From Aquisphaera giovannonii (GTDB lineage: Bacteria > Planctomycetota > Planctomycetia > Isosphaerales > Isosphaeraceae): DNA of 64,000 nucleotides. The notes under the pieces are model-generated. The model was not told where the DNA came from. It was given only the letters and a program-made list of their open reading frames with translations, and did no database searches. The position numbers were made by a program, and so were the translations under genes. Position 1 is the first letter of the stretch, and each line of letters starts with the position of its first letter. Location: the NCBI RefSeq assembly GCF_008087625.1, contig NZ_CP042997.1:9052001-9116000 (forward strand), given 5' to 3'. Of the stretch, positions 1 through 64,000 are shown piece after piece.

Positions 1-2
1 CG

Positions 3-1268
3 GGGGGCTACTGGCGGAACTTCAAGGCCAGGTATCCCGAGAGCGACGAGATGTACGCGCGGATGCTCGGCCTCTCGCGGCGGCTCGGCGAGCTCGAGGC
101 GGCCGGCTCGGCGGACCCGGACTACCTGGACGTCGCCCGCCGCGAGCTCTTCCGCGGCCAGTGCAACTGCCCCTACTGGCACGGGGCGTTCGGGGGGCTC
201 TACCTGCCCCACCTGCGCAACGCCATCTACCGGTGCCTGATCTCCGCCCACAACGCCCTCGACGAGGCCGCCGGGGCGGCCGGCCCGCGGGTCTCGCTGG
301 AAGTCGGCGACTTCAACCTGGACGCCCGCCAGGAGGTCAAGCTCGAGAACGAAAGCCTCGTCGCCCTGGTACGCCCCGCGCAGGGCGGCCACCTCTACGA
401 GCTCGACGCGAGGAAGGCCGGGGTGAACGTCCTGGCCACGCTCGAGCGCCGGCCGGAGGCGTACCACCACGCGATCCTCGAGGCCATCCGCCGCGGGGCG
501 TCGGGGGAGGCCCTCGAGGCGGCGACGGCGAGCATTGGCGACAAGGTCGTGCTCAAGCAGGAGGGGCTGGACCGGATGCTCGTGTACGATCGCCATCCCC
601 GCAAGGCGCTCGTCGATCACTTCTACCCGGTGGACGCGACCCTGGACGACCTGGCCGCCTGCCGCGACATCGAGCGGGGCGACTTCGCCGCCGGGACGTA
701 CCTCTCGCGGGTCCACCGGGACGCGAAGCGGGTCGCCCTGGTCATGGAGCGGCCCGGCCACGCCGACGGCCGGGACTTCCGGATCCGCAAGACGATCGAG
801 CTGGCCGCCGGCTCGCCGGCGATCGAGGTCCGCTACGAGCTCTCCGAGCTCCCCCGCGACGCCTGCCTGCATTTCGCCGTCGAGCTGAACCTGGCCGCGA
901 TGGCCGGCCACGCCGACGACCGCTACTACGCCGACCCCCGCGGCGGCCGGCTCGGCATGCTCGACGCGCGGATCGACCGGGAGCACGCGGAGGGCGTCTC
1001 GCTCTCGGACGAGTGGCTGGACCTGAGCCTGGGGCTGTCCTGGTCCCGCCCGGGCGGCCTCTGGTGCCACCCGATCGAGACCGTCAGCCAGAGCGAGGGG
1101 GGCTTCGAGGGGGTCTACCAGTCGTCCGCCGTCATCCCCCACTGGCACGTCACGGCCGACGACGAGGGGCGGTGGGACGTCCTCATCCGCCTGGAGGTCG
1201 GCGCGTGCCGGCCGACTTCATCGGCCGCCGAAGTGCAGGCTCGCGACTCGACCCTGGCCGGCGTGTAA
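3..1268 (+). CDS. GH57 4-alpha-glucanotransferase / alpha-amylase, C-terminal part (5' end outside window)
   Basis: The reading frame is open from the left edge, so the N-terminal catalytic barrel lies outside the window. The visible ~420 residues start with a WRNF-K-RYPESDEM segment and continue into RGQCNCPYWHGAFGGLYLPH, the hallmark of the helical domain of GH57 4-alpha-glucanotransferases and alpha-amylases. The rest is the all-beta C-terminal domain (DUF1926-type). Family members are cytoplasmic and rearrange or hydrolyse alpha-1,4-glucans such as glycogen. A GH13 branching-type enzyme lies about 47 kb away in the same window. A large palindromic repeat follows the stop codon. The family call is secure. 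Whether it is a transferase or a hydrolase cannot be settled without the N-terminus. Confidence 0.88.
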   Translation, partial: GGYWRNFKARYPESDEMYARMLGLSRRLGELEAAGSADPDYLDVARRELFRGQCNCPYWHGAFGGLYLPHLRNAIYRCLISAHNALDEAAGAAGPRVSLEVGDFNLDARQEVKLENESLVALVRPAQGGHLYELDARKAGVNVLATLERRPEAYHHAILEAIRRGASGEALEAATASIGDKVVLKQEGLDRMLVYDRHPRKALVDHFYPVDATLDDLAACRDIERGDFAAGTYLSRVHRDAKRVALVMERPGHADGRDFRIRKTIELAAGSPAIEVRYELSELPRDACLHFAVELNLAAMAGHADDRYYADPRGGRLGMLDARIDREHAEGVSLSDEWLDLSLGLSWSRPGGLWCHPIETVSQSEGGFEGVYQSSAVIPHWHVTADDEGRWDVLIRLEVGACRPTSSAAEVQARDSTLAGV

Positions 1269-1300
1269 GATGAAGTGCAGCCCGAACGATCGGCGCCCCT

Positions 1301-1376
1301 CCGTGGGAGCCGGCTTCGTCCGGCGACCGGCTGAGCCTTGGCCGGCGCGGTCGCCGGACGGAGCCGGCTCCCACGG
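1301..1376. repeat. REP-like palindrome, family A (full copy)
   Basis: Two 28-base arms, 1301-1328 and 1349-1376, are inverted complements with a single mismatch around a 20-base loop. The arms carry GTGGGAGCCGGCT and GTCCGGCGACC. The element sits between the GH57 and DUF58 genes. Diverged relatives occur at 2956-3026 and inside a coding region near 9205-9270. It could form a strong hairpin and act as a transcription stop. Confidence 0.8.
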
Positions 1377-1468
1377 GGCCCGCCGGGATTTGGGGCCCGG
1401 GCACCGGGAGGGCGGGGAATAGCCGCCGGCAGGCCCGACAATTCAGCCAGGACTGAGCCACCGTCCCC

Positions 1469-2401
1469 ATGATCTGGCCCTTCCGACGCAGCAAGCCGAA
1501 CGAGCCCGCCCGCCAGGCGGTGGACGCCGCGCAGATCGTCCGCCGCGCCCGGCGGCTGCGGTATCGGGTGCGGCCGGAGGCCGTGGCGCAGCTCGCCGGC
1601 GCCTACCACGGGGCGAGGCCCGGCGTGGGCCTGACCTTCGCGGAGCTGCGCGCCTACGAGCCGGGCGACGACGTCCGCCACCTGGACTGGAACGTCACGG
1701 CCCGCCAGGGGCGGCCGTTCGTGCGACGGTTCGTGGAGGAGCGATCGCTCACCGTCTGGCTCGTCCTGGACGTCTCCGCGAGCATGCGGTTCGGCGCCGA
1801 GGGCCGGACCAAGGCCGACCGCGGCGCCCAGGCCGCGGCGCTGCTGGCCACCGCGGCGGTGTACAACGGCGACCGGGTGGGCCTGGCGATGGTCAGCGAC
1901 CGGATCGAGGTCGAGCTCCCGCCCAACGGCGGGATCCGGCACCTCTCGCAGATCGTCCGGGCGCTCGTCGCCACGCCGACGACCTCCGCGAAGACGCAGC
2001 TCGCCGTCGGGCTCGCCCGCGTCCGACGCTCGGCCCGGCGGGCGTTGATCGTGGTCCTGAGCGACTTCCTCTCCGACGAGCCGATCACCCTCTGGCGGCG
2101 CGCCGCCCGCCGCCACGACACGATCGCCATCCGGATCGTCCACCCGCTCGAGGAGGAGCTGCCCGCCGCCGGGATCCTGTCCCTCGAGGATGCGGAGACC
2201 GGCAATCGGCTGATCGTCGACTCCTCGTCCAAGAAGCAGCGGGCCGTCTACGCCCGGTCGGCCGCGGAGCGGAAGCAGTCGTTCCCCCGCTGGTGCGGCA
2301 GCGCGGGGGTGGACGGGTTCACGCTCTCCACCGAGGTCGACCCGATCCGCGGCCTGATCGAGCTCTTCTCCCGGCGCTCGACGAGGCGAGGTTCCCCGTG
2401 A
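1469..2401 (+). CDS. DUF58 domain-containing protein
   Basis: This 310-residue protein has the DUF58 signature YEPGDDVRHLDWNVTAR followed by a von Willebrand A-like segment LVLDVSASMRFG with a DxSxS metal-binding motif, and a later LIVVLSDFLSDE strand. DUF58 proteins normally sit next to MoxR ATPases and BatA-type membrane proteins and are thought to work in protein maturation or envelope stress. No MoxR gene is visible here; the only partner is the small membrane protein that starts 2 bases after this stop codon. ATG is used as start. The family is certain, the cellular role is not. Confidence 0.9.
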   Translation: MIWPFRRSKPNEPARQAVDAAQIVRRARRLRYRVRPEAVAQLAGAYHGARPGVGLTFAELRAYEPGDDVRHLDWNVTARQGRPFVRRFVEERSLTVWLVLDVSASMRFGAEGRTKADRGAQAAALLATAAVYNGDRVGLAMVSDRIEVELPPNGGIRHLSQIVRALVATPTTSAKTQLAVGLARVRRSARRALIVVLSDFLSDEPITLWRRAARRHDTIAIRIVHPLEEELPAAGILSLEDAETGNRLIVDSSSKKQRAVYARSAAERKQSFPRWCGSAGVDGFTLSTEVDPIRGLIELFSRRSTRRGSP

Positions 2402-2403
2402 CC

Positions 2404-2943
2404 ATGGACGAGCCGGCCGCGAAAACCCTGGTCCCGCCGCGTCCCAACCCCGGCCCGGAGCCGCTCGTCGAGCCGGCGATCGGCCTCCCCCAGGTCGCGG
2501 CCGTCGCGCTGGGCCTGCTCGTCCTCGCGATCCTGGGGACCTGGCTCCTCCGCCGCCGCGACCGCGCCCGAGGCGGCCCCTCGCCTGCCGGGGCCGCTGA
2601 CGCATTCGACGACTCGCCGTCCGGCCGCGTGGCGGTCCTCGCCCTCCGCGCCCGCCAATCCCTGGCGTCCCGATTCGGCCCCCAGCTCCACGCCCGGACG
2701 ACCGAGGAGATCGCCCTCGACGACCGCCTCCGCGAGGCCCTCGGCCCCGACCGCATGGGACCCTTGCTGCTCCTCCTCGAAGCCGCCGATCGTTGCAAGT
2801 TCGCCCCCGCACGCTCGCCCGATGACGACGCGACTCTGGAAGAGCACCTGCTCGGCTGGACGTCTCTCGCGGAAAGCTTGCATAACGGGCAGGTGAAGGC
2901 GGCCGCCCGATCCAGCGACCCGCCACCTCGCCACAGAAGCTAG
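2404..2943 (+). CDS. Small single-pass membrane protein, partner of DUF58 protein (DUF4381-like)
   Basis: The predicted product is 179 residues: a Pro-rich N-terminus, one transmembrane helix (about residues 33-52, VAAVALGLLVLAILGTWLLRR) with a following Arg-rich stretch, then a soluble helical cytoplasmic tail. The frame is open further upstream, but the ATG at 2404 directly follows the DUF58 stop, which suggests translational coupling. In DUF58/MoxR operons of other bacteria this position is held by DUF4381-type membrane proteins, and the layout fits, though similarity is too low to be sure by eye. The tail contains TTEEIALDDRL and LEAADRCKFAP, the latter typical of that family. Confidence 0.7.
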   Translation: MDEPAAKTLVPPRPNPGPEPLVEPAIGLPQVAAVALGLLVLAILGTWLLRRRDRARGGPSPAGAADAFDDSPSGRVAVLALRARQSLASRFGPQLHARTTEEIALDDRLREALGPDRMGPLLLLLEAADRCKFAPARSPDDDATLEEHLLGWTSLAESLHNGQVKAAARSSDPPPRHRS

Positions 2944-3644
2944 AGGCCCGACGCCAGGAGCCCCCTCCGTGCGGCGACGGCGACGGCCGGGGCTGGCGCA
3001 ATCGCCGGCACGGAGGAAGCTCCCACGGGGCAAGGGCACCGCCGAGGCTCGTGCATCGTGTGGTTGTATCAGGGCCGAAGGCGATGCCGCGGACTCTCCC
3101 CGGCACGCGCGGGCGCCTCGAATTATCGCGACGGCTCGCCCGACGGTGGCATCGCCTTCGGCTCTGCCACAGCCACCCCTGGCGTGCTCACCGACCTGGC
3201 AAGTTTTGTACGGCGCGTCTGGACGCATCGGACCGGCTCGGCACCACGAATCACCCCGGCCGTCTCGCACGGCGGGACGCGTCCCCCTCGTCGCCGTACC
3301 GCCTGCATGACGCGGCGGTCCGGTGAGTCGAGGTGCCCCCTGCTACACCGACCCGCGAACCGGGCGAGGAGCGAGCGGTCGGGCTGGCCCGCGAACGCCC
3401 CGTATTGCATGATCCCGGCCACCTCGCGGGCCGTGCCCATCCTGGAAGCTCGCATGGTTGAGGCTTCTCTCCTGCCTACCCCGGCCTGCCGTCGTGTCCG
3501 TGCGTCTCCATCACCTCTATATCCGAACGCGCGGGACCAATCCCGGGTTTTCTCAAGCCGCGACGGCCGGCTGGAGTCTCGCGTTCGGTCCTGCGATTGC
3601 GTACACTGTTGGCGATCGTGGTCGGCAGGGGAAAGGGGGCAAGC
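2944..3644. other. 700-bp intergenic region rich in palindromes, no convincing gene
   Basis: I see no recognisable protein in any frame. Open frames here are high-GC shadows with no family motif. The stretch contains a diverged family-A palindrome (arms about 2957-2977 and 3004-3026) and a second, unrelated inverted repeat whose 19-base arms are 3070-3088 and 3148-3166 with one mismatch. GC content falls towards 3400-3560, just before the hydrolase gene. A small RNA or decayed gene cannot be excluded. Confidence 0.6.
3070..3166. repeat. Inverted repeat with 19-base arms
   Basis: Arms at 3070-3088 and 3148-3166 (core GCCGAAGGCGATGCC and its complement) are inverted complements with one mismatch and enclose 59 bases. 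It lies in the gene-poor stretch before the hydrolase gene. Confidence 0.65.
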
Positions 3645-4445
3645 ATGCGGCTGGCGTATTCCGACACCCGGAGCAGTCCCATCGTCGTCCTGCTCCACGG
3701 CTTCCCGCTCAGCCGCGCGATGTGGGACGGGCAGGTAGAGGCCCTGGGGGCCGTCTGCCGGGTCATCGCCCCGGACCTCCGCGGGCATGGCGAGTCCGAG
3801 TCGCCCGAGGGTGTCTACACGATGGACGCGATGGCCGACGACGTGATCGAGCTGCTCGACGCGCTGGGCATCGATCGGCCCGTCGTGCTCGGCGGGCTCT
3901 CGATGGGGGGATACGTGGCCCTCTCGCTGGCGCTGCGGCATCCCGCCCGGATCTGCGGCCTGATGCTCATGGACACCCGCGCCGCGGCCGACACGCCGGA
4001 GACGGCGAGGGGCCGCGAGGAGACCGCCCGGACGGTGCTCCACGAGGGGGACGGGCACTCGATGATCGAGACGATGATCCCGCGGCTCTTCGGCAAGGCC
4101 ACGCGGGAGAAGCTGCCCCACAAGGTCGGCGCGATGCTGGCGGTGATGGAGCGGACGGCCCCGCAGGGGATCGCCGGCGCGCTCCGGGGCATGGCGGCCC
4201 GTCCGGACCGCCGCGGCGAGCTCGGCAGGATCGCGATCCCGACGCTCGTCCTGGTCGGCGAGGATGACGTGGTCGCGCCGGTGGACGAGGCCCGCGAGAT
4301 CGCCGGCATGATCCCCGACGCCCGCCTCGTGGTCATCCCCGCGGCGGGGCACCTCGCGCCGTTCGAAAACCCCGCGGCCACCAACGCGGCCATCCTCGGC
4401 TTCCTCGCGGAGATCCCGGCCCGGGCCGCGGCGGCCCCGGCGTGA
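3645..4445 (+). CDS. Alpha/beta-fold hydrolase
   Basis: This 266-residue soluble protein has the full alpha/beta-hydrolase set: an oxyanion-hole HG at 18-19, the nucleophile elbow GLSMGGY with Ser86, an acidic residue in GEDD (207-208), and His236 in AAGHLAPFENP. The lineup is typical of small esterases and of the 3-oxoadipate enol-lactonase-like subfamily, but the substrate cannot be told. The ATG at 3645 is preferred over an earlier in-frame ATG at 3597 because a GGGGAAAGGGGG purine run precedes it and the protein then starts at the usual first strand. The RNase D gene follows after 17 bases, so the two are probably co-transcribed. Confidence 0.87.
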   Translation: MRLAYSDTRSSPIVVLLHGFPLSRAMWDGQVEALGAVCRVIAPDLRGHGESESPEGVYTMDAMADDVIELLDALGIDRPVVLGGLSMGGYVALSLALRHPARICGLMLMDTRAAADTPETARGREETARTVLHEGDGHSMIETMIPRLFGKATREKLPHKVGAMLAVMERTAPQGIAGALRGMAARPDRRGELGRIAIPTLVLVGEDDVVAPVDEAREIAGMIPDARLVVIPAAGHLAPFENPAATNAAILGFLAEIPARAAAAPA

Positions 4446-4462
4446 GCAGGAGGGATGCCCCG

Positions 4463-5683
4463 ATGGAAGAAGACCTGATCTCGACCCCCGCGCAGCTCCG
4501 CGAGCTCGCCGGCCACATCCGCGACTCCGGCCGGTTCGGCTTCGACACCGAGTTCGTGTCCGAGGACACCTTCGAGCCGGTCCTCTGCCTGATCCAGGTC
4601 GCGACCCGCGAGCGGCTGGCGGTGATCGACCCGATCGTCGTCGGCGACCTCTCCCCGTTCTGGGAGGTGGTCCTGGATCCGGCCATCGAGGTCGTCATGC
4701 ACGCCGCGGGCGAGGACCTGCGGATCTGCCACCTCCGCACCGGCTCGCTCCCGGCGCGGGTCTACGACGTCCAGGTCGCCGCGGGGCTCGTCGGCTACAG
4801 CTACCCGCTGTCGCTCGTCAACCTGGTCTCCCAGTCCCTGCGGATCTCGCTGGCCGGGAGCGAGACCCGGACCGACTGGCGTCGCCGGCCGCTCAGCCCG
4901 GCGCAGCTCCGCTACGCCCTGGATGACGTCCGCTACCTCCTCCAGATCGCCGACGACCTCGACGCCGAGCTCGCCGCGAAGGGCCGGGCCGCCTGGGCCG
5001 AGGAGGAGTTCGCCGGCCTGCTGCGGCACGTCGCCAGGCGGTCGGACGAGGACCGGTGGCGGCGGCTGCCGGGGCTCAACTCACTGAATCGCCGGGCGCT
5101 CGAGGCGGCGAGGCGCCTCGCCGCCTGGCGCGAGGACGAGGCCCGCCACGCCAACCGGCCGCTCCGCCACGTCCTCCGCGACGACCTGCTGGTGGCCATC
5201 GCCAAGCGCCTGCCCGCGAGCCGCCGGGACCTGGAGGCGCTCCGGGACTTCAATCGCCCGGCGCTCCTGAGCAAGAGCCAGTCCATCCTCGCCGTCATCG
5301 AGCAGGCCCGGCTCACGCCCGAGGACATGCTGCCGGAGTTCAGCCAGCGGTTCGAGGACGGGCCGGGCGCCTCGACCGTCGCGAGCCTGCTGTCCGCGGC
5401 GCTCGGCCAGTGGTGCGTGCGGGCCGAGGTCGCCACCTCGCTGGTCGCCACGGTGGGGGACCTGAAGCACCTGATCCGCTGGCACCTCGACGGCCGACCG
5501 GACGACGACCGGCCCTCGCTCATGACGGGCTGGCGCGGCGAGCTCTGCGGCCAGATGCTCCTGGAGGTCCTGGAGGGGCGGCGGACCTTCCGCGTCGTCG
5601 ATCCCGGGAGCGAGTTCCCGGTCGCCGTCGAGCCCTCGCCGCGAGGCGACGCCGAGGGCCCGGGCTCCGAGGGCCGGCCATGA
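4463..5683 (+). CDS. rnd: Ribonuclease D (3'-5' exoribonuclease, HRDC domain)
   Basis: The 406-residue protein has a DEDD-y exonuclease domain: Asp28 and Glu30 in FDTEF, Asp85 in HAAGEDLRI, and Tyr151/Asp155 in YALDDVRY. An HRDC domain follows from about residue 193 to 270 (RWRRLPGLNSLNRRAL onwards). RNase D trims 3' ends of tRNA precursors and other stable RNAs in the cytoplasm and needs two divalent metals held by these acids. The ATG at 4463 follows an AGGAGGG ribosome site, better than the GTG at 4442. The stop codon overlaps the start of the next gene (ATGA), implying coupled translation. Confidence 0.92.
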   Translation: MEEDLISTPAQLRELAGHIRDSGRFGFDTEFVSEDTFEPVLCLIQVATRERLAVIDPIVVGDLSPFWEVVLDPAIEVVMHAAGEDLRICHLRTGSLPARVYDVQVAAGLVGYSYPLSLVNLVSQSLRISLAGSETRTDWRRRPLSPAQLRYALDDVRYLLQIADDLDAELAAKGRAAWAEEEFAGLLRHVARRSDEDRWRRLPGLNSLNRRALEAARRLAAWREDEARHANRPLRHVLRDDLLVAIAKRLPASRRDLEALRDFNRPALLSKSQSILAVIEQARLTPEDMLPEFSQRFEDGPGASTVASLLSAALGQWCVRAEVATSLVATVGDLKHLIRWHLDGRPDDDRPSLMTGWRGELCGQMLLEVLEGRRTFRVVDPGSEFPVAVEPSPRGDAEGPGSEGRP

Positions 5684-6525
5684 CGCGCACGCTGAGCTGC
5701 TTCACCAACTGCTACGGCGCCGCCGGCGTCTACGCGGCCGCCGAGCGGATCCGCGAGGCCGGGATCGATCACCTGGAGCTGGCGCTCCGCGGGCACGATT
5801 TCGGCGGGCTCGTCATCCCCGAATCGGCCGTTGTCACCGAGAAGGCCGGCGACGACGAGGCGAAGGCCTTCGTCGCGCACCTCGAGCGGCACGGCGTGAA
5901 GGTCAGCGGCTGCAACGTCGGCGGGGCGGACATCCGCACGGCGGAGGGCCTGGAGCTGACCGCCCGGCGGATCCGGTTCGCCGCGCGATGGTTCGGCGTG
6001 CCCGTCTGCGTCTCCGGGGCCGGCCAGCCGCAGGACGCGGCCGAGCGGGCCGTCGTCGTCGACCACCTCCGGCGACTCGGCGACGTGGCCGCCGGTGTCG
6101 GCGTCACCCTGGCGCTGGAGACCCACAAGGGCCCCACGCAGAACGCCGCGGCGATGCTCGCCCTGATGGGCGAGGTCGATCACCCGGCCGTCCGGCTCAA
6201 TTTCGACACCGGCAACATCGCCTATTACAACGCGGGGGCGGACCCCTGCGACGAGTTGGAGAAGGTCAAGCACCTCGTCCGCAACGTCCACCTCAAGGAC
6301 AACCGGGGGGGCTTCGAGGACTGGTACTTCCCGGCCGTCGGCGACGGCGGCGCCGTCGATTTCGCCCGCGTCCGCGAGATCCTCGACGGCGTCGGCTTCG
6401 CCGGCCCGTACACGATCGAGATCGAGGGGATCGGCGGAGAGCCCGAGCCGGGGCTCGAGGCACGCCAGGACCGCATCGCCCGGAGCGTCCGGCATCTCGG
6501 GGCGTGCGGGTTCCTCGACGATTGA
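5680..6525 (+). CDS. Sugar phosphate isomerase/epimerase family protein (TIM barrel)
   Basis: The 281-residue protein belongs to the xylose-isomerase-like TIM-barrel superfamily. Metal-ligand-type motifs are visible: LALETHKGPTQN (Glu), LNFDTGNIAYYN (Asp), NVHLKDNRGG (His/Asp) and the C-terminal YTIEIEGIGGE (Glu). Members isomerise or epimerise sugars or inositols, and the substrate cannot be predicted from sequence alone. The start is fixed by the ATGA overlap with rnd. Longer open frame upstream is an artefact of high GC inside rnd. Planctomycetes carry many paralogues of this family. Confidence 0.85.
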   Translation: MTRTLSCFTNCYGAAGVYAAAERIREAGIDHLELALRGHDFGGLVIPESAVVTEKAGDDEAKAFVAHLERHGVKVSGCNVGGADIRTAEGLELTARRIRFAARWFGVPVCVSGAGQPQDAAERAVVVDHLRRLGDVAAGVGVTLALETHKGPTQNAAAMLALMGEVDHPAVRLNFDTGNIAYYNAGADPCDELEKVKHLVRNVHLKDNRGGFEDWYFPAVGDGGAVDFARVREILDGVGFAGPYTIEIEGIGGEPEPGLEARQDRIARSVRHLGACGFLDD

Positions 6526-7074
6526 TCGCGACGGCCATGCCCTGGCTGGGGCCCGTCCCGCGCGGGCAACGCCGGGATCCGGGCGGGGACTCGCTCGCGG
6601 GCACATCCGCATTCCGAGGAAAGCCCGAGGATCGCGGGGCCCCCGGAGCACGGACGCTCGATCGTGCCCGGGAGGCCTGGGCCGGCCCAATGACATCGCC
6701 TCGAGGCCGTGAGAGTCCTTCCCCTGCCCATCCTCGGAGTGGCTCAGGCTCATGCAATCCAGGCCCTCCAAGCACCTGGCGGCCGTCCACTCCGCGAGGT
6801 CCCCGACGTCTTCCCTCAAAATCGTTGAGCGAGGCATCGGCGATGCTTCGGTTCTCTCCTTCAGGCTGGATTCCGTGTAAATCTCGGGAAAACAGGGAGA
6901 TGGGGTAGGTTCTCGTTCAAGACCGGGGGCGCAGCCGCCGATATCATTCGATACGCGATGCGGTTGCTGCCAGGGCCGCGAGGGATGCCTCGGCATCACG
7001 GACCGTCAAGAAACTCACCCGGCGAGCGAATCACGAACGGGCACGGTGCGGCGATCGAAACGTGAGGTACCGAC
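6526..7074. other. 549-bp intergenic region, nothing recognised
   Basis: No coding signal, tRNA, terminator or clear repeat was recognised. The section around 6800-7050 is noticeably less GC-rich than the genes on either side, as expected for a promoter region of the downstream CvpA-like gene. Confidence 0.5.
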
Positions 7075-7851
7075 ATGGGGCTGGACCTGGCCTTGGGGGT
7101 GGTCGTGCTGCTCGCGGGGATCCGCGGGTGGCTGAGGGGCTTCGTGTCCCAGGTGGTGAGGCTGGTCGGGTTCGTGTCGTGCTTCTACCTCGCCGATCCG
7201 GTGCGGGACCTGGCCCGGCCGTATGTGGCGGCGAAGCTGCCGACGGTGGACCCGCCGGTCCTGGACCGAATCCTCTGGTGGGTCGCGGCGGTCCTCTCCT
7301 ACGTCCTGCTGGTCGGGCTGACGTCGCTGGCGATTGCCCTGATCAAGCGGCCGGCGGAGAAGGGAGCCGTGACGGAAGGACGCCACGCCAACCGGCTCGC
7401 CGGCTTCCTCCTGGGGGCGTCCAAGGGCGCCCTCCTCGCCGCGGTGCTGGCCGCGGGGGTGGCGAAGTACGGCCCTGCCGCGACCGAGAACCTGCCCTGG
7501 GCGGCCCGCCAGACCGAGGGCTCCCATGCCCTGAAGTGGACGGCGCAATACCAGCCCGTCCCGAAAATCTGGGCGTTGCCGCCGGTGCGCCACTTCGTAC
7601 AGCACATCCAGCGAAACGGCCGCAGGAGCATGCCCGAGGCCGAGGCCGAGGCCGAGGCCGAGGTGACCAAGCAGATGGCGGGGAAGGCCTCGGATGACCT
7701 CCTGGGGCCCGCGGCACCCCGGATGGAGCTCCCCCGGGCCGAGGAGGATGAGCCCGGGGCCCCTCCCTCGGTGCTGGGCCTGGATCCGGAGGTCGTCGAG
7801 GAGATCGAGCGGTACAAGCGAGAGCTCGACGCGAGGCCGGGCCCCCGCTAG
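7075..7851 (+). CDS. CvpA family membrane protein
   Basis: The 258-residue protein begins with a CvpA-type domain: the first helix with GIRGWLRGFVSQVVRLVGF is the family signature, followed by two or three more hydrophobic segments (WWVAAVLSYVLLVGLTSLAIALI, and the weak LLGASKGALLAAVLAAGVAKYG). CvpA relatives are inner-membrane proteins first linked to colicin V production and now to envelope function. The last 100 residues are hydrophilic and include a short (EA) run coded by a GAGGCC hexanucleotide repeat at about 7635-7665, a likely slippage site. The gene appears to stand alone. Confidence 0.82.
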   Translation: MGLDLALGVVVLLAGIRGWLRGFVSQVVRLVGFVSCFYLADPVRDLARPYVAAKLPTVDPPVLDRILWWVAAVLSYVLLVGLTSLAIALIKRPAEKGAVTEGRHANRLAGFLLGASKGALLAAVLAAGVAKYGPAATENLPWAARQTEGSHALKWTAQYQPVPKIWALPPVRHFVQHIQRNGRRSMPEAEAEAEAEVTKQMAGKASDDLLGPAAPRMELPRAEEDEPGAPPSVLGLDPEVVEEIERYKRELDARPGPR

Positions 7852-7995
7852 GCCCGGTCGCCGTTCGGATCCCGGCGAGCGTTCGCTTCGCCCGGCGACC
7901 GCGCGAGCTGCCGGCGGCGGCCATCCGCTCGGCTTCGTCGCGGCCCGGCCGGAATGCCGTTGACCGCCCCCGCGGGCCGCGGCACACTCTCGCGC

Positions 7996-10056
7996 ATGAG
8001 CAGCACGGATGCGACGGGCGGCGTCCCCGCGGCCGAGGACGGCGCCGGGGACGCGTGGCCGATTTGGCCGGCTTACATCCTCATCCTGGGTGTCTACCTG
8101 ACCCTGCGCGGCTACCACAGCCTCGACGGGGACCAGGCCTACCGACTCCCCCTGCTCCTGCATCAGCAGGAGCCGTCGGTCTATGCCGCGGACCCCTTCG
8201 TCCTGGCCTTCGAGTCCTTCAACCCCCACCGGGGCTCGCAGGCGGTCCTCGGCGCGAGCTGCCGCGTCCTCGGGCTCTCGGCGGGCCTGCTGGCGCTCTT
8301 CGTCGCGACCTTCCTGGCGACGTGCCGGGGCCTCGACCGCCTGGCCCGCTCCGCCTGGCCGGGGACGCAGGCGGGTGCCGTGGGCCTGGTGGCGATCGTC
8401 CTGGTCCTCACCGCCAAGGCGGGCAGCCTGGGGACGAACCACCTGTTCGAGGCGATGGTCCTGGACCGGCTGATGGCCCTGGCGGCCGGCTGGCTCGCCG
8501 TCGCGGCCGCGGTCGGCCGCCCGGAGTCGGGCTGGTGGCGGGCGGGGCCGCCGCTGCTGCTGGCGGCGATCATCCATCCGTCGCTCGGCCTGCAACTCGC
8601 CCTGCTGGTCGCGGGCTCCTGGATCGCCTGGGCGGCGACGAGGGGCCGAGCGGCCGTCGGCTGGGGGCTGGCCGGGCGGGGTATCCTGGTCGCCACGGCG
8701 GCCGTGCTGCCGGGATTGGCGATCAACGTCGCGTCGGGCGGGGCCATCGCGGAGGGGCTCTCCGCCGACGACTTCTGGACCCTCGCCGTCGAGCTCCAGG
8801 GCCCGCAGCACATGCTGCCGCACCTCTGGCGGATGCCCCAGTGGCTGGCGGGCGCCTGCTTCCCCGCGCTCGCGGCGCTCTCGCTGCGCGGGGCATGGTC
8901 GTCGGCGCCCGGCCGTCGGCTGGTTCTCATGCTGGGCATGGCGATGCTCTGGCTGGCGGCGGCCTGGGCGGCGATCGAGGCCCTCCACAGCCTCAGGGTC
9001 ACGATCTTCCAGCCGTTCCGGATGGCCACCGTGACACGCGGGCTCTGCCTCGTCCTGATCGCGGGGAGGTTGGTGTCGCTCTGGGCGCGCGGGACCTGGC
9101 TGGACCGGCTCCGGGCGATCCTCGTCGGAGTCGGCGTGATGGGCGACTGGATGCTCGTCGCCGTGACCCTCGCCGAGCTCGCCGCGACCGTGTCGGGAAC
9201 TGATTTCGTCCGGCGGCCCCGCCGACCCTGGCTCGCCCGTTGGCCGGGAGGAGCCGGCTCCCACGGGTTGGCGCAGGGGCTCGTGTACGCGGCGATGCTG
9301 GCGATGGGCCTGTTCTACCTCTCGCGGCACGACACGGAATCCGGACAGCGGGTGATCCTGGTCGTGTCGATCGGCTGGGGAGGGATTGCGATCTGGAGGC
9401 TTGCGCGCGGTGCGTCCGCGCTGCGATTGACGCACCCTACAAGAGAAGGCATTCAGAAAGTCGCGATGGTCGCGGCGTGGGCGGTGCCGGCGGCGGCCTT
9501 GCTGGCGGGCCTGGTGCCGGCGGACAGCACGCTCGGGCGGTCTTCGGCGGTCCGCGGGCTCGTGGCGCGGTGCCGGTTCGCGGCGGTGCCGGTGGATGAC
9601 TTCGAGCGGCTGGGTGCCTGGTGCCGGCGGAACACACCGGCGGATGCGACGTTCGTCGGGCCGCCGGGGCCGAAGACCTTCCGGCTCTGGTCGCGCCGGA
9701 GCCTGGCGTTCAATCGGTCGGGCAGCCCCTACCATGCGGCCGGGCTGGCGGACTGGTTCGCCCGGTTCCAGGACCACGTGGGCCGGCACATCCCGCCGGC
9801 CGAGTTCGCCCGCGAGTATCTCTCGGGCCGGCACCGGCTGGAATCCCGCTACGACGCGATGACCGCCGACGAGCTCGCCGCGCTGGCGAGGCGGCAAGGT
9901 GCCGACCACGTGCTCGCCACGGCGGACGATCGAATGATCCCCGCGGGCGGCCCCCTGGAATTGCTCCACGTCGAGGGCCGGCACGCCGTCTACCGGCTGC
10001 GTCCGGAGCTCGCGTCGAGGGCCGGGTCGGAGGACGGGCCCCATCGCCATCGGTAG
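7996..10056 (+). CDS. Large polytopic membrane protein of unknown function
   Basis: The 686-residue product has around ten or more hydrophobic segments (for example YILILGVYLTL, AGLLALFVATFLATC, LLLAAIIHPSLGLQLALLVAGSW) and a C-terminal soluble part from about residue 520 with DFERLGAWCRRNTPADATFVGPPG. This layout of membrane N-terminus plus a tail discussing early-departing residues resembles hypothetical GT-C-like or DUF6798-type planctomycete proteins. I do not assign a reaction. Two hydrophilic stretches (about residues 403-425 and 470-485) are coded by DNA matching dispersed repeat families, so the gene seems to have absorbed repeats in loops. The ATG at 7996 is preferred to one at 7954. 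Confidence 0.7.
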   Translation: MSSTDATGGVPAAEDGAGDAWPIWPAYILILGVYLTLRGYHSLDGDQAYRLPLLLHQQEPSVYAADPFVLAFESFNPHRGSQAVLGASCRVLGLSAGLLALFVATFLATCRGLDRLARSAWPGTQAGAVGLVAIVLVLTAKAGSLGTNHLFEAMVLDRLMALAAGWLAVAAAVGRPESGWWRAGPPLLLAAIIHPSLGLQLALLVAGSWIAWAATRGRAAVGWGLAGRGILVATAAVLPGLAINVASGGAIAEGLSADDFWTLAVELQGPQHMLPHLWRMPQWLAGACFPALAALSLRGAWSSAPGRRLVLMLGMAMLWLAAAWAAIEALHSLRVTIFQPFRMATVTRGLCLVLIAGRLVSLWARGTWLDRLRAILVGVGVMGDWMLVAVTLAELAATVSGTDFVRRPRRPWLARWPGGAGSHGLAQGLVYAAMLAMGLFYLSRHDTESGQRVILVVSIGWGGIAIWRLARGASALRLTHPTREGIQKVAMVAAWAVPAAALLAGLVPADSTLGRSSAVRGLVARCRFAAVPVDDFERLGAWCRRNTPADATFVGPPGPKTFRLWSRRSLAFNRSGSPYHAAGLADWFARFQDHVGRHIPPAEFAREYLSGRHRLESRYDAMTADELAALARRQGADHVLATADDRMIPAGGPLELLHVEGRHAVYRLRPELASRAGSEDGPHRHR

Positions 10057-10673
10057 CGGAGGCGATGGGTGAAGCCGGCTGCGTCGATCGCCGCGACGAC
10101 CTGGACGCGGCTCGCGCGACGGCCGGCCTCGGCCAGGGCGAGCGCCTCGGGCGGCTCCGCGGTCAGCTCGAGGCGGGATGCCGGATCGGCGAGGTGCCAC
10201 GCCACCCGATGGGGCCCGGCATCGGCCAGGTCGCTGGAGCTGAGCCCCACCAGGTACGTCGCCGCCAGGGCGGACACGGGCGACCGGCAACGGTCTGCGA
10301 CGTCGAAATCGACCTCGACCCCGCCGGTCGCGGGATCGATGCGGCAGACGACCGACGCGGAGAAATAGTGGAGGTGGAGCAGGCCCGTGAGCAGGATGCA
10401 CACGGCGTTGCCGTCGCCGAGGTCATGGCGATGCAGACCCTGATAGACCGGGCTGATGACGCGCGCGGGGTCGTCGTGGTCGGACGGGGTCTCGACCGTC
10501 GCGATGAGCGGAGCGGCGGGCGCGGGCTGGGTCGCCATCCCGGCGACCTCGAAGGCCAGGCTGTGGATCCAGCGGTCGCCCTCGCGAAGGAAGGCGAGGC
10601 GGGCGCCGGCGGCCTCGACGACGACGCGGTCGTCGGCCTGCTCGCACGTGAGGACGCGGTCTGGCTCGGGCAT
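9990..10673 (-). CDS. Hypothetical protein, overlaps the preceding gene tail-to-tail
   Basis: This 227-residue protein has no motif I recognise. It reads as a beta-rich soluble protein (RVVVEAAGARLAFLREGDRWIH, VCILLTGLLHLHYFSASVVCRID, GGVEVDFDVADR) with no signal peptide or membrane helix. It converges on the membrane protein gene and the last 67 bases of the two coding regions overlap on opposite strands. Coding evidence is the plausible amino-acid composition compared with the overlapping opposite frames, and an ATG start. It could be a planctomycete-restricted family. Confidence 0.65.
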   Translation of the reverse strand: MPEPDRVLTCEQADDRVVVEAAGARLAFLREGDRWIHSLAFEVAGMATQPAPAAPLIATVETPSDHDDPARVISPVYQGLHRHDLGDGNAVCILLTGLLHLHYFSASVVCRIDPATGGVEVDFDVADRCRSPVSALAATYLVGLSSSDLADAGPHRVAWHLADPASRLELTAEPPEALALAEAGRRASRVQVVAAIDAAGFTHRLRYRWRWGPSSDPALDASSGRSR

Positions 10674-10927
10674 GGTGGGGGGTGACCTGTCCGGCGCCGG
10701 GGGATGGAGTCAGGCGGGCCGACATCGCCGACGGATGGCGGTCGGTTTCGGCCGACCTTGCCCCGCCCTCCTCGTCAGTCGGAGGCGGTCCCCTCTCTCC
10801 CTGACCCTCCCCCGCGGTGGGAGGAGGAGACGGGAAGGAGCGACCGCCCCGCCGTGTGCATGACAGGAGTCCTGGCAAGGACTCGGAGGGGGCCGCGATG
10901 ACGCCCCGGGCCTTCCGCGCCAGGCCA

Positions 10928-12050
10928 TCAGGCCTTGGTGAGGTCGGAGCCCTTGGCGAGCTTCATCCGGAGGTAGCTCTCGATGAACCCGTCGAGGCCG
11001 CCGTCGAGCACCGCGCGGGGGTTGCCGACCTCGTGGCCGGTCCGCAGGTCCTTGACGAGCTGGTAGGGCTGGAGCACGTACGAGCGGATCTGGTTGCCGA
11101 AGCTGACCTCGCCCTTCTCGTCGTACTTCTTGGCGTACTCGGCCTCGCGCTTCTCCTCCTCCATGCGGATGAGCTTGGCCTTGAGGAGGGCCATCGCGTT
11201 GGCGTCGTTCTTGTGCTGCGAGCGTTCGCTCCGCGACTCCGCCGCGATGCCGGTGGGCAGGTGCGTGTAGCGGACGCCGGACTCGGTCTTGTTCTGGTGC
11301 TGGCCGCCGGGGCCGCCGGACCGGAACACGTCGCGCTTCAGGTCGTCGTCCTTGATGACGATGTCGATCGTCTCGTCGATCTCCGGGATGACGTCCACGG
11401 AGGCGAACGACGTCTGCCGCCGCGCGGCGGCGTCGAACGGGCTGATCCGGACGAGGCGGTGGATGCCGGTCTCGCCGCGGAGGTTGCCGTACGCGTAGTC
11501 CCCCTTGATGTGGATCGTCGCCTCGGCGACGCCCGCGGCGCCCCCTTCCTCGCGGTCGGTGATCTGCACCGAGAACCCGCGGGACTCGGCCCACATCATG
11601 TACATGCGGAGGAGCATCTCGGCCCAGTCGCAGGCCTCGGTGCCGCCGGCCCCCGCGTGGACGGTGAGGAACGCGTGGCAGTGGTCATTGGGCCCGCTGA
11701 GCATCGATCGGAGCTCGAAGGACTCGAAGTCGCGCTCGGCCCGCTTGACGGCCTCCCGCAGCTCGTCGTCGAACTCGTCGGTCTCCATCTCGTCGGCGAG
11801 GTCGATGGTCGCCGCCAGGTCGTCGGCCTGCTTGACCAGCTCCTCGAAGGGCTTCAGGACGCCGTTGAGCGTCTTCAGCTCCGCGATGATCCCCTTGGCC
11901 TTCTCCTGGTCGTTCCAGAAGCTCGGGCTCTGCATCTCCTTGTCGAGCTCGTCCCGCCTCGCCTGCTTGTCGCCGAAGTCAAAGAGAGTCTCGTAAATGG
12001 AGGATGCGGTCGATCACCGCCTTGGCGTTCCTCTTCAGATCGGCGTCCAC
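10928..12050 (-). CDS. prfB: Peptide chain release factor 2, with programmed +1 frameshift
   Basis: Release factor 2 reads UGA and UAA stop codons and triggers peptide release. The long frame (start at about 11980) has the SPF-type recognition tripeptide in RISPFDAAARRQ and the catalytic GGQ in SGGPGGQHQNK. It lacks the family's usual N-terminus, which is found one frame over: a GTG at 12050 after an AGGAG site opens a 23-codon frame ending VIDRILHLRDSL and a TGA at 11981-11979. The junction reads CTT TGA C, the classic RF2 autoregulatory slip site. Shifting +1 continues as DFGDKQARRDELDKEM and yields about 373 residues, the expected length. The internal Shine-Dalgarno-like stimulator just upstream is weak compared with that of E. 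coli. Confidence 0.95.
11972..11995 (-). promoter_or_regulatory. prfB programmed +1 frameshift site (CTT TGA C)
   Basis: Read on the minus strand, the sequence is GACTCTCTTTGACTTCGG. The zero frame ends at TGA (11981-11979) and the main frame begins with GAC at 11980-11978. This matches the conserved CUU UGA C slip sequence of RF2 genes, which senses RF2 level through slow termination at UGA. Confidence 0.92.
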
Positions 12051-12215
12051 GGCAGATAGCTCCTGGTTCGGGTCCGGCGCGAGCCGTTGTCTCGGGGCGT
12101 ATCATCCTCGCCCCGCGAGGAAATGATTAAACCCGATGGGCGCGAAGTCAACCAGGCCAGTCGCCGAGGCTGGCTCCACGGGCCTCGCAGCGGTAGATTG
12201 ATTGAGGAGGTCCCG

Positions 12216-12419
12216 ATGGTCTACAAAGTTGCGCTCTTCGCGTCAGAAGAGGGATACAGCGTCCAGGTGCCCGGTCTTCCTGGCTGCTGCTCGCAGGGGG
12301 CTACCGAAGCCGAGGCCCTGGACAACATCGCGGATGCGATCCGCGAATACCTCGAAGTCGCCGCAGAGCTGGCGGAGGAAGCGCAAGCGGAACTTCGCGA
12401 GGTCGAGGTTGAAGCATAG
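12216..12419 (+). CDS. hicB: HicB family antitoxin
   Basis: The 67-residue protein shows the HicB core: a first strand VYKVALFASEEGYSVQVPGLPGC, the conserved GATEAEALDNIADAIREYL, and a short acidic tail. It is the partial RNase H-like antitoxin fold, without the DNA-binding extension seen in longer HicB proteins. Antitoxin binds and blocks the HicA toxin encoded next. The ATG at 12216 follows a GAGGAGG ribosome site; the frame is open earlier but has no similarity. The order hicB then hicA is the reverse of the E. coli arrangement but common. The toxin gene starts 2 bases after the stop. Confidence 0.85.
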   Translation: MVYKVALFASEEGYSVQVPGLPGCCSQGATEAEALDNIADAIREYLEVAAELAEEAQAELREVEVEA

Positions 12420-12421
12420 CC

Positions 12422-12634
12422 ATGCCCTCATTGCCGGGCATCGACCACCTCGATGCGGTCCGGGCCCTCCAAGATGCCGGCCTTCATCTCCGACGTCAAA
12501 GCAACCACATCGTTATGACGGACGGTACCCGAATCGTCACGATCCCGCGGCACAGTCCGGCAAATGCATTCACCATGAGTGCCATCGTGCGGGGCGCCGG
12601 GCTCACCATCGAAGAGCTCCGGAGGCTACCGTAA
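12422..12634 (+). CDS. hicA: HicA family toxin (mRNA interferase)
   Basis: The 70-residue protein has the small double-stranded-RNA-binding-like HicA fold: LQDAGLHLRRQSNHIVM, the strand IVTIPRHSP, and the C-terminal AIVRGAGLTIEELRRL. The catalytic His usually lies in a GSH motif; here it is SNH (His28). HicA toxins cleave mRNA and stall translation when released from HicB. The gene is tightly coupled to hicB upstream, and the gluQRS start codon follows its stop with no gap, so all three may be one transcript. Confidence 0.83.
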   Translation: MPSLPGIDHLDAVRALQDAGLHLRRQSNHIVMTDGTRIVTIPRHSPANAFTMSAIVRGAGLTIEELRRLP

Positions 12635-13684
12635 TTGACCTTCTCCGGACCATCTCGAGGGCCAGACCGCCCAGCAGAAGCGATCCGCAGCGATTGCTTA
12701 CGAGTCGGCCGTCTTGCGCCTTCGCCGACCGGCGGGCTGCACGTGGGGCATGCCCGGACGTTCCTGATCGCCTGGCTGGGGGCGAGGCAGGCGGGCGGGA
12801 AGGTCGTGCTCCGGATCGAGGACCTGGACGCCGCCCGCGCGCGGGCCGAGGCGATCGACTCGGCGGTCGCGGACCTGCGATGGCTCGGGCTGGACTGGGA
12901 CGAGGGGCCGTTCCTCCAGAGCCGCCGGACGGACCTCTACGAAGACGCCCTGGGGAGGCTTCGGGAGGCCGACCTCGTCTACCCGTGCACGTGCACCCGC
13001 GCCGACATCCTCCGGGCGGCGAGCGCCCCGCACGCCGAGGACGAGGGCCCGGCCTATCCTGGCACCTGCGCGGGGCGATCGGCGGCCGACGCGGATTCGC
13101 TCGGCGATCGCCCGTTCGCCTGGCGGTTCCGCGTGTCGCCTCGCCGTGAGCCCGTCGTCTGGGACGACCTGTTCCTCGGCCGGGTCGCGAAGGACCCGGC
13201 CCGGCTGGGCGGCGACTTCGTCGTCGGACGCCGCGGCGCGGGGGCATCGTATCAGCTCGCGGTCGTGGTCGACGACGCCCTGATGGGCGTGACCCAGGTG
13301 ATCCGCGGCGACGACCTCGTGCCGAGCACGCCCCGCCAGATCCTCCTCTACGAGGCCCTCGGCTACTCACACCCTCGGTTCGGCCACGTCCCGCTCGCCA
13401 TCGGCCCGGACGGCCGCCGCCTCGCCAAGCGCGACGGCTCGATCAAGCTGGCCACGCTCCGCGAACGCGGCCTCGACCCGCGCAATCTGATCGGTATCCT
13501 CGCCCGCTCCTGCGGCTGGACCGACCGCCCCGAGCCGTCCCGCCCGGCCGACTGGATCTCACGCTACGACGGGGCCCGCATCCCAACCACGCCCTGGATG
13601 GTCCCCGCCGAACTCATACAATACGGACTCACCACAGAGGCACGGAGGGCACAGAGAAGACCGGAAGAGGAATGGGAAAGGTAA
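12635..13684 (+). CDS. gluQRS: Glutamyl-queuosine tRNA(Asp) synthetase
   Basis: The 349-residue protein is a truncated glutamyl-tRNA synthetase paralogue that attaches glutamate to queuosine at position 34 of tRNA(Asp). It has the class I motifs HVGH (36-39) and LAKRDGS (KMSKS-like), zinc-ligand-type cysteines in YPCTCTR and YPGTC, and no anticodon-binding domain. The start is taken as TTG at 12635, with a GGAGG site inside hicA at 9 bases spacing. The last ~18 residues (LTTEARRAQRRPEEEWER) come from a palindromic repeat, so the original stop was probably lost. The queuosine-pathway gene queF lies 4 kb away. Confidence 0.9.
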   Translation: MTFSGPSRGPDRPAEAIRSDCLRVGRLAPSPTGGLHVGHARTFLIAWLGARQAGGKVVLRIEDLDAARARAEAIDSAVADLRWLGLDWDEGPFLQSRRTDLYEDALGRLREADLVYPCTCTRADILRAASAPHAEDEGPAYPGTCAGRSAADADSLGDRPFAWRFRVSPRREPVVWDDLFLGRVAKDPARLGGDFVVGRRGAGASYQLAVVVDDALMGVTQVIRGDDLVPSTPRQILLYEALGYSHPRFGHVPLAIGPDGRRLAKRDGSIKLATLRERGLDPRNLIGILARSCGWTDRPEPSRPADWISRYDGARIPTTPWMVPAELIQYGLTTEARRAQRRPEEEWER

Positions 13685-13781
13685 AGGGATCCTGGAAGTG
13701 ACCTACGGACCTGCCCCCCATTCCTTGTTCCCCGTCTCTCTTCTCCTCTGCTCTTCTCTGTGTCCTCCGTGCCTCCGTGGT
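13631..13781. repeat. Large palindromic repeat, family B, between gluQRS and mutS
   Basis: The arms ACCACAGAGGCACGGAGGG... (13631-13660) and its complement (13753-13781) pair with a few mismatches, and an inner pair around 13670-13680 and 13717-13730 (AGGAATGGG / CCCATTCCT) extends the structure. The repeat separates two convergent genes and covers the 3' end of gluQRS. The same kind of element (ACCACGGAAGGCACGGA) occurs at 43303-43548. Confidence 0.82.
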
Positions 13782-13790
13782 TAGGTCCCC

Positions 13791-16406
13791 TTATTCTGCC
13801 AGTTCCTTGAGCCTCCGGAGCAGGTTCAGGGCCTGATCGGGCTGGAGGCCCACGACGTCGACGTGCCGCAGCTCCTCCAGCAGCGGGTCGGGCAGGGCGG
13901 CGAAGAGGCTGCCGGAGAGGGCCCTGCCGGTCTTGACCTTGCGACGGATGGGGCCCTCCGGGAGGCCGGGGTCGGGGCCGTGCTGCTTCTCGAGGAAGGC
14001 GAGGATCTCCCTCGCCCGGTCGAGCACCGGGGACGGCACGCCGGCCAGCCTCGCGACGTGGATGCCGTAGCTCTGGTCCGCGCCGCCGGCGTTGATCCGG
14101 TGGAGGAAGACGATCTCGCCGTCGTGCTCGCTGACCGCGACGTTCGCGTTCCGCAGGCGCGGCTTGGTCTTCTCCAGCTCGACGAGCTCGTGGTAATGCG
14201 TGGCGAAGAGCGTCCGGCAGCCGACATTGTCGTGGATGTGCTCGGTGATCGCCCAGGCCAGCGAGATGCCGTCGAACGTGGACGTGCCGCGGCCGATCTC
14301 GTCCAGGATGACCAGGCTCCGCGAGGTCGCGTTGTTCAGGATGTTGGCCGTCTCGGTCATCTCGACCATGAACGTGCTCTGGCCGCGGCTCAGCTCGTCG
14401 GTCGCGCCGACGCGGGCGAACAGCCGATCCACCACGCCGATCCGGGCCCGCCGGGCCGGGACGAAGCCGCCGATCTGGGCGAGGATCGACGTGAGCGCGA
14501 CCTGGCGGATGTACGTGCTCTTGCCGGCCATGTTGGGGCCGGTGATCAGCAGGATCATGCCGGCGTCGGGGTGCAGGGCCACGTCGTTGGGGACGAAGTC
14601 GCCGGGCCTCATGACCGCGTCGAGGACCGGGTGCCGCCCGGCCTCCACCTCGAAGACCGGATCGACCGACAGGTCGGGGCGGCAGTATCCCTGCCGGGCG
14701 GCGAGCTCGGCGAACGACGCGAGCACGTCGACCTGGGCCAGCACGGAGCCGGCCTGGATCAGGCGCGGGGCGTCGGCCGAGACGCGGTCGCGGAGGGCGG
14801 CGAAGAGCTCGTATTCGAGGGCGTTGGCCCGCTCGTCGGCGTTGCGGACCTCGTTCTCGAACTCCTTCAGCTCGGCCGTGTAGTAGCGCTCGGCGTTCTT
14901 GACGGTCTGCTTGCGGATGTAGTCGTTGGGGATCTCCCCGCGCGAGGCCTGGGCGTGGGTGACCTCGATGTAGTAGCCGAAGACCTGGTTGAAGCCGATC
15001 TTCAGCCCCGGGATCCCGGTCCGCTGGACCTGCTCGGCCTGGTACCGGGTGATCCACGACTTGCCGTCCCGGGAGACGGTCCGGAGCCGGTCGAGCTCCG
15101 GGTGGTAGCCGGGTCGGATGAGGCCCCCTTCCTTCACGCTCAGGGGCGGGTCCGACACGAGGGCCCCCTCGATCGACGCGCGGACCTCCGGGCAGAGCTC
15201 GATGGCCGCCTCGAGCTGGGCCAGGCGGGGCGAGCGTCGGGCGGTCAGGCGGGCCTTGATGGCCGGCAGCAGGGCGAGCGTGCGAGCGAGCGCGGCGAGG
15301 TCCCGCGGCGTGGCGCGGCCGGTGGCCACGCGGGCGGCGAGGCGTTCCAGGTCGTAGGCCTCGCCCAGCTTCTCGCGGAGGTCGCCCCGCAGCGAGGCGT
15401 CGCCGACGAGCTCCTCGACGGCCGCCGACCGCTCGCGGATCAGGTCGATCGACGTCAAGGGGGAGGTCAGGTAGTCCGCCAGCAGGCGGGCCCCCATCGG
15501 CGTGACCGTGCGGTCGATGACGTGGAGCAGCGAGCCCTCGCGCTTGCCCTCCCGGAGGGTCCTCGTCAGCTCGAGGCTGCGCCGGGTCATCTCGTCCAGG
15601 CTCAGGGTCTCCGCGCGGCGATACGGGGTCAGGCGGACGATGTGCCCGAGCGAGGACTTCTGGGTCTCACGCAGGTAGGCCACGAGGGCGCCGGCGGCCT
15701 GGACCTCGAGCGCCCGGTCGTCGACGCCGAACCCCTCCAGCGTCGCGGTGCGGAACTGATCGTGGAGGGTCTTGCGGGCCTCCTCGGGCTGGAAGTCCCA
15801 GGACGGCCGGATCGTGACGGCCAGCCCGGCGTTGGCGCGGAGGCCCTTCAGCCAGGGGGCGTCCGCGCTCAGCTCCGAGACGAGCGTCTCCGCGGGGTTG
15901 AGGCGGGCCATCTCGTCGGCCAGCTCGTGGCGGAGCAGCCCGCTGAGGGAGAACTTGCCGGTGGACAGCTCCACCCAGGCGAGCCCGAGCTTGTTGCCGG
16001 ACTCGACGACCGCCGCCAGGTAGTTGGGCGACTTCGGGTCCAGCAGGGCGTCGTCGGTCAGGGTGCCGGGGGTGACGACGCGGACGACGTCGCGGCGGAC
16101 CAGCCCCTTGGCGAGCTTGGCGTCCTCGACCTGCTCGCAGACCGCGGCGCGGAGGCCGGCCTGGACGATCCGGGCGAGGTACGACTCGAGCGCCGGGTGG
16201 GGGAAGCCGGCCATCGGCACGGCGGCGTCCCCCTTGTCCCGGTCGCGGGTCGTCAGCGCGATGCCGAGCAGCGCGCTGGCCCGCTCGGCGTCCTCGCCGA
16301 ACATCTCGTAGAAGTCGCCCATCCGGAACAGCAGCAGGGCGTCGGGGTCGCGGGCCTTGAGCTCGCGATACTGCTGCATCATCGGGGTGAGGGAGGGGTC
16401 GCTCAT
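13791..16406 (-). CDS. mutS: DNA mismatch repair protein MutS
   Basis: The 871-residue protein matches bacterial MutS1 throughout. The N-terminal mismatch-reading domain holds MGDFYEMFGEDA, which includes the Phe-x-Glu wedge. The connector, lever and clamp domains follow. The ATPase has Walker A GPNMAGKST near residue 622 and DEIGRGTSTFDG near 702, then a helix-turn-helix ending. MutS recognises mispairs and small loops, and recruits MutL. The length is normal (E. coli 853). No mutL is nearby. The start is the ATG at 16406. Confidence 0.96.
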   Translation of the reverse strand: MSDPSLTPMMQQYRELKARDPDALLLFRMGDFYEMFGEDAERASALLGIALTTRDRDKGDAAVPMAGFPHPALESYLARIVQAGLRAAVCEQVEDAKLAKGLVRRDVVRVVTPGTLTDDALLDPKSPNYLAAVVESGNKLGLAWVELSTGKFSLSGLLRHELADEMARLNPAETLVSELSADAPWLKGLRANAGLAVTIRPSWDFQPEEARKTLHDQFRTATLEGFGVDDRALEVQAAGALVAYLRETQKSSLGHIVRLTPYRRAETLSLDEMTRRSLELTRTLREGKREGSLLHVIDRTVTPMGARLLADYLTSPLTSIDLIRERSAAVEELVGDASLRGDLREKLGEAYDLERLAARVATGRATPRDLAALARTLALLPAIKARLTARRSPRLAQLEAAIELCPEVRASIEGALVSDPPLSVKEGGLIRPGYHPELDRLRTVSRDGKSWITRYQAEQVQRTGIPGLKIGFNQVFGYYIEVTHAQASRGEIPNDYIRKQTVKNAERYYTAELKEFENEVRNADERANALEYELFAALRDRVSADAPRLIQAGSVLAQVDVLASFAELAARQGYCRPDLSVDPVFEVEAGRHPVLDAVMRPGDFVPNDVALHPDAGMILLITGPNMAGKSTYIRQVALTSILAQIGGFVPARRARIGVVDRLFARVGATDELSRGQSTFMVEMTETANILNNATSRSLVILDEIGRGTSTFDGISLAWAITEHIHDNVGCRTLFATHYHELVELEKTKPRLRNANVAVSEHDGEIVFLHRINAGGADQSYGIHVARLAGVPSPVLDRAREILAFLEKQHGPDPGLPEGPIRRKVKTGRALSGSLFAALPDPLLEELRHVDVVGLQPDQALNLLRRLKELAE

Positions 16407-16612
16407 GGCAAGGAGGCCCGTGGGCGGGCCGGCCCCGGGTGCGGCGCGGGGCGCGGCCCACGGCGGGAGCCGCGGCCCCCAAATGAAGTGCGGTCCGCCA
16501 CCCGGGGGGGGCAGACCGCCAAGGTCGAGATCGGCATCCGCAACGACGCGTCGAGATACGGCCCGGGGGAGGTCGGCAGGCCCCGCCGACGAGGGCGGCG
16601 GGGCGGCCCGGA

Positions 16613-16972
16613 TCAGAACTTGTCGAGGGCCGCCTGCTCCTCGGCATAGATTTCGAAGACCTGGTCGAGGCGGGTGATGCGGAAGACTTCGAGGAGGTCG
16701 GGATGGATGCAGCAGAGCTTCAGCTTGCCCTTCACGGCCGCGACCTTCTTCTTCATGTTGATCAGCTTGCCGAGCGCGGCGCTGGAGAGGTACTGGACGT
16801 TGCCGAAGTTCAGCAAGATGTTCTTGTGGCCTTCGTCCTCGACCAAGCTGTAGAGCTGATCGCCCACTTCCACGATCTGCTCTTCCGTCACGATCTTGGT
16901 GTCCACGAAGCTGACGACCGTCACCCCCTCTACATTCTCGAGGCGGAGGAGACGGCGAGGACCTTGCGACAT
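16613..16972 (-). CDS. STAS-domain anti-sigma-factor antagonist-like protein, copy 1
   Basis: The 119-residue protein is a single STAS domain. It has the strand LRLENVEGVTVVSF, the segment KNILLNFGNVQYLSSAALGKL with the candidate phosphorylatable serines 63-64, and a C-terminal helix ending EEQAALDKF. STAS proteins of the SpoIIAA type bind anti-sigma kinases or stressosome-like partners in a phosphorylation-dependent way. A close paralogue follows 241 bases further on (16613-16972 and 17214-17573), same strand and same length. No anti-sigma kinase or PP2C phosphatase gene is next to them, so the partner is unknown. Confidence 0.88.
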   Translation of the reverse strand: MSQGPRRLLRLENVEGVTVVSFVDTKIVTEEQIVEVGDQLYSLVEDEGHKNILLNFGNVQYLSSAALGKLINMKKKVAAVKGKLKLCCIHPDLLEVFRITRLDQVFEIYAEEQAALDKF

Positions 16973-17213
16973 CGGAGAACTCCTGTCCGGGATGGGTGTC
17001 GCATCGAGCGGAGGCAGATGACGATCCGCGCGATCACCGCCCTGCTGGCTGAGTCTGGGAGGAACGGGCCGCGATGCCGCATTCTACCGCGAGGCCGATG
17101 GACGCGAGAACCCACATCCCCACCACAGTTACCAGAATGCGGCGGGGAATCAAGGGCTTGCCGGGAAAACGCGTTGGGGCGAGCGGGGAGGGCGCCGGCG
17201 GCCGTCGCGGGCG

Positions 17214-17573
17214 TCAGAACTTGTCGAGCGCGGCCTGCTCCTCGGCGTACATCTCGAAGACCTTGTCCAGCCCCGTCAGCTTGAACGGGATCATGAGGTC
17301 CGGGTGGATGCAGCAGAACTTGAGCTTGCCCTTGTTCTTGTCGATCCGCCGCTTGAAGCCGACGAGCTTGCCGAGCACCGTGGAGGAGCAATACTGGACG
17401 TTGCCGAAGTTGAGGAGGATCTTCTGCTTCGCCCCGTCCTCGGTGAGGGCGTTGAGCTGGTCGCCCACCTCCTGGATCTGGTCCTCGGTGACGATCTTGC
17501 TGTCGGTGAAGCTGACGACGGTCACGCCGTCGACATCCTCGAGGCGGAGGCGGGGACGAGGACCTGAAGACAT
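17214..17573 (-). CDS. STAS-domain anti-sigma-factor antagonist-like protein, copy 2
   Basis: The 119-residue protein aligns without gaps with the neighbouring STAS protein and shares its ends (RLEDVDGVTVVSF, EEQAALDKF). It carries the same serine pair (63-64) in NVQYCSSTVLGKL. The middle of the protein, the surface after the serine (GFKRRIDKNKGKLKF), is more basic than in copy 1, so partner choice may differ. The ATG at 17573 is chosen because the alignment with copy 1 begins exactly there, although the frame is open upstream. Each copy has its own 200-300 base leader, so they may be transcribed separately. Confidence 0.88.
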   Translation of the reverse strand: MSSGPRPRLRLEDVDGVTVVSFTDSKIVTEDQIQEVGDQLNALTEDGAKQKILLNFGNVQYCSSTVLGKLVGFKRRIDKNKGKLKFCCIHPDLMIPFKLTGLDKVFEMYAEEQAALDKF

Positions 17574-17876
17574 CGCGAGATCTCCGGCGGAGGCGATCGA
17601 GGTTGACGGACGCGACGGGGCCGCGGGGCCGATCGCGGCGGGCGAGCATGCCCCGGGATGGACCATAGGAGGATGACCTTCGCCACCATGATACGACATC
17701 CGACCGGCACGAGGACAGTCGAACCCGCCGGGCCCTTGCGCGGCCGCTGGCCGCGAGGCCGCCGGGGCGGCCTGTGGACGGCTCGCCTCCGCGGATAAGA
17801 TAGAGGCGGCCGCCGATCGGGGGCCGGCCCCGGCACCCCGGGCCGCCGCGGACCGAATCGAAGTCGAGGAGACAGC
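17574..17876. other. 303-bp divergent promoter region between STAS copy 2 and queF
   Basis: The two flanking genes point away from each other, so promoters for both should lie here. I see no clear -35/-10 pair, riboswitch or repeat. An AGGAGGATG purine run around 17669-17677 is not followed by a convincing reading frame. Confidence 0.4.
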
Positions 17877-18227
17877 ATGCCTGCCGCCGTGGAGACGTTC
17901 CCCAACCAGTTCCCCCAGCGGGAGTACGAGATCGAGATCACGTGCCCGGAGTTCACGGCCGTCTGCCCCAAGACGGGCCAGCCGGACTTCGGCACGATCG
18001 TCATCACGTACGTCCCGGCGGAGGCCTGCCTGGAGCTCAAGAGCCTGAAGCTCTACCTGTTCGCCTTCCGCGACCGGGGCATCTTCTACGAGCACTCCAT
18101 CAACACGATCCTCGACGACCTGGCGGCCTCGTGTCGGCCCCGGCGGATGAAGGTCGTGGGCCTGTTCAACCCCCGCGGCGGGATCACCTCCAAGATCACC
18201 GCCTCGATGGAAGCGGCCGCCCGCTGA
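17877..18227 (+). CDS. queF: NADPH-dependent 7-cyano-7-deazaguanine reductase QueF
   Basis: The 116-residue enzyme reduces preQ0 to preQ1 in queuosine synthesis. It is the short, unimodular type of QueF. Cys30 in VCPKTGQPDFG would form the thioimide with the substrate and Asp37 is the acid. The NADPH-binding segment ELKSLKLYLFAFRDRGIFYEH is intact. An AGTCGAGGAGACAGC leader places a GAGGAG ribosome site before the ATG. Queuosine-linked gluQRS is in the same window but not in the same operon. The next gene, a SAM hydrolase, starts 56 bases downstream. Confidence 0.94.
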   Translation: MPAAVETFPNQFPQREYEIEITCPEFTAVCPKTGQPDFGTIVITYVPAEACLELKSLKLYLFAFRDRGIFYEHSINTILDDLAASCRPRRMKVVGLFNPRGGITSKITASMEAAAR

Positions 18228-18283
18228 GCCCCGGCACCCCGCCGGCCGGCCCGCGACGAGGCCCGGGAGAGGAGCTTCCCGCC

Positions 18284-19108
18284 ATGCCAGGTATCGCGAC
18301 GCTCACCACCGACTTCGGGACGGATGGCCCCTACGTGGCCGCGATGAAGGGCGTCCTCCTCGGCCTGGCGCCGGGGACGCAGGTCGTCGACGTCTGCCAC
18401 ACCATCTCGCCCCAGAACATCGTCGAGGGGGCCTTCGTCCTCGCCGGGATCGTGGACGCCTTCCCCGCCGGGACCGTCCACCTCGTCGTCATCGACCCGG
18501 GGGTCGGGACCGACCGCAGGCTGATCGCCGCCCGCGCGGCCGACCAGTGGTTCGTGCTCCCGGACAACGGCCTGATCTCGGGCGTGACCCGGCTGCACGA
18601 GCCCGAGCAGATCTGGGAGATCAAGAACCCGGCCGTCCGCCGCGCCGTGGTCTCCAACACCTTCCACGGCCGCGACATCCTCGCCCCCGCCGCGGCCCAC
18701 CTGCTCCTGGGCCGGGAGCCCTCGGAGCTGGGCCCGCCGGTCTCGAAGCTGGTCCGCCTCCGGAACCTCGACCCGACCCGGGACGCGGGCGGCTTCCAGG
18801 CCGAGGTGATCTTCCGCGACACCTTCGGCAACCTGATCACCAACGTGGGCGCCTCGCTCCTGGCGGATTGCCCCCCCGACGGCTGGGTCGTCGAGGTCGC
18901 CGGCCGCCGCATCGAGGGGCTCTCCCGGACCTACGGCGACCAGCCCAGCGGCTCGCTCATCGCGCTGGTCGGCAGCTCGGGATGGGTCGAGGTCGCCGTC
19001 GTGGACGGCGACGCGGGCCGGCTCCTGACCGCCGGCCCCGGCACGTCCGTCTGGATCCGCAACTCGAAATCGCCGGCGCCCCCGCACGCGGCCCTCGCCC
19101 GAGGCTAG
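18284..19108 (+). CDS. S-adenosyl-L-methionine hydrolase (DUF62 / SAM hydroxide adenosyltransferase family)
   Basis: The 274-residue protein has the DUF62 fold related to fluorinase and chlorinase. It keeps the hydrolase triad used to activate water: Asp71 and Arg78 in VIDPGVGTDRR and His128 in NTFHGRDI, plus the N-terminal LTTDFGTDGPYVAAMKG. The presence of the triad favours SAM hydrolysis to adenosine and methionine over halogenation. The ATG at 18284 is preceded by GGGAGAGGAGC; a longer open frame upstream runs through queF and is not coding. The physiological reason for SAM hydrolysis is not known. Confidence 0.88.
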   Translation: MPGIATLTTDFGTDGPYVAAMKGVLLGLAPGTQVVDVCHTISPQNIVEGAFVLAGIVDAFPAGTVHLVVIDPGVGTDRRLIAARAADQWFVLPDNGLISGVTRLHEPEQIWEIKNPAVRRAVVSNTFHGRDILAPAAAHLLLGREPSELGPPVSKLVRLRNLDPTRDAGGFQAEVIFRDTFGNLITNVGASLLADCPPDGWVVEVAGRRIEGLSRTYGDQPSGSLIALVGSSGWVEVAVVDGDAGRLLTAGPGTSVWIRNSKSPAPPHAALARG

Positions 19109-19180
19109 ACTGGTGGGGGCGAGCATCCGTCGCGGGCCGGGCGGCTCGCGGCGGCTCCCCTTACCCCCGAGGCCGCGACC

Positions 19181-20338
19181 ATGATCGGGAACTCGCCGGG
19201 CCCCGCCCCGAGCACGCCATCCCCGGACCTCCTGGACGCGCCGGGCGAGGCGGCCCGCCCGCCGGCACCGGCCCCGCCCCGCCCGGCGCCCCCGCCCGGG
19301 TCGTCCACCTCCAGCGGGGATGAGTTCTATGCCCTGCTCGCCGAGCCGGCCCCCGACCCGTTCCTCCAGGGCGGGTCGGGCGAAGGGGCCGCCCCGGCCG
19401 CCCCCGAGCCGACGGGCCCCGCCATGCCGGCCGGGCCGGAACCCCGCGCCGATCACGCCGGGGGGCCGGACCCCGACGGGCTGCCGGCCCCCTTCCTGGC
19501 CCCGCCGCCCTCGACCGACAACGGCATCGACCTGCCCGTCGTCTTCACCCCGCCGCCGGACTCCCCCCCCTCGCCCGCGTCGCACGCCGCCGCCGCCGCC
19601 GCGGCCTACCCCGATCAAGGAGCCAACCCGGATGCCGAAGATCCCGCGGAGATGGCGCCGGTCCGCTGGCGCTCGCTGCTCCTCGCCAGCTACGCCAGCG
19701 CCGTGACGCTCGCCCTGATCTGGATCCTCTGGACGGGCCGCGGCCTCCGCCCCACGCCCGCCACCGCGGAGCCGGCCGGAGAGGCCCGCGCGGTCGATCG
19801 GGGCAACTCCTTCGAGGGCCTCATCGCCAAGCCGTCGCCCCCCCTGCCGCCCGGGAACATCGTAGCACTGGGCTCGACGGCGCGACTCGGCGGCCTGGAG
19901 GTCGTCCCCTCGCGGATCACCCTCGGCGAGGCGAGGCTCGAGCGACTCGAAGGCACGATGGACGAGTTCCGCGAGGTCGCGGACGTCCTGATCCTGAGGC
20001 TGCGACTGAGGAACCTCTCCGAAGCTCAGGCCTTCGCGCCGCTCGAGGCCGCCTTCGCCCGGGACTCGGGCCTCGCCGACGACGGCACGTACATCGAGAC
20101 GGCCGACGGCCGGCGGATCCCCATGTACCGCCTCGCCGTCGAGAGCGAATGGTCGTTCCCCGACCAGCCCTTCACGACCCTCAAGCCCGGCGCCCAGGCC
20201 GACACGGTCCTCGTCAGCCAGCCCGTCCGCGACGCCGACCTCGCCGGCCCGTTCACCTGGCACGTCAAGCTCCGCACCGAGCCCTACCGCACCGACGTCC
20301 TCGGCGTCCGCTTCCAGGCGAGCGACATCCGGAGGTAG
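19181..20338 (+). CDS. Pro-rich single-pass membrane protein with C-terminal beta domain, unknown function
   Basis: The 385-residue protein has a long, disordered, Pro/Ala-rich N-terminus (about 1-160), one transmembrane helix (LLLASYASAVTLALIWILW, about 169-187), then a periplasmic-side beta domain from about 225 (LGGLEVVPSRITLGEARLERLEG ... VLILRLRLRNLSEAQAFAPLE). The C-terminal domain has the look of a DUF4352-type immunoglobulin-like fold. The topology, with the disordered part in the cytoplasm, is inferred from the Arg residues around the helix. It stands alone after the SAM hydrolase gene (72-base gap). No function is claimed. Confidence 0.7.
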   Translation: MIGNSPGPAPSTPSPDLLDAPGEAARPPAPAPPRPAPPPGSSTSSGDEFYALLAEPAPDPFLQGGSGEGAAPAAPEPTGPAMPAGPEPRADHAGGPDPDGLPAPFLAPPPSTDNGIDLPVVFTPPPDSPPSPASHAAAAAAAYPDQGANPDAEDPAEMAPVRWRSLLLASYASAVTLALIWILWTGRGLRPTPATAEPAGEARAVDRGNSFEGLIAKPSPPLPPGNIVALGSTARLGGLEVVPSRITLGEARLERLEGTMDEFREVADVLILRLRLRNLSEAQAFAPLEAAFARDSGLADDGTYIETADGRRIPMYRLAVESEWSFPDQPFTTLKPGAQADTVLVSQPVRDADLAGPFTWHVKLRTEPYRTDVLGVRFQASDIRR

Positions 20339-20374
20339 CCCTGCTGAAGCCGCTCATCGGTCCTGCCGAGACGT

Positions 20375-22921
20375 TCACTCTGGCCTCGGCTCAAGGACGA
20401 TGTCCATCTCATCTCGATCCGTGGGCGCAAGCACCTTCTGAGATCGGGATCGCGGGAAGGAGAGGAGAAGCTCTCTCCTGTCCGAGGGGATGTTCTCTAG
20501 GATGAACGTACCATCCCGGTCGGTGATCGCGTTGAGCTCGAACTCGATGCCTTTCGGATAGACGCTCACCCCCGCTAGGGGTTTCCCGCTCGGATCACGG
20601 ACGTGGCCGGTGAGTGTGCGGCGTCCGGCTACGGGGGCCTTGCTCGGGGACGGGGTCTGCTCCACAGCGGCCTCGAGCGTGCGATCGTTCACGGCACTGT
20701 CCCGCCTCGCCCAGTCCGCGAGCGCGCGGACGAGCCTCACGGCCCCGATGTCTCCCTGCTCGGGCACGACGACCGCGGCCTCGCCCCAGGCCCCGAATGC
20801 CATTCGCGGACCGGGAATGTCCAGATACTGGGTCCCGGGGATCGTGCGAAACTCGAAGCCCCCTCGGGGATCGGTTATCCTGCTGTCAAGGGCGCCTCCG
20901 ATTCGGGGATTCTGCGGACCGTTCAGGCGGACCGTCACCCCTGCCACGGGTTCGCCCGTGGCCCGATCGACCACCATCCCACGGAGCGGTCGGAGAGGCA
21001 CAACTTCCAACTGGGCGGACGTGCTCCGTCCGGCGTGGACGCGCAAACCCTCCGCGGCGCGGGCTGAGACGTCCTGGCGATCGGGTGTCCCCGAGAGACA
21101 GAGGACATACACCCCTGGCGGCAGACCAAGAACCCCGAAGCGGCCTTCTCCGTCAGCCTGACCGCCCCAAAGTCCGGGATACTGGTGCCCGCGGTTCTCC
21201 TGGATCCGGGCAACGACCCGGGCATTCGGCACCGGCCGACCTGTCTTCGAGTCCACGATCCGACCGACGATGGACCCGGCGGGCTCCATCACGAATGGCT
21301 TCAGGGTTGTCGATTCCGGTTGGGCCTCCGCCTCTCGGCCGAAGTAGCGGTCGTGATAGGGCCGCATGCTGATCGTCGCCCCGGCGGGCAGGAGGATCCG
21401 ATACCGCCCCGCCTCGTCTGTGAACGCACCGGGGAGCCCGGGAATTCGTAAATCACCGAAAAATGAAAGCCTGAATGTCGTCGCCCTGACGTTGTAAACG
21501 GATTGTGACATGACGAGCGCCTCATCGCGGGTGAGTTCCCCACTCTGGGCGACCACCCGGACACCGGGGATCGGACGTCCCCGAGAATCCACCACCGTGC
21601 CCTCGACGGCGTGAGTGAGGGGCTGAAACCTGAGCACATACGGGTTGTCCCGCGTCCCCCTCCTTGACTGTTGCTCATGGATCAGTCCGTCGCCCGCATT
21701 GGCGCCGAGCAGCGCCCTGTTCCCGCGGTGGGCCAGCACCTGGGACGGCTGGATCGTCTGCTTCGGGATCACGAGCCAGCCCTCGGCATCCGTCGTGTAC
21801 GACCATAACGCCCTGTAGTCATCGATCTCGGAAAACGCGCTCAAGACCTGCCCGGGCACTTCCTTGTCCCGCTCGTCGAGCACGCGGATGTAGACCCGCT
21901 CGATTTCTGCCGGCGCTGGCGGGATGACTACAACCTGCTTCTCCTCCCTGGCGACAGCCCGTTCGTCTCCTCTTCCGACCAGGAGGGCGGCCAAGCCCAC
22001 TGAGGCCGCCATCCCGAGCAGGGCAACCGCGCCGAGGATCCTTCCGGCGACGGCTCGCCTCACCTCCGCGACCGCCAGGCCGACCGCGACGTCCGGCGCC
22101 AGCCCAGACGCCGAGCCTCTCGCAACGACGGCCCCCGCGGCGTGTGCCACCTGCCGCGCCAGCGACGGCGGGACGGCCCTTGCCATCGGGAAGCCCAGGG
22201 CCAGGAACTCCGGCCCGAATCCCCGCCTCACCAGTCGTTCGCGGAGCCGCTGTCGTCCCCGCGCCAGCCGGCTCTGCAGCGTGCCCACGGGGCAGCCGAG
22301 CTGCGTCGCGGCCGCGTCGTACGAGGCCCCTTCCAGGTCGCACAGCACCACCGCGGCGCGGAACGCTTCCGGCAGCCGGTCCACCTCCTCATACAGCTCG
22401 GGGTAGGGCGTCGGCGGAGACACCGCGGCAGCCTCGCCGCCTTGATCCCTCGTCCCAATCGCCGCGACTCGCCGTTCCTCTAGCATCCGCCGGCGGGCCA
22501 GCGATCGACGAGACCGCAGCGATACCCGGCGGGCCACCCCATAGAGCCAGTTCGCCACGGCCGTCCCCCTCCGGATCGTCCCGGACCGCTGTGCCAGCAC
22601 CAGGAAGACCGCCTGGAACGCATCCTCGGCCTCCTGGCGGTTGCGAAGCACCGCCTCGCAGATGCCCAGGACCATCGGCCCGTGGCGTTCCACCAGGACC
22701 GCGAACGCCCGCTCCGCCTCGTCCCGCTCGCCGGCCCGGTACATGTCCAGCAGCCGGTCGTCCCCGAGGCCGGCGAGCGTCCCCGCCTCGAACAGCACCC
22801 GGAGCGACGCCGCCGCCGATTCCATGCTCGTTACGCCCATCCTCCGCACCCTCCACGCCCCATCCCGCCTATCCCGGAGCATGGTGGCCACGAGCCGCCC
22901 GTCTTGTTCCCGCTCGCTCAA
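20375..22921 (-). CDS. ECF sigma factor fused to a transmembrane helix and carboxypeptidase-regulatory-like domains
   Basis: The N-terminal part is an ECF sigma factor: region 2 with HGPMVLGICEAVLRNRQEAEDAFQAVFLVLAQ and ANWLYGVARR, and region 4 with LPEAFRAAVVLCDLEGASYDAAATQLGCPVGTLQSRLARGR. A hydrophobic helix follows (about residues 288-312, GAVALLGMAASVGLAALLV). The remaining ~530 residues hold several beta-sandwich CNA-B/carboxypeptidase regulatory-like units, each marked by a G-x-V-x-D or G-x-P-x-x-x-x-V motif (VEGTVVDSRGRPIPGVRV, VGRIVDSKTGRPVPNARV, LTGHVRDPSGKPLAGVSV). The start may be 22840 or 22825 rather than 22921. A sigma factor tethered to the membrane with exported domains suggests signal-controlled release. 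Confidence 0.88.
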   Translation of the reverse strand: MSEREQDGRLVATMLRDRRDGAWRVRRMGVTSMESAAASLRVLFEAGTLAGLGDDRLLDMYRAGERDEAERAFAVLVERHGPMVLGICEAVLRNRQEAEDAFQAVFLVLAQRSGTIRRGTAVANWLYGVARRVSLRSRRSLARRRMLEERRVAAIGTRDQGGEAAAVSPPTPYPELYEEVDRLPEAFRAAVVLCDLEGASYDAAATQLGCPVGTLQSRLARGRQRLRERLVRRGFGPEFLALGFPMARAVPPSLARQVAHAAGAVVARGSASGLAPDVAVGLAVAEVRRAVAGRILGAVALLGMAASVGLAALLVGRGDERAVAREEKQVVVIPPAPAEIERVYIRVLDERDKEVPGQVLSAFSEIDDYRALWSYTTDAEGWLVIPKQTIQPSQVLAHRGNRALLGANAGDGLIHEQQSRRGTRDNPYVLRFQPLTHAVEGTVVDSRGRPIPGVRVVAQSGELTRDEALVMSQSVYNVRATTFRLSFFGDLRIPGLPGAFTDEAGRYRILLPAGATISMRPYHDRYFGREAEAQPESTTLKPFVMEPAGSIVGRIVDSKTGRPVPNARVVARIQENRGHQYPGLWGGQADGEGRFGVLGLPPGVYVLCLSGTPDRQDVSARAAEGLRVHAGRSTSAQLEVVPLRPLRGMVVDRATGEPVAGVTVRLNGPQNPRIGGALDSRITDPRGGFEFRTIPGTQYLDIPGPRMAFGAWGEAAVVVPEQGDIGAVRLVRALADWARRDSAVNDRTLEAAVEQTPSPSKAPVAGRRTLTGHVRDPSGKPLAGVSVYPKGIEFELNAITDRDGTFILENIPSDRRELLLSFPRSRSQKVLAPTDRDEMDIVLEPRPE

Positions 22922-23125
22922 TTTTTCCGATCATCGTTTTCCGTGGTTGTATTCCTCCGTATGAGATTCGTCTTCCCGGGCGCGGCAGCGACGGGCCATG
23001 CGGAGCCCCGCGGACCGTCGGCGGCGACGGAAAGAGGGCCTCCCCCCATCGCCGGTTTGAAGTAGAATACCGTGGGAGATCTCGCCCGGCTGTCGGACCG
23101 CGATCACAGCAAAGCGAGGACGGTC

Positions 23126-23476
23126 ATGTCCGTGTCCAGGCGATCTCCGGCTTATCAGATCGATGGGCGCGTTTCCATCGCCCTCGATGCCCTCGACGAG
23201 CGGCAGAGGCGGGCCGTCGGGGCGATGATCGCGAACCGCGATCGTTTCCTCGAGAGTACATCGGATCCGAGCCGGATCCGGAAGATCTCAAGGACACGTC
23301 CCCTCTATGCGCTCGAAGCGCCGGACGGCCTGCGGGTCATCTACTCGCACGTCGGCGATGAGATCGTCGTCATGGACCTGATGCACCAGGCCACGCTCGA
23401 CCAGTTCAGGCGGAAAACCTCGCTGCCAAACGATCGGCGAGTCAAGGGGGAGGAAATCCACCAGGAGGTGTCGTGA
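23126..23476 (+). CDS. Small hypothetical protein, possibly RelE/ParE-like
   Basis: The 116-residue protein has a C-terminal half with the strand pattern of RelE/ParE toxins (KISRTRPLYALEAPDGLRVIYSHVGDEIVVMDL). The N-terminal half (VSIALDALDERQRRAVGAMIANRDRFL) would be the helical pair. Similarity is to fold pattern only; no catalytic residue can be named. The ATG at 23126 is preferred over 23072. The next gene starts inside the stop codon (GTGA overlap), so the two are translationally coupled. Confidence 0.6.
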   Translation: MSVSRRSPAYQIDGRVSIALDALDERQRRAVGAMIANRDRFLESTSDPSRIRKISRTRPLYALEAPDGLRVIYSHVGDEIVVMDLMHQATLDQFRRKTSLPNDRRVKGEEIHQEVS

Positions 23477-23775
23477 TCGGCCTTAAACGGGTGATTGGCT
23501 ACTTGAAGGGCCATGACTCCTACGAACTGAGGGCACGCACGATCCTCCGCCGGATAGGCCCGTTCCACAAGGAGACGCTTCCTGTCGATGACATCGAGAC
23601 TTGGACATGCTATCCCGAGATGATCTTCGACGTCGTGGAGGTCCGCCTCAAGGACGGAAACACCGTCACGTGGTTGGACTACAAGAATGATCTCCTGGCT
23701 ATCTTGAACGGTCTTGACCTGTCCGGGAAGGACGCCGGTATCGCAGATAACGATGACCCGACTCAGGACTCGTAG
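23473..23775 (+). CDS. Small hypothetical protein coupled to the preceding gene
   Basis: The 100-residue soluble protein matches no family I know. It has a strand-rich middle (TWTCYPEMIFDVVEVRLKDGNTVTWLDYKN) and an acidic tail. It uses a GTG start overlapping the previous stop. Its 3' end overlaps the opposite-strand excisionase-like gene by 13 bases. Lower GC than its neighbours (about 55 percent) suggests recent arrival. Confidence 0.6.
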   Translation: MIGLKRVIGYLKGHDSYELRARTILRRIGPFHKETLPVDDIETWTCYPEMIFDVVEVRLKDGNTVTWLDYKNDLLAILNGLDLSGKDAGIADNDDPTQDS

Positions 23776-23993
23776 CCGAGCCCAAATTCCTGGTCGATTG
23801 CCGAGAGTTCTTCCAACGCCATGAGCCTCGCGGCATCCGCATCCTTCTTGTATGTCATCAGGTCATCACTTCGGAGCCGACGATCTTCCCCGATGCCGCA
23901 GTAGGGTATCCGCCCGTCGTTGAGGAGCTTGATGACGTACGCGCGGGAGACGTTGAGGATGTCGGCGGCCTGCTCGATGGTCCGTAAGGCCAT
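23763..23993 (-). CDS. Excisionase-like helix-turn-helix protein (probable antitoxin)
   Basis: The 76-residue protein has an MerR/Xis-type helix-turn-helix: TIEQAADILNVSRAYVIKLLNDGRIPYCGIGEDRRLRSDDLMTY. This is the excisionase-family DNA-binding domain also used by antitoxins that pair with PIN toxins. The tail (LEELSAIDQEFGLGYES) is typical of the antitoxin version. No PIN gene lies downstream on the same strand, so the module may be incomplete. The ATG at 23993 has GGAGCGGAG upstream; the frame is open further but without similarity. Confidence 0.75.
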   Translation of the reverse strand: MALRTIEQAADILNVSRAYVIKLLNDGRIPYCGIGEDRRLRSDDLMTYKKDADAARLMALEELSAIDQEFGLGYES

Positions 23994-24166
23994 GGCACTT
24001 ACTCCGCTCCTGGGATTCACGTCAAGCATTTGCTCGGGAGTGGTGAGCCGACAACTCTTTGGACCGCCGGCCTCACTGGCGTCGGCCCCCGCCCGTCTCC
24101 TACAATGAACTCTTCGATCTCCCCGCGAGATGACCACCAGCCCCGCACCCGACAGGACGCGTCCCC

Positions 24167-24487
24167 ATGCCGACCCCAGACGAGCTGTATGACCTGGCCA
24201 GCGACCTCCGCGACAAGGGGGACAAGGCCGCCGCGATCGCGAAGCTGGAGGAGGCCGTGGCGATCGACCCGAACTTCACGATCGGGCACGGGATGCTCTC
24301 CAAGCTGTACGCCGACATGGCCGAGGCCGACAAGGCCATCGCCCACGCCCAGAGGGTCGTCGAGCTGGAGCCGGACGACACCTTCAGCTACACGGCGCTC
24401 TCCGTCATCTACGTCCGCTGCGGCCGGATCGCCGAGGCCGAGCACGCCAAGGCGATGGCCTGGGAGAAGCAGAACGGCTTCCAGTGA
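24167..24487 (+). CDS. Tetratricopeptide repeat protein
   Basis: The 106-residue protein consists of about three TPR units: DELYDLASDLRDKGDKAAAIAKLEEAVAIDPNF, IGHGMLSKLYADMAEADKAIAHAQRVVELEPDD, and TFSYTALSVIYVRCGRIAEAEHAK. TPR arrays bind partner proteins. No signal peptide is present, so it is cytoplasmic. It ends 26 bases before the M20 amidohydrolase start and is probably in the same transcript. Confidence 0.88.
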   Translation: MPTPDELYDLASDLRDKGDKAAAIAKLEEAVAIDPNFTIGHGMLSKLYADMAEADKAIAHAQRVVELEPDDTFSYTALSVIYVRCGRIAEAEHAKAMAWEKQNGFQ

Positions 24488-24513
24488 TCGACCCTCCCGG
24501 ACGGAGAGCCACG

Positions 24514-25851
24514 ATGCCCCTCGCCCGAATCGCGCTGGCGGTCCTCCTCGCCGGCCTGACCCGCCCGGCCCTCGCCCAGCCGGCGACGCCCGCGAGCCCC
24601 GGCGCGGATGACGCCTGGATCGCGACGGCCCGCGACGACCTGTCCTCGCTCTACACGCACCTCCATGCGAACCCCGAGCTCTCCAACCAGGAGGTGAAGA
24701 CCGGGGAGCGGATCGCCGACGAGCTGGAGAAGGCCGGCGCGAAGGTCACGCGGCACATCGCCAGGACCGGGGCCGTCGGCGTGATCGAGAACGGGCCGGG
24801 GCCGGTCGTCCTGGTCCGGACGGACATCGACGCCCTGCCGGTCGTCGAGCGGACCGGCCTCCCCTTCGCCAGCAAGGCCCGGGCGACCAACCCGCAGGGC
24901 CAGGACGTCGGCGTGATGCACGCCTGCGGCCACGACGTCCACATGACCTGCTTCGTCGGCACGGCCCGCTGGCTGGCCTCGCACAGGGACCGCTGGAAGG
25001 GGACCGTCGTCCTGATCGCCCAGCCGGCCGAGGAGGCCATCGGCGGCGCCCGGGACGTGCTCGCCGACGGCCTCTACACCCGGTTCCCCAGGCCGAACTT
25101 CGCGCTGGCCCTCCACTGCCAGGCCACCGAGCCGGCCGGCCACGTCTACTACCGGCCCGGCCCGCTGCTGGCCAGCTCCACGTCGATGACGGTCACCATC
25201 CGCGGCAAGGGGGGCCACGGAGCCTGGCCGCACCGCACCGTCGACCCGATCGTCCTGGCCTCGCTCGCCGTGCTCGACTTCCAGACGATCGTCGGCCGCG
25301 AGGTCGAGCCGATCCAGCCGGCCGTGGTCACCGTGGGGTCGATCCACGGCGGCAACAAGCACAACGTCATCCCGGACGAGGTGAAGCTCCAGCTCACCCT
25401 CCGCGCCTTCTCCGAGCCGGTCCGCCTCCAGCTCATCGAGGGCATCGAGCGCCGGGTCAAGGCCCTGGCCGAGGCCCACAGGGCCCCCGCGCCGACCGTC
25501 GAGATCGACGAGTTCGCCCCCGCGACCATCAACGACCCGGACCTGACGGCAAGGGTCGTCCCGTCCCTGGAGTCCGCCCTGGGCGCGGAGCACGTCCACG
25601 CGACCGACCCCGTCATGGGCTCGGAGGACTTCTCCCGGTACGCGGAGGGGGGCGTCCCCATCATGATGTTCTGGGTCGGCACGCAGCCGGCCGACCGCCT
25701 CGCCGCGGCCAAGGCGAAGGGCGAGGCCCTGCCGTCGCTCCACTCCGCCCTCTTCTTCCCGGACGCCGGCCCGACCATCGCCGCCGGCATCAAGGCGATG
25801 ACCGGCGCGGTGGTCGGGCTGCTGCCCACCGGCGGACCCGCCAAGGATTGA
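24514..25851 (+). CDS. Secreted M20 family amidohydrolase (HipO-like)
   Basis: The 445-residue protein starts with a signal peptide (about 1-21, LALAVLLAGLTRPALA-type) and then the M20D amidohydrolase core. Metal ligands are visible in MHACGHDVHM (Cys and His), in PAEEAIGGA (Glu) and in the C-terminal MGSEDFSRYAEGG. A dimerisation domain with KGGHGAWPHRTVDPI sits in the middle. Relatives hydrolyse N-acyl amino acids and similar amides. The signal peptide suggests action in the periplasm. The ATG at 24514 is preceded by CGGAGAG; the GTG at 24484 would bury the signal peptide. Confidence 0.9.
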   Translation: MPLARIALAVLLAGLTRPALAQPATPASPGADDAWIATARDDLSSLYTHLHANPELSNQEVKTGERIADELEKAGAKVTRHIARTGAVGVIENGPGPVVLVRTDIDALPVVERTGLPFASKARATNPQGQDVGVMHACGHDVHMTCFVGTARWLASHRDRWKGTVVLIAQPAEEAIGGARDVLADGLYTRFPRPNFALALHCQATEPAGHVYYRPGPLLASSTSMTVTIRGKGGHGAWPHRTVDPIVLASLAVLDFQTIVGREVEPIQPAVVTVGSIHGGNKHNVIPDEVKLQLTLRAFSEPVRLQLIEGIERRVKALAEAHRAPAPTVEIDEFAPATINDPDLTARVVPSLESALGAEHVHATDPVMGSEDFSRYAEGGVPIMMFWVGTQPADRLAAAKAKGEALPSLHSALFFPDAGPTIAAGIKAMTGAVVGLLPTGGPAKD

Positions 25852-25858
25852 GCCGACC

Positions 25859-26971
25859 ATGACGCGCTGGGCCGACATCGACTTCTCCGCGGTACCGAGC
25901 CCCTCGCTCCTGATCGACCGTCCGCTCCTGGAGCGGAACATCCGGACGACGATCGGGCTGGCCCGCGACCCGTCGCGGGTGCGGCCGCACGCCAAGACGC
26001 ACAAGATGATCGAGGTCGCCCGCCTGGAGGCGGGGCTCGGGATCACCAAGCACAAGTGCGCCACGATCGCCGAGGCGGAGATGCTCGGCCGCGCCGGGGC
26101 GGAGGACGTGCTGATCGCGTACCCGCTCGTCGGGCCGAACCTCGCCCGCTTCGCCCGGCTCGTCCGCGAGTATCCCGGCACCACCTTCCGGGCCACGGTG
26201 GACGCGCCCGAATCGGCCAGGGCGCTGGCCTCGGCCGCGAAAGGCCTCGACCGCCGCGTCCCGACGCTCGTGGATTTGGACGTCGGCATGGGCCGCACCG
26301 GGATCGCCCCCGGAGAGATGGCGGAGGCGCTCTACGGGCTGATCGCCTCGCTGCCGGGCCTGGCCCCGGACGGCCTGCACGCCTACGACGGCCACGTCCG
26401 CGAGGCCGACCTGGACGCCCGCCGCGCCGTCGTGCGGGGCGTCCAGGAGGCGACCTTCGGCCTCCGCGATCGCCTGGTCCGCTCCGGCCTCCCCGTCCCC
26501 CGGATCGTCTTCGGCGGCACGCCGAGCTTCCCGCTCCACGCCGCGATCGAGGAGCCGGGCGTCGAGTGCTCGCCCGGGACGATGGTCCTCCACGACCACA
26601 ACTACGCGAGCCGCTTCCCGGACCTGCCGTTCACCCCGGCCGCCTTCCTATTGACCCGCGTCGTCAGCCGGCCCGGCGCGGGCCGCCTCTGCCTGGACCT
26701 CGGCCACAAGGCCGTCGCGGCGGATCCCCCGGCGGGCGCCCGGTGCCACCTCATCGACGTCCCCGAGCCCACCTTCGTCGGCCAGAGCGAGGAGCACCTC
26801 GTCGTCGAGACCCCCGCCGCCGGCCGCTACCCCGTCGGCTCCTGCATCCTGGCCATCCCCGCGCACGTCTGCCCGACCGTCGCCCTCCACCGCCGCGCCT
26901 ACGTCGTCGAGGACGGCCGCATCGTCGACGAGTGGGAGGTGGCCGCCCGGGACCGCGTGATCGGCATCTGA
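25859..26971 (+). CDS. DSD1 family PLP-dependent enzyme (D-threonine aldolase / D-serine dehydratase-like)
   Basis: The 370-residue protein has an alanine-racemase-type barrel with the PLP lysine in RPHAKTHK and a C-terminal beta domain with the zinc-ligand motif IPAHVCPTVALH. DSD1-type enzymes act on D-threonine or D-serine and need PLP and a divalent metal. The substrate is not predictable. It follows the amidohydrolase gene after 7 bases, which suggests one operon and a shared role in D-amino-acid or acyl-amino-acid catabolism, an inference only. Confidence 0.88.
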   Translation: MTRWADIDFSAVPSPSLLIDRPLLERNIRTTIGLARDPSRVRPHAKTHKMIEVARLEAGLGITKHKCATIAEAEMLGRAGAEDVLIAYPLVGPNLARFARLVREYPGTTFRATVDAPESARALASAAKGLDRRVPTLVDLDVGMGRTGIAPGEMAEALYGLIASLPGLAPDGLHAYDGHVREADLDARRAVVRGVQEATFGLRDRLVRSGLPVPRIVFGGTPSFPLHAAIEEPGVECSPGTMVLHDHNYASRFPDLPFTPAAFLLTRVVSRPGAGRLCLDLGHKAVAADPPAGARCHLIDVPEPTFVGQSEEHLVVETPAAGRYPVGSCILAIPAHVCPTVALHRRAYVVEDGRIVDEWEVAARDRVIGI

Positions 26972-27119
26972 GCCGCGCCCCGGCCCGGCCCTCCCGCCAT
27001 GCCGGCGAGAATCCGCGGATTTCCGCCCGGCGGACGAACCTTGAACTAGGGTTCTGTCAGGCGTCCCGGCGGTGCGATGCATGGGGCACGCGGCCGGCCC
27101 GGGGCGGATCAAGGGACGC

Positions 27120-27461
27120 ATGATGAGCCCGGACAAGGATCCGTCGGATCCCTTGCTGGCGGCGATCGGGGAGCTGCGCCGCGAGCTGATCGGCTGGATC
27201 GATTCCCGCCTGGGCCCGCTCCGCGATCAGGGGCGGGAGACGGCGGCGCCGGCCGCATTCCAACCCGCGCCGCCGGTGGGCCCTGCGATCCCGGCGAGGC
27301 TGCGGCCCCCGCCCGGGGCCCGGTCTCAGCCTTCGCCCCCGGCCGCGGACGCGGGGGATCCGAGGCACCGGCTGGACGCCCTGGCGAGGCGCCTCGGCGA
27401 ACAGCTCCGGCTCGCAGAGCCCTCCGGCGGCGAGCCCGACGAACCGCGCGCCCACGCCTAG
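27120..27461 (+). CDS. Short hypothetical protein opening the Che/GTPase cluster
   Basis: The 113-residue protein has an amphipathic N-terminal helix (LLAAIGELRRELIGWIDSRLGPLRDQ), a Pro-rich middle and a C-terminal helix (HRLDALARRLGEQLRLAE). There is no signal or membrane segment. It reads in the same direction as the chemosensory genes that begin 118 bases later. It may be an adaptor-like small protein. The start is ATG at 27120 or 27123. Confidence 0.55.
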   Translation: MMSPDKDPSDPLLAAIGELRRELIGWIDSRLGPLRDQGRETAAPAAFQPAPPVGPAIPARLRPPPGARSQPSPPAADAGDPRHRLDALARRLGEQLRLAEPSGGEPDEPRAHA

Positions 27462-27578
27462 GAGCCGGCCCCGGCCGGCGGTCGCGCGAGCCGCGTCCGA
27501 CGGAAGGTTCCCGGGAAACCGGCCCCGCCCCACCCTTGCCGCCCAGACGAAGACAGGACGATCCGGAGAGCCCGCCCC

Positions 27579-28016
27579 GTGCCGAGCGACCCCACCTACT
27601 GCCTGTTCCGCTGCGACACTCGCCCGCTGGCCATGGCCGTGGAGCACGTCGCCGAGATCGCCGAGGTCGGCCCGCTCGTGCGGATGAGCCGGTGCCCCCG
27701 GCAGGTGGCGGGCCTCTTCGTCTACCACCAGCACGTCCTCCCGGTCCTGTCCCTGGACGGCCACCCGCGGGCCCCCGACGCGGTCGCCCTGGTCGCCCGG
27801 ACCGAGGCCGGCCTCTGGGCCCTTGGCATCGACCGCGGGGGCACGCAGATCGTCGCCGCGAGGCCCGCGAGGCATGACCCGGCCCGCGGCGAGGATGGCC
27901 TGGTCACGGCCGGCCTGATCCGCCGCGAGGGGGCCGACCACGCGCTGGTGGACGCGGAGGCGAGCTGGCGGAGCTTCCGGATCCTGATCGAAGGTTCGTT
28001 CGCCCGCCCGGCGTAA
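27579..28016 (+). CDS. CheW-like coupling protein
   Basis: The 145-residue protein shows the CheW beta-barrel pattern: YCLFRCDTRPLAMAVEHVAEI at the start, the conserved LVRMSRCPRQVAGLFVYHQHVLPVLSL, then ALGIDRGGTQ. CheW proteins link receptors to the CheA kinase. It is about as long as E. coli CheW (167). It lies directly before the receptor and kinase genes (CheW, receptor, CheA order, as in pil/pix-type clusters). Confidence 0.87.
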   Translation: MPSDPTYCLFRCDTRPLAMAVEHVAEIAEVGPLVRMSRCPRQVAGLFVYHQHVLPVLSLDGHPRAPDAVALVARTEAGLWALGIDRGGTQIVAARPARHDPARGEDGLVTAGLIRREGADHALVDAEASWRSFRILIEGSFARPA

Positions 28017-28051
28017 TGTCGCCAGGTCCGGGGGACTGCTGAGGTATCGTC

Positions 28052-29431
28052 ATGACGCCCTCGACCCGATGGCTGCTCCTGGGTGCCCTCCTCGGCCTGG
28101 CCGCCGCGGCGGCCGGCGAGGGGGCCCGCGCCGTGATGGGCCCGGCCCCGGGCGCGATCGCCGCGGCCGCGGCGGGTGCGGTCGCGGGGGCCGCGATCGG
28201 CGGGCTCGCCGTCCGGTCGGCCTTCGCCGCGGCGGCGAGCCGGATCGCCCTCGTCGCCGACCCGGGGCGGGACGACGATCGCCGCGGCCCGCACGCCGAG
28301 CTCGGCCACGCCCGGCTGGATGCCGAGCTCGCCGCCCTGGCGCGGTCCCTCGAGGCCGCCTCGGAGATGCACGAGGACTATGCCCGCACCGAGCGCACGG
28401 CCCGGCTCTACTGGGCCTCGCTCCAGGCGCCCGGCGGCGCGATCCGGCCGGAGAATGCCCTCTCGGAGGTCGGCGCCAGGCTCCCGGCCGTGCTCGACGC
28501 GATGAGGCAGGCGGCGATCGCCATCCATCGGGACGCCTCCTCGCTGGAGGAGCTGAACGAGCGGGTGGCCTCCGGCGCGGCCGACCAGTCCGAGGCCGTC
28601 TCCCGCACGGCCTCGGCCGTCGAGGCCCTCTCCGAGAAGATCGACCGGATCTCGCGGAACGCCGAGGAGGCCCTCCGCGCCTGCGAGCGGTCACGGGCCG
28701 AGGCCCGCCGCGGGCTCGAGCAGGTCCACAGCGTCATCGAGGGCATGGACCGCCTCCTCGCCCAGATCGAGGTCAACGGCCGCACGGCGAGGCGCCTGGA
28801 GGAGCGATCGGAGGAGATCGGCACCATCGTGGACCTGATCCGCGGCATCTCCGGCCGGACCGACATGCTCGCCCTGAACGCCACGATCGAGTCCGTCCGC
28901 GCCGGCGAGCACGGCCGCGGCTTCGCCGTCGTCGCCGAGGAGATCCGCAAGCTGGCGGAGCGCGCGGCGACCGCCACCCGCGACATCGGCACCATCGTCG
29001 AGGCGATCCAGGCCGACACCCACGAGAGCCTCCGCGCCCTCGGCGAGGAGCAGGCCGAGATGCAGCGCGAGGGCGAGCGAGTCCGCTTGACCGGCGCGGC
29101 GCTCGACCGGATCAGCCAGGTCGCGGAGGACTCCGCCCGGCTCGTCGAGGCGATCTCCCGCTCCACCAACGACCAGGTCGTCGCCACCCAGGAGCTCGTC
29201 CGGGCGATGCAGCGGATCTCCGACGTGACGCACGAGACGCTCGAGGGGACGACGAGGTCGCGGGCCTCGTTGGAGGCCCTGGTGAAGTCGTGCGAGCCCT
29301 GGCAGCGGCTCGCCGCCGTGGCCGCCCCGGCGGACGTCGCCCCTCGCGAGCTGCCGCCCCCCGGCTTCGGGCCGGCGACTCACGCCCCCCGCCGGACCCG
29401 CGAGCTGGCCGCCAGCGAGGCCCGCCCATGA
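28052..29431 (+). CDS. Methyl-accepting chemotaxis-type receptor without a sensor domain
   Basis: The 459-residue protein has two hydrophobic segments at its N-terminus (about 6-22 and 30-60) separated by only a short loop, so no ligand domain projects outside. A long coiled coil follows. The signalling tip is clear: LIRGISGRTDMLALNATIESVRAGEHGRGFAVVAEEIRKLAERA. The tip differs little from standard receptors, so interaction with CheA and CheW is expected. The input must come from the membrane, the cytoplasm or a partner protein. The gene overlaps cheA by ATGA. Confidence 0.9.
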   Translation: MTPSTRWLLLGALLGLAAAAAGEGARAVMGPAPGAIAAAAAGAVAGAAIGGLAVRSAFAAAASRIALVADPGRDDDRRGPHAELGHARLDAELAALARSLEAASEMHEDYARTERTARLYWASLQAPGGAIRPENALSEVGARLPAVLDAMRQAAIAIHRDASSLEELNERVASGAADQSEAVSRTASAVEALSEKIDRISRNAEEALRACERSRAEARRGLEQVHSVIEGMDRLLAQIEVNGRTARRLEERSEEIGTIVDLIRGISGRTDMLALNATIESVRAGEHGRGFAVVAEEIRKLAERAATATRDIGTIVEAIQADTHESLRALGEEQAEMQREGERVRLTGAALDRISQVAEDSARLVEAISRSTNDQVVATQELVRAMQRISDVTHETLEGTTRSRASLEALVKSCEPWQRLAAVAAPADVAPRELPPPGFGPATHAPRRTRELAASEARP

Positions 29432-32400
29432 CCCCGGCCGCGGGTGGCCTGGCCTCGCTCGCGGGGCACCTCGACGACCTGGCCGACCGGCTCCAGCCGG
29501 CATTGGCGGCGGAGGCGGGGGCGGCGGACCTGCGGGCCATCCGGGAGTTCCTCTCCGACCTCTCGGAGGAGGCCCGCCGTCGGGCCCGCGTCGGCCTGGG
29601 CCGCGCGCTCGCCCGCGTCGGCGTGCTCACCGAGCTCTGGGAATGCCGCGCGGGCGAGCCTGGCGACGCGGCCGGCGAGATCGGCCTCTTCTGCATCAGG
29701 GCCCTCGCCCGGCTCGCCCGAGAGGAAGCCGGCGGGGGAGATGGCGAGGCCGTCGCGGCCTGGGTCCTCGACCAGTCCTCCTCCAACTGGGGCGATTACC
29801 TCGGGCTGCTCGAGGGCGACGCCGCATCGCCGGCGGGCGAGGCGGACCCGCTCGCGGAGCCAGAGGCCGAATTCGTCGGACCCGAGCCCGACGAGCCGCC
29901 AGCCATCGACGCCCAGGCCCTGCTCCGACTCTTCGGCGTCGCGACCGCGACCGCGCCGGAGACGCACCGTGAGGGCGGGCCTCCCGCCGAGCCGGCGCCG
30001 CCGCCACCCAGGCCGATCCTCGATCGCGGCCCGGGCCGATTCGGTGCCTCCGGCACGTATGAGCCTCCTCGAGGGACGGATCGCCAGGGCCCGCCCGGCC
30101 CGGCGGGAGCCTCGCCCTCCCGGTGCGGCTCCGCCTCTCCTGTGGGTAAGGCGAGGCTCCCCGAGAAGGACGCCCAGGCGATCGTCATCCCCCCCCTGCC
30201 CCGCGGCATCGACCTGGATGACGAGATCCGCGAGGCCTTCCTCGCCGACGCCACCGACCTCTTCGAGCGGATCGAGTCGCTCGTCCTCGACGTCGGCCGG
30301 GGTGCGGGCTCGCCGGATTCGCTCCGCGAGCTGGGCCGGTGCTTCCACACGCTCAAGGGGGCATCCGGGAGCGTCGGCCTGACGGATCTCGCGGCCCTGG
30401 TCCACGAGCTCGAGGAGCATCTCGAATCGGCCCGAGGCCCTCTCCCGCCGGGGCTGATCGACGCCCTCCACCAGATACTGGTCTACCTCGAAGGGATCCT
30501 CGGGCTGCTCCGCGGGGGCGAGGCACCGGCGCCGGCGACCGAGAACGCCGCGACGGCCGCCGAGCCCCCGTCGGAGATCCACGCCGCGGCCGTGGTACCC
30601 ACGGCCGCGGCGGCGGGGGGCTCGCCATCCGGCGACGGCCAGGAGGGGCCGATCCGGCTCGCGTCCGGGCGGCTCGACGAGTTGATGGACGTCGCCTCCG
30701 AGCTGATCGCCCGGCGCCGCTCCTGGATGAGCCAGGCGGAGTCGCTGAAGGCGGTCGCGGCGATGGCGAGGGGCCTGCGGGGCCGGATGCACGCCTGCCT
30801 GGACCGGCTGCACGAGGCCGGCCTGGGCCGCGAGGAGGGGACGCCGGGCGCCGTCGGCCCCAGGGGCAGCCGCGTGGACGTCCCCGGCCAGCTCCTCAAG
30901 CTCGGAGAGCTGGACGACGACCTCGCGGTCATGGCCGACACCGCCATGGCCGCCGCCGCGCCGCTGGCCGACCACGGCGATGCGCTCGGCCGGCTCACCA
31001 TGCAGCTCTGGGACGAGCTCCAGTCGATCCGGATCGTCCCGGTCCGCGGCCTCTTCCAGCGGCTCGCCCGCGTGGCGATCGACGCGGCGAGGGTCGAGGG
31101 GCGGCGGGTTGACGTCGTCATGGCGGGCGAGCAGATGGGCCTCGACCGCGCGGTCCAGGACAGGGCGTACGAGCCGCTCCTGCACGTCGTCCGCAACGCG
31201 GTCGGGCACGGCGTCGAGCCGCCCGACGAACGCGCCCGCGCCGGCAAGCCGGCCGCGGGGAGGATCACGCTGGAGGCCCGCCGCGAGGGGAACAGCCTGG
31301 CGATCTCGGTGCAGGACGACGGCCGCGGCCTCGACCACGCGGCGATCGAGGCCAAGGCGCAGCGGCTGGGCCTGATCCCGCCGGGCGAGGCGGCCACGGC
31401 CGAACGGCTCAATGAGCTGATCTTCCACTCGGGCTTCTCCACGAGGGACGCGGCCAATGCCATCTCCGGCCGGGGCGTGGGCATGGACGTCGTCGCCCGC
31501 GAGGTCGGGCTGCTCCGCGGCACGATCGAGCTGAGGACCGAGCGCGGCCGGGGCACGCGGATGACCGTCCGCCTGCCGGCCCGCCTGGCGCTGGAGACGG
31601 TGATGCTCGCCCGGGTGGACGGCCAGGCCTTCGCCATCCCCGTCGCGCAGATCGAGCACGCGCAGCCCGTCGAGCCGGGGGAGCTCGGCGGGGCCCGATT
31701 CCCGTTCCGGGACGCCGAGATCCCCCTGGCGGACGCCCGCGCGGTCCTCGGCGTCGCCGACACGCCCGCGCCGGCGTGGCCTAAGCTTCTTGTGGTCCGG
31801 TCGGCGGGCGGGCCGGTCGCGCTCGTCGTGGACGCCATCGAGGGGACCGAGGAGCTGGTGATCAGGCCGCTGAACGCACTCCTGGCCGGCCACCCGCTGA
31901 TCTCGGGGACGAGCGTCTCCGCGAGCGGGGAGGTCATCTCCGTGCTGAACCTCGCCGGCCTCCACGCCGAGGCGAACGCCGGGCCCGCCGAGCCGGGGCC
32001 CGGGCCCGACGGCCGGGCCCCCGCGAAGGGGGCCGGCTGCTCGGTGCTGGTGGTCGATGACTCGATCAGCGTCCGGCGCGTGATGGCGAGGCAGCTCAGG
32101 GCCCTCGGGCTGGCGGTCGACGAGGTGTCCGACGGGCAGGAGGCTCTGGGCCGGCTCCGCGACGGCTCGTACGGCCTGGTCGTGACCGACCTGGAGATGC
32201 CCCGGCTCGACGGCCTCGGCCTGCTCGCGGAGATGCGCCGGCTCCCCCCGCTGGCGGCGACCCCGGTGATCGTCGCCAGCACGAAGGCCGACGCGGAGAC
32301 CCGGCAGAGGGCCCGCTCGCTCGGCGCGGGGGCGTTCCTGCCCAAGCCCGTCGACCCCGCGGCGCTCGCGCAGGCCGTGGGGGGCCTGGTCCCGCCGGCC

Positions 32401-32460
32401 GCGAGGGCCGCCGGCCTCGAAGGCGTTCGCACCGCGGAGGAGCCATGGAAAGCCCGCTGA
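29428..32460 (+). CDS. Hybrid chemotaxis histidine kinase CheA with C-terminal receiver
   Basis: The 1010-residue protein reads: an N-terminal helical domain (about 1-150), a disordered linker with repeat-derived DNA (about 220-250), a phosphotransfer domain with His307 in CFHTLKGASGSVGL, a dimerisation domain, an HSP90-like ATPase with RNAVGHGVE and GRGVGMD, a CheW domain (MLARVDGQAFAIPVAQIEH onwards), and a receiver with Asp921 in VVTDLEMPRLDGL. This is a CheA of the PilL/PixL type. A longer frame upstream is shadow; the ATG at 29428 overlaps the receptor stop. It ends in overlap with the next regulator gene, so the set is translated together. Confidence 0.92.
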   Translation: MTPAAGGLASLAGHLDDLADRLQPALAAEAGAADLRAIREFLSDLSEEARRRARVGLGRALARVGVLTELWECRAGEPGDAAGEIGLFCIRALARLAREEAGGGDGEAVAAWVLDQSSSNWGDYLGLLEGDAASPAGEADPLAEPEAEFVGPEPDEPPAIDAQALLRLFGVATATAPETHREGGPPAEPAPPPPRPILDRGPGRFGASGTYEPPRGTDRQGPPGPAGASPSRCGSASPVGKARLPEKDAQAIVIPPLPRGIDLDDEIREAFLADATDLFERIESLVLDVGRGAGSPDSLRELGRCFHTLKGASGSVGLTDLAALVHELEEHLESARGPLPPGLIDALHQILVYLEGILGLLRGGEAPAPATENAATAAEPPSEIHAAAVVPTAAAAGGSPSGDGQEGPIRLASGRLDELMDVASELIARRRSWMSQAESLKAVAAMARGLRGRMHACLDRLHEAGLGREEGTPGAVGPRGSRVDVPGQLLKLGELDDDLAVMADTAMAAAAPLADHGDALGRLTMQLWDELQSIRIVPVRGLFQRLARVAIDAARVEGRRVDVVMAGEQMGLDRAVQDRAYEPLLHVVRNAVGHGVEPPDERARAGKPAAGRITLEARREGNSLAISVQDDGRGLDHAAIEAKAQRLGLIPPGEAATAERLNELIFHSGFSTRDAANAISGRGVGMDVVAREVGLLRGTIELRTERGRGTRMTVRLPARLALETVMLARVDGQAFAIPVAQIEHAQPVEPGELGGARFPFRDAEIPLADARAVLGVADTPAPAWPKLLVVRSAGGPVALVVDAIEGTEELVIRPLNALLAGHPLISGTSVSASGEVISVLNLAGLHAEANAGPAEPGPGPDGRAPAKGAGCSVLVVDDSISVRRVMARQLRALGLAVDEVSDGQEALGRLRDGSYGLVVTDLEMPRLDGLGLLAEMRRLPPLAATPVIVASTKADAETRQRARSLGAGAFLPKPVDPAALAQAVGGLVPPAARAAGLEGVRTAEEPWKAR
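30105..30161. repeat. 12-bp inverted repeat inside the cheA linker
   Basis: GGGAGCCTCGCC at 30105-30116 pairs exactly with 30150-30161. The segment is coding (PAGASPSRCGSASPVGKARLP) and lies in the linker between the N-terminal domain and the phosphotransfer domain. Confidence 0.6.
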
Positions 32461-33986
32461 TACTCGTGATCGACGACAGCCTGACGATCCGCAAGATGGT
32501 CGAGTGCCACCTCTCGCAGGCCGGCTACCGCGTCATCATGGCCGCGGCGGCCGAGCCGGGCCTCGAGATGGCCAGGGCCGATCGCCCCGACCTGATCCTG
32601 CTGGATCACCAGCTCCCCGGCACGACCGGCGACGAGGTCTGCCGGGCGCTGCTGGCGCGGGAGGAGACCGCGGCGATCCCCGTGGTGATCAGCTCGGCCC
32701 TGCGGAACCGGGCGTTCGCGCAGTACACCGAGTTCACCAACGTGGTCGACCAGATCCCCAAGCCGTTCACGCCGGAGCTGCTCCGGAGCGGCGTGGCGAA
32801 CGCGCTGCAGACCGGGGCGATGGTCGTGCAGGCCCAGCGGACCGGCTGCGCCATGCCCGAGGCGGTCGGCGAGGCCCGCGACGCCACGCTGGAGGGGACC
32901 ACCGCGGCCTTCCCCCTCCGCGCCGTGCTCGACTTCCTGAACCACGCCCGCCAGTCCGGCCGACTCACGGTCGAGGCCGGCCGCGACCGGATCCGCTTCG
33001 CGGTCTCCGGCGGCCGGGTGCAGGCCGTCTACTCCACGACGGTCGGGCCGGAGGCCGTCGAGGCCGCCCTGCCGGCCGAGCTGGCCGACCTCGCCCCGCT
33101 GCTGGCCCTCACGCTCGGCGAGCAGCAGGATCCCTCGATGTCCGGCCTGGTCCGGATGCTCGAGCGGAGCCTCTCCGACCCGCGACGGCTCCGCGCCCTG
33201 CTCCGGTGCCAGGCGGCCGCGCTGACGTACCGGGCGATCGAGGGCGAGCCGGGGCCGTTCGCCTTCGAGCCGGATGCGCCCCTGCCGCCGATGTTCCAGG
33301 CGATGCCGCTTCAGACGAGCGTCGCGGCCCTGATCGTCGAGGGCGTGCGGGCGTGCGGCGAGCCCCTCGACGCCGACGAGTGGGGCCGCCTCGCGTTCGC
33401 CCGCCAGGCCGCCCGCGGCGGCAGCACGGACCGCACGGGGCTGTCCAACGGCGACGTCAGGGTCCTCACGCTCCTCGACGGGAGCCGCCCCCTGCGGGAG
33501 GTCGCGGAGCAGGCCGGCATGGGGCTGCCCGACGTCGCGGCGACGGTCCGCGGCTTCGAGCTCGCCGGGATGGTCGAGCGGCGGACGCTCGGCGCGGGCG
33601 AGTCCATCCTGGCGTTCGACGAGGACCCCGAGGCGGCGGCGCTGATCCAGCGGGTGCTCGGGCCGGAGGGGGCCGACCAGCGGGTGAAGGTCGTCCGGGA
33701 CCGAGTCGCCGCGCAGCTCCTGCTCCGCCGCCAGTCGTTCAACCTGGTGATCCTGCCCCTGGACCGGCCGGAGCACGAGGCCTTCTTCCGGCTCTGCAAG
33801 CAGCAGTGCCCCCCGGGCACGCGGTTCATCGGCATCGCGAGCATCGAGGACGAGTCCGAGCTGGCCCGCCTCGACGCGATGGGCCTGGACGGGGTCCTCC
33901 ACCGGCCGCTGAACGAGGCGGACCTGACCGCGACCGTGAAGCACCTGCTGACGCACGCCCCGGGTTCCATGGCGGGGGTGGCCTGA
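32445..33986 (+). CDS. PatA-like response regulator with DUF4388 domain
   Basis: The 513-residue protein has an N-terminal receiver (LVIDDSLTIRKM; phospho-Asp in LILLDHQLPGTTGD; Lys in QIPKPF), a DUF4388/PATAN-type middle (AAFPLRAVLDFLNHARQSGRLTVE), a helical region, and a second degenerate receiver-like C-terminal domain (ILAFDEDPEAAALIQRV; ends GVLHRPLNEADLTATVKHLL). The order receiver-PATAN-second receiver is reminiscent of cyanobacterial PatA/PixG regulators. It starts inside the end of cheA (32445 versus 32460). It lacks a DNA-binding domain, so the output would be protein interaction. Confidence 0.85.
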   Translation: MESPLILVIDDSLTIRKMVECHLSQAGYRVIMAAAAEPGLEMARADRPDLILLDHQLPGTTGDEVCRALLAREETAAIPVVISSALRNRAFAQYTEFTNVVDQIPKPFTPELLRSGVANALQTGAMVVQAQRTGCAMPEAVGEARDATLEGTTAAFPLRAVLDFLNHARQSGRLTVEAGRDRIRFAVSGGRVQAVYSTTVGPEAVEAALPAELADLAPLLALTLGEQQDPSMSGLVRMLERSLSDPRRLRALLRCQAAALTYRAIEGEPGPFAFEPDAPLPPMFQAMPLQTSVAALIVEGVRACGEPLDADEWGRLAFARQAARGGSTDRTGLSNGDVRVLTLLDGSRPLREVAEQAGMGLPDVAATVRGFELAGMVERRTLGAGESILAFDEDPEAAALIQRVLGPEGADQRVKVVRDRVAAQLLLRRQSFNLVILPLDRPEHEAFFRLCKQQCPPGTRFIGIASIEDESELARLDAMGLDGVLHRPLNEADLTATVKHLLTHAPGSMAGVA

Positions 33987-33987
33987 C

Positions 33988-34995
33988 ATGAGCCGACTCC
34001 AGATCCACGACGAGCGGGGCGAGGGCGGGCGGGACGAGCCCGACGACGTCCACCTGGAGACCATCGCCCTGCTCCAGGAGGAGGTCGCGCGGCTGGAGGC
34101 CGAGCTGCTCGCCCGGGACGAGGCGGACCGGGGCCGGGCGTGCGCGGGGGACCTCGACGACGACGCCCGCGTCGAGGCGGATCGGGCCGCCCGCGAGGAG
34201 GCGGGGCGCCTCCGCTCCGACCTGGCCGCCCGCGACGAGACGATCAAGCTGATCCTCGACCAGCTCAGCCTGGTGGAGGAGGCGGAGGCGGCCGGCCGGG
34301 CCGAGTGGGAGCAGCTCGCCGCCTGGGTCTCCGAGATGGAGGAGCGGGTCGAGCGGGCCGAGGCCGCCCCGCCGCCGGCCGCGTCCCTCGAGCTGGAACG
34401 GCACCGTCGCGAGGCGGAGGCCCTCCGGGCCGAGCTCGACCGCGAGCGCAAGGCCTGGGCCGGGCGCCGGGCCGAGCTGGAGCGGGAGCTCGAGCGGCTC
34501 CGGGGGCTGCTGGCCCGGGCCCCTCGGGGCGAGGGCGCCGGCGGATCGGACCGCCCCGACCGCGCGGCGATCGAGGCGATGGAGGCCGACAACCGGCGGC
34601 TCCGCGAGCGCTGCCGGGAGGTCGAGGAGGACGCGGCGGCCCGGATGGGCTCGCTGCGGGCGGCCGTGGACGCGGCCCGGGCGGAGGCGGAGGAGGCGCG
34701 CGGCCAGGTCGCGGTGATCCAGGACCTCCGCGACCGGGAGCAGCGGGAGTTCGAAGTCGCGGTCGCCTCGCTGCGGGCCCAGTCCTCGCGGGCGGCGGCG
34801 GCCGCGGCGGCGGAGGTCGTGCGGGCCGAGCCCGCCGCGCCCGGCGGCCGCGCGGACATCGAGCCGGACATGCGGATCCACGCCTTCCGCCAGCACCTCC
34901 GGGAGATCCACGAGAGGGAGGCGGAGGACCGGCGCAACAGCAGCCTGGCGGCACGCCTGTCCCGGCTCTGGGGCCGGACGGCGCCGGCCCGTTGA
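33988..34995 (+). CDS. Long coiled-coil protein
   Basis: The 335-residue protein is almost entirely charged heptad repeats (ETIALLQEEVARLEAELLARD, EEAGRLRSDLAARDETIKLILDQLSLVEE, RHRREAEALRAEL-type). It has no membrane segment. It starts 1 base after the regulator stop. Coiled-coil proteins of this type may organise signalling arrays, but this is a guess. The composition (Glu, Arg, Ala, Asp) is helped by the GC bias. Confidence 0.75.
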   Translation: MSRLQIHDERGEGGRDEPDDVHLETIALLQEEVARLEAELLARDEADRGRACAGDLDDDARVEADRAAREEAGRLRSDLAARDETIKLILDQLSLVEEAEAAGRAEWEQLAAWVSEMEERVERAEAAPPPAASLELERHRREAEALRAELDRERKAWAGRRAELERELERLRGLLARAPRGEGAGGSDRPDRAAIEAMEADNRRLRERCREVEEDAAARMGSLRAAVDAARAEAEEARGQVAVIQDLRDREQREFEVAVASLRAQSSRAAAAAAAEVVRAEPAAPGGRADIEPDMRIHAFRQHLREIHEREAEDRRNSSLAARLSRLWGRTAPAR

Positions 34996-35034
34996 CCCGC
35001 CCCGCCGCGAGGCACCACTATCCAGGCCCAGACG

Positions 35035-35574
35035 ATGGATTCACCCGCACCGACCCCGAGACCGAAGGACGCCCCCGCGGCCGCCCCGGAGGCATGGGCC
35101 CGCGAGCTCGAGGAGCTCCGACGCCGGGTGATCCTGCGGCTCCAGTCGATCGAGGACGAGGCCCGCCGCCGGGCCTCCGTCCCCGCCGGCGGGGACGCCC
35201 GCACGGAGGCCGAGCTCCGCCGCAGGGTCGAGGACCTGGAGCGGGAGCGGGCCCGCCTCCTGGAGGACGCGGAGCGGCAGGCGGCGAGCCGGCGGCAGGA
35301 CCTGGCCCGGCTCGAGGACGACCGCAGGCTGCTGGCCGAGTCCTGGCAGCGCCTCGAGCGGGAGCGGATCGACGCGGCGGCCGCCTCGGCCCGCGGCCGC
35401 CCCGGCCCGGCCCCCCAGTCCCGGCTCGCGGTGACGGCCCCGGCGGAGCCGCCCGGCGGGCCGCGGGCCGCGGCCGACCCCGTCAACCCCGTCGCGGAGT
35501 CCATCCTCCGCCAGTTCCAGACCCTCAGCCAGGACGTCCGGCGTGCGTCGGACATGCGAGGCTCCCCAAGGTAA
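35035..35574 (+). CDS. Second coiled-coil protein
   Basis: The 179-residue protein has a coiled coil at about 20-110 (ELEELRRRVILRLQSIEDEARRR, LEDDRRLLAESWQRLERER) and a flexible tail ending in a helix PVAESILRQFQTLSQDVRRAS. It is smaller than the preceding coiled-coil protein and clearly different. A 39-base gap separates them. Function unknown. Confidence 0.7.
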   Translation: MDSPAPTPRPKDAPAAAPEAWARELEELRRRVILRLQSIEDEARRRASVPAGGDARTEAELRRRVEDLERERARLLEDAERQAASRRQDLARLEDDRRLLAESWQRLERERIDAAAASARGRPGPAPQSRLAVTAPAEPPGGPRAAADPVNPVAESILRQFQTLSQDVRRASDMRGSPR

Positions 35575-35586
35575 GAGGATCGGGCC

Positions 35587-36660
35587 ATGCGTTCGGAATC
35601 CTCGGTGATCGACCGCCTCGAGGGCCACCCCGGCGGCGCCGCGCGCCGCCCGCCCGGGGGCCCGGCCTCGCCCCGCCCGCCGCGGCCGGGGCTCGGCTCG
35701 AGGCTGCTCGGCTGGCTATCGCCGCGGGCCGGCCGCGCGGCCTCGCGCGCCGAGGCGGAGGGCGCGGCCCCGCGCGGCACGGAGGGGACGCGGGGCATGG
35801 CGGGCCGGCTCATCGCGGAGGACCGCTACGCCTTCGTCCTCCTCGCGGAGGCGGTCGGCCGGGTGGCCGAGCAGGACGCGGCGGCCGCGTGGAAGGCGCT
35901 CGGGTCGCAGATGGCCATGGTCCCGGCCGGGAGCGTGCCGGCGGTCCTCTGCGACGGCGGGGTGGCGGAGCTTGAGCTCGGCGGCTTCTTCATGGACCGG
36001 CACGCGGTGACGAACCGCCAGTACCAGCGGTTCGTGCAGGCGAGGGGCTACGACGACCTGGAGATCTGGCCGCGGGAAGTCTGGCCGAGCGTCGCCCGGC
36101 TCGTGGACCGGGCGGGCCGCCCCGGGCCCCGCGACTGGGAGGGCGGCAGGTTCCCGGCAGGCCGGGCGGACCATCCCGTCGCCGGCATCTGCTGGTACGA
36201 GGCCGTCGCCTACGCGCGATGGGTCGGCAAGCGGCTGCCCACCGCCGCGGAGTGGCAGAAGGCCTGCGGCTGGCCGGAGCACCTGGGCGGCGGCACCTGC
36301 AACCGCTACCCCTGGGGGAACGCGTTCGATCCCTCCCGCGCCAACCTCGCGCCGAGCGGCCAGGGTCGCACGGCGCCCGTGGGGGACTTCCCCTCCGGCG
36401 CCACGCCCAACGGCATCTACCAGATGACCGGCAACGTCTGGGAGTGGCTCGACGACCCGCTGGAGGCCATCCCCTGCGGCCCCGGCGAGGCCTTCCGCCC
36501 CTGGAAGCCGATGCGGCGGATCCTCGGCGGGGCCTTCGACACCTACCTGCCCGGCGAGGCCGCCTGCCAGTTCGTCACCGGCCAGGGGGAGCTCGACCGC
36601 CGCGACAACATCGGCTTCCGCTGCGTGCTGCCCCTGGACCAGCTCCGCCCACTGCCCTGA
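35587..36660 (+). CDS. Formylglycine-generating-enzyme-like (SUMF1) protein, probably not catalytic
   Basis: The 357-residue protein has a disordered, Pro-rich N-terminus and then an FGE-sulfatase domain: FFMDRHAVTNRQYQRFVQARGY, ICWYEAVAYARWVGKRLPTAAEWQKA, NVWEWLDDP, and the C-terminal RDNIGFRC. FGE enzymes oxidise cysteine in sulfatases using two cysteines near the C-terminus. Here only the second appears (Cys in GEAACQFV); the first is replaced by Pro on my alignment. That suggests a binding or pseudoenzyme role. In planctomycetes this fold is common in signalling proteins. It precedes the GTPase gene. Confidence 0.82.
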   Translation: MRSESSVIDRLEGHPGGAARRPPGGPASPRPPRPGLGSRLLGWLSPRAGRAASRAEAEGAAPRGTEGTRGMAGRLIAEDRYAFVLLAEAVGRVAEQDAAAAWKALGSQMAMVPAGSVPAVLCDGGVAELELGGFFMDRHAVTNRQYQRFVQARGYDDLEIWPREVWPSVARLVDRAGRPGPRDWEGGRFPAGRADHPVAGICWYEAVAYARWVGKRLPTAAEWQKACGWPEHLGGGTCNRYPWGNAFDPSRANLAPSGQGRTAPVGDFPSGATPNGIYQMTGNVWEWLDDPLEAIPCGPGEAFRPWKPMRRILGGAFDTYLPGEAACQFVTGQGELDRRDNIGFRCVLPLDQLRPLP

Positions 36661-36717
36661 CGGGCGCGGGGTCGTCGCCCTCGCGCCGCTCGCCTCAACT
36701 CCCACGGGGGTCCCGCC

Positions 36718-37617
36718 ATGACCGGCCGGCCGTACCTCACGGAATACAATCGCCCGCACAGCGACCAGGGCTGCCCGCTCTGCGGCGGCCACGTCTACGA
36801 GGGGGAGCCCTGCGGGGCGTGCTTCCTGCCGTACAAGGTCATCGAGTCGATCCGGTCGCGGCTCGCCGCGCCCCGGTTCGTCGTGGTGCTCGGGCCGACG
36901 GGCGTGGGCAAGACCGTGTACCTGGGCATGCTCCTGGACCTGCTCTCCCGGGGCGCGGGGGGCCTCCGCGGGCTCTCGCGGAGCCCGTTCTCGCTGGCCC
37001 TCCACCGCAACCTGATCCTCGCCCTGGAGCGGCAGCGGTTCCCGGAGAAGACGCCCGTGGAGACCGACCGCTGGCATTGGCTCCACTGCGAGATCCTCCC
37101 GGCGAAGGGCCGGGCCGCCGTGGACATCGTCGCGCCGGACGTCGCCGGCGAGGCGGTCTCCGAGGAGATGGAGAGCCCCGGCAGCCAGAAGACCATCCGC
37201 GCGCTGATGGGCCGTTGCGCCGGGGTCGTCCTGCTGATGGACCTCGTCGAGGTCGTCGCCGACGGCCGGGCCCAGGAGCTCTTCGCGATGCAGCTCGTCA
37301 GCTACCTCGACGCGCTACGGCCGGGCCGGAAGAAGGGCCGCAAGGTGGACCTGCCCGTGGCCATCGTCTTCACGAAGGCCGACCTCCTGGACGACGGGAT
37401 CGCCGACCCCGTCGCGTTCGCCCGCGGGAACGTACCCGGCCTGTACGGCCAGTGCGAGGCGCGCCTGGGGCGGTTCTCGTTCTACGCCTCCGGCGTGGCC
37501 GGCTCGACGGCGAAGCTCCTGGACGACTCCGGGGCGGAGAGGCTCGTCCCGCTCCGCGTCGAGCCCCGGGGCATCGTCGAGCCGTTCGCCTGGATGGTCG
37601 GCCAGCTCGGCGGCTGA
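36718..37617 (+). CDS. Zinc-ribbon P-loop GTPase (DO-GTPase2-like)
   Basis: The 299-residue protein starts with a four-cysteine zinc ribbon (Cys19/22 and Cys32/35), followed by a P-loop GPTGVGKT (59-66), a DxxG in DVAGE (141-145) and a TKAD base-recognition motif (219-222). These are GTPase motifs. The arrangement resembles the Pfam family Double-GTPase 2 described from predicted bacterial conflict systems. There is no transmembrane segment. Cytoplasmic action as a nucleotide-dependent switch is likely. The next gene resembles the GTPase-associated protein 1 N-terminal domain, which strengthens the call. Confidence 0.78.
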   Translation: MTGRPYLTEYNRPHSDQGCPLCGGHVYEGEPCGACFLPYKVIESIRSRLAAPRFVVVLGPTGVGKTVYLGMLLDLLSRGAGGLRGLSRSPFSLALHRNLILALERQRFPEKTPVETDRWHWLHCEILPAKGRAAVDIVAPDVAGEAVSEEMESPGSQKTIRALMGRCAGVVLLMDLVEVVADGRAQELFAMQLVSYLDALRPGRKKGRKVDLPVAIVFTKADLLDDGIADPVAFARGNVPGLYGQCEARLGRFSFYASGVAGSTAKLLDDSGAERLVPLRVEPRGIVEPFAWMVGQLGG

Positions 37618-37636
37618 ACGCGGGGGAGGCACGCGG

Positions 37637-38350
37637 ATGTGGGCCGAGCACGCGATCTTCACGTCGATCCTGCGCCAGGGGCGAGGGGGCTACCACCTGG
37701 TCGCCCGATCGCCGGGCCTCCTCGACGACGAGGCGAGGGCGATCTCCCGCTGGTCGCCCTCGCACGGCTCCCTGCTGCTCGACGCGGACAACCCCGCGGG
37801 CGTCAGCTTCTACCCCCTGCCCGGCGGCCGGTTCGCGCTCGCGAGGAGCTGCGAAGGGCCGCCGGAGTACAGCGGCCGCGGCGGCCGCCAGCTCTATACC
37901 CACACGATGGTGCTGGACGAGGCGGGCCTGCGATCGGTCGGCTGGCAGCCCCTCGCGGTGTATCACAACGCGCTCGCGGTGGGCGCGCTGCTCTACGAGC
38001 CCAGCCCGCCGACCTCGCTCCGCCCGCTGCGGCTCCCGGACCTGCACATCCCGCTCGGCACGTCCGACTGGGAGGCCCGCGCGGCCGAGCGTCGCCTCCC
38101 CGACCTGAAGCCGCTCCGCGAGCGTCTCCTGGCCGGACGCGCGGTACAGGTCGCGCACGAAGGCGACCGCATGGCCCTCGCCGAATGCCTCCTGGGGACG
38201 CTCCCCCCGGCGGCGGTCGGCAACGTCAGCTTCGCCGCGAGCCTCCGGCCCTCCACCGTCCGGCCGTTCCTGCTCTCGATCGTCGCCCCCGACGCCCTCG
38301 CCAACGGGGCCGCCCACGCCGGGGCGGCCGGGGCGTCATCGACTCGGTGA
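37637..38350 (+). CDS. GTPase-associated protein 1 (GAP1) N-terminal-domain-like protein
   Basis: The 237-residue protein begins with AEHAIFTSILRQGRGGYHLVARSPGL, matching the pattern of the GAP1-N2 domain (a stretch of beta strands with a conserved G-Y-x-x-V-A-x-S-P-G). Known GAP1 proteins are longer, with middle and C-terminal domains; here only the first domain is present, with a short Ala-rich tail. The ATG at 37637 has a GGGGGAGG ribosome site. It follows the GTPase gene after 19 bases. Identification is from memory of the pattern. Confidence 0.6.
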   Translation: MWAEHAIFTSILRQGRGGYHLVARSPGLLDDEARAISRWSPSHGSLLLDADNPAGVSFYPLPGGRFALARSCEGPPEYSGRGGRQLYTHTMVLDEAGLRSVGWQPLAVYHNALAVGALLYEPSPPTSLRPLRLPDLHIPLGTSDWEARAAERRLPDLKPLRERLLAGRAVQVAHEGDRMALAECLLGTLPPAAVGNVSFAASLRPSTVRPFLLSIVAPDALANGAAHAGAAGASSTR

Positions 38351-38424
38351 CCACCGCGTGAGCGGGTGGTCCGGACGGGCGAAGCCTCCGGCCTCAGGCG
38401 TGAGCCCGATCGGCATGCGGCGAC

Positions 38425-38458
38425 GGGGACCGGCAAGCGCGGCATGCCGGTCCGCCCC
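38425..38458 (+). terminator. Hairpin between convergent gene blocks
   Basis: GGGGACCGGCA at 38425-38435 pairs with TGCCGGTCCGCCCC at 38445-38458, with one extra unpaired CG-rich interruption. It sits between the Che/GTPase cluster and the opposite-strand ABC genes and could terminate either. There is no T tract after it. Confidence 0.4.
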
Positions 38459-38569
38459 GCTCCGGATCGCACGGACATGCGAGGCTGGGGGGCTGCGCCC
38501 CGCCCGAACCACGGGCACACGCCCGCGGTCACGGTGTCCCCGTTGTCGCTGTTCGGCATGCGAGCCGAT

Positions 38570-39382
38570 TCAACTGCTGGCGCTGCGGTAGGACCGCAGG
38601 GCGTGCTGGAAGAAGGCCCGGCTGAACCAGAGGAGGAGGATGGAGGAGACGACCGTGAGGGCGACCATCGCGGGGTCGAGGACCCGCACCATCACGTTGG
38701 CCGGGACGTTCGACACCAGCAGGATCGGGATGAGGAACGTGAACACGTCGCCGAGCGCGGCGGCCCACGGCCCCTTGTAGATCTCGCGGGGGTAGCGGGC
38801 CAGGCTCGTGAACAGCCACCACATCTCCATCAGGCTCTGGTTCCGCACCAGCCAGACGGAGAGCGACGTCAGCACGAGCATGCAGCTATACGCGATCACC
38901 GTCCCCGCGGCGAACGTGACGAAGAAGGCCGCGACGCGGGCCGGGTCGAAGGTCCAGCCCTTCTGCACCAGGGCGATACCCATGAGCACGGCGCCCATCA
39001 GGATGTTGGGGAACGTGCCCCAGTCCACCCGGCGGAAGCTGATCAGGAACTGCTCGTCGATCGGGCGGAGCAGCAGGAAGTCCAGGTCCCCGGTCCGCAC
39101 GAGCTCGGCGAACTCGTTGCAGTTCTCCAGGAAAAGGGTCTCGATCAGGCCGTTGAGCGCGAAGTAGCAGCCGACGAAGAAGAAGTACTCGGACTCCGAC
39201 CAGCTCGCCACGTAGCTCGTCCGCGCGAAGACCGTCCGGTAGAAGGCCACCATGATCCCCAGCCAGATCACCTCCACGGAGACCTTGACCAGGAAGTTCC
39301 CCCGCATCGAGAGCTCGCGGGTGAGCGTGTAGCGGGCCAGGTGCCCGAACATCCTCAGGTACTTGGACAGGCTCGCGAGCAC
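38570..39382 (-). CDS. ABC-2 type transporter permease (PF06182-like)
   Basis: The 270-residue protein has six hydrophobic segments and the pattern of the ABC-2/DUF990 family: SMRGNFLVKVSVEVIWLGIMVAFY at the start, ELVRTGDLDFLLLRPID in the middle, and a C-terminal pair of helices. These permeases often occur as a pair with a second permease and an ATPase, as here. The substrate is unknown. It is the last gene of the three-gene block (ATPase, permease, permease). Confidence 0.86.
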   Translation of the reverse strand: MLASLSKYLRMFGHLARYTLTRELSMRGNFLVKVSVEVIWLGIMVAFYRTVFARTSYVASWSESEYFFFVGCYFALNGLIETLFLENCNEFAELVRTGDLDFLLLRPIDEQFLISFRRVDWGTFPNILMGAVLMGIALVQKGWTFDPARVAAFFVTFAAGTVIAYSCMLVLTSLSVWLVRNQSLMEMWWLFTSLARYPREIYKGPWAAALGDVFTFLIPILLVSNVPANVMVRVLDPAMVALTVVSSILLLWFSRAFFQHALRSYRSASS

Positions 39383-39386
39383 GGGG

Positions 39387-40304
39387 TCAACCTCCGTAGG
39401 CGCTGTAGCGCCTCAGGCCCATCCGGTAGAGCGCCCGGCAGAGGAGCATGAACCCGACCGCCCAGGCCAGCTCCAGCAGCAGGTGCGACGCGAGCTCCCA
39501 CCCGGTCACCTTCCGCAGGAAGACGACGGCCGGGAAGTAGGCCATGTACTGGAACGGCAGCGCCTTGAGGATGCCGGCCCAGGGCTGCGGCAGCAGGTCC
39601 AGCGGGAGCATGTGCCCGGAGATGAAGAAGTTGAGCGTCATCACGATGTACAGCAGCGACGTCACCTCCAGGAACCAGAAGCCGACCATCCCCACCGCCG
39701 CCTCGAAGTAGAACCCGACGAGGAACGCGAGGACCAGCGAGGCCAGGTACGCCAGCATCGTCGCCGGGCCCGGGAATCCGTCGAAGTACCCGCGGCAGAT
39801 GTAGAAGAGCAGCCCATAAGGCAGGAAAGACATCGTGATATAGGCGAGCTTGTGGGCGACGCGGTACGACAGCAGGTAGCCGATCATGTCCACCGGCTGG
39901 ATCAGGTATCGCTTGAGCGTCCCCTCGCGGACCTCCCGGGCGATCCCGGCGGCGAGCCCCGGCATGCTGGAGAACATCCGGCTGATGTTCGTCAGCAGCA
40001 GGTAGGCGATCATCTCCCGATACTTGTAGCCGGCGAGGTTGTCCCGGCCCGCCCCCTCGTAGATGGCCCTCCAGAGGAGGATCGTCGTGATGAGGGGGAG
40101 GAAGCGGAGCACCGTCCCGATCAGGAAGTCGGCCCGGTAGGTCATCCGCTCGACCAGCGAGACGCGGAGGATCCGAGCGTACTTGCGGACCGCCGCGGCG
40201 GGCCCCCGGCGCGGCGGGGCGGAGACGGCGTCGGGGTCCGTCACCGTCGCGTCGGGCATCGGCGCGGGGTCCGCGGTCGCGGCGGGGGCGTCAGGCGGCG
40301 TCAT
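39387..40304 (-). CDS. ABC-2 type transporter permease
   Basis: The 305-residue protein resembles the neighbouring permease in topology and key motifs: VERMTYRADFLIGTVLRFLPLITTILLWRAIY and REVREGTLKRYLIQPVDMIGYLLSY, the R-G-x-L-x-x-x-L-x-x-P pattern of the family. A hydrophilic N-terminal extension of about 35 residues is Pro/Ala-rich. The gene overlaps the ATPase end by 14 bases and stops 4 bases before the second permease. Confidence 0.86.
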   Translation of the reverse strand: MTPPDAPAATADPAPMPDATVTDPDAVSAPPRRGPAAAVRKYARILRVSLVERMTYRADFLIGTVLRFLPLITTILLWRAIYEGAGRDNLAGYKYREMIAYLLLTNISRMFSSMPGLAAGIAREVREGTLKRYLIQPVDMIGYLLSYRVAHKLAYITMSFLPYGLLFYICRGYFDGFPGPATMLAYLASLVLAFLVGFYFEAAVGMVGFWFLEVTSLLYIVMTLNFFISGHMLPLDLLPQPWAGILKALPFQYMAYFPAVVFLRKVTGWELASHLLLELAWAVGFMLLCRALYRMGLRRYSAYGG

Positions 40305-41283
40305 GCGAGAGCTTCGCCTCCTCGAAGACCCGGGCGATGACCTCCTCGAGCGGGGGATCCTCCACGCTCACGTCCGCGATCTCGTGGCGGTCGAGCACCG
40401 CGCCGAGCATCGCCGCCACCGCCGAGCGGTCCACCTTGATCTCGGCGAACGGGCCCTCGCGGCGGACGACCTCGCCGAACTGCTCCAGGCCCTCCGGCGC
40501 GGGGCCGGCGAACTGGAGCTTGACGAGCTTCCGCTCGCCGAACTTCTCGATGATCCCGGAGAGGTCCCCGTCGTAGACGACCCGCCCCTGGTTGATGACG
40601 AGCACGCGGTCGCAGAGCGCCTCCACGTCCCGCATGTAGTGGCTCGTCAGGAGCATCGTCACGCCGCGGCTCTCGTGATAGTCGAGCAGGCATTTCTGGA
40701 TGGCGCCCTGGGCCACGACGTCCAGGCCGATGGTCGGCTCGTCCAGCAGCAACAGCCGCGGGCTGTGCAGCAGGGCGGCGATCAGCTCCATCTTCATCCG
40801 CTCGCCCAGCGACAGCTCGCGGACCGCCTGGCGGGTGAGCTTCCCCACGTCGAGGATCTCGGTGAGCTCGCCCAGGGTCTTGCGGAACTGGTCGGCCGGG
40901 ATGGAGTAGATCTCCCGGTGCAGCTGGAAGCTGTCGGCGGCGGGGAGGTCCCACCAGAGCTGGTTCTTCTGGCCCATCACCAGGGCGAACTGGCGGCGGA
41001 AGGCGTCGGTCCGCTCCCACGGGACGAAGCCGAGCACGCGGGCGTCCCCGCCCGAGGGATAGACCAGGCCGGAGAGCATCTTCAGCGTCGTCGTCTTCCC
41101 CGCGCCGTTGGGGCCCAGGAAGGCCACCATCTCGCCGGGCTCGATCCGGAAGCGGACCTCGTCGACGGCCCGGACCTCCCGGTATTCCCGGCGATAGAGC
41201 CCCCGGATCGCCCCGAGGACCCCCTCGCGCTTCTGGAAGACCCGGTAGGTCTTCGTCAGCCCGTCCGCCTCGATGATCGCCAT
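40291..41283 (-). CDS. ABC transporter ATP-binding protein
   Basis: The 330-residue protein has Walker A GPNGAGKT, the signature LSLGERMKME, Walker B LLLLDEPT and the switch His in LTSHYM. A ~90-residue C-terminal extension after the ATPase (KLVKLQFAGPAPEGLEQFGE) is typical of ABC-2 exporter ATPases. With the two permeases it makes an exporter of unknown substrate. It lies 25 bases downstream of gyrB on the same strand, so read-through transcription is possible. Confidence 0.92.
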   Translation of the reverse strand: MAIIEADGLTKTYRVFQKREGVLGAIRGLYRREYREVRAVDEVRFRIEPGEMVAFLGPNGAGKTTTLKMLSGLVYPSGGDARVLGFVPWERTDAFRRQFALVMGQKNQLWWDLPAADSFQLHREIYSIPADQFRKTLGELTEILDVGKLTRQAVRELSLGERMKMELIAALLHSPRLLLLDEPTIGLDVVAQGAIQKCLLDYHESRGVTMLLTSHYMRDVEALCDRVLVINQGRVVYDGDLSGIIEKFGERKLVKLQFAGPAPEGLEQFGEVVRREGPFAEIKVDRSAVAAMLGAVLDRHEIADVSVEDPPLEEVIARVFEEAKLSHDAA

Positions 41284-41308
41284 GCGTCGCGCCGCCCCGC
41301 CCCTTGGA

Positions 41309-46087
<4,779 letters not shown>

Positions 46088-46513
46088 TTATCGACTCTCA
46101 TCCCCTTCCCGGAATCCCGCAACGCCGGCAAAAACCGCACGATCTCACCAATTCCCCGGCGTTCCACAATACCAGTTTATCGGCGAAACGCAAAAGGAAT
46201 AATGTACAGAATTTCAGTACACGACCCCTGGATGGGGGTATCGAGCGACCTCGCGCATCTCGGGCCGTGGTCGATCCGGGGATCGGCAGGGCGGGGGGCC
46301 GGAGTGCCCGGCCCGATACGGCCTCGCTCGAAACGGCGAGATTCGTGGCACCTTCGCCTTCCGGCGGTCATCCTGCATTGGCCCCGGATTTTCATCGTCT
46401 CACGAGGCAACCAGGCCGCCTGGATCGGATGATGCCCATTGGTTTGGCGTCGGCGAGTCGATAGGCCCGGCCGGGGATCATCGCCGGGGCAAGTCCCGCG
46501 AGGAGGACCGCGG
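46088..46513. other. 426-bp intergenic region upstream of the gyrA-type and G1P dehydrogenase genes
   Basis: The two flanking genes diverge, so both promoters lie here. Lower GC around 46100-46230 (CGTTCCACAATACCAGTTTATC, AATAATGTACAGAATTTC) is consistent with promoters. Nothing else recognisable was found. No tRNA or repeat was seen. Confidence 0.5.
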
Positions 46514-47863
46514 ATGAGCGGACTGGACGAAGCCCTGAATCACGCCGAGATTTGCGCCCGGGAGACTCGACGGCTGGTGATCGAGGCGGGTGCCCGCCAT
46601 CGCGCCGCGGAGGCCTTCGCCGGATTGTTCGCCGGGGAGCAGGCCGTCGTGGTGGCCGACGAGCGGACGTTCGAGGCGGCCGGGCGGGAGGTCTTCGAGG
46701 GTTTTCGACGGGCGGGGCGGCCGGCATCCGGGCCGGTCCTCTTCCCGCCGGACATCGTCGCCGAGGACGCACGGGTCCTGGAGTTGCAATCCGCACTCGA
46801 AGGCTTGCCCGGAATCCCGGTCGTCGTCGGCTCGGGGACGCTGAACGACCTGACGAAGCTGGCGTCGCATCGGCTGGGCCGGCCGTACATGGTCGTCGCC
46901 ACGGCGGCCTCGATGGACGGCTACACGGCCTTCGGGGCCTCGATCCTGCACGAGGGGTCGAAGCAGACGTTCGCGTGCCCGGCGCCGGTCGCGGTCCTGG
47001 CCGACCTCGACGTGATCGCCCGGGCCCCCCGGGAGATGAACGCCGCCGGCTACGCCGACCTGCTGGCCAAGAACGTGGCCGGGGCGGACTGGATCCTCGC
47101 CGACGCGGCCGGCGTGGAGCCCATCGACGGCCGGGTCTGGGAGATGGTCCACGGCCCTTTCCGCTCGTGGGTCGAGTCGCCGGCCGGGATCGCCCGCGGC
47201 GAGCCCCCCGCGCTGGGGCGACTGGTGCTCGGGCTGATGACGACGGGGTTGGCGATGCAGGAGGCCCGCTCCAGCCGCCCGGCCTCCGGGGCGGAGCACC
47301 AGTTCAGCCACCTCTGGGACATGCAGCACCACATCCACGGCGGATCGGCGCCGTCCCACGGCTTCAAGGTGGGCATCGGCACCCTCGCCTCCCTGGCCCT
47401 CCACGAGGACCTCCTCGGCCGCGACCTCCAGGACCTGGACGTTGACCGGGCCGTCGGCCGATGGCCGACCCTCGGTCAGATTGAGGAGCGGATCGGGGTC
47501 GTGCTCGGCACCGGTTCGCTGGGGGCGAAGGCCGTCGAGGAGGCCCGCGCGAAGTATCCGACGCGGGAGCAGCTCCGTTCCCAGCTCGCCTCCGCGTGCA
47601 ACGGCTGGCCCGCGTCGAGGGCACGGCTGGCTCGGCACCTGATCCCCGCCCGCGACGCGCGCGACATGCTGCGGGCCGCGGGCTGCCCGACGGAGCCGGA
47701 GCAGATCGGCATCGACCGCGACCGCCTGCGGGCGAGCTTCGAACAGGCATCGTACATCCGCCGCCGCTTCACGATCCTCGACCTGATGCAGCGGCTGAAT
47801 CTCATGGCCCCGGCCATGGAGCGGCTCTTCGGCCCCGAGGGGGCCTGGCCCGTCCAGGACTGA
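46514..47863 (+). CDS. sn-glycerol-1-phosphate dehydrogenase (AraM/EgsA family)
   Basis: The 449-residue protein matches AraM/EgsA-type dehydrogenases of the iron-alcohol-dehydrogenase superfamily: NAD-binding GSGTLNDLTKLASHRLGRPYMVVATAASMDGY, a metal region with SGAEHQFSHLWDM (His), and SAPSHGFKVGIGT (His). These enzymes reduce dihydroxyacetone phosphate to sn-glycerol-1-phosphate, the stereochemistry of archaeal lipids. The C-terminus is longer than usual. The ATG at 46514 has an AGGAGG site; earlier frame is not coding. No neighbouring lipid gene helps interpret the role. A branching-type enzyme gene follows. Confidence 0.87.
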   Translation: MSGLDEALNHAEICARETRRLVIEAGARHRAAEAFAGLFAGEQAVVVADERTFEAAGREVFEGFRRAGRPASGPVLFPPDIVAEDARVLELQSALEGLPGIPVVVGSGTLNDLTKLASHRLGRPYMVVATAASMDGYTAFGASILHEGSKQTFACPAPVAVLADLDVIARAPREMNAAGYADLLAKNVAGADWILADAAGVEPIDGRVWEMVHGPFRSWVESPAGIARGEPPALGRLVLGLMTTGLAMQEARSSRPASGAEHQFSHLWDMQHHIHGGSAPSHGFKVGIGTLASLALHEDLLGRDLQDLDVDRAVGRWPTLGQIEERIGVVLGTGSLGAKAVEEARAKYPTREQLRSQLASACNGWPASRARLARHLIPARDARDMLRAAGCPTEPEQIGIDRDRLRASFEQASYIRRRFTILDLMQRLNLMAPAMERLFGPEGAWPVQD

Positions 47864-47971
47864 TGCGAAGCGGAGGACGGTCCGTTTCGGTCGCGAGGCG
47901 ACAATCCGGATCATTCGCAGCGGAGCCGCCCCCGATCGGGGCAGGCCCGGGATCCCGGTCCGGAGACAGCC

Positions 47972-49885
47972 ATGCCCGCCTCGCTCGACCACGTCACCCC
48001 GGCAACCCCGATGGGCGCCACCCTGATCGCCGACGGCGCGACATTCCGCGTCTGGGCCCCCAAGGCCCTGGAGGTGTACGTGCTCGGCGACTTCAACGGG
48101 CGAGTGGCCGACGACTCGAGCCTCCTGACGGAGGACGAGGCGGGCCACTGGAGGGGCTTCTTCCCGGGCGCCAGGGACCGGCATCGGTACATCTTCCACA
48201 TCGTCGGGACGGGCAGCACGGGGCGGAAGCGCGACCCGTACGCCCGCGAGCTGGAGACGCCGTTCCCCGGCGAATGCGTCATCCGGAAGCCCGACTTCCC
48301 CTGGCATGACACCGGGTTCGTCACGCCGCAATTCCACAACTTCGTGATCTATCAGCTCCACGTGGGCACGTTCTACACGCCCAATCGCCCGCGCAAGAAC
48401 GGGACCTTCCTGGACGTCGCGAGGAAGATCCCGCACCTCGCGGGGCTGGGGGTGACGGTGCTCCAGCTGCTGCCGATCCAGGAGTTCATGACCACGTTCA
48501 GCCTCGGATACAACGGGACGGACTACTACTCGCCCGAGATGGATTTCGCCGTCGAGGATGGCGACCTCGCGCCCTACCTGGATGAGGCGAACCGGCTCCT
48601 GGATGACCGGGGGCTGGCCCGCTATCGCGCCCAGGACCTCCGGGGCGAGATGAACCAGCTCAAGGCGCTGATCGACCTCTGCCACGTCCACGGCCTGGCG
48701 GTCATCCTGGACGTCGTGTACAACCACGCCGGCGGCAGCTTCGGCGACGAGAGCCTGCTCTTCTTCGACAGGCAGCCGGAGTCGGGGGGCAAGAAGGCGA
48801 ACTCCCTCTACTTCAACGGGAAGGACCACGCCGGCGGCGAGGTCTTCGACTTCGGCAAGCCCGAGGTCCGGGACTTCCTGATCCGGAATGCCAAGTTCTT
48901 CCTGGACGAGTATCGCGTCGACGGCTTCCGCTACGACCAGGTCAGCGTCATCGATCACGACGGGGCGCCGGACGGCTGGCGGTTCTGCCAGGACCTGACC
49001 TCGACGCTCCGGTTCCTCCGCCCCTCCGCGATCAACCACGCGGAATATTGGAACGTGAACCCCTGGGTCGTGAAGCCCGTCCCCGAGGGGGCCGGCTTCG
49101 ACACGACCCTGACCGACGGGCTGCGCAACGCGATCCGCGACGTCATCGGCAACGCCGCGCAGCCGGACGAACGGCCGCTGAACATGACCGCGCTCGCCGG
49201 GAGCATGTGGCCGGACGGCTTCCCCCAGTCATGGCAATTCGTGCAGGGCCCGGAGAATCACGACCTGGTCCTCCAGGGCCGGCAGCAGCGCGTCGCCCGC
49301 CTGGGTGACTTCAACGACCCGCGATCCTGGTACGGGCGCAGTCGGGCACGGGTGGCGACCGGCATCAGCCTCACGGCCCCCGGCATCCCCATGCTGTTCA
49401 TGGGGCAGGAATTCCTGGAAGACAAGCAGTGGTCGGACAACGTGGACGATTTCCCGTTCCTGCTGCTCCACTGGGCGGGGGTCGAGGGCGGGGACAAGCA
49501 GATGCTCGATCACATCCGGTTCACCCGCGAGCTGATCGGGCTCCGCTGGCGACAGCCGGCCCTGCGGGGCCAGGGGTTCCGGCCCGTGCACATGCACGAC
49601 CAGAACCGGGTCCTCGCCTTCCACCGCTGGGTGCCCGGCGAGGGGCATGACGTCCTGGTCGTCGTGCACCTCTCGACCTTCAACCGTTTCGATTATCGCA
49701 TCGGGTTCCCCGGCGGCGAGTGGCGAGAGGTCTTCAACAGCGACGTCTACGAGAACTGGGTCAATCCGAACGTCGTCGGCAACGGCGGCCGCGTCCTTGC
49801 AGACGGGATCCCGATGCACGGGTTCGACTCCTCGGCGTCGCTCGCCCTGCCGGCCAACAGCATCCTTGTGTTCGCCAGGGGCTGA
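47972..49885 (+). CDS. GH13 alpha-amylase family enzyme, branching-enzyme-like (CBM48 + catalytic barrel)
   Basis: The 637-residue protein has an N-terminal CBM48 (GATFRVWAPKALEVYVLGDFNGR) and a GH13 barrel. The nucleophile Asp322 in DGFRYDQVS, the acid/base Glu358 in NHAEYW and Asp431 in PENHD are present, as is the region VYNHAGG. The overall shape fits 1,4-alpha-glucan branching enzyme or a related glycosyltransferase of glycogen metabolism. It lacks a signal peptide, so it acts in the cytoplasm. It stands 108 bases after the G1P dehydrogenase, possibly with its own promoter. Confidence 0.85.
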   Translation: MPASLDHVTPATPMGATLIADGATFRVWAPKALEVYVLGDFNGRVADDSSLLTEDEAGHWRGFFPGARDRHRYIFHIVGTGSTGRKRDPYARELETPFPGECVIRKPDFPWHDTGFVTPQFHNFVIYQLHVGTFYTPNRPRKNGTFLDVARKIPHLAGLGVTVLQLLPIQEFMTTFSLGYNGTDYYSPEMDFAVEDGDLAPYLDEANRLLDDRGLARYRAQDLRGEMNQLKALIDLCHVHGLAVILDVVYNHAGGSFGDESLLFFDRQPESGGKKANSLYFNGKDHAGGEVFDFGKPEVRDFLIRNAKFFLDEYRVDGFRYDQVSVIDHDGAPDGWRFCQDLTSTLRFLRPSAINHAEYWNVNPWVVKPVPEGAGFDTTLTDGLRNAIRDVIGNAAQPDERPLNMTALAGSMWPDGFPQSWQFVQGPENHDLVLQGRQQRVARLGDFNDPRSWYGRSRARVATGISLTAPGIPMLFMGQEFLEDKQWSDNVDDFPFLLLHWAGVEGGDKQMLDHIRFTRELIGLRWRQPALRGQGFRPVHMHDQNRVLAFHRWVPGEGHDVLVVVHLSTFNRFDYRIGFPGGEWREVFNSDVYENWVNPNVVGNGGRVLADGIPMHGFDSSASLALPANSILVFARG

Positions 49886-50228
49886 TCCCCCCGGATCGCA
49901 CGGCCCGGCTGTCGTCGGTCGTCTTCCGGGGAGTCCGCTTGCAGCCGGTAGCCGGCACCGCTGGGCTTCCGGGCGATCCAGGCCCTGGAGGCGATGTTGT
50001 TGCGGGTGTCCCTCGTCCCGCGAATCACGGCCCTTGCTGTCCCCGTCCTCATGCCGGTCGCCCGGGGCCACACCCGGGCCGCCGTCGCCCGGGGTGTCGG
50101 CCACGCCATTCGGCGTGATCGCAGCGTGAATCCCGGGGCCGACCAGGTGCCCCTCCCGCGGCCTCCGCGGGTCGTCGTGGCCATGAATCGCCCCCCGGGG
50201 AGGGCCCGGGGATCCGCCGCCCGCCCGT
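49886..50228. other. 343-bp convergent intergenic region
   Basis: The region lies between the GH13 gene and a reverse-strand gene, both of which end here. It holds no convincing gene. No inverted repeat of note was spotted. A terminator would be expected but I cannot point to one. Confidence 0.45.
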
Positions 50229-51890
50229 TCACCTCACGGGCTTCCCGGTGCTCGCCTTGTACCGGGGCAGCGCCAGCACGCGGGAGGTGGGGACGGCGAG
50301 GAACTTGCCACCGACGACGAGGAAGCGGCCCGCGTCGGGGCTCCAATGGATCGCGGTGTACTCGCGGTCGTCGAAGAGCGCGGGGTCGATGTGGATGAAG
50401 GAGCCGTCGGCCGGGAAGTACAGCTTGGCCGCGTCGCCGTCGTCGTTGTTCCCCTCCTTCAGCAGCAGGCTGCCGGAGGGCCCGACGCCGATTGTCATGA
50501 TGTTCTTCCAGCCCTTCGCATGCGCGACCGGCCCGACGCCCCGGTGGACCTCGAACAGCCGCCGATCGGAGAGGTAGAAGAAACCGTCGCGGCCGGCCGG
50601 CGCGCAGGTCCAGTTGCTCTCCGGCTGGCGTGCCCCCATCGCGAACGTCTTCTCGAAGGCGTCGCCCCGACGCTCGTAGCCGTCGCCGTCCCAGATGATC
50701 ACGTCGCCGCCGTCGGCGAGCGGGACCGTCCCGATCACCGGTTCCTGGACCGATCCGCGGAGCGAGGACGGCCGGGCGGCGGCGGCGGGCAGCCCCGGGA
50801 TGGATTTCCAGGCCTCGCCCTCCAGCCACACGGGGGGGGCCAGCGGGTCGCCCGCCTTGCAATCCCACCGCTTCGACAGGAAGACCACGGGCGTCTCGCC
50901 CGCGAAGCCGCACCCGGACGCCTCCCGCTCCGCGCCGTCGAGGACGACGGGGGGGAGCGGCTCCGGCTTCCCCGCCAGGTCCGCGTAGAGGCGCGGGCGG
51001 AAGACGCGCGGCCGGGCCTTCGGGTCGACCGCCGAGAGGAGCAGCCAGCGTCCCTCGCGTGATCGCGCGAGGGACGCCGCGAAATCGCCCACGCGGTGCT
51101 CCTGGCGAGGCGGCCAGGTGCCCAGGTCCCAGACGTTCGTGCCGAGCGGATCGTAGTCCGTCGAGACGAGCCTCTCGTCGATGATCTGCGTCCAGAGCGT
51201 GGCGACGTGCCCGCCCAGCGGTGCCATCTCGACCTCGCGGCTGGCGGCCCCCGGCTCGTTGCCGAGGTAGGCGGCGATCATGAGCGCCGGGTCGCCGGGG
51301 AACTGGCCGGCCATCGGGATGGCCAGGTCGGTGGCCTCCCAGTAGGCGAGCCCCTTCGCCGCGGCCGCGCGGAGGATGCCGAGGAGCCCCCGGAAGTCCC
51401 GCTGCCGCCCCTTGGTGAAGGCGGCGACGCGGCCCTCGACCCAGGCCAGCACCTCCTTCACGCGGTCGGCCGGGACGTAGACCCCGGTGGAGAAGTTCCC
51501 CGAGAACCATGTCGGGAAGCGGCCGTGTAGCTCCGGGTGTTGCGCGACGACCTCCGCGAAGAGCGGCTCCGGCGAGGAGGCGAGTTCGGCCGGGAATTCG
51601 ACCGCGACCTCGTCTTCCTGCCTGTCCCAGAGCGACAGCGCGAACCCGCGCTCGTACTGGTGGGGCAGCGAGCACGCGCTGAACATCACGGCGAGCTGGC
51701 AGACCAGCGACGCCGCCTCGCGGGGATCGTCCCCCGCCAGGGCCTCGCGGGCCTTCGCCCAGAGCTCCGCCGCGTCGGGCATCACCCGGTCCAGGGCCGT
51801 CCGCTTGCGGGACCGGCCGAGCAGGCGGGGGACGAACTCGTCGCGGATCGCCGCCTCGTCGACGAGGTGGAGGGTGCAGTCGTAGCCCAT
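50229..51890 (-). CDS. Hypothetical protein of 553 residues
   Basis: The protein begins GYDCTLHLVDEAAIRDEFV, a start seen in uncharacterised planctomycete and myxobacterial proteins. The N-terminal ~220 residues are helical and hydrophilic (for example AVMFSACSLPHQYERGFALSLWD). The C-terminal half (about 250-553) looks like a beta-propeller or repeated beta strands (VGDFAASLARSREGRWLLLSAV, NIMTIGVGPSGSLLLKEG). There is no signal peptide. I assign no function. It precedes the fructan operon on the same strand (40-base gap to the GH32 gene's end). Confidence 0.7.
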   Translation of the reverse strand: MGYDCTLHLVDEAAIRDEFVPRLLGRSRKRTALDRVMPDAAELWAKAREALAGDDPREAASLVCQLAVMFSACSLPHQYERGFALSLWDRQEDEVAVEFPAELASSPEPLFAEVVAQHPELHGRFPTWFSGNFSTGVYVPADRVKEVLAWVEGRVAAFTKGRQRDFRGLLGILRAAAAKGLAYWEATDLAIPMAGQFPGDPALMIAAYLGNEPGAASREVEMAPLGGHVATLWTQIIDERLVSTDYDPLGTNVWDLGTWPPRQEHRVGDFAASLARSREGRWLLLSAVDPKARPRVFRPRLYADLAGKPEPLPPVVLDGAEREASGCGFAGETPVVFLSKRWDCKAGDPLAPPVWLEGEAWKSIPGLPAAAARPSSLRGSVQEPVIGTVPLADGGDVIIWDGDGYERRGDAFEKTFAMGARQPESNWTCAPAGRDGFFYLSDRRLFEVHRGVGPVAHAKGWKNIMTIGVGPSGSLLLKEGNNDDGDAAKLYFPADGSFIHIDPALFDDREYTAIHWSPDAGRFLVVGGKFLAVPTSRVLALPRYKASTGKPVR

Positions 51891-51929
51891 CGATGTTTCT
51901 CCGGGAGTATGATCGCGACCGCGGCGTCC

Positions 51930-53474
51930 TCAGGGCCGGAGCGGCCACGCGGACAGGGACTCCAGCCGGGCGGTGCCGCCGGTGGCGAAGAGGCTGACGC
52001 CGCGGCTGTCCGGGCGGGGGAAGATCTGGTCGGTCATCGCCACGGCCCCCCCGTCGGCGAAGACCTCGACGGACGTGGCATCGATCAGGGCGTACACGAA
52101 CAGGACGTCGTCCGCGGCCCCCGCCGGGAGCTTCGCGGCGTGGCGGCCGGGGAAATCGCGGCTGAACGCGACCTTCCCGGATCGCGTCCGGTCGACGAAG
52201 AGCTCGCCGGACTTCCGGTCGAAGCCGATCACCGTCTCCTCACCCTCGCCCGTGCGCACCTTGAGCCCGACCGTCGCACAATCGCCCGGGCGGAAGGCGG
52301 CCGCGACCTCGAGGGCCGTGCCTTCGACGCCCTCGCCGCCGAGCGGGATGTCCCCCGGCGGGATGGGGCGAGGGCCGAGCTTCATCTCGCGGCCCCGCAG
52401 CGACCTCAGCGATTCGGCGGGGAGCTGCACCAGCCGGTGGCCGTCGCGGGTCCTGCGGAGCCTGACGCGCCGCGGCGCGGTCATGGCCCCCCGCCACGGC
52501 GAGGTCGGGATGTCATTGGCATATTGCCAGTTGTTCATCCAGCCGATCCAGGTGGGATCCTCGCCGGGGGCGTCGTTCCAGGCCTGGGCGGCGTAGAAGT
52601 CCTTGCCGCCGTCGATCCAGAGCGGGGGCGCATCGGGCTTGCGCTCGGGGCGGAACTCCTTGCCGTCGAATTCCCCGACGAAATACTGCCCCCCCGAGCC
52701 GCCATTCGGCGCCCCCGGGTTCACGTCCACCTTGAGGACCCACTGCCACATCCGGGTCGCCCGCTCGACGCGGGCCGAGAAGAGCTCCGGGCATTCCCAG
52801 ACGCCGCCCGTCGCCCCGGCCGGGCCGAAGTCGCTCAACTTCTCCCAGGATTTCAGGTCCTTCGACCCCCAGAGGCGGACCTTGTGCTGGTCGGCCAGCA
52901 CCGTGGCCATGATCCACCGCCCGGTGCCGTGGTGATAGAAGACCTTCGGGTCGCGGAACTCCTTCGACCCGATGTCGAGCACCGGGTTCTTCGCGTACAT
53001 CGTCCAGGTCCGGCCGCGGTCCGTGCTATAGGCCAGGTTCTGGGTCTGCTTGCCGAGGCCGTCGCCGGTGAAGATCGCCACCATCGGCGGCATGGCGCCC
53101 CGGCCGAAACCCGAGGTGTTCGTCGAATCCAGGACGGCGCTGCCGGAGAACGCCATGATCCCGCCGGACTCCCGCAGGGCGATGGGCAGGTGCTGCCAGC
53201 GGACCAGGTCACGGCTCACGGCGTGGCCCCAGCTCATGTGCCCCCACCGATCGCCCTCGGGGTTGTGCTGGTAGAACAGGTGGTACTCGCCGTCGGCGAC
53301 GACGAGGCCGTTCGGGTCGTTGATGAAGTTCCGCTCCGCCGTGAAGTGATACAGCGGGCGGACCGGCCCGGGCTCCTCGGCCGCGGCGAGGTTGGCCGGG
53401 CCGATCGCGATCGCGAGCAGCGAGAGGGCCGTCGACACGCGGCCGCGGACGGGGTGTGTGGCCACCAGGTGCAT
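51930..53474 (-). CDS. Secreted glycoside hydrolase family 32 (levanase/inulinase/invertase-like)
   Basis: The 514-residue protein has a signal peptide (about 1-30, ending LAAAEEP) and a five-bladed propeller with the GH32 motifs: nucleophile Asp in NFINDPNGL, transition-state stabiliser in EFRDPKVF, and acid/base Glu in WECPELF. A C-terminal beta-sandwich follows (VYALIDATSVEVFADGGAVAMTD). It cleaves terminal or internal beta-fructosyl bonds outside the cytoplasm. A long frame runs upstream but begins inside the porter gene in another frame; the ATG at 53474 with GGAGAG is chosen. The operon also has a fructokinase and sugar porter. Confidence 0.92.
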   Translation of the reverse strand: MHLVATHPVRGRVSTALSLLAIAIGPANLAAAEEPGPVRPLYHFTAERNFINDPNGLVVADGEYHLFYQHNPEGDRWGHMSWGHAVSRDLVRWQHLPIALRESGGIMAFSGSAVLDSTNTSGFGRGAMPPMVAIFTGDGLGKQTQNLAYSTDRGRTWTMYAKNPVLDIGSKEFRDPKVFYHHGTGRWIMATVLADQHKVRLWGSKDLKSWEKLSDFGPAGATGGVWECPELFSARVERATRMWQWVLKVDVNPGAPNGGSGGQYFVGEFDGKEFRPERKPDAPPLWIDGGKDFYAAQAWNDAPGEDPTWIGWMNNWQYANDIPTSPWRGAMTAPRRVRLRRTRDGHRLVQLPAESLRSLRGREMKLGPRPIPPGDIPLGGEGVEGTALEVAAAFRPGDCATVGLKVRTGEGEETVIGFDRKSGELFVDRTRSGKVAFSRDFPGRHAAKLPAGAADDVLFVYALIDATSVEVFADGGAVAMTDQIFPRPDSRGVSLFATGGTARLESLSAWPLRP

Positions 53475-53521
53475 CGCGTCTCTCCGCGCCTGCGATCGGC
53501 CGCGAATCGGCCGGCCCATGC

Positions 53522-54925
53522 TCACTCGATGCCCAGCCGCTTCTGCATCTCCTCGAGCGGCACGCCCTTGGTCTCCGGCATGATGGTCAGCACCCAGAGG
53601 AGTTGGAGGACCATCATCGCCGCGTAGAAGGCGAAGGTGTTGCCGGGGCCGAAACGCTCGTTGATGATCGGGAAGGTCCAGGAGATCGCCGCGGCCATCA
53701 CCCAGTGCGTCGTGCTCCCGAGCGCCTGGCCGTCGGCGCGGACGCGATTGGGGAAGATCTCGCTGATGAAGACCCAGATCACCGCGCCCTGGCCGAACCC
53801 GTGCGCCGCGATGAAGAGGAGCAGCCCCCCGAGCACGATCGCGCCGCCCGCGGGCGTGAAGTTCGCCCCGTAGGTGTAGAACGCCCAGGCCGTGACGCTC
53901 AGGCCCAGGATGTAGCCGATCGACCCGACGAGCATGAGAGCCCGACGCCCCGCGCGGTCGATGACCGTCATCGCCAGCATCGTGAACACCATGTTCATGC
54001 CGCCGATCGCCACGGCCTGGAGGAGCGCGGTGTCCTTGCTGCCGCGGGCCATCTCGAAGATCTTGGGCGCGTAATAGAGGACCGCGTTGATCCCCGAGAG
54101 CTGGTTGAACATCGCGATCGCGACGGCCAGCATGACCGGGATCCGGTAGGCCGGCCGGAGCAGCGAATCCCCCTCCTTGTGATGCTCCGGATCGATCGAG
54201 GCGCGGATCTCGGCGACCTCCTGCTCCACGCCCCCGCCGTCCACGCCCAGCTTCAGCAGCGCGGCCCGGGCCTCGTCCTCCCGTCCCCGGCCGATCAGCC
54301 ACCGCGGGCTCTCCAGCGTGGGGACCATGAGGATCAGGAACGCGAGCGAGGGGGCCGCCAGCACCGCGAGCATCCAGCGCCACTCGTTCTCGCCCAGGCC
54401 CATCCGGGCGATCGCGTAATTGAGGAGCTGCGCCAGCAGGATGCCGAAGACGATGTTGAACTGCTGGACCGCGACGAGCCGCCCGCGGAACCGGGCGGGG
54501 GAGATCTCCGCGATGTACAGCGGCGAGACCACCGACGCCCCGCCCACCGCCACGCCGCCCCAGAACCGGAAGAAGAGGAACGAGTACCAGTCCCACGCCA
54601 GTGCCGTGCCCAGCGAGGTCACCAGGTAGAGGACGGCCAGGACGATCAGGGCCTTCTTCCGCCCCCAGATGTCGGCGGGGCGGCCGGCGACGATCGAGCC
54701 GACGATCGTGCCGATGAGGGCGATGGCGACCGTGAATCCCAGCGACCCCTCGGACAGCACGAAGACGCGTTTCAGGGAGTCGAGCGTTCCCGAGATCACC
54801 ACCGTGTCGTAGCCGAAGAGGAAGCCGCCGAGCGCGGCGATCAACGCGCTGGCGATCAGGGTGCTCGACATCGAGGCCCGCGCGGGGGGCGCGGTCGAGG
54901 CGGGTCCGGGCTGCGAGGCGTTCAA
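53522..54925 (-). CDS. MFS sugar porter
   Basis: The 467-residue protein is a 12-helix sugar porter: helix 1 GGFLFGYDTVVISG, GRPADIWGRKKAL, PLYIAEISPARFRGRL, PRWLIGRGRE, and the C-terminal PETKGVPLEEMQKRL. It would import the fructose or sucrose released by the GH32 enzyme. The start is TTG at 54925, set by a strong GGAGG site and overlapping the kinase stop (TTGA). The alternative ATG at 54871 has no ribosome site. Confidence 0.92.
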   Translation of the reverse strand: MNASQPGPASTAPPARASMSSTLIASALIAALGGFLFGYDTVVISGTLDSLKRVFVLSEGSLGFTVAIALIGTIVGSIVAGRPADIWGRKKALIVLAVLYLVTSLGTALAWDWYSFLFFRFWGGVAVGGASVVSPLYIAEISPARFRGRLVAVQQFNIVFGILLAQLLNYAIARMGLGENEWRWMLAVLAAPSLAFLILMVPTLESPRWLIGRGREDEARAALLKLGVDGGGVEQEVAEIRASIDPEHHKEGDSLLRPAYRIPVMLAVAIAMFNQLSGINAVLYYAPKIFEMARGSKDTALLQAVAIGGMNMVFTMLAMTVIDRAGRRALMLVGSIGYILGLSVTAWAFYTYGANFTPAGGAIVLGGLLLFIAAHGFGQGAVIWVFISEIFPNRVRADGQALGSTTHWVMAAAISWTFPIINERFGPGNTFAFYAAMMVLQLLWVLTIMPETKGVPLEEMQKRLGIE

Positions 54926-55827
54926 GGGCCAACCTCCGGGGAGGGCTTGGTGAGGATCTTCAGTTTGTCGGGCAGGGCGGGCGTCCCGCCGGGCTGCGAG
55001 CAGACGTAGGCGGCGACCTCGTTGGCGTGCTCGTTGATCGCGTCGAGCGGCCGGCCGGCGAGCGTGCCGACCACCAGGGCGGCCGTGAACGCGTCCCCCG
55101 CGCCCACCGTGTCGCGGACCGCGGCCGGGACGCCCGGGTGGTCCGACCACGACCCGCCGGCCATCAGAAGGCTCCCGCCCGGGCCGCGCGTGAGCGCCAC
55201 GAGCGACAGGCCGAAGCGGCCCGCCAGCGCCGCGATCGCCTCCCTCGTCCCCTCCGGGAGGCCGAACATCGCGGCGAGCTGCGGCAGCTCCTCGTCGTTG
55301 AGCTTCAGCGCGTTGGCCAGCCCGAGCGACTCCTCGATGATGGCCCTGTCGATGAACGGGGCGCGGAGGTTCACGTCGAAGATCCGCAGCGAGCCGGCCC
55401 GGGAGGCCCCGACCAGGGCCCGGATCGACGACCGCGACGGCTCGTCGCGTTGCGCCAGGCTGCCGAAGCAGAGCGCGTCGGCCGCCGCGGCCGCCTCGCG
55501 GGCCGGCCAGGCGACCTCGATCCGGTCCCACGCGACGCCGGCGCGGATCGTGTAGTGCGGAACCCCGGCGCCGTCCAGCGTCACGTCCACGGTCCCCGTC
55601 GGCGCCTCCGGGTCGACCTGGACCGCGTCCGTGGGCAGGCCCAGCGAGCGGAAGCGGTCGAGGACCTCCGCGCCGAGCGAGTCGTCGCCGATCCGCGTCA
55701 CCAGGCGAGCGTCGGCGCCGAGCGTCCGACACTGGAAGGTGAAGTTCGCCGGCGCCCCGCCGAGCTGCTTGCCGGAGGGGAGCATGTCCCAGAGCACCTC
55801 GCCCACGGCCAGGATCTTGTACGCCAT
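54922..55827 (-). CDS. PfkB family fructokinase-like carbohydrate kinase
   Basis: The 301-residue protein has the ribokinase-family motifs: GEVLWDMLPSGKQLGGAPANFTFQ at the start and DTVGAGDAFTAALVVG near the C-terminus, holding the catalytic Asp. It has the features of fructokinases that phosphorylate fructose in the cytoplasm. The neighbouring sugar porter and GH32 make fructose the likely substrate. The ATG at 55827 is preferred over the longer open frame. Confidence 0.9.
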   Translation of the reverse strand: MAYKILAVGEVLWDMLPSGKQLGGAPANFTFQCRTLGADARLVTRIGDDSLGAEVLDRFRSLGLPTDAVQVDPEAPTGTVDVTLDGAGVPHYTIRAGVAWDRIEVAWPAREAAAAADALCFGSLAQRDEPSRSSIRALVGASRAGSLRIFDVNLRAPFIDRAIIEESLGLANALKLNDEELPQLAAMFGLPEGTREAIAALAGRFGLSLVALTRGPGGSLLMAGGSWSDHPGVPAAVRDTVGAGDAFTAALVVGTLAGRPLDAINEHANEVAAYVCSQPGGTPALPDKLKILTKPSPEVGP

Positions 55828-56006
55828 GGTGATCCCCCGCCGACCTCGCACTCGACGCCAGCCGACCGCACGCCGCGACCCGCCGCGACGGACGCCCGGC
55901 ACCGGCTCACATCGCTGTTTGCTTATAGATGAGCCGATCGCCCCTCCGAGGCTAACGGCAATCTCATGCGGGGGCCAGGAGGTTCCGGCGAATTCATGCT
56001 CCCCCT

Positions 56007-57326
56007 TCAGCGCTCCGCCCGCGGCGCCGCGGCGACCCGGACGAGCTTCCCGGCCCCGCCGGCCAGCCGGAGCTCGACGCGGGGCCCATTCGCCGGGGCC
56101 CACCGGCCGGTGGCGGCGTCGAAGACCTCCAGCGGCGAGGGGCCCGCCAGGGCGGTCGTCCGCTCGTCCCGGTAGTCCAGGTTCACGACCACGACGTGCG
56201 TGGCGTCCCTGTACGAGTCGTCCTTCGCCCCGGCCGGGCCGAACGAGCCGAGGAGGATGCCCCGGGCGCGATCGCCGGCCTTGAACGGCTCGGGAGGGAT
56301 CGGCGGGGCGAGGCGGAAAGGGCCGTCTTCGGGGAGGGGCACGGCGCCGGGCGGCCTCGGCCCGGCGTGATGGACGGCCAGGGAGCGGAGCGGCTGGAGC
56401 TCGCGGGCGATCGCCACGAACTCGGGATTCAGGGCCCGGAGGGCCCGGTAGCGGGCGGACGGCTTGCCGTCGGGGTCGATCATGCCCCCCTCGTGCGCCG
56501 GGTAGTGGTAGACGTAGTAGGAGATGCCCTGCGCCCCGTAGGCGAGGGTCGTGTACACGAGGAATCGCAGCTCGTCCGGGCCGGGGACGCGCGGGCTCGA
56601 GGGCGAGGCGGCGGCGCCCGGCACCCACGAGCTGGCCTGGACGATGTTCAGGAACGGGATGCCCGCGTCGAGGGCCCGCTTCCGCACGAGGGCCAGGTTG
56701 AGGAAGTAATCCGGCGCGTCGTCGCCCCGGCGGAACTGGTAATGGTCGTAGCTCAGCAGGCCCGGGCGGACCTCCTCCACGAACCGCCGCAGGTGCTCCT
56801 CGTAGGCCGCCAGGATCGGCCCGTCCACCCCGAGCTGCTGGTTGTTGGCGTAGGTGGGCAGGAGGTTGATGTACGCCAGGTGTGCCGGGTCCCGCTCGCG
56901 GAGGAAGGCCACGAGCCTGCCCAGCGCCGGGAAGGCCGAGGCGCCGGGCTCATCCGTGATGTGATAAGCATACATGGCCGGATGCGAGCGGACCCGGTCC
57001 ACGAGCGCCACCAGGGCCTCGCGGCGCGTCGGGTCCGCGAGGGAATCCGGGGAGAGGACCGTCGAGGAGAACAGCCCCCGCAGGCGATGGCGGCGGGCGA
57101 CGTCCAGCTCCTCCGGCCGCGTGCACCAGGCGAGGTTCCAGCCGCCGGCCGCGAGCTGATCGGCCGCGGCGTCGTCGAGCGGCCCGCCCCCCGGAAAGCC
57201 CGGCCCGGCCCAGTAGGCGACGATCGGCTCCCCGACCTTCCACGGCTCCGCGGCGCCCGCGGTCGCGGGCGGAATTGCAAGGATGAAGATCCCGACGAAC
57301 GATGCAAGTCGTTGCTGGCGAACCAT
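56007..57326 (-). CDS. Secreted TIM-barrel glycosidase-like protein of unknown specificity
   Basis: The 439-residue protein begins with a signal peptide (ends PPATAGAA). The remainder resembles a glycoside-hydrolase TIM barrel (AYHITDEPGASAFPALGRL, LSYDHYQFRRGDDAPDYFLN, TTLAYGAQGISYYVYHYP) followed by a beta-strand domain. The Glu in TDEPG is a candidate catalytic residue, but family assignment is not certain. Gene context: the fructan operon is downstream on the same strand with a 179-base gap. Confidence 0.72.
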   Translation of the reverse strand: MVRQQRLASFVGIFILAIPPATAGAAEPWKVGEPIVAYWAGPGFPGGGPLDDAAADQLAAGGWNLAWCTRPEELDVARRHRLRGLFSSTVLSPDSLADPTRREALVALVDRVRSHPAMYAYHITDEPGASAFPALGRLVAFLRERDPAHLAYINLLPTYANNQQLGVDGPILAAYEEHLRRFVEEVRPGLLSYDHYQFRRGDDAPDYFLNLALVRKRALDAGIPFLNIVQASSWVPGAAASPSSPRVPGPDELRFLVYTTLAYGAQGISYYVYHYPAHEGGMIDPDGKPSARYRALRALNPEFVAIARELQPLRSLAVHHAGPRPPGAVPLPEDGPFRLAPPIPPEPFKAGDRARGILLGSFGPAGAKDDSYRDATHVVVVNLDYRDERTTALAGPSPLEVFDAATGRWAPANGPRVELRLAGGAGKLVRVAAAPRAER

Positions 57327-57476
57327 GTGAACCTCCCGGGGCGGGTCATCCGCCGGCCCGGCGCGAGGGTAGCAGGCGCCGGCGGTCGCCGCAACGGCCC
57401 GGTTGGTACGTCAAGTGCATGCTATCCCGGCCCGCGCAGAGCGGTCTGCCCACGCGTCCCCCCCGTCGGAGCGAAC

Positions 57477-58406
57477 ATGGTCCCGAAATCGATGACCTTC
57501 CTGGTCGTCCACGGCAAGGCGGCCAGGCGTGAGGACTTCCGCGAGGCGATTCACACGGTCCGGAATGAGGGGCACCGCATCGAGATCCGCACGGCGGAGG
57601 GGCCCGACGACGCCTTCCGGATCGCCCGCCAGGCGGCGGAATCCGGCGTCCCGACCGTGGCCGCCGGCGGCGGAGCGGGCACGATCAATCGGGTCCTCGC
57701 CGGCGTCCTGGCGGCGGGCCCCGGCGCCGGGAGCCAGGTCGCCTTCGCCGCCATCCCGCTCGGCACGACCAACGACCTCGCCGCCTCGTGCGGCATCCCC
57801 CTCGATCCGACCGAGGCGCTCCGGCTGGCCGCGACCGGCCAGGCGGTCCCGGTGGACGTCGGGCGGGTCAACGGCCGCTGCTTCCTCAACATGACGACCG
57901 GCGGCTTCGGCGCGGCGTGCACTCCCGGCACCCCGCAGGAGGCGAAGGCGACCCTGGGCCGGGCCGCCTCCCTGCTGACCGCCCTGCCCCACTTCGACAG
58001 CATCCGCCCCGCCCGCGGCAAGCTGTCCGGGCCGGGGCTGGACTGGGAGGGCGAGTTCCTCGCCCTGGCCGTCGGCAACGGCCGCCAGGCCGGCGGCGGC
58101 CACCACCTCTGCCCCGACGCCCTCATCGACGACGGAGTGCTCGACGTCCTCATCCTATCCCACGTGCCCTCCGTCGAAATCCACCGACAGCTCCGCACCC
58201 TGCTCCACGGCGATCCTTCCGCCTCATCGCACGCCCTCGTCGCCACTCGAGTGCCCTCATTCCGGGTCGAGTCCGCCGAGCCCATGCACATCAACCTGGA
58301 CGGAGAGCCGGTGGAGGGCACCCGATTCGAGTTCGACGTCCTGCCCGGGCGTATCCTGATGAGACTCCCGCTAGCATGCACCCTCCTTGTGCGACGGGCC
58401 GGATGA
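57477..58406 (+). CDS. YegS/DAGK-type lipid kinase with altered GGDGT motif
   Basis: The 309-residue protein is close to E. coli YegS along its length: NGRQAGGGHHLCPDALIDDG, IPLGTTNDLAASCGIP, and NMTTGGFGAACTPGTPQ are all recognisable. YegS phosphorylates phosphatidylglycerol. The nucleotide-binding loop in this protein reads GGGAGTIN where YegS has GGGDGTIN, so the Asp is replaced by Ala67. The effect on activity is uncertain. The start ATG at 57477 follows a CGGAGCG site. Confidence 0.85.
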   Translation: MVPKSMTFLVVHGKAARREDFREAIHTVRNEGHRIEIRTAEGPDDAFRIARQAAESGVPTVAAGGGAGTINRVLAGVLAAGPGAGSQVAFAAIPLGTTNDLAASCGIPLDPTEALRLAATGQAVPVDVGRVNGRCFLNMTTGGFGAACTPGTPQEAKATLGRAASLLTALPHFDSIRPARGKLSGPGLDWEGEFLALAVGNGRQAGGGHHLCPDALIDDGVLDVLILSHVPSVEIHRQLRTLLHGDPSASSHALVATRVPSFRVESAEPMHINLDGEPVEGTRFEFDVLPGRILMRLPLACTLLVRRAG

Positions 58407-58737
58407 AGGGACGGCATCCCGGAGGAATCTCATCAGGCCGCCTATTCGGGCCAGCATGTGGCGTCACCGAGTGGCAATCGGCTTGCGTCCGGACGACGAC
58501 CTGGGAGCTTCCGACGTTGCAAGCCCATGATCGGGCAGACGATCAGCCGCACAAAGGCCGACCGGCCGGTTCCCATGCGGGGGCCTGAGAGTGTGTTCCT
58601 CAGGCAACGCTTCCTGCAATCCCTCTCAATAAGGCGAGCCGATCCCGGTTCTCCCCCTTACGAAGGGGGAGTTAGAGGGAGTGTATTGATCCGGGCCGGG
58701 GCGATCGAAATTACCCCATGTGTCCCCCTTCGTAAGG

Positions 58738-58920
58738 CCATGCTTTACCCACAAGTCGCAAGCTCTTTCCGGCCGGGCCCTTGCGAGGTCGCATCGGAGT
58801 AGGGTGGGTCAGCCGACGGAGTCGGCGCAACCCACCGAAATGCGGTGGGTTGCGCCTCGCGAGCTCGGCTGACCCACCCTACCCGGGAGCCCGCACGTTC
58901 GACTTGTGGGTAAAGCATAG
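58738..58920. mobile_element. 183-bp MITE-like element with 21-bp inverted ends and 10-bp target duplication
   Basis: The ends ATGCTTTACCCACAAGTCG (58740-58758) and its exact complement (58900-58918) extend to 21 bases with one mismatch (58738-58758, 58900-58920). The 10-base sequence CTTCGTAAGG flanks it on both sides as a direct repeat (58728-58737 and 58921-58930), as expected of a target-site duplication. The interior is itself a nested palindrome (58800-58881) built of TAGGGTGGGTCAGCCGA and GCGCAACCCACCG arms. There is no coding capacity. Confidence 0.78.
58800..58881. repeat. Inner palindrome within the MITE
   Basis: TAGGGTGGGTCAGCCGA (58800-58816) pairs exactly with 58865-58881, and GCGCAACCCACCG (58825-58837) with 58843-58855. 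Together they form one near-continuous long hairpin. Confidence 0.85.
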
Positions 58921-59332
58921 CTTCGTAAGGAGGGGAAGCGGATCCGTCCCTCTGCGAGAACTGGGGCACTCCGAGGGACTCCAGGGGTCCTCGGCGCGGA
59001 TTCATGGACAGGCGCCGAATCGGGAGCTTGGCATGCTCAAAGGGCCGGCCTCGGGGCATCGGGGAGGTTGAACCGACCGACTCTCGTGCCTTCGTCAAAC
59101 CTCCCCCGGCGCGTCGGGAGAAGAGGGGCTGGGTCTGGGGGATTCCCCGTAGCCTCACTCCGTCGGCCTTGCGATCCGACTTGACAGGCCCGGAAATCTC
59201 CGTAGGCTACGACCCTTGAGAAAATGGACTTCCAAGACGGACCCGGGAACTCGGGCCGATCCGGCGACGCGACCCTCCCGCGCTCTTCTTCCGGGATCGT
59301 GCCAAGCCACCTCAGCCTCGGATGAGGGCGCC

Positions 59333-60769
59333 ATGGATCGACGCATCCTCGTGGTGGATGATAGCGAGCTAATTGGACAGCAGCTTTCGCAGCTCCTGAC
59401 CGTACCGGGCCGTGAAGTGACCGTGGCCCACGACGGCACGACGGCGCTGGAGTGGCTCGTCGAGCGGCCGTACTCGCTCGTGCTGACCGACCTCCGCCTG
59501 CCGGGGATAAGCGGCCTCGAGCTGATCCACGAGATCCGCCGCCGCGACCTCCCGGTGACGATCATCGTCCTGACCGGCCATCCCAGCGTGGAGGCCGCGG
59601 TCGAGGCGATGAAGCTGGGCGCGTACGACTTCCTCCAGAAGCCGATCGACACCCTCCGGCTGGAGTTGCTGGTCAATCAGGCGCTCGAGGACCGCCAGCT
59701 CCTGGACCAGGTGGCCGACCTCCGCAACCGGCTCCGCAAGCGGGACGCGTACCACAACCTCCTGGGCCGGAGCCGGAGGATGATGGACGTCTTCGCCCGG
59801 GTGGAGCGGGTCGCCTCGTCCGACTGCACCGTGCTGGTCACCGGCGAGACCGGCACGGGCAAGGAGCTGGTCGCCCAGGCGATCCACTACAGCGACGTCA
59901 CCCGCAGCGGCAAGCTCGAGGCCGTGAACTGCGCCGCGCTCCCCGAGCACCTGATGGAGAGCGAGCTGTTCGGCCACGAGCGGGGCGCCTTCACCGGCGC
60001 CGACCGGCAGAAGAAGGGGCGATTCGAGCTGGCCCAGGGCGGCACGCTGTTCCTGGACGAGATCGGCGAGATGCCGCTGGCCATGCAGGCCAAGCTCCTG
60101 CGGGTCCTCCAGGAGCGGGCCTTCGAGCGCGTGGGGGGCACCGAGCCGATCCCGACGAGCTGCCGCGTGGTCGCCGCGACGAACATGAACCTGGTGGAGG
60201 CCGTGGCCGAGGGCCGGTTCCGCGAGGACCTCTTCTACCGGCTGAACGTGGTCTCCATCGACCTGCCGCCGCTCCGCGAGCGGCTCGACGACGTGCCGCT
60301 GCTGGTGAACCACTTCCTCCGGAAGCTGGTCGAGCGCGGGCTGCCGGAGCGCACGGTCGCCCGCGACGCGCTCAGCCGGCTGGCCCGATACGACTGGCCG
60401 GGGAACGTCCGGGAGCTGGAGCACGTCATCGAGCAGTGCGTCGTCACGACGCCCGGCTCCGTGATCGCCGCCGAGAACCTGCCGCCCCACATCGTGCCCC
60501 TCCACGAGGAGCCGTTCAGCCTCGAGTTCGACCACTCCCGCGAGCTCATGGAGCTCACCGACGAGTTCACCCAGCGGATCGAGCGGGCCTACCTCGTCCG
60601 GGTCCTGGAGAAGTACCACGGGCGGATCGACCGCTGCGCCAGCCACTGCGGGCTGTCGCGGCGGAGCATCAGCGAGAAGCTCCGGCGTTACCAGATCGAC
60701 AAGAGCGACTTCAAGCCGCACGTCCGGGGCTCCGCCGCCGGCAAGCGGCTCGCCTACACGGCCGAATGA
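59333..60769 (+). CDS. Sigma-54-dependent NtrC-type response regulator
   Basis: The 478-residue protein has an N-terminal receiver (phospho-Asp53 in LVLTDLRLP; Lys in FLQKPID), an AAA+ domain with Walker A GETGTGKE (171-178), the sigma-54 contact loop GAFTGA (218-223) and FLDEIGEMP, and a Fis-type helix-turn-helix ([22 protein letters not shown]). It activates transcription with RNA polymerase sigma-54. The kinase partner is not encoded next to it. The ATG at 59333 is preceded by GGATGAGGG. Frame open upstream to 59216 is repeat DNA. Confidence 0.93.
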
Positions 60770-60914
60770 CCCGGGCTCGCCCCGCCGACTTCCGCTTATG
60801 CCCGCGGGCTCGTCCCCTATCCCGGGGGTCATGATACAATCGTGGCCGCTTCGGGCGGCGCGATGGCCCTTGGGAGGGCCGCCCGCCGCCGCGCCTGCCT
60901 CGGGAGAGACGGCC

Positions 60915-61808
60915 TTGGCCATTTTGCGCGCCTGGTTCGCGGGCCGGCACGGGATCGTGCCCGCGCGGATGCTGTTCGTGCCCGCCTTCTTCTTCGTCGT
61001 CGTCGCCGACGCCCGCCCGGCCCGGGGCCAGTCCGCCGACCTGGACACGCAGCTGATGCTCGCGACGGTCAAGGTCGCCGACCCGGAGGCCACGGGGACC
61101 GGCTTCCTCCTGAGCCGCCCCTCGCCGCGGGACGCCAAGGTCGCGCAGTTCCTCCTCGTCACGGCCGAGCACACCCTGGCGCGGACCAAGGGGGAGGAGG
61201 TCACGCTCTTCTTCCACCGCCGGAAGGCCGACGGCACCTACGAGAAGGCACCCGCCAAGGTCCGCGTCCGGCAGGAGGGGAAGGTCCTCTGGAAGAAGCA
61301 CCCGGACCTCGACGTCGGCGTGCTCCCGGTCGTCCCCCCCGCCGACGCCGCCCCGCCGGCCGTCCCCGTGGACCTCCTCGCCTCCGACGCCGACCTCGAG
61401 AAATACGAGATCCACCCCGGCGACCCCGTCCGCTGCGTCGGATTCCCCCACCCCAACCAGTTCGAGCCCAGCGAGGCCGGCTTCGGCATCGTCCGCGCCG
61501 GCTGCATCGCCGGCTTCCCCCTGCTGCCCACCAGGTCGACGCGGACCTTCCTCGTGGACCTGAACACCTTCGAGGGGGACAGCGGCGCGCCGGTGTACCT
61601 CGTGGACCTCCAGCGGCCCCTCCAGGCCCGGCCGGAGCTCGCCCGCGTCCGCCTGATCCTCGGCCTGATGGTCGGCCAGCACTTCCTGGACGAGGAGTTC
61701 AAGGCCATCTACCAGACCAGCAAGTTCCGCCACCGGATGGGCTTCGGCATCGCCGTCCACGCCACCGCCATCCGCGAGGCGGTCGAGATGCTCGACGCGA
61801 AGCCGTGA
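60915..61808 (+). CDS. Secreted trypsin-like serine protease
   Basis: The protein (~297 residues) has the chymotrypsin-fold triad pattern: His in LVTAEHTLA, Asp in HPDLDVGVL and Ser in FEGDSGAPVY. A signal peptide or N-terminal membrane anchor (MLFVPAFFFVVVADA) leads it, so it is exported. The start is uncertain: TTG at 60915 has GGGAGAG upstream and gives a positive n-region, ATG at 60969 has no ribosome site, and ATG at 60831 is also in frame. The last 97 bases are repeated 911 bases downstream. Confidence 0.8.
   Translation: MAILRAWFAGRHGIVPARMLFVPAFFFVVVADARPARGQSADLDTQLMLATVKVADPEATGTGFLLSRPSPRDAKVAQFLLVTAEHTLARTKGEEVTLFFHRRKADGTYEKAPAKVRVRQEGKVLWKKHPDLDVGVLPVVPPADAAPPAVPVDLLASDADLEKYEIHPGDPVRCVGFPHPNQFEPSEAGFGIVRAGCIAGFPLLPTRSTRTFLVDLNTFEGDSGAPVYLVDLQRPLQARPELARVRLILGLMVGQHFLDEEFKAIYQTSKFRHRMGFGIAVHATAIREAVEMLDAKP
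61712..61808 (+). repeat. 97-bp direct repeat, copy A (3' end of protease gene)
   Basis: The sequence ends with the protease stop codon. It recurs at 62623-62719 with three mismatches (about 97 percent identity). The two copies bracket the DUF433/DUF5615 pair. Confidence 0.93.
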
Positions 61809-61873
61809 CGGCAGCCGGCTTGACGGGACTCGGGCGATTGTCGGGTCGTTCCCCGCTCCCTTACAATCAAGGC

Positions 61874-62281
61874 ATGGAACCCACCGCCCTCCACACGACA
61901 GGCGTCTCGACACAGCCGCCCCATGGCGCCGGGCCCGGACATCCCGTGGACCGCGTCCGGATCGTCTGCACGCCGGGCGTCTGCGGCGGCCGTCCGCGCA
62001 TCGACGGCCATCGCATCCAGGTGGAGGACGTGGCGATCTGGCATGAGCGCCTGGGCATGAGCCCCGGCGAGATCGTCTCGGAATACCCCTCGATCACGCT
62101 TTCCGACGTCCATGCCGCTCTGGCCTACTACCACGAGCACCGGGCGCGAATCGACGCCGACATCGAGGCCGCGACGCGGTACGCCGAGGAGATGAGGGCC
62201 GATGCCGGGCCTTCGCTGGTCCAGGGAAAGCTCCGGCAGAGGACGGCCGATGGCCCGAACGATCCGCTTCCACCTGGATGA
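61874..62281 (+). CDS. DUF433 family antitoxin
   Basis: The 135-residue protein has the DUF433 core RIVCTPGVCGGRPRIDGHRIQVEDVAIWHERLGMSPGEIVSEYPSITLSDVHAALAYY, a homeodomain-like helix-turn-helix used by VapB-type antitoxins paired with DUF5615 toxins. The N-terminus carries about 30 extra residues of low complexity. The toxin gene overlaps its 3' end. It would repress its operon and block the toxin. Confidence 0.87.
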   Translation: MEPTALHTTGVSTQPPHGAGPGHPVDRVRIVCTPGVCGGRPRIDGHRIQVEDVAIWHERLGMSPGEIVSEYPSITLSDVHAALAYYHEHRARIDADIEAATRYAEEMRADAGPSLVQGKLRQRTADGPNDPLPPG

Positions 62282-62585
62282 GAACTGCGCGGGGGCCATC
62301 GCCGCGGGATTGAGGCGCCTCGACATCGACGTCACGACCACTCCAGAGGCCGGCCTCATGGGCGCCGTCGATGAGCAGCAACTCGCATTCGCCCTCTCGG
62401 AAGGTCGCGTTTTCTTCACCCAGGATCAGGACTTCCTCGGCCTCGATGCAAACGGCGTCGCTCACGCCGGGATCGCCTATTGCATCAAGGGTAGCCGAAC
62501 CGTCGGGCAGATCGTGCAGGGGCTCATACTCATCTGGGAAGTCTGCGAACCCGAGGAAATGGCCGGACGAGTCGAGTACCTTTGA
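62250..62585 (+). CDS. DUF5615 family PIN-like toxin
   Basis: The 111-residue protein has the PIN-like core: FHLDENCAGAIAAGLRRLDIDV (Asp), EGRVFFTQDQDFLGLDANG (Asp). It is the usual partner of DUF433 antitoxins and is predicted to be a ribonuclease. The start ATG at 62250 lies inside the antitoxin gene (32-base overlap); the earlier in-frame ATG at 62202 has no homology. Toxin and antitoxin are thus coupled. Confidence 0.86.
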   Translation: MARTIRFHLDENCAGAIAAGLRRLDIDVTTTPEAGLMGAVDEQQLAFALSEGRVFFTQDQDFLGLDANGVAHAGIAYCIKGSRTVGQIVQGLILIWEVCEPEEMAGRVEYL

Positions 62586-62622
62586 CACGGGTCGCGCGTC
62601 GTCGAGGAAGGTGGGCCATCGA

Positions 62623-62719
62623 CCAGGCCAGCACGTTCCGCCACCGGATGGGCTTCGGCATCGCCGTCCACGCCACCGCCATCCGCGAGGCGGTCGAGAT
62701 GCTCGACGCGAGGCCGTGA
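62623..62719 (+). pseudogene. 97-bp direct repeat, copy B: remnant of the protease 3' end
   Basis: The sequence repeats the last 97 bases of the protease gene, including its stop codon, with three mismatches. It has no start or upstream coding part, so it is a fragment. It forms the right border of the segment carrying the toxin-antitoxin pair. Confidence 0.88.
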
Positions 62720-62737
62720 GACCGAGGGGAGGATGAG

Positions 62738-63169
62738 ATGGGAGGAACATCTCCGGGGTTCGGCCCTCCGGAGGCGCTCCGGCAGGCGAGGCGGGGCCAC
62801 GTCCCCGTCCGGGTCCTGTGCGCCGTCTGCTTCACCGCCGCGGCCTTCTTCTGTTCGGGCGTCGAATTGGCCTACTCGGCTTTCGCCCCCCTCGACCAGG
62901 CGTTCATGCGGGACCTCTCCGAATCCTACGACCGGCCGAACGACCCGTGCGTCCAGGCGATGGGGCGGAAGGTCCGTGAGTACAGGGCCCTCGCCGGGCG
63001 AGCCGCTCGTTTCGCGCAGAACACCTGCCTCTGGGCATCGGGCGTACTGGCCGGGGCGGGGGTGCTCGGCATGGTCATCGGCTATCATTTCACCCGCATC
63101 AAGATCGAGCTCCAGCCCGATCCCGCGGCCAAGGGACAGAGCACGGGGATCGATCCGGAGCTGGCCTGA
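62738..63169 (+). CDS. Small two-helix membrane protein, unknown function
   Basis: The 143-residue protein has two membrane helices (about 23-44, LCAVCFTAAAFFCSGVELAYSA, and 97-115, CLWASGVLAGAGVLGMVIGY) around a hydrophilic loop with a possible Cys pair. A GAGGGGAGGATGAG leader precedes the ATG. It lies between the protease remnant and an opposite-strand Ser/Thr kinase. No family was recognised. Confidence 0.7.
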   Translation: MGGTSPGFGPPEALRQARRGHVPVRVLCAVCFTAAAFFCSGVELAYSAFAPLDQAFMRDLSESYDRPNDPCVQAMGRKVREYRALAGRAARFAQNTCLWASGVLAGAGVLGMVIGYHFTRIKIELQPDPAAKGQSTGIDPELA

Positions 63170-63182
63170 GCCGGACCCTGGT

Positions 63183-64000
63183 TCATCGCCCCGCGGAGGG
63201 GTGCGGGTCGCGCGTCTCGGGGCCCGGGCGGTGGGCCCGCCACCATTCGGAGGCCCGTTCGAAGTCCCACTCGGCGGCGCACGGGCACGCGGCGAGGTGC
63301 CGGTCCAGCGTGGTGGCGTCGGGGAAGCGGTCGGCCGGAGACTTGGCCAGGCATCGGAGGACCACGCGCTCCAGGTCCGGGGGAAGGTCCGGCCGATATC
63401 GTGAAGGCGGATCGACGTCGTCGCGGGCCGCGGCGATCATGACCGACATCGCGGTCGGGCCGGCGAAGGGGGCCCGGCCGCAGAGGAGGAAATACGCGAC
63501 GGCGCCGAGGCCGTAGAGGTCGGTGCGGGCGTCGGGCCGGACGGCCCCGGCGATCTGCTCCGGGGCCATGTACTGCGGCGAGCCGGCGATGTTGCCTTCC
63601 CGGCTGATCTCGGCCAGGCCCGGCTCGGGCGGGGGCAGGACGAGGCCGAAGTCCAGGACTTTCGCGAAGTCGTGCAGGTTGCCGCGGCGGGCGGCGAAGA
63701 TGTTGGCCGGCTTGAGGTCGCGATGGACGAGCCCGGCGGCGTGCGCCTCGGCGAGCGCGCCGCAGGCCTGGCGCAGCAGGAAGACGACCCGCCCGGGCGG
63801 CAAGGGCCCGTGGCGGGCCACCAGGTCGGCCAGGTTCATGCCGTCCAGCAGCTCCATCACGTAGTAGAACGTGCCGTCCTCGGTCCTGCCGTAGTCGTAG
63901 ATCTCCACCGTGTTCGGGTGCGAGAGCCGGGCCGTCGTGCGGACCTCGCGCTCGAACCGCGACATGGCCTTGGGGTCGGTCGCCCGGTCCGGCGCGATCA
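63183..64000 (-). CDS. Serine/threonine protein kinase, C-terminal part (5' end outside window)
   Basis: The ~272 visible residues start inside the N-lobe at the right edge (KAMSRFEREVRTTARLSHPNTVEIYDYG) and hold the catalytic loop VHRDLKPANIF, the DFG in KVLDFGLVL and the APEQ motif in SPQYMAPEQIAG. This is the Hanks-type kinase family abundant in planctomycetes. The part C-terminal to the kinase is short (about 45 residues) and has no membrane helix, so it is likely cytoplasmic. The gene continues beyond the window; the frame is open to its end. Confidence 0.9.
   Translation of the reverse strand, partial: IAPDRATDPKAMSRFEREVRTTARLSHPNTVEIYDYGRTEDGTFYYVMELLDGMNLADLVARHGPLPPGRVVFLLRQACGALAEAHAAGLVHRDLKPANIFAARRGNLHDFAKVLDFGLVLPPPEPGLAEISREGNIAGSPQYMAPEQIAGAVRPDARTDLYGLGAVAYFLLCGRAPFAGPTAMSVMIAAARDDVDPPSRYRPDLPPDLERVVLRCLAKSPADRFPDATTLDRHLAACPCAAEWDFERASEWWRAHRPGPETRDPHPSAGR

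Follow-up and report, generated by a model that had tools for sequence, protein, structure and literature searches.

The window analysed here, 64,000 nucleotides at 9.05–9.12 Mb of the main contig of the 10.5 Mb Aquisphaera giovannonii genome, contains between positions 27120 and 38350 a cluster of ten open reading frames, for which Aquisphaera insulae JC669 is the nearest named relative. All ten are present and co-directional on the + strand, and the gaps between them measure, in order, 117, 35, -4, -16, 1, 39, 12, 57, and 19 bp, which bears out the first-pass annotation of a compact series with gaps or overlaps mostly below 60 bases. Promoter- and terminator-like sites were not found in the region; as the scan used a sigma-70 consensus only, this result is uninformative. 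Counted at or above the curated cut-offs, the Pfam families encoded are CheW; MCPsignal; Hpt, HATPase_c, CheW, and Response_reg; Response_reg and DUF4388; FGE-sulfatase; DO-GTPase1/2; and GAP1-N2, and neither the two coiled-coil proteins nor the small first protein has a significant Pfam match. This first protein, helical and 113 aa long (27120–27461), is weakly conserved and found in part of the family loci. It is followed by a CheW-like adaptor of 145 aa with a GTG start (27579–28016; PF01584, 26.9 bits at a cut-off of 23.5), whose place in the gene order is conserved in relatives, by a chemoreceptor composed of an N-terminal transmembrane (TM) hairpin and an MCP signalling domain (28052–29431; PF00015, E 3.6e-36), and by a hybrid CheA with Hpt, HATPase, CheW, and C-terminal receiver domains (29428–32460), whose gene overlaps that of the receptor by 4 bp. 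The CheA, CheW, and MCP core of a Che system is encoded together, and, as the annotation had stated, CheR and CheB were not detected by Pfam among the ten proteins. Eight CheR-domain proteins and further CheW-domain loci exist elsewhere in the genome; the cluster is therefore one of several Che systems of this organism, and one without adaptation genes of its own.

According to hydropathy analysis, the TM hairpin of the receptor has almost no periplasmic loop, and the loop is only a few residues long in its homologues. This fits a membrane or internal cue, the input that had been suggested for the array at first reading. The CheA motifs are kept in most homologues, and the acid pair, the phosphorylated Asp, and the Lys of the response regulator encoded next (32445–33986) are found in 31 of 31. 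This regulator had been called PatA-like. It does contain a PATAN (DUF4388) domain and a receiver, but its order is REC-DUF4388-degenerate REC and does not match the PatA layout, in which an N-terminal PATAN domain is followed by a C-terminal REC only. Judged from its sequence the second receiver looks degenerate, and we propose the REC-PATAN-REC protein as the phosphoacceptor output protein of the array. The coiled-coil protein encoded downstream (cc1, 33988–34995) has a conserved C-terminal motif; its homologues outside the Isosphaeraceae carry an N-terminal FHA domain above the Pfam cut-off, and this domain is absent from cc1 of the A. giovannonii cluster.

The second coiled-coil protein (cc2, 35035–35574) ends in the peptide NPVAESILRQFQTL..DVRR, which recurs as DPVLxSVMAQFExLQKDxxRRR in the coiled-coil protein encoded just upstream of the FGE-like gene at loci where the GTPase genes stand alone. 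A pattern for this peptide, composed after inspection of the sequences, matches the C-terminus at all nine family loci (9/9) and at 39/45 of the stand-alone ones, compared with 18/3093 background ORF ends; the joined loci of other families have a variant outside the pattern (0/10 matching). Because the end peptide is common to cc2 and to the stand-alone coiled-coil protein, cc2 is a candidate bridge and may connect the Che module to the GTPase module. The stand-alone triplets of FGE-like, GTPase, and GAP1 genes in Pirellulales (L093–L154) usually have such a coiled-coil gene with the recurring peptide upstream, so that they are in effect four-gene modules. The FGE/EgtB-like protein itself (35587–36660; PF03781, E 2.4e-43), which has a C-type-lectin fold, was rightly called FGE-like in the annotation but lacks the FGE catalytic cysteine motif. 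In canonical FGE this motif lies near the C-terminus. It is present in 0/30 of the FGE-like homologues, whose only invariant Cys residues lie in the motifs CWYEA and GFRC, and when its C-terminal part was compared with solved structures, no FGE active site was matched and the sole match was a weak one to SUMF2. An active enzyme was rejected on the grounds of the missing motif. The protein is represented by one conserved orthologue across the loci.

The ninth gene (36718–37617) encodes a DO-GTPase with a four-Cys zinc ribbon and a Ras-like GTPase domain (PF19975/PF19993 over cut-off). Its P-loop, D141, G144, E145, K220, D222, and the four zinc-ribbon Cys are invariant in 31 linked proteins and nearly invariant in 55 stand-alone GTPases; the linked copies thus retain both the D..GE Walker B glutamate and the zinc ribbon that mark the DO family. 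On its AlphaFold2 (AF2) model (pLDDT 88.9) the GTPase domain is Ras-like, with structural Z scores of about 16 to Arl, Rag, and Rap; MglA is among the Foldseek matches of the model, and a Ras/MglA Pfam match is absent. A distant DO-GTPase-like stretch lies outside the window in an 809-codon open frame of A. giovannonii (G000:C1:6244391-6245131), and weak matches similar to it occur in most relatives.

Adjacent to the GTPase gene lies that of a GAP1-N2 protein (37637–38350; PF20013, E 6.1e-17). The family had been named correctly, and the protein proves to be a short form in which N2 is the sole domain scored. Measured from a conserved start, linked GAP1 proteins have 213–251 aa, and most stand-alone ones have about 450 aa (Mann-Whitney 2.4e-10), with the start uncertain in some of the latter. 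The three-domain arrangement (N, M, C) is absent in linked loci, where N2 alone exceeds the cut-off and GAP1-M is sub-threshold in one locus (L091). The AF2 model of the protein (pLDDT 93.7) has TagF as its best match (Foldseek E 6.5e-4; Z 7.8), followed by longin proteins of GATOR1, the Lokiarchaeal roadblock-longin protein, FLCN/FNIP, C9orf72-SMCR8, TRAPP, and DENND1A. The top structural matches are nearly all longin rather than roadblock folds and mostly GTPase regulators, which predicts a longin fold, although Z scores of about 5–8 are middling and in this range may reflect just a common arrangement. Arg81 and Arg209 are invariant (82/82), and in the model Arg81 lies in a glycine-rich hairpin loop between strands 66–76 and 84–93. 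An arginine finger has been demonstrated in SMCR8 (Arg147) and proposed for NPRL2 and FLCN (PMC8213707), and we infer from the model that Arg81 is a candidate for this role. The protein would then resemble its best structural matches, GATOR1, FLCN-FNIP2, C9orf72-SMCR8, and TagF, in an invariant Arg within a glycine-rich hairpin loop. It differs from the longin-domain GTPase regulators in that it has no sequence match in the PDB, a Z of at most 7.8, a GAP role that is predicted, and no DENN partner shown; the sequence profiles of GTPase and GAP1 alike found no convincing relative in the PDB. On these models GAP1 is likely a GAP or other cognate regulator of the GTPase. TagF acts through binding the FHA protein Fha (PMC5995506), a suggestive parallel to the FHA-bearing cc1 homologues.

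Among 59 relatives, every close GTPase homologue has GAP1 adjoining and the FGE-like gene upstream, and most matches in Isosphaeraceae keep the full order CheW-MCP-CheA-RR-cc1-cc2-FGE-GTPase-GAP1, which is conserved in genera including those of Singulisphaera acidiphila and Tautonia sociabilis. Of 45 genomes of the family, 16 have both regulator and GTPase, 29 have neither, and 0 have one without the other. The naive probability of this both-or-neither pattern, 1.5e-12, overstates independence because presence is mostly a genus-level trait (9/21 genera, with variation inside two, g9 and g17), but the pattern itself stands. One genus (g3; G004 and G023) has kept both modules at different loci, in G004 well inside long contigs. 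The cut lies between cc2 and the FGE-like gene, so that the Che module ends with cc2 (L073) and FGE, GTPase, and GAP1 stand alone (L064). Retention of both modules after their separation speaks for a functional rather than purely positional link. Spacing is looser in one locus (L069), with intergenic gaps of 120–990 bp. In another genome an opposite-strand gene lies between receptor and cheA (L059:3399-4919, G006), and CheW/MCP and CheA are therefore not on a single transcript there. A further genome (G030) has, besides a joined cluster, a second, diverged CheW-MCP-CheA-RR set (L075:3733-10000, G030:C31) with an RR 56% identical, in which coiled-coil and GTPase genes were not detected.

A survey of 398 Planctomycetia genomes with regulator and GTPase profiles extends this picture to the class. 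The regulator occurs in 42 genomes, the GTPase in 78, and both in 31, where about 8 would be expected if they were independent (Fisher p 3.6e-16; genome counts overstate the number of independent events, since presence is partly genus-level). Such joint occurrence had been anticipated at first reading, and the free separation of GTPase and Che genes that would have spoken against it is not seen: in 29 of the 31 genomes the two genes are at most 6 kb apart, and the linked GTPases form one clade. In the GTPase tree, built by a quick method with SH-aLRT as its only support measure, a fully supported branch divides 23 Che-linked GTPases and the two from the split genomes from 55 stand-alone ones, and one change explains linked versus stand-alone. 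Among 84,980 species genomes scanned, 77 loci of planctomycete type were retrieved, in nearly all of which an FGE gene precedes the GTPase gene and a GAP1 gene follows it. Beyond the Isosphaeraceae, other planctomycete families keep the gene order as well, among them those of Roseimaritima sediminicola and Ca. Laterigemmans baculatus, and the joined cluster also occurs in several MAGs. In R. sediminicola a stand-alone gene for a CheY-like receiver precedes the cluster (L145:30-512).

The GTPase occurs without the regulator in 47 genomes of the class and the regulator without the GTPase in 11, all of one family (f2) and forming a single branch (99) among the joined rows of the regulator tree. 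Their Che-only loci have a 300-aa gene, here g7x (L076:5458-6366), where cc2, FGE, GTPase, and GAP1 sit elsewhere. It is also found in L163–L170 and L077, and its product consists of a coiled-coil N-terminus and a domain without Pfam match; no Pfam family was found for it, and at best it aligns to cc2 over 56 columns of coiled coil (hhalign probability 44%). With g7x in place of the GTPase module, the same Che input appears with two alternative outputs, and the g7x protein is, by its position, a possible second output of the Che module.

Taken together, the comparisons indicate that the cluster is a conserved composite unit and not a chance neighbourhood; co-occurrence, linkage, and the GTPase clade support the earlier idea of a single conserved system in which a Che-type input is connected to GTPase and GAP1. 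We read it, with a probability of about 0.55, as a cassette dedicated to signalling whose GTPase switch is under the control of a chemotaxis-type array. This reading draws on the parts and their motifs, co-inheritance, the clade of linked GTPases, the shortening of GAP1, and the shared cc2 peptide. A first module of CheW, receptor, CheA-REC, REC-PATAN-REC regulator, and cc1 would sense a membrane or internal cue, whereupon CheA would phosphorylate the regulator on its receiver. By way of a coiled-coil scaffold of cc1 and cc2, the regulator would act on a second module composed of cc2, the FGE-like pseudoenzyme, the Ras-like zinc-ribbon DO-GTPase, and the longin-fold GAP1, and would shift the GTPase between its GTP and GDP states, with GAP1 probably acting as the GAP, or as a cognate regulator of another kind, and the FGE-like protein as a binding partner or target. 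The coupling of Che proteins and GTPase is well supported by the genomic pattern; phosphotransfer, GAP activity, contacts, and the direction of the signal are what we infer from it.

Gene linkage can, however, reflect co-regulation instead of a shared pathway, and both the GTPase module without Che genes and a Che clade without the GTPase exist. The two modules might accordingly be independent and merely co-transcribed, the array serving another target and cc2, FGE, GTPase, and GAP1 doing work of their own under the same promoter. The Che-only and GTPase-only genomes and the separate loci in two genomes would agree with this, but we consider it rather improbable, because the two genomes with separate loci still retain both modules, no family genome has one alone, the linked GTPases are one clade with a shortened GAP1, and the Che-only loci have a different conserved gene exactly at the position of the GTPase module. 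A role in surface motility or pilus polarity, with the PATAN regulator and the coiled coils steering type IV pili or gliding and the GTPase marking the pole, appears unlikely, even though Frz-MglA is a precedent, the PATAN regulator PixE of Synechocystis is believed to target the pilus motor PilB1, the chemotaxis-like hmp cluster includes a gene for the coiled-coil protein HmpF (PMC7690835), and Isosphaera pallida is motile and phototactic (PMC12402505). Pilus and motor genes are absent from the clusters read. Singulisphaera acidiphila, a carrier of the cluster, is described as non-motile. The carrier Tautonia sociabilis is described in the same way (PMC12402505), which weakens a pure motility role.

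The annotation had further implied a conflict or defence role, in which the Che array would sense an invader and the GTPase trigger FGE-like or other effectors. DO-GTPase and GAP1-N2 were described as predicted parts of conflict systems, planctomycetes were noted to have FGS (FGE) effectors (PMC7159879), and the presence of the cluster is patchy (16/45 family genomes). Yet the linked form has no variable effector, no FNIII sensor, and no full-length GAP1, its FGE-like protein is a single orthologue, its components are steady over a class, and PADLOC returned nothing meaningful, only weak coiled-coil and receiver matches, on which account this reading was rejected; we regard defence as very improbable.

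A close functional analogue of the proposed cassette is the Frz-RomR/RomX-MglA/MglB pathway of Myxococcus xanthus, where Frz acts on RomR and MglA/MglB (PMC10329633); some genomes have PATAN genes close to those of MglA and MglB (PMC4316618). Common to cassette and pathway is a Che-type array whose action, in the cassette by prediction, reaches a Ras-like GTPase and the corresponding GAP by way of a protein with a receiver domain, and we read the cassette as working like Frz-MglA/MglB with non-homologous parts. It differs in its zinc-ribbon DO-GTPase, in a GAP1 with a predicted longin fold where MglB is a roadblock protein, in the encoding of its genes in one cluster without CheR and CheB, and in the additional FGE-like pseudoenzyme and FHA/coiled-coil scaffold. 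The DO-GTPase/GAP1-N2 systems of Kaur et al. (2020) share the GTPase and GAP1 families, and an FGS/FGE partner in planctomycetes was noted there already; the text mentions neither chemotaxis or CheA nor longin (PMC7159879). Unlike those systems, the cluster has a single GTPase, a short GAP1, no variable effector, and no FNIII protein (Pfam found no FNIII among its ten proteins). Cyanobacterial Pix/Tax and Hmp clusters likewise encode a PATAN-receiver regulator within a Che-like cluster, in Hmp also with a coiled-coil partner, but their regulators have the order PATAN-REC and are proposed to act on the pilus machinery (PilB1) rather than on a GTPase. Our literature search found no paper joining Planctomycetota, chemosensory systems, and MglA, no description of a Che array joined to DO-GTPase/GAP1, and GAP1-N2 only in Kaur et al.

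Known bacterial links between Che-type signalling and a Ras-type GTPase switch are rare, and Frz-MglA is the main example that has been worked out. The cluster would be a Che system with a GTPase output and, conversely, a DO-GTPase/GAP1 system with a Che input. With a second, non-homologous example carried in a single inherited cluster, the coupling could be tested on a small number of genes, and the DO-GTPase/GAP1 systems, until now predicted conflict systems only, would gain an input that can be defined; GAP1 would offer a bacterial longin-type GTPase regulator for studying the origin of the Rag/Arf GAP folds. Speculatively, and with more doubt than confidence, a Che pathway that acts directly on a Ras-like GTPase may have arisen in planctomycetes independently of Frz-MglA. 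Its GTPase would be governed by a bacterial GAP whose longin fold is akin to the Rag/Arf GAP fold found in GATOR1, FLCN, and C9orf72-SMCR8, and the peptide shared by the coiled-coil proteins would serve as an adaptor by which the same GTPase module is connected to such an input or released from it. Since the array is inherited in several planctomycetes together with the Ras-like GTPase and its probable regulator, the ‘chemotaxis’ circuit of these cells seems to set a molecular switch instead of steering a flagellum.
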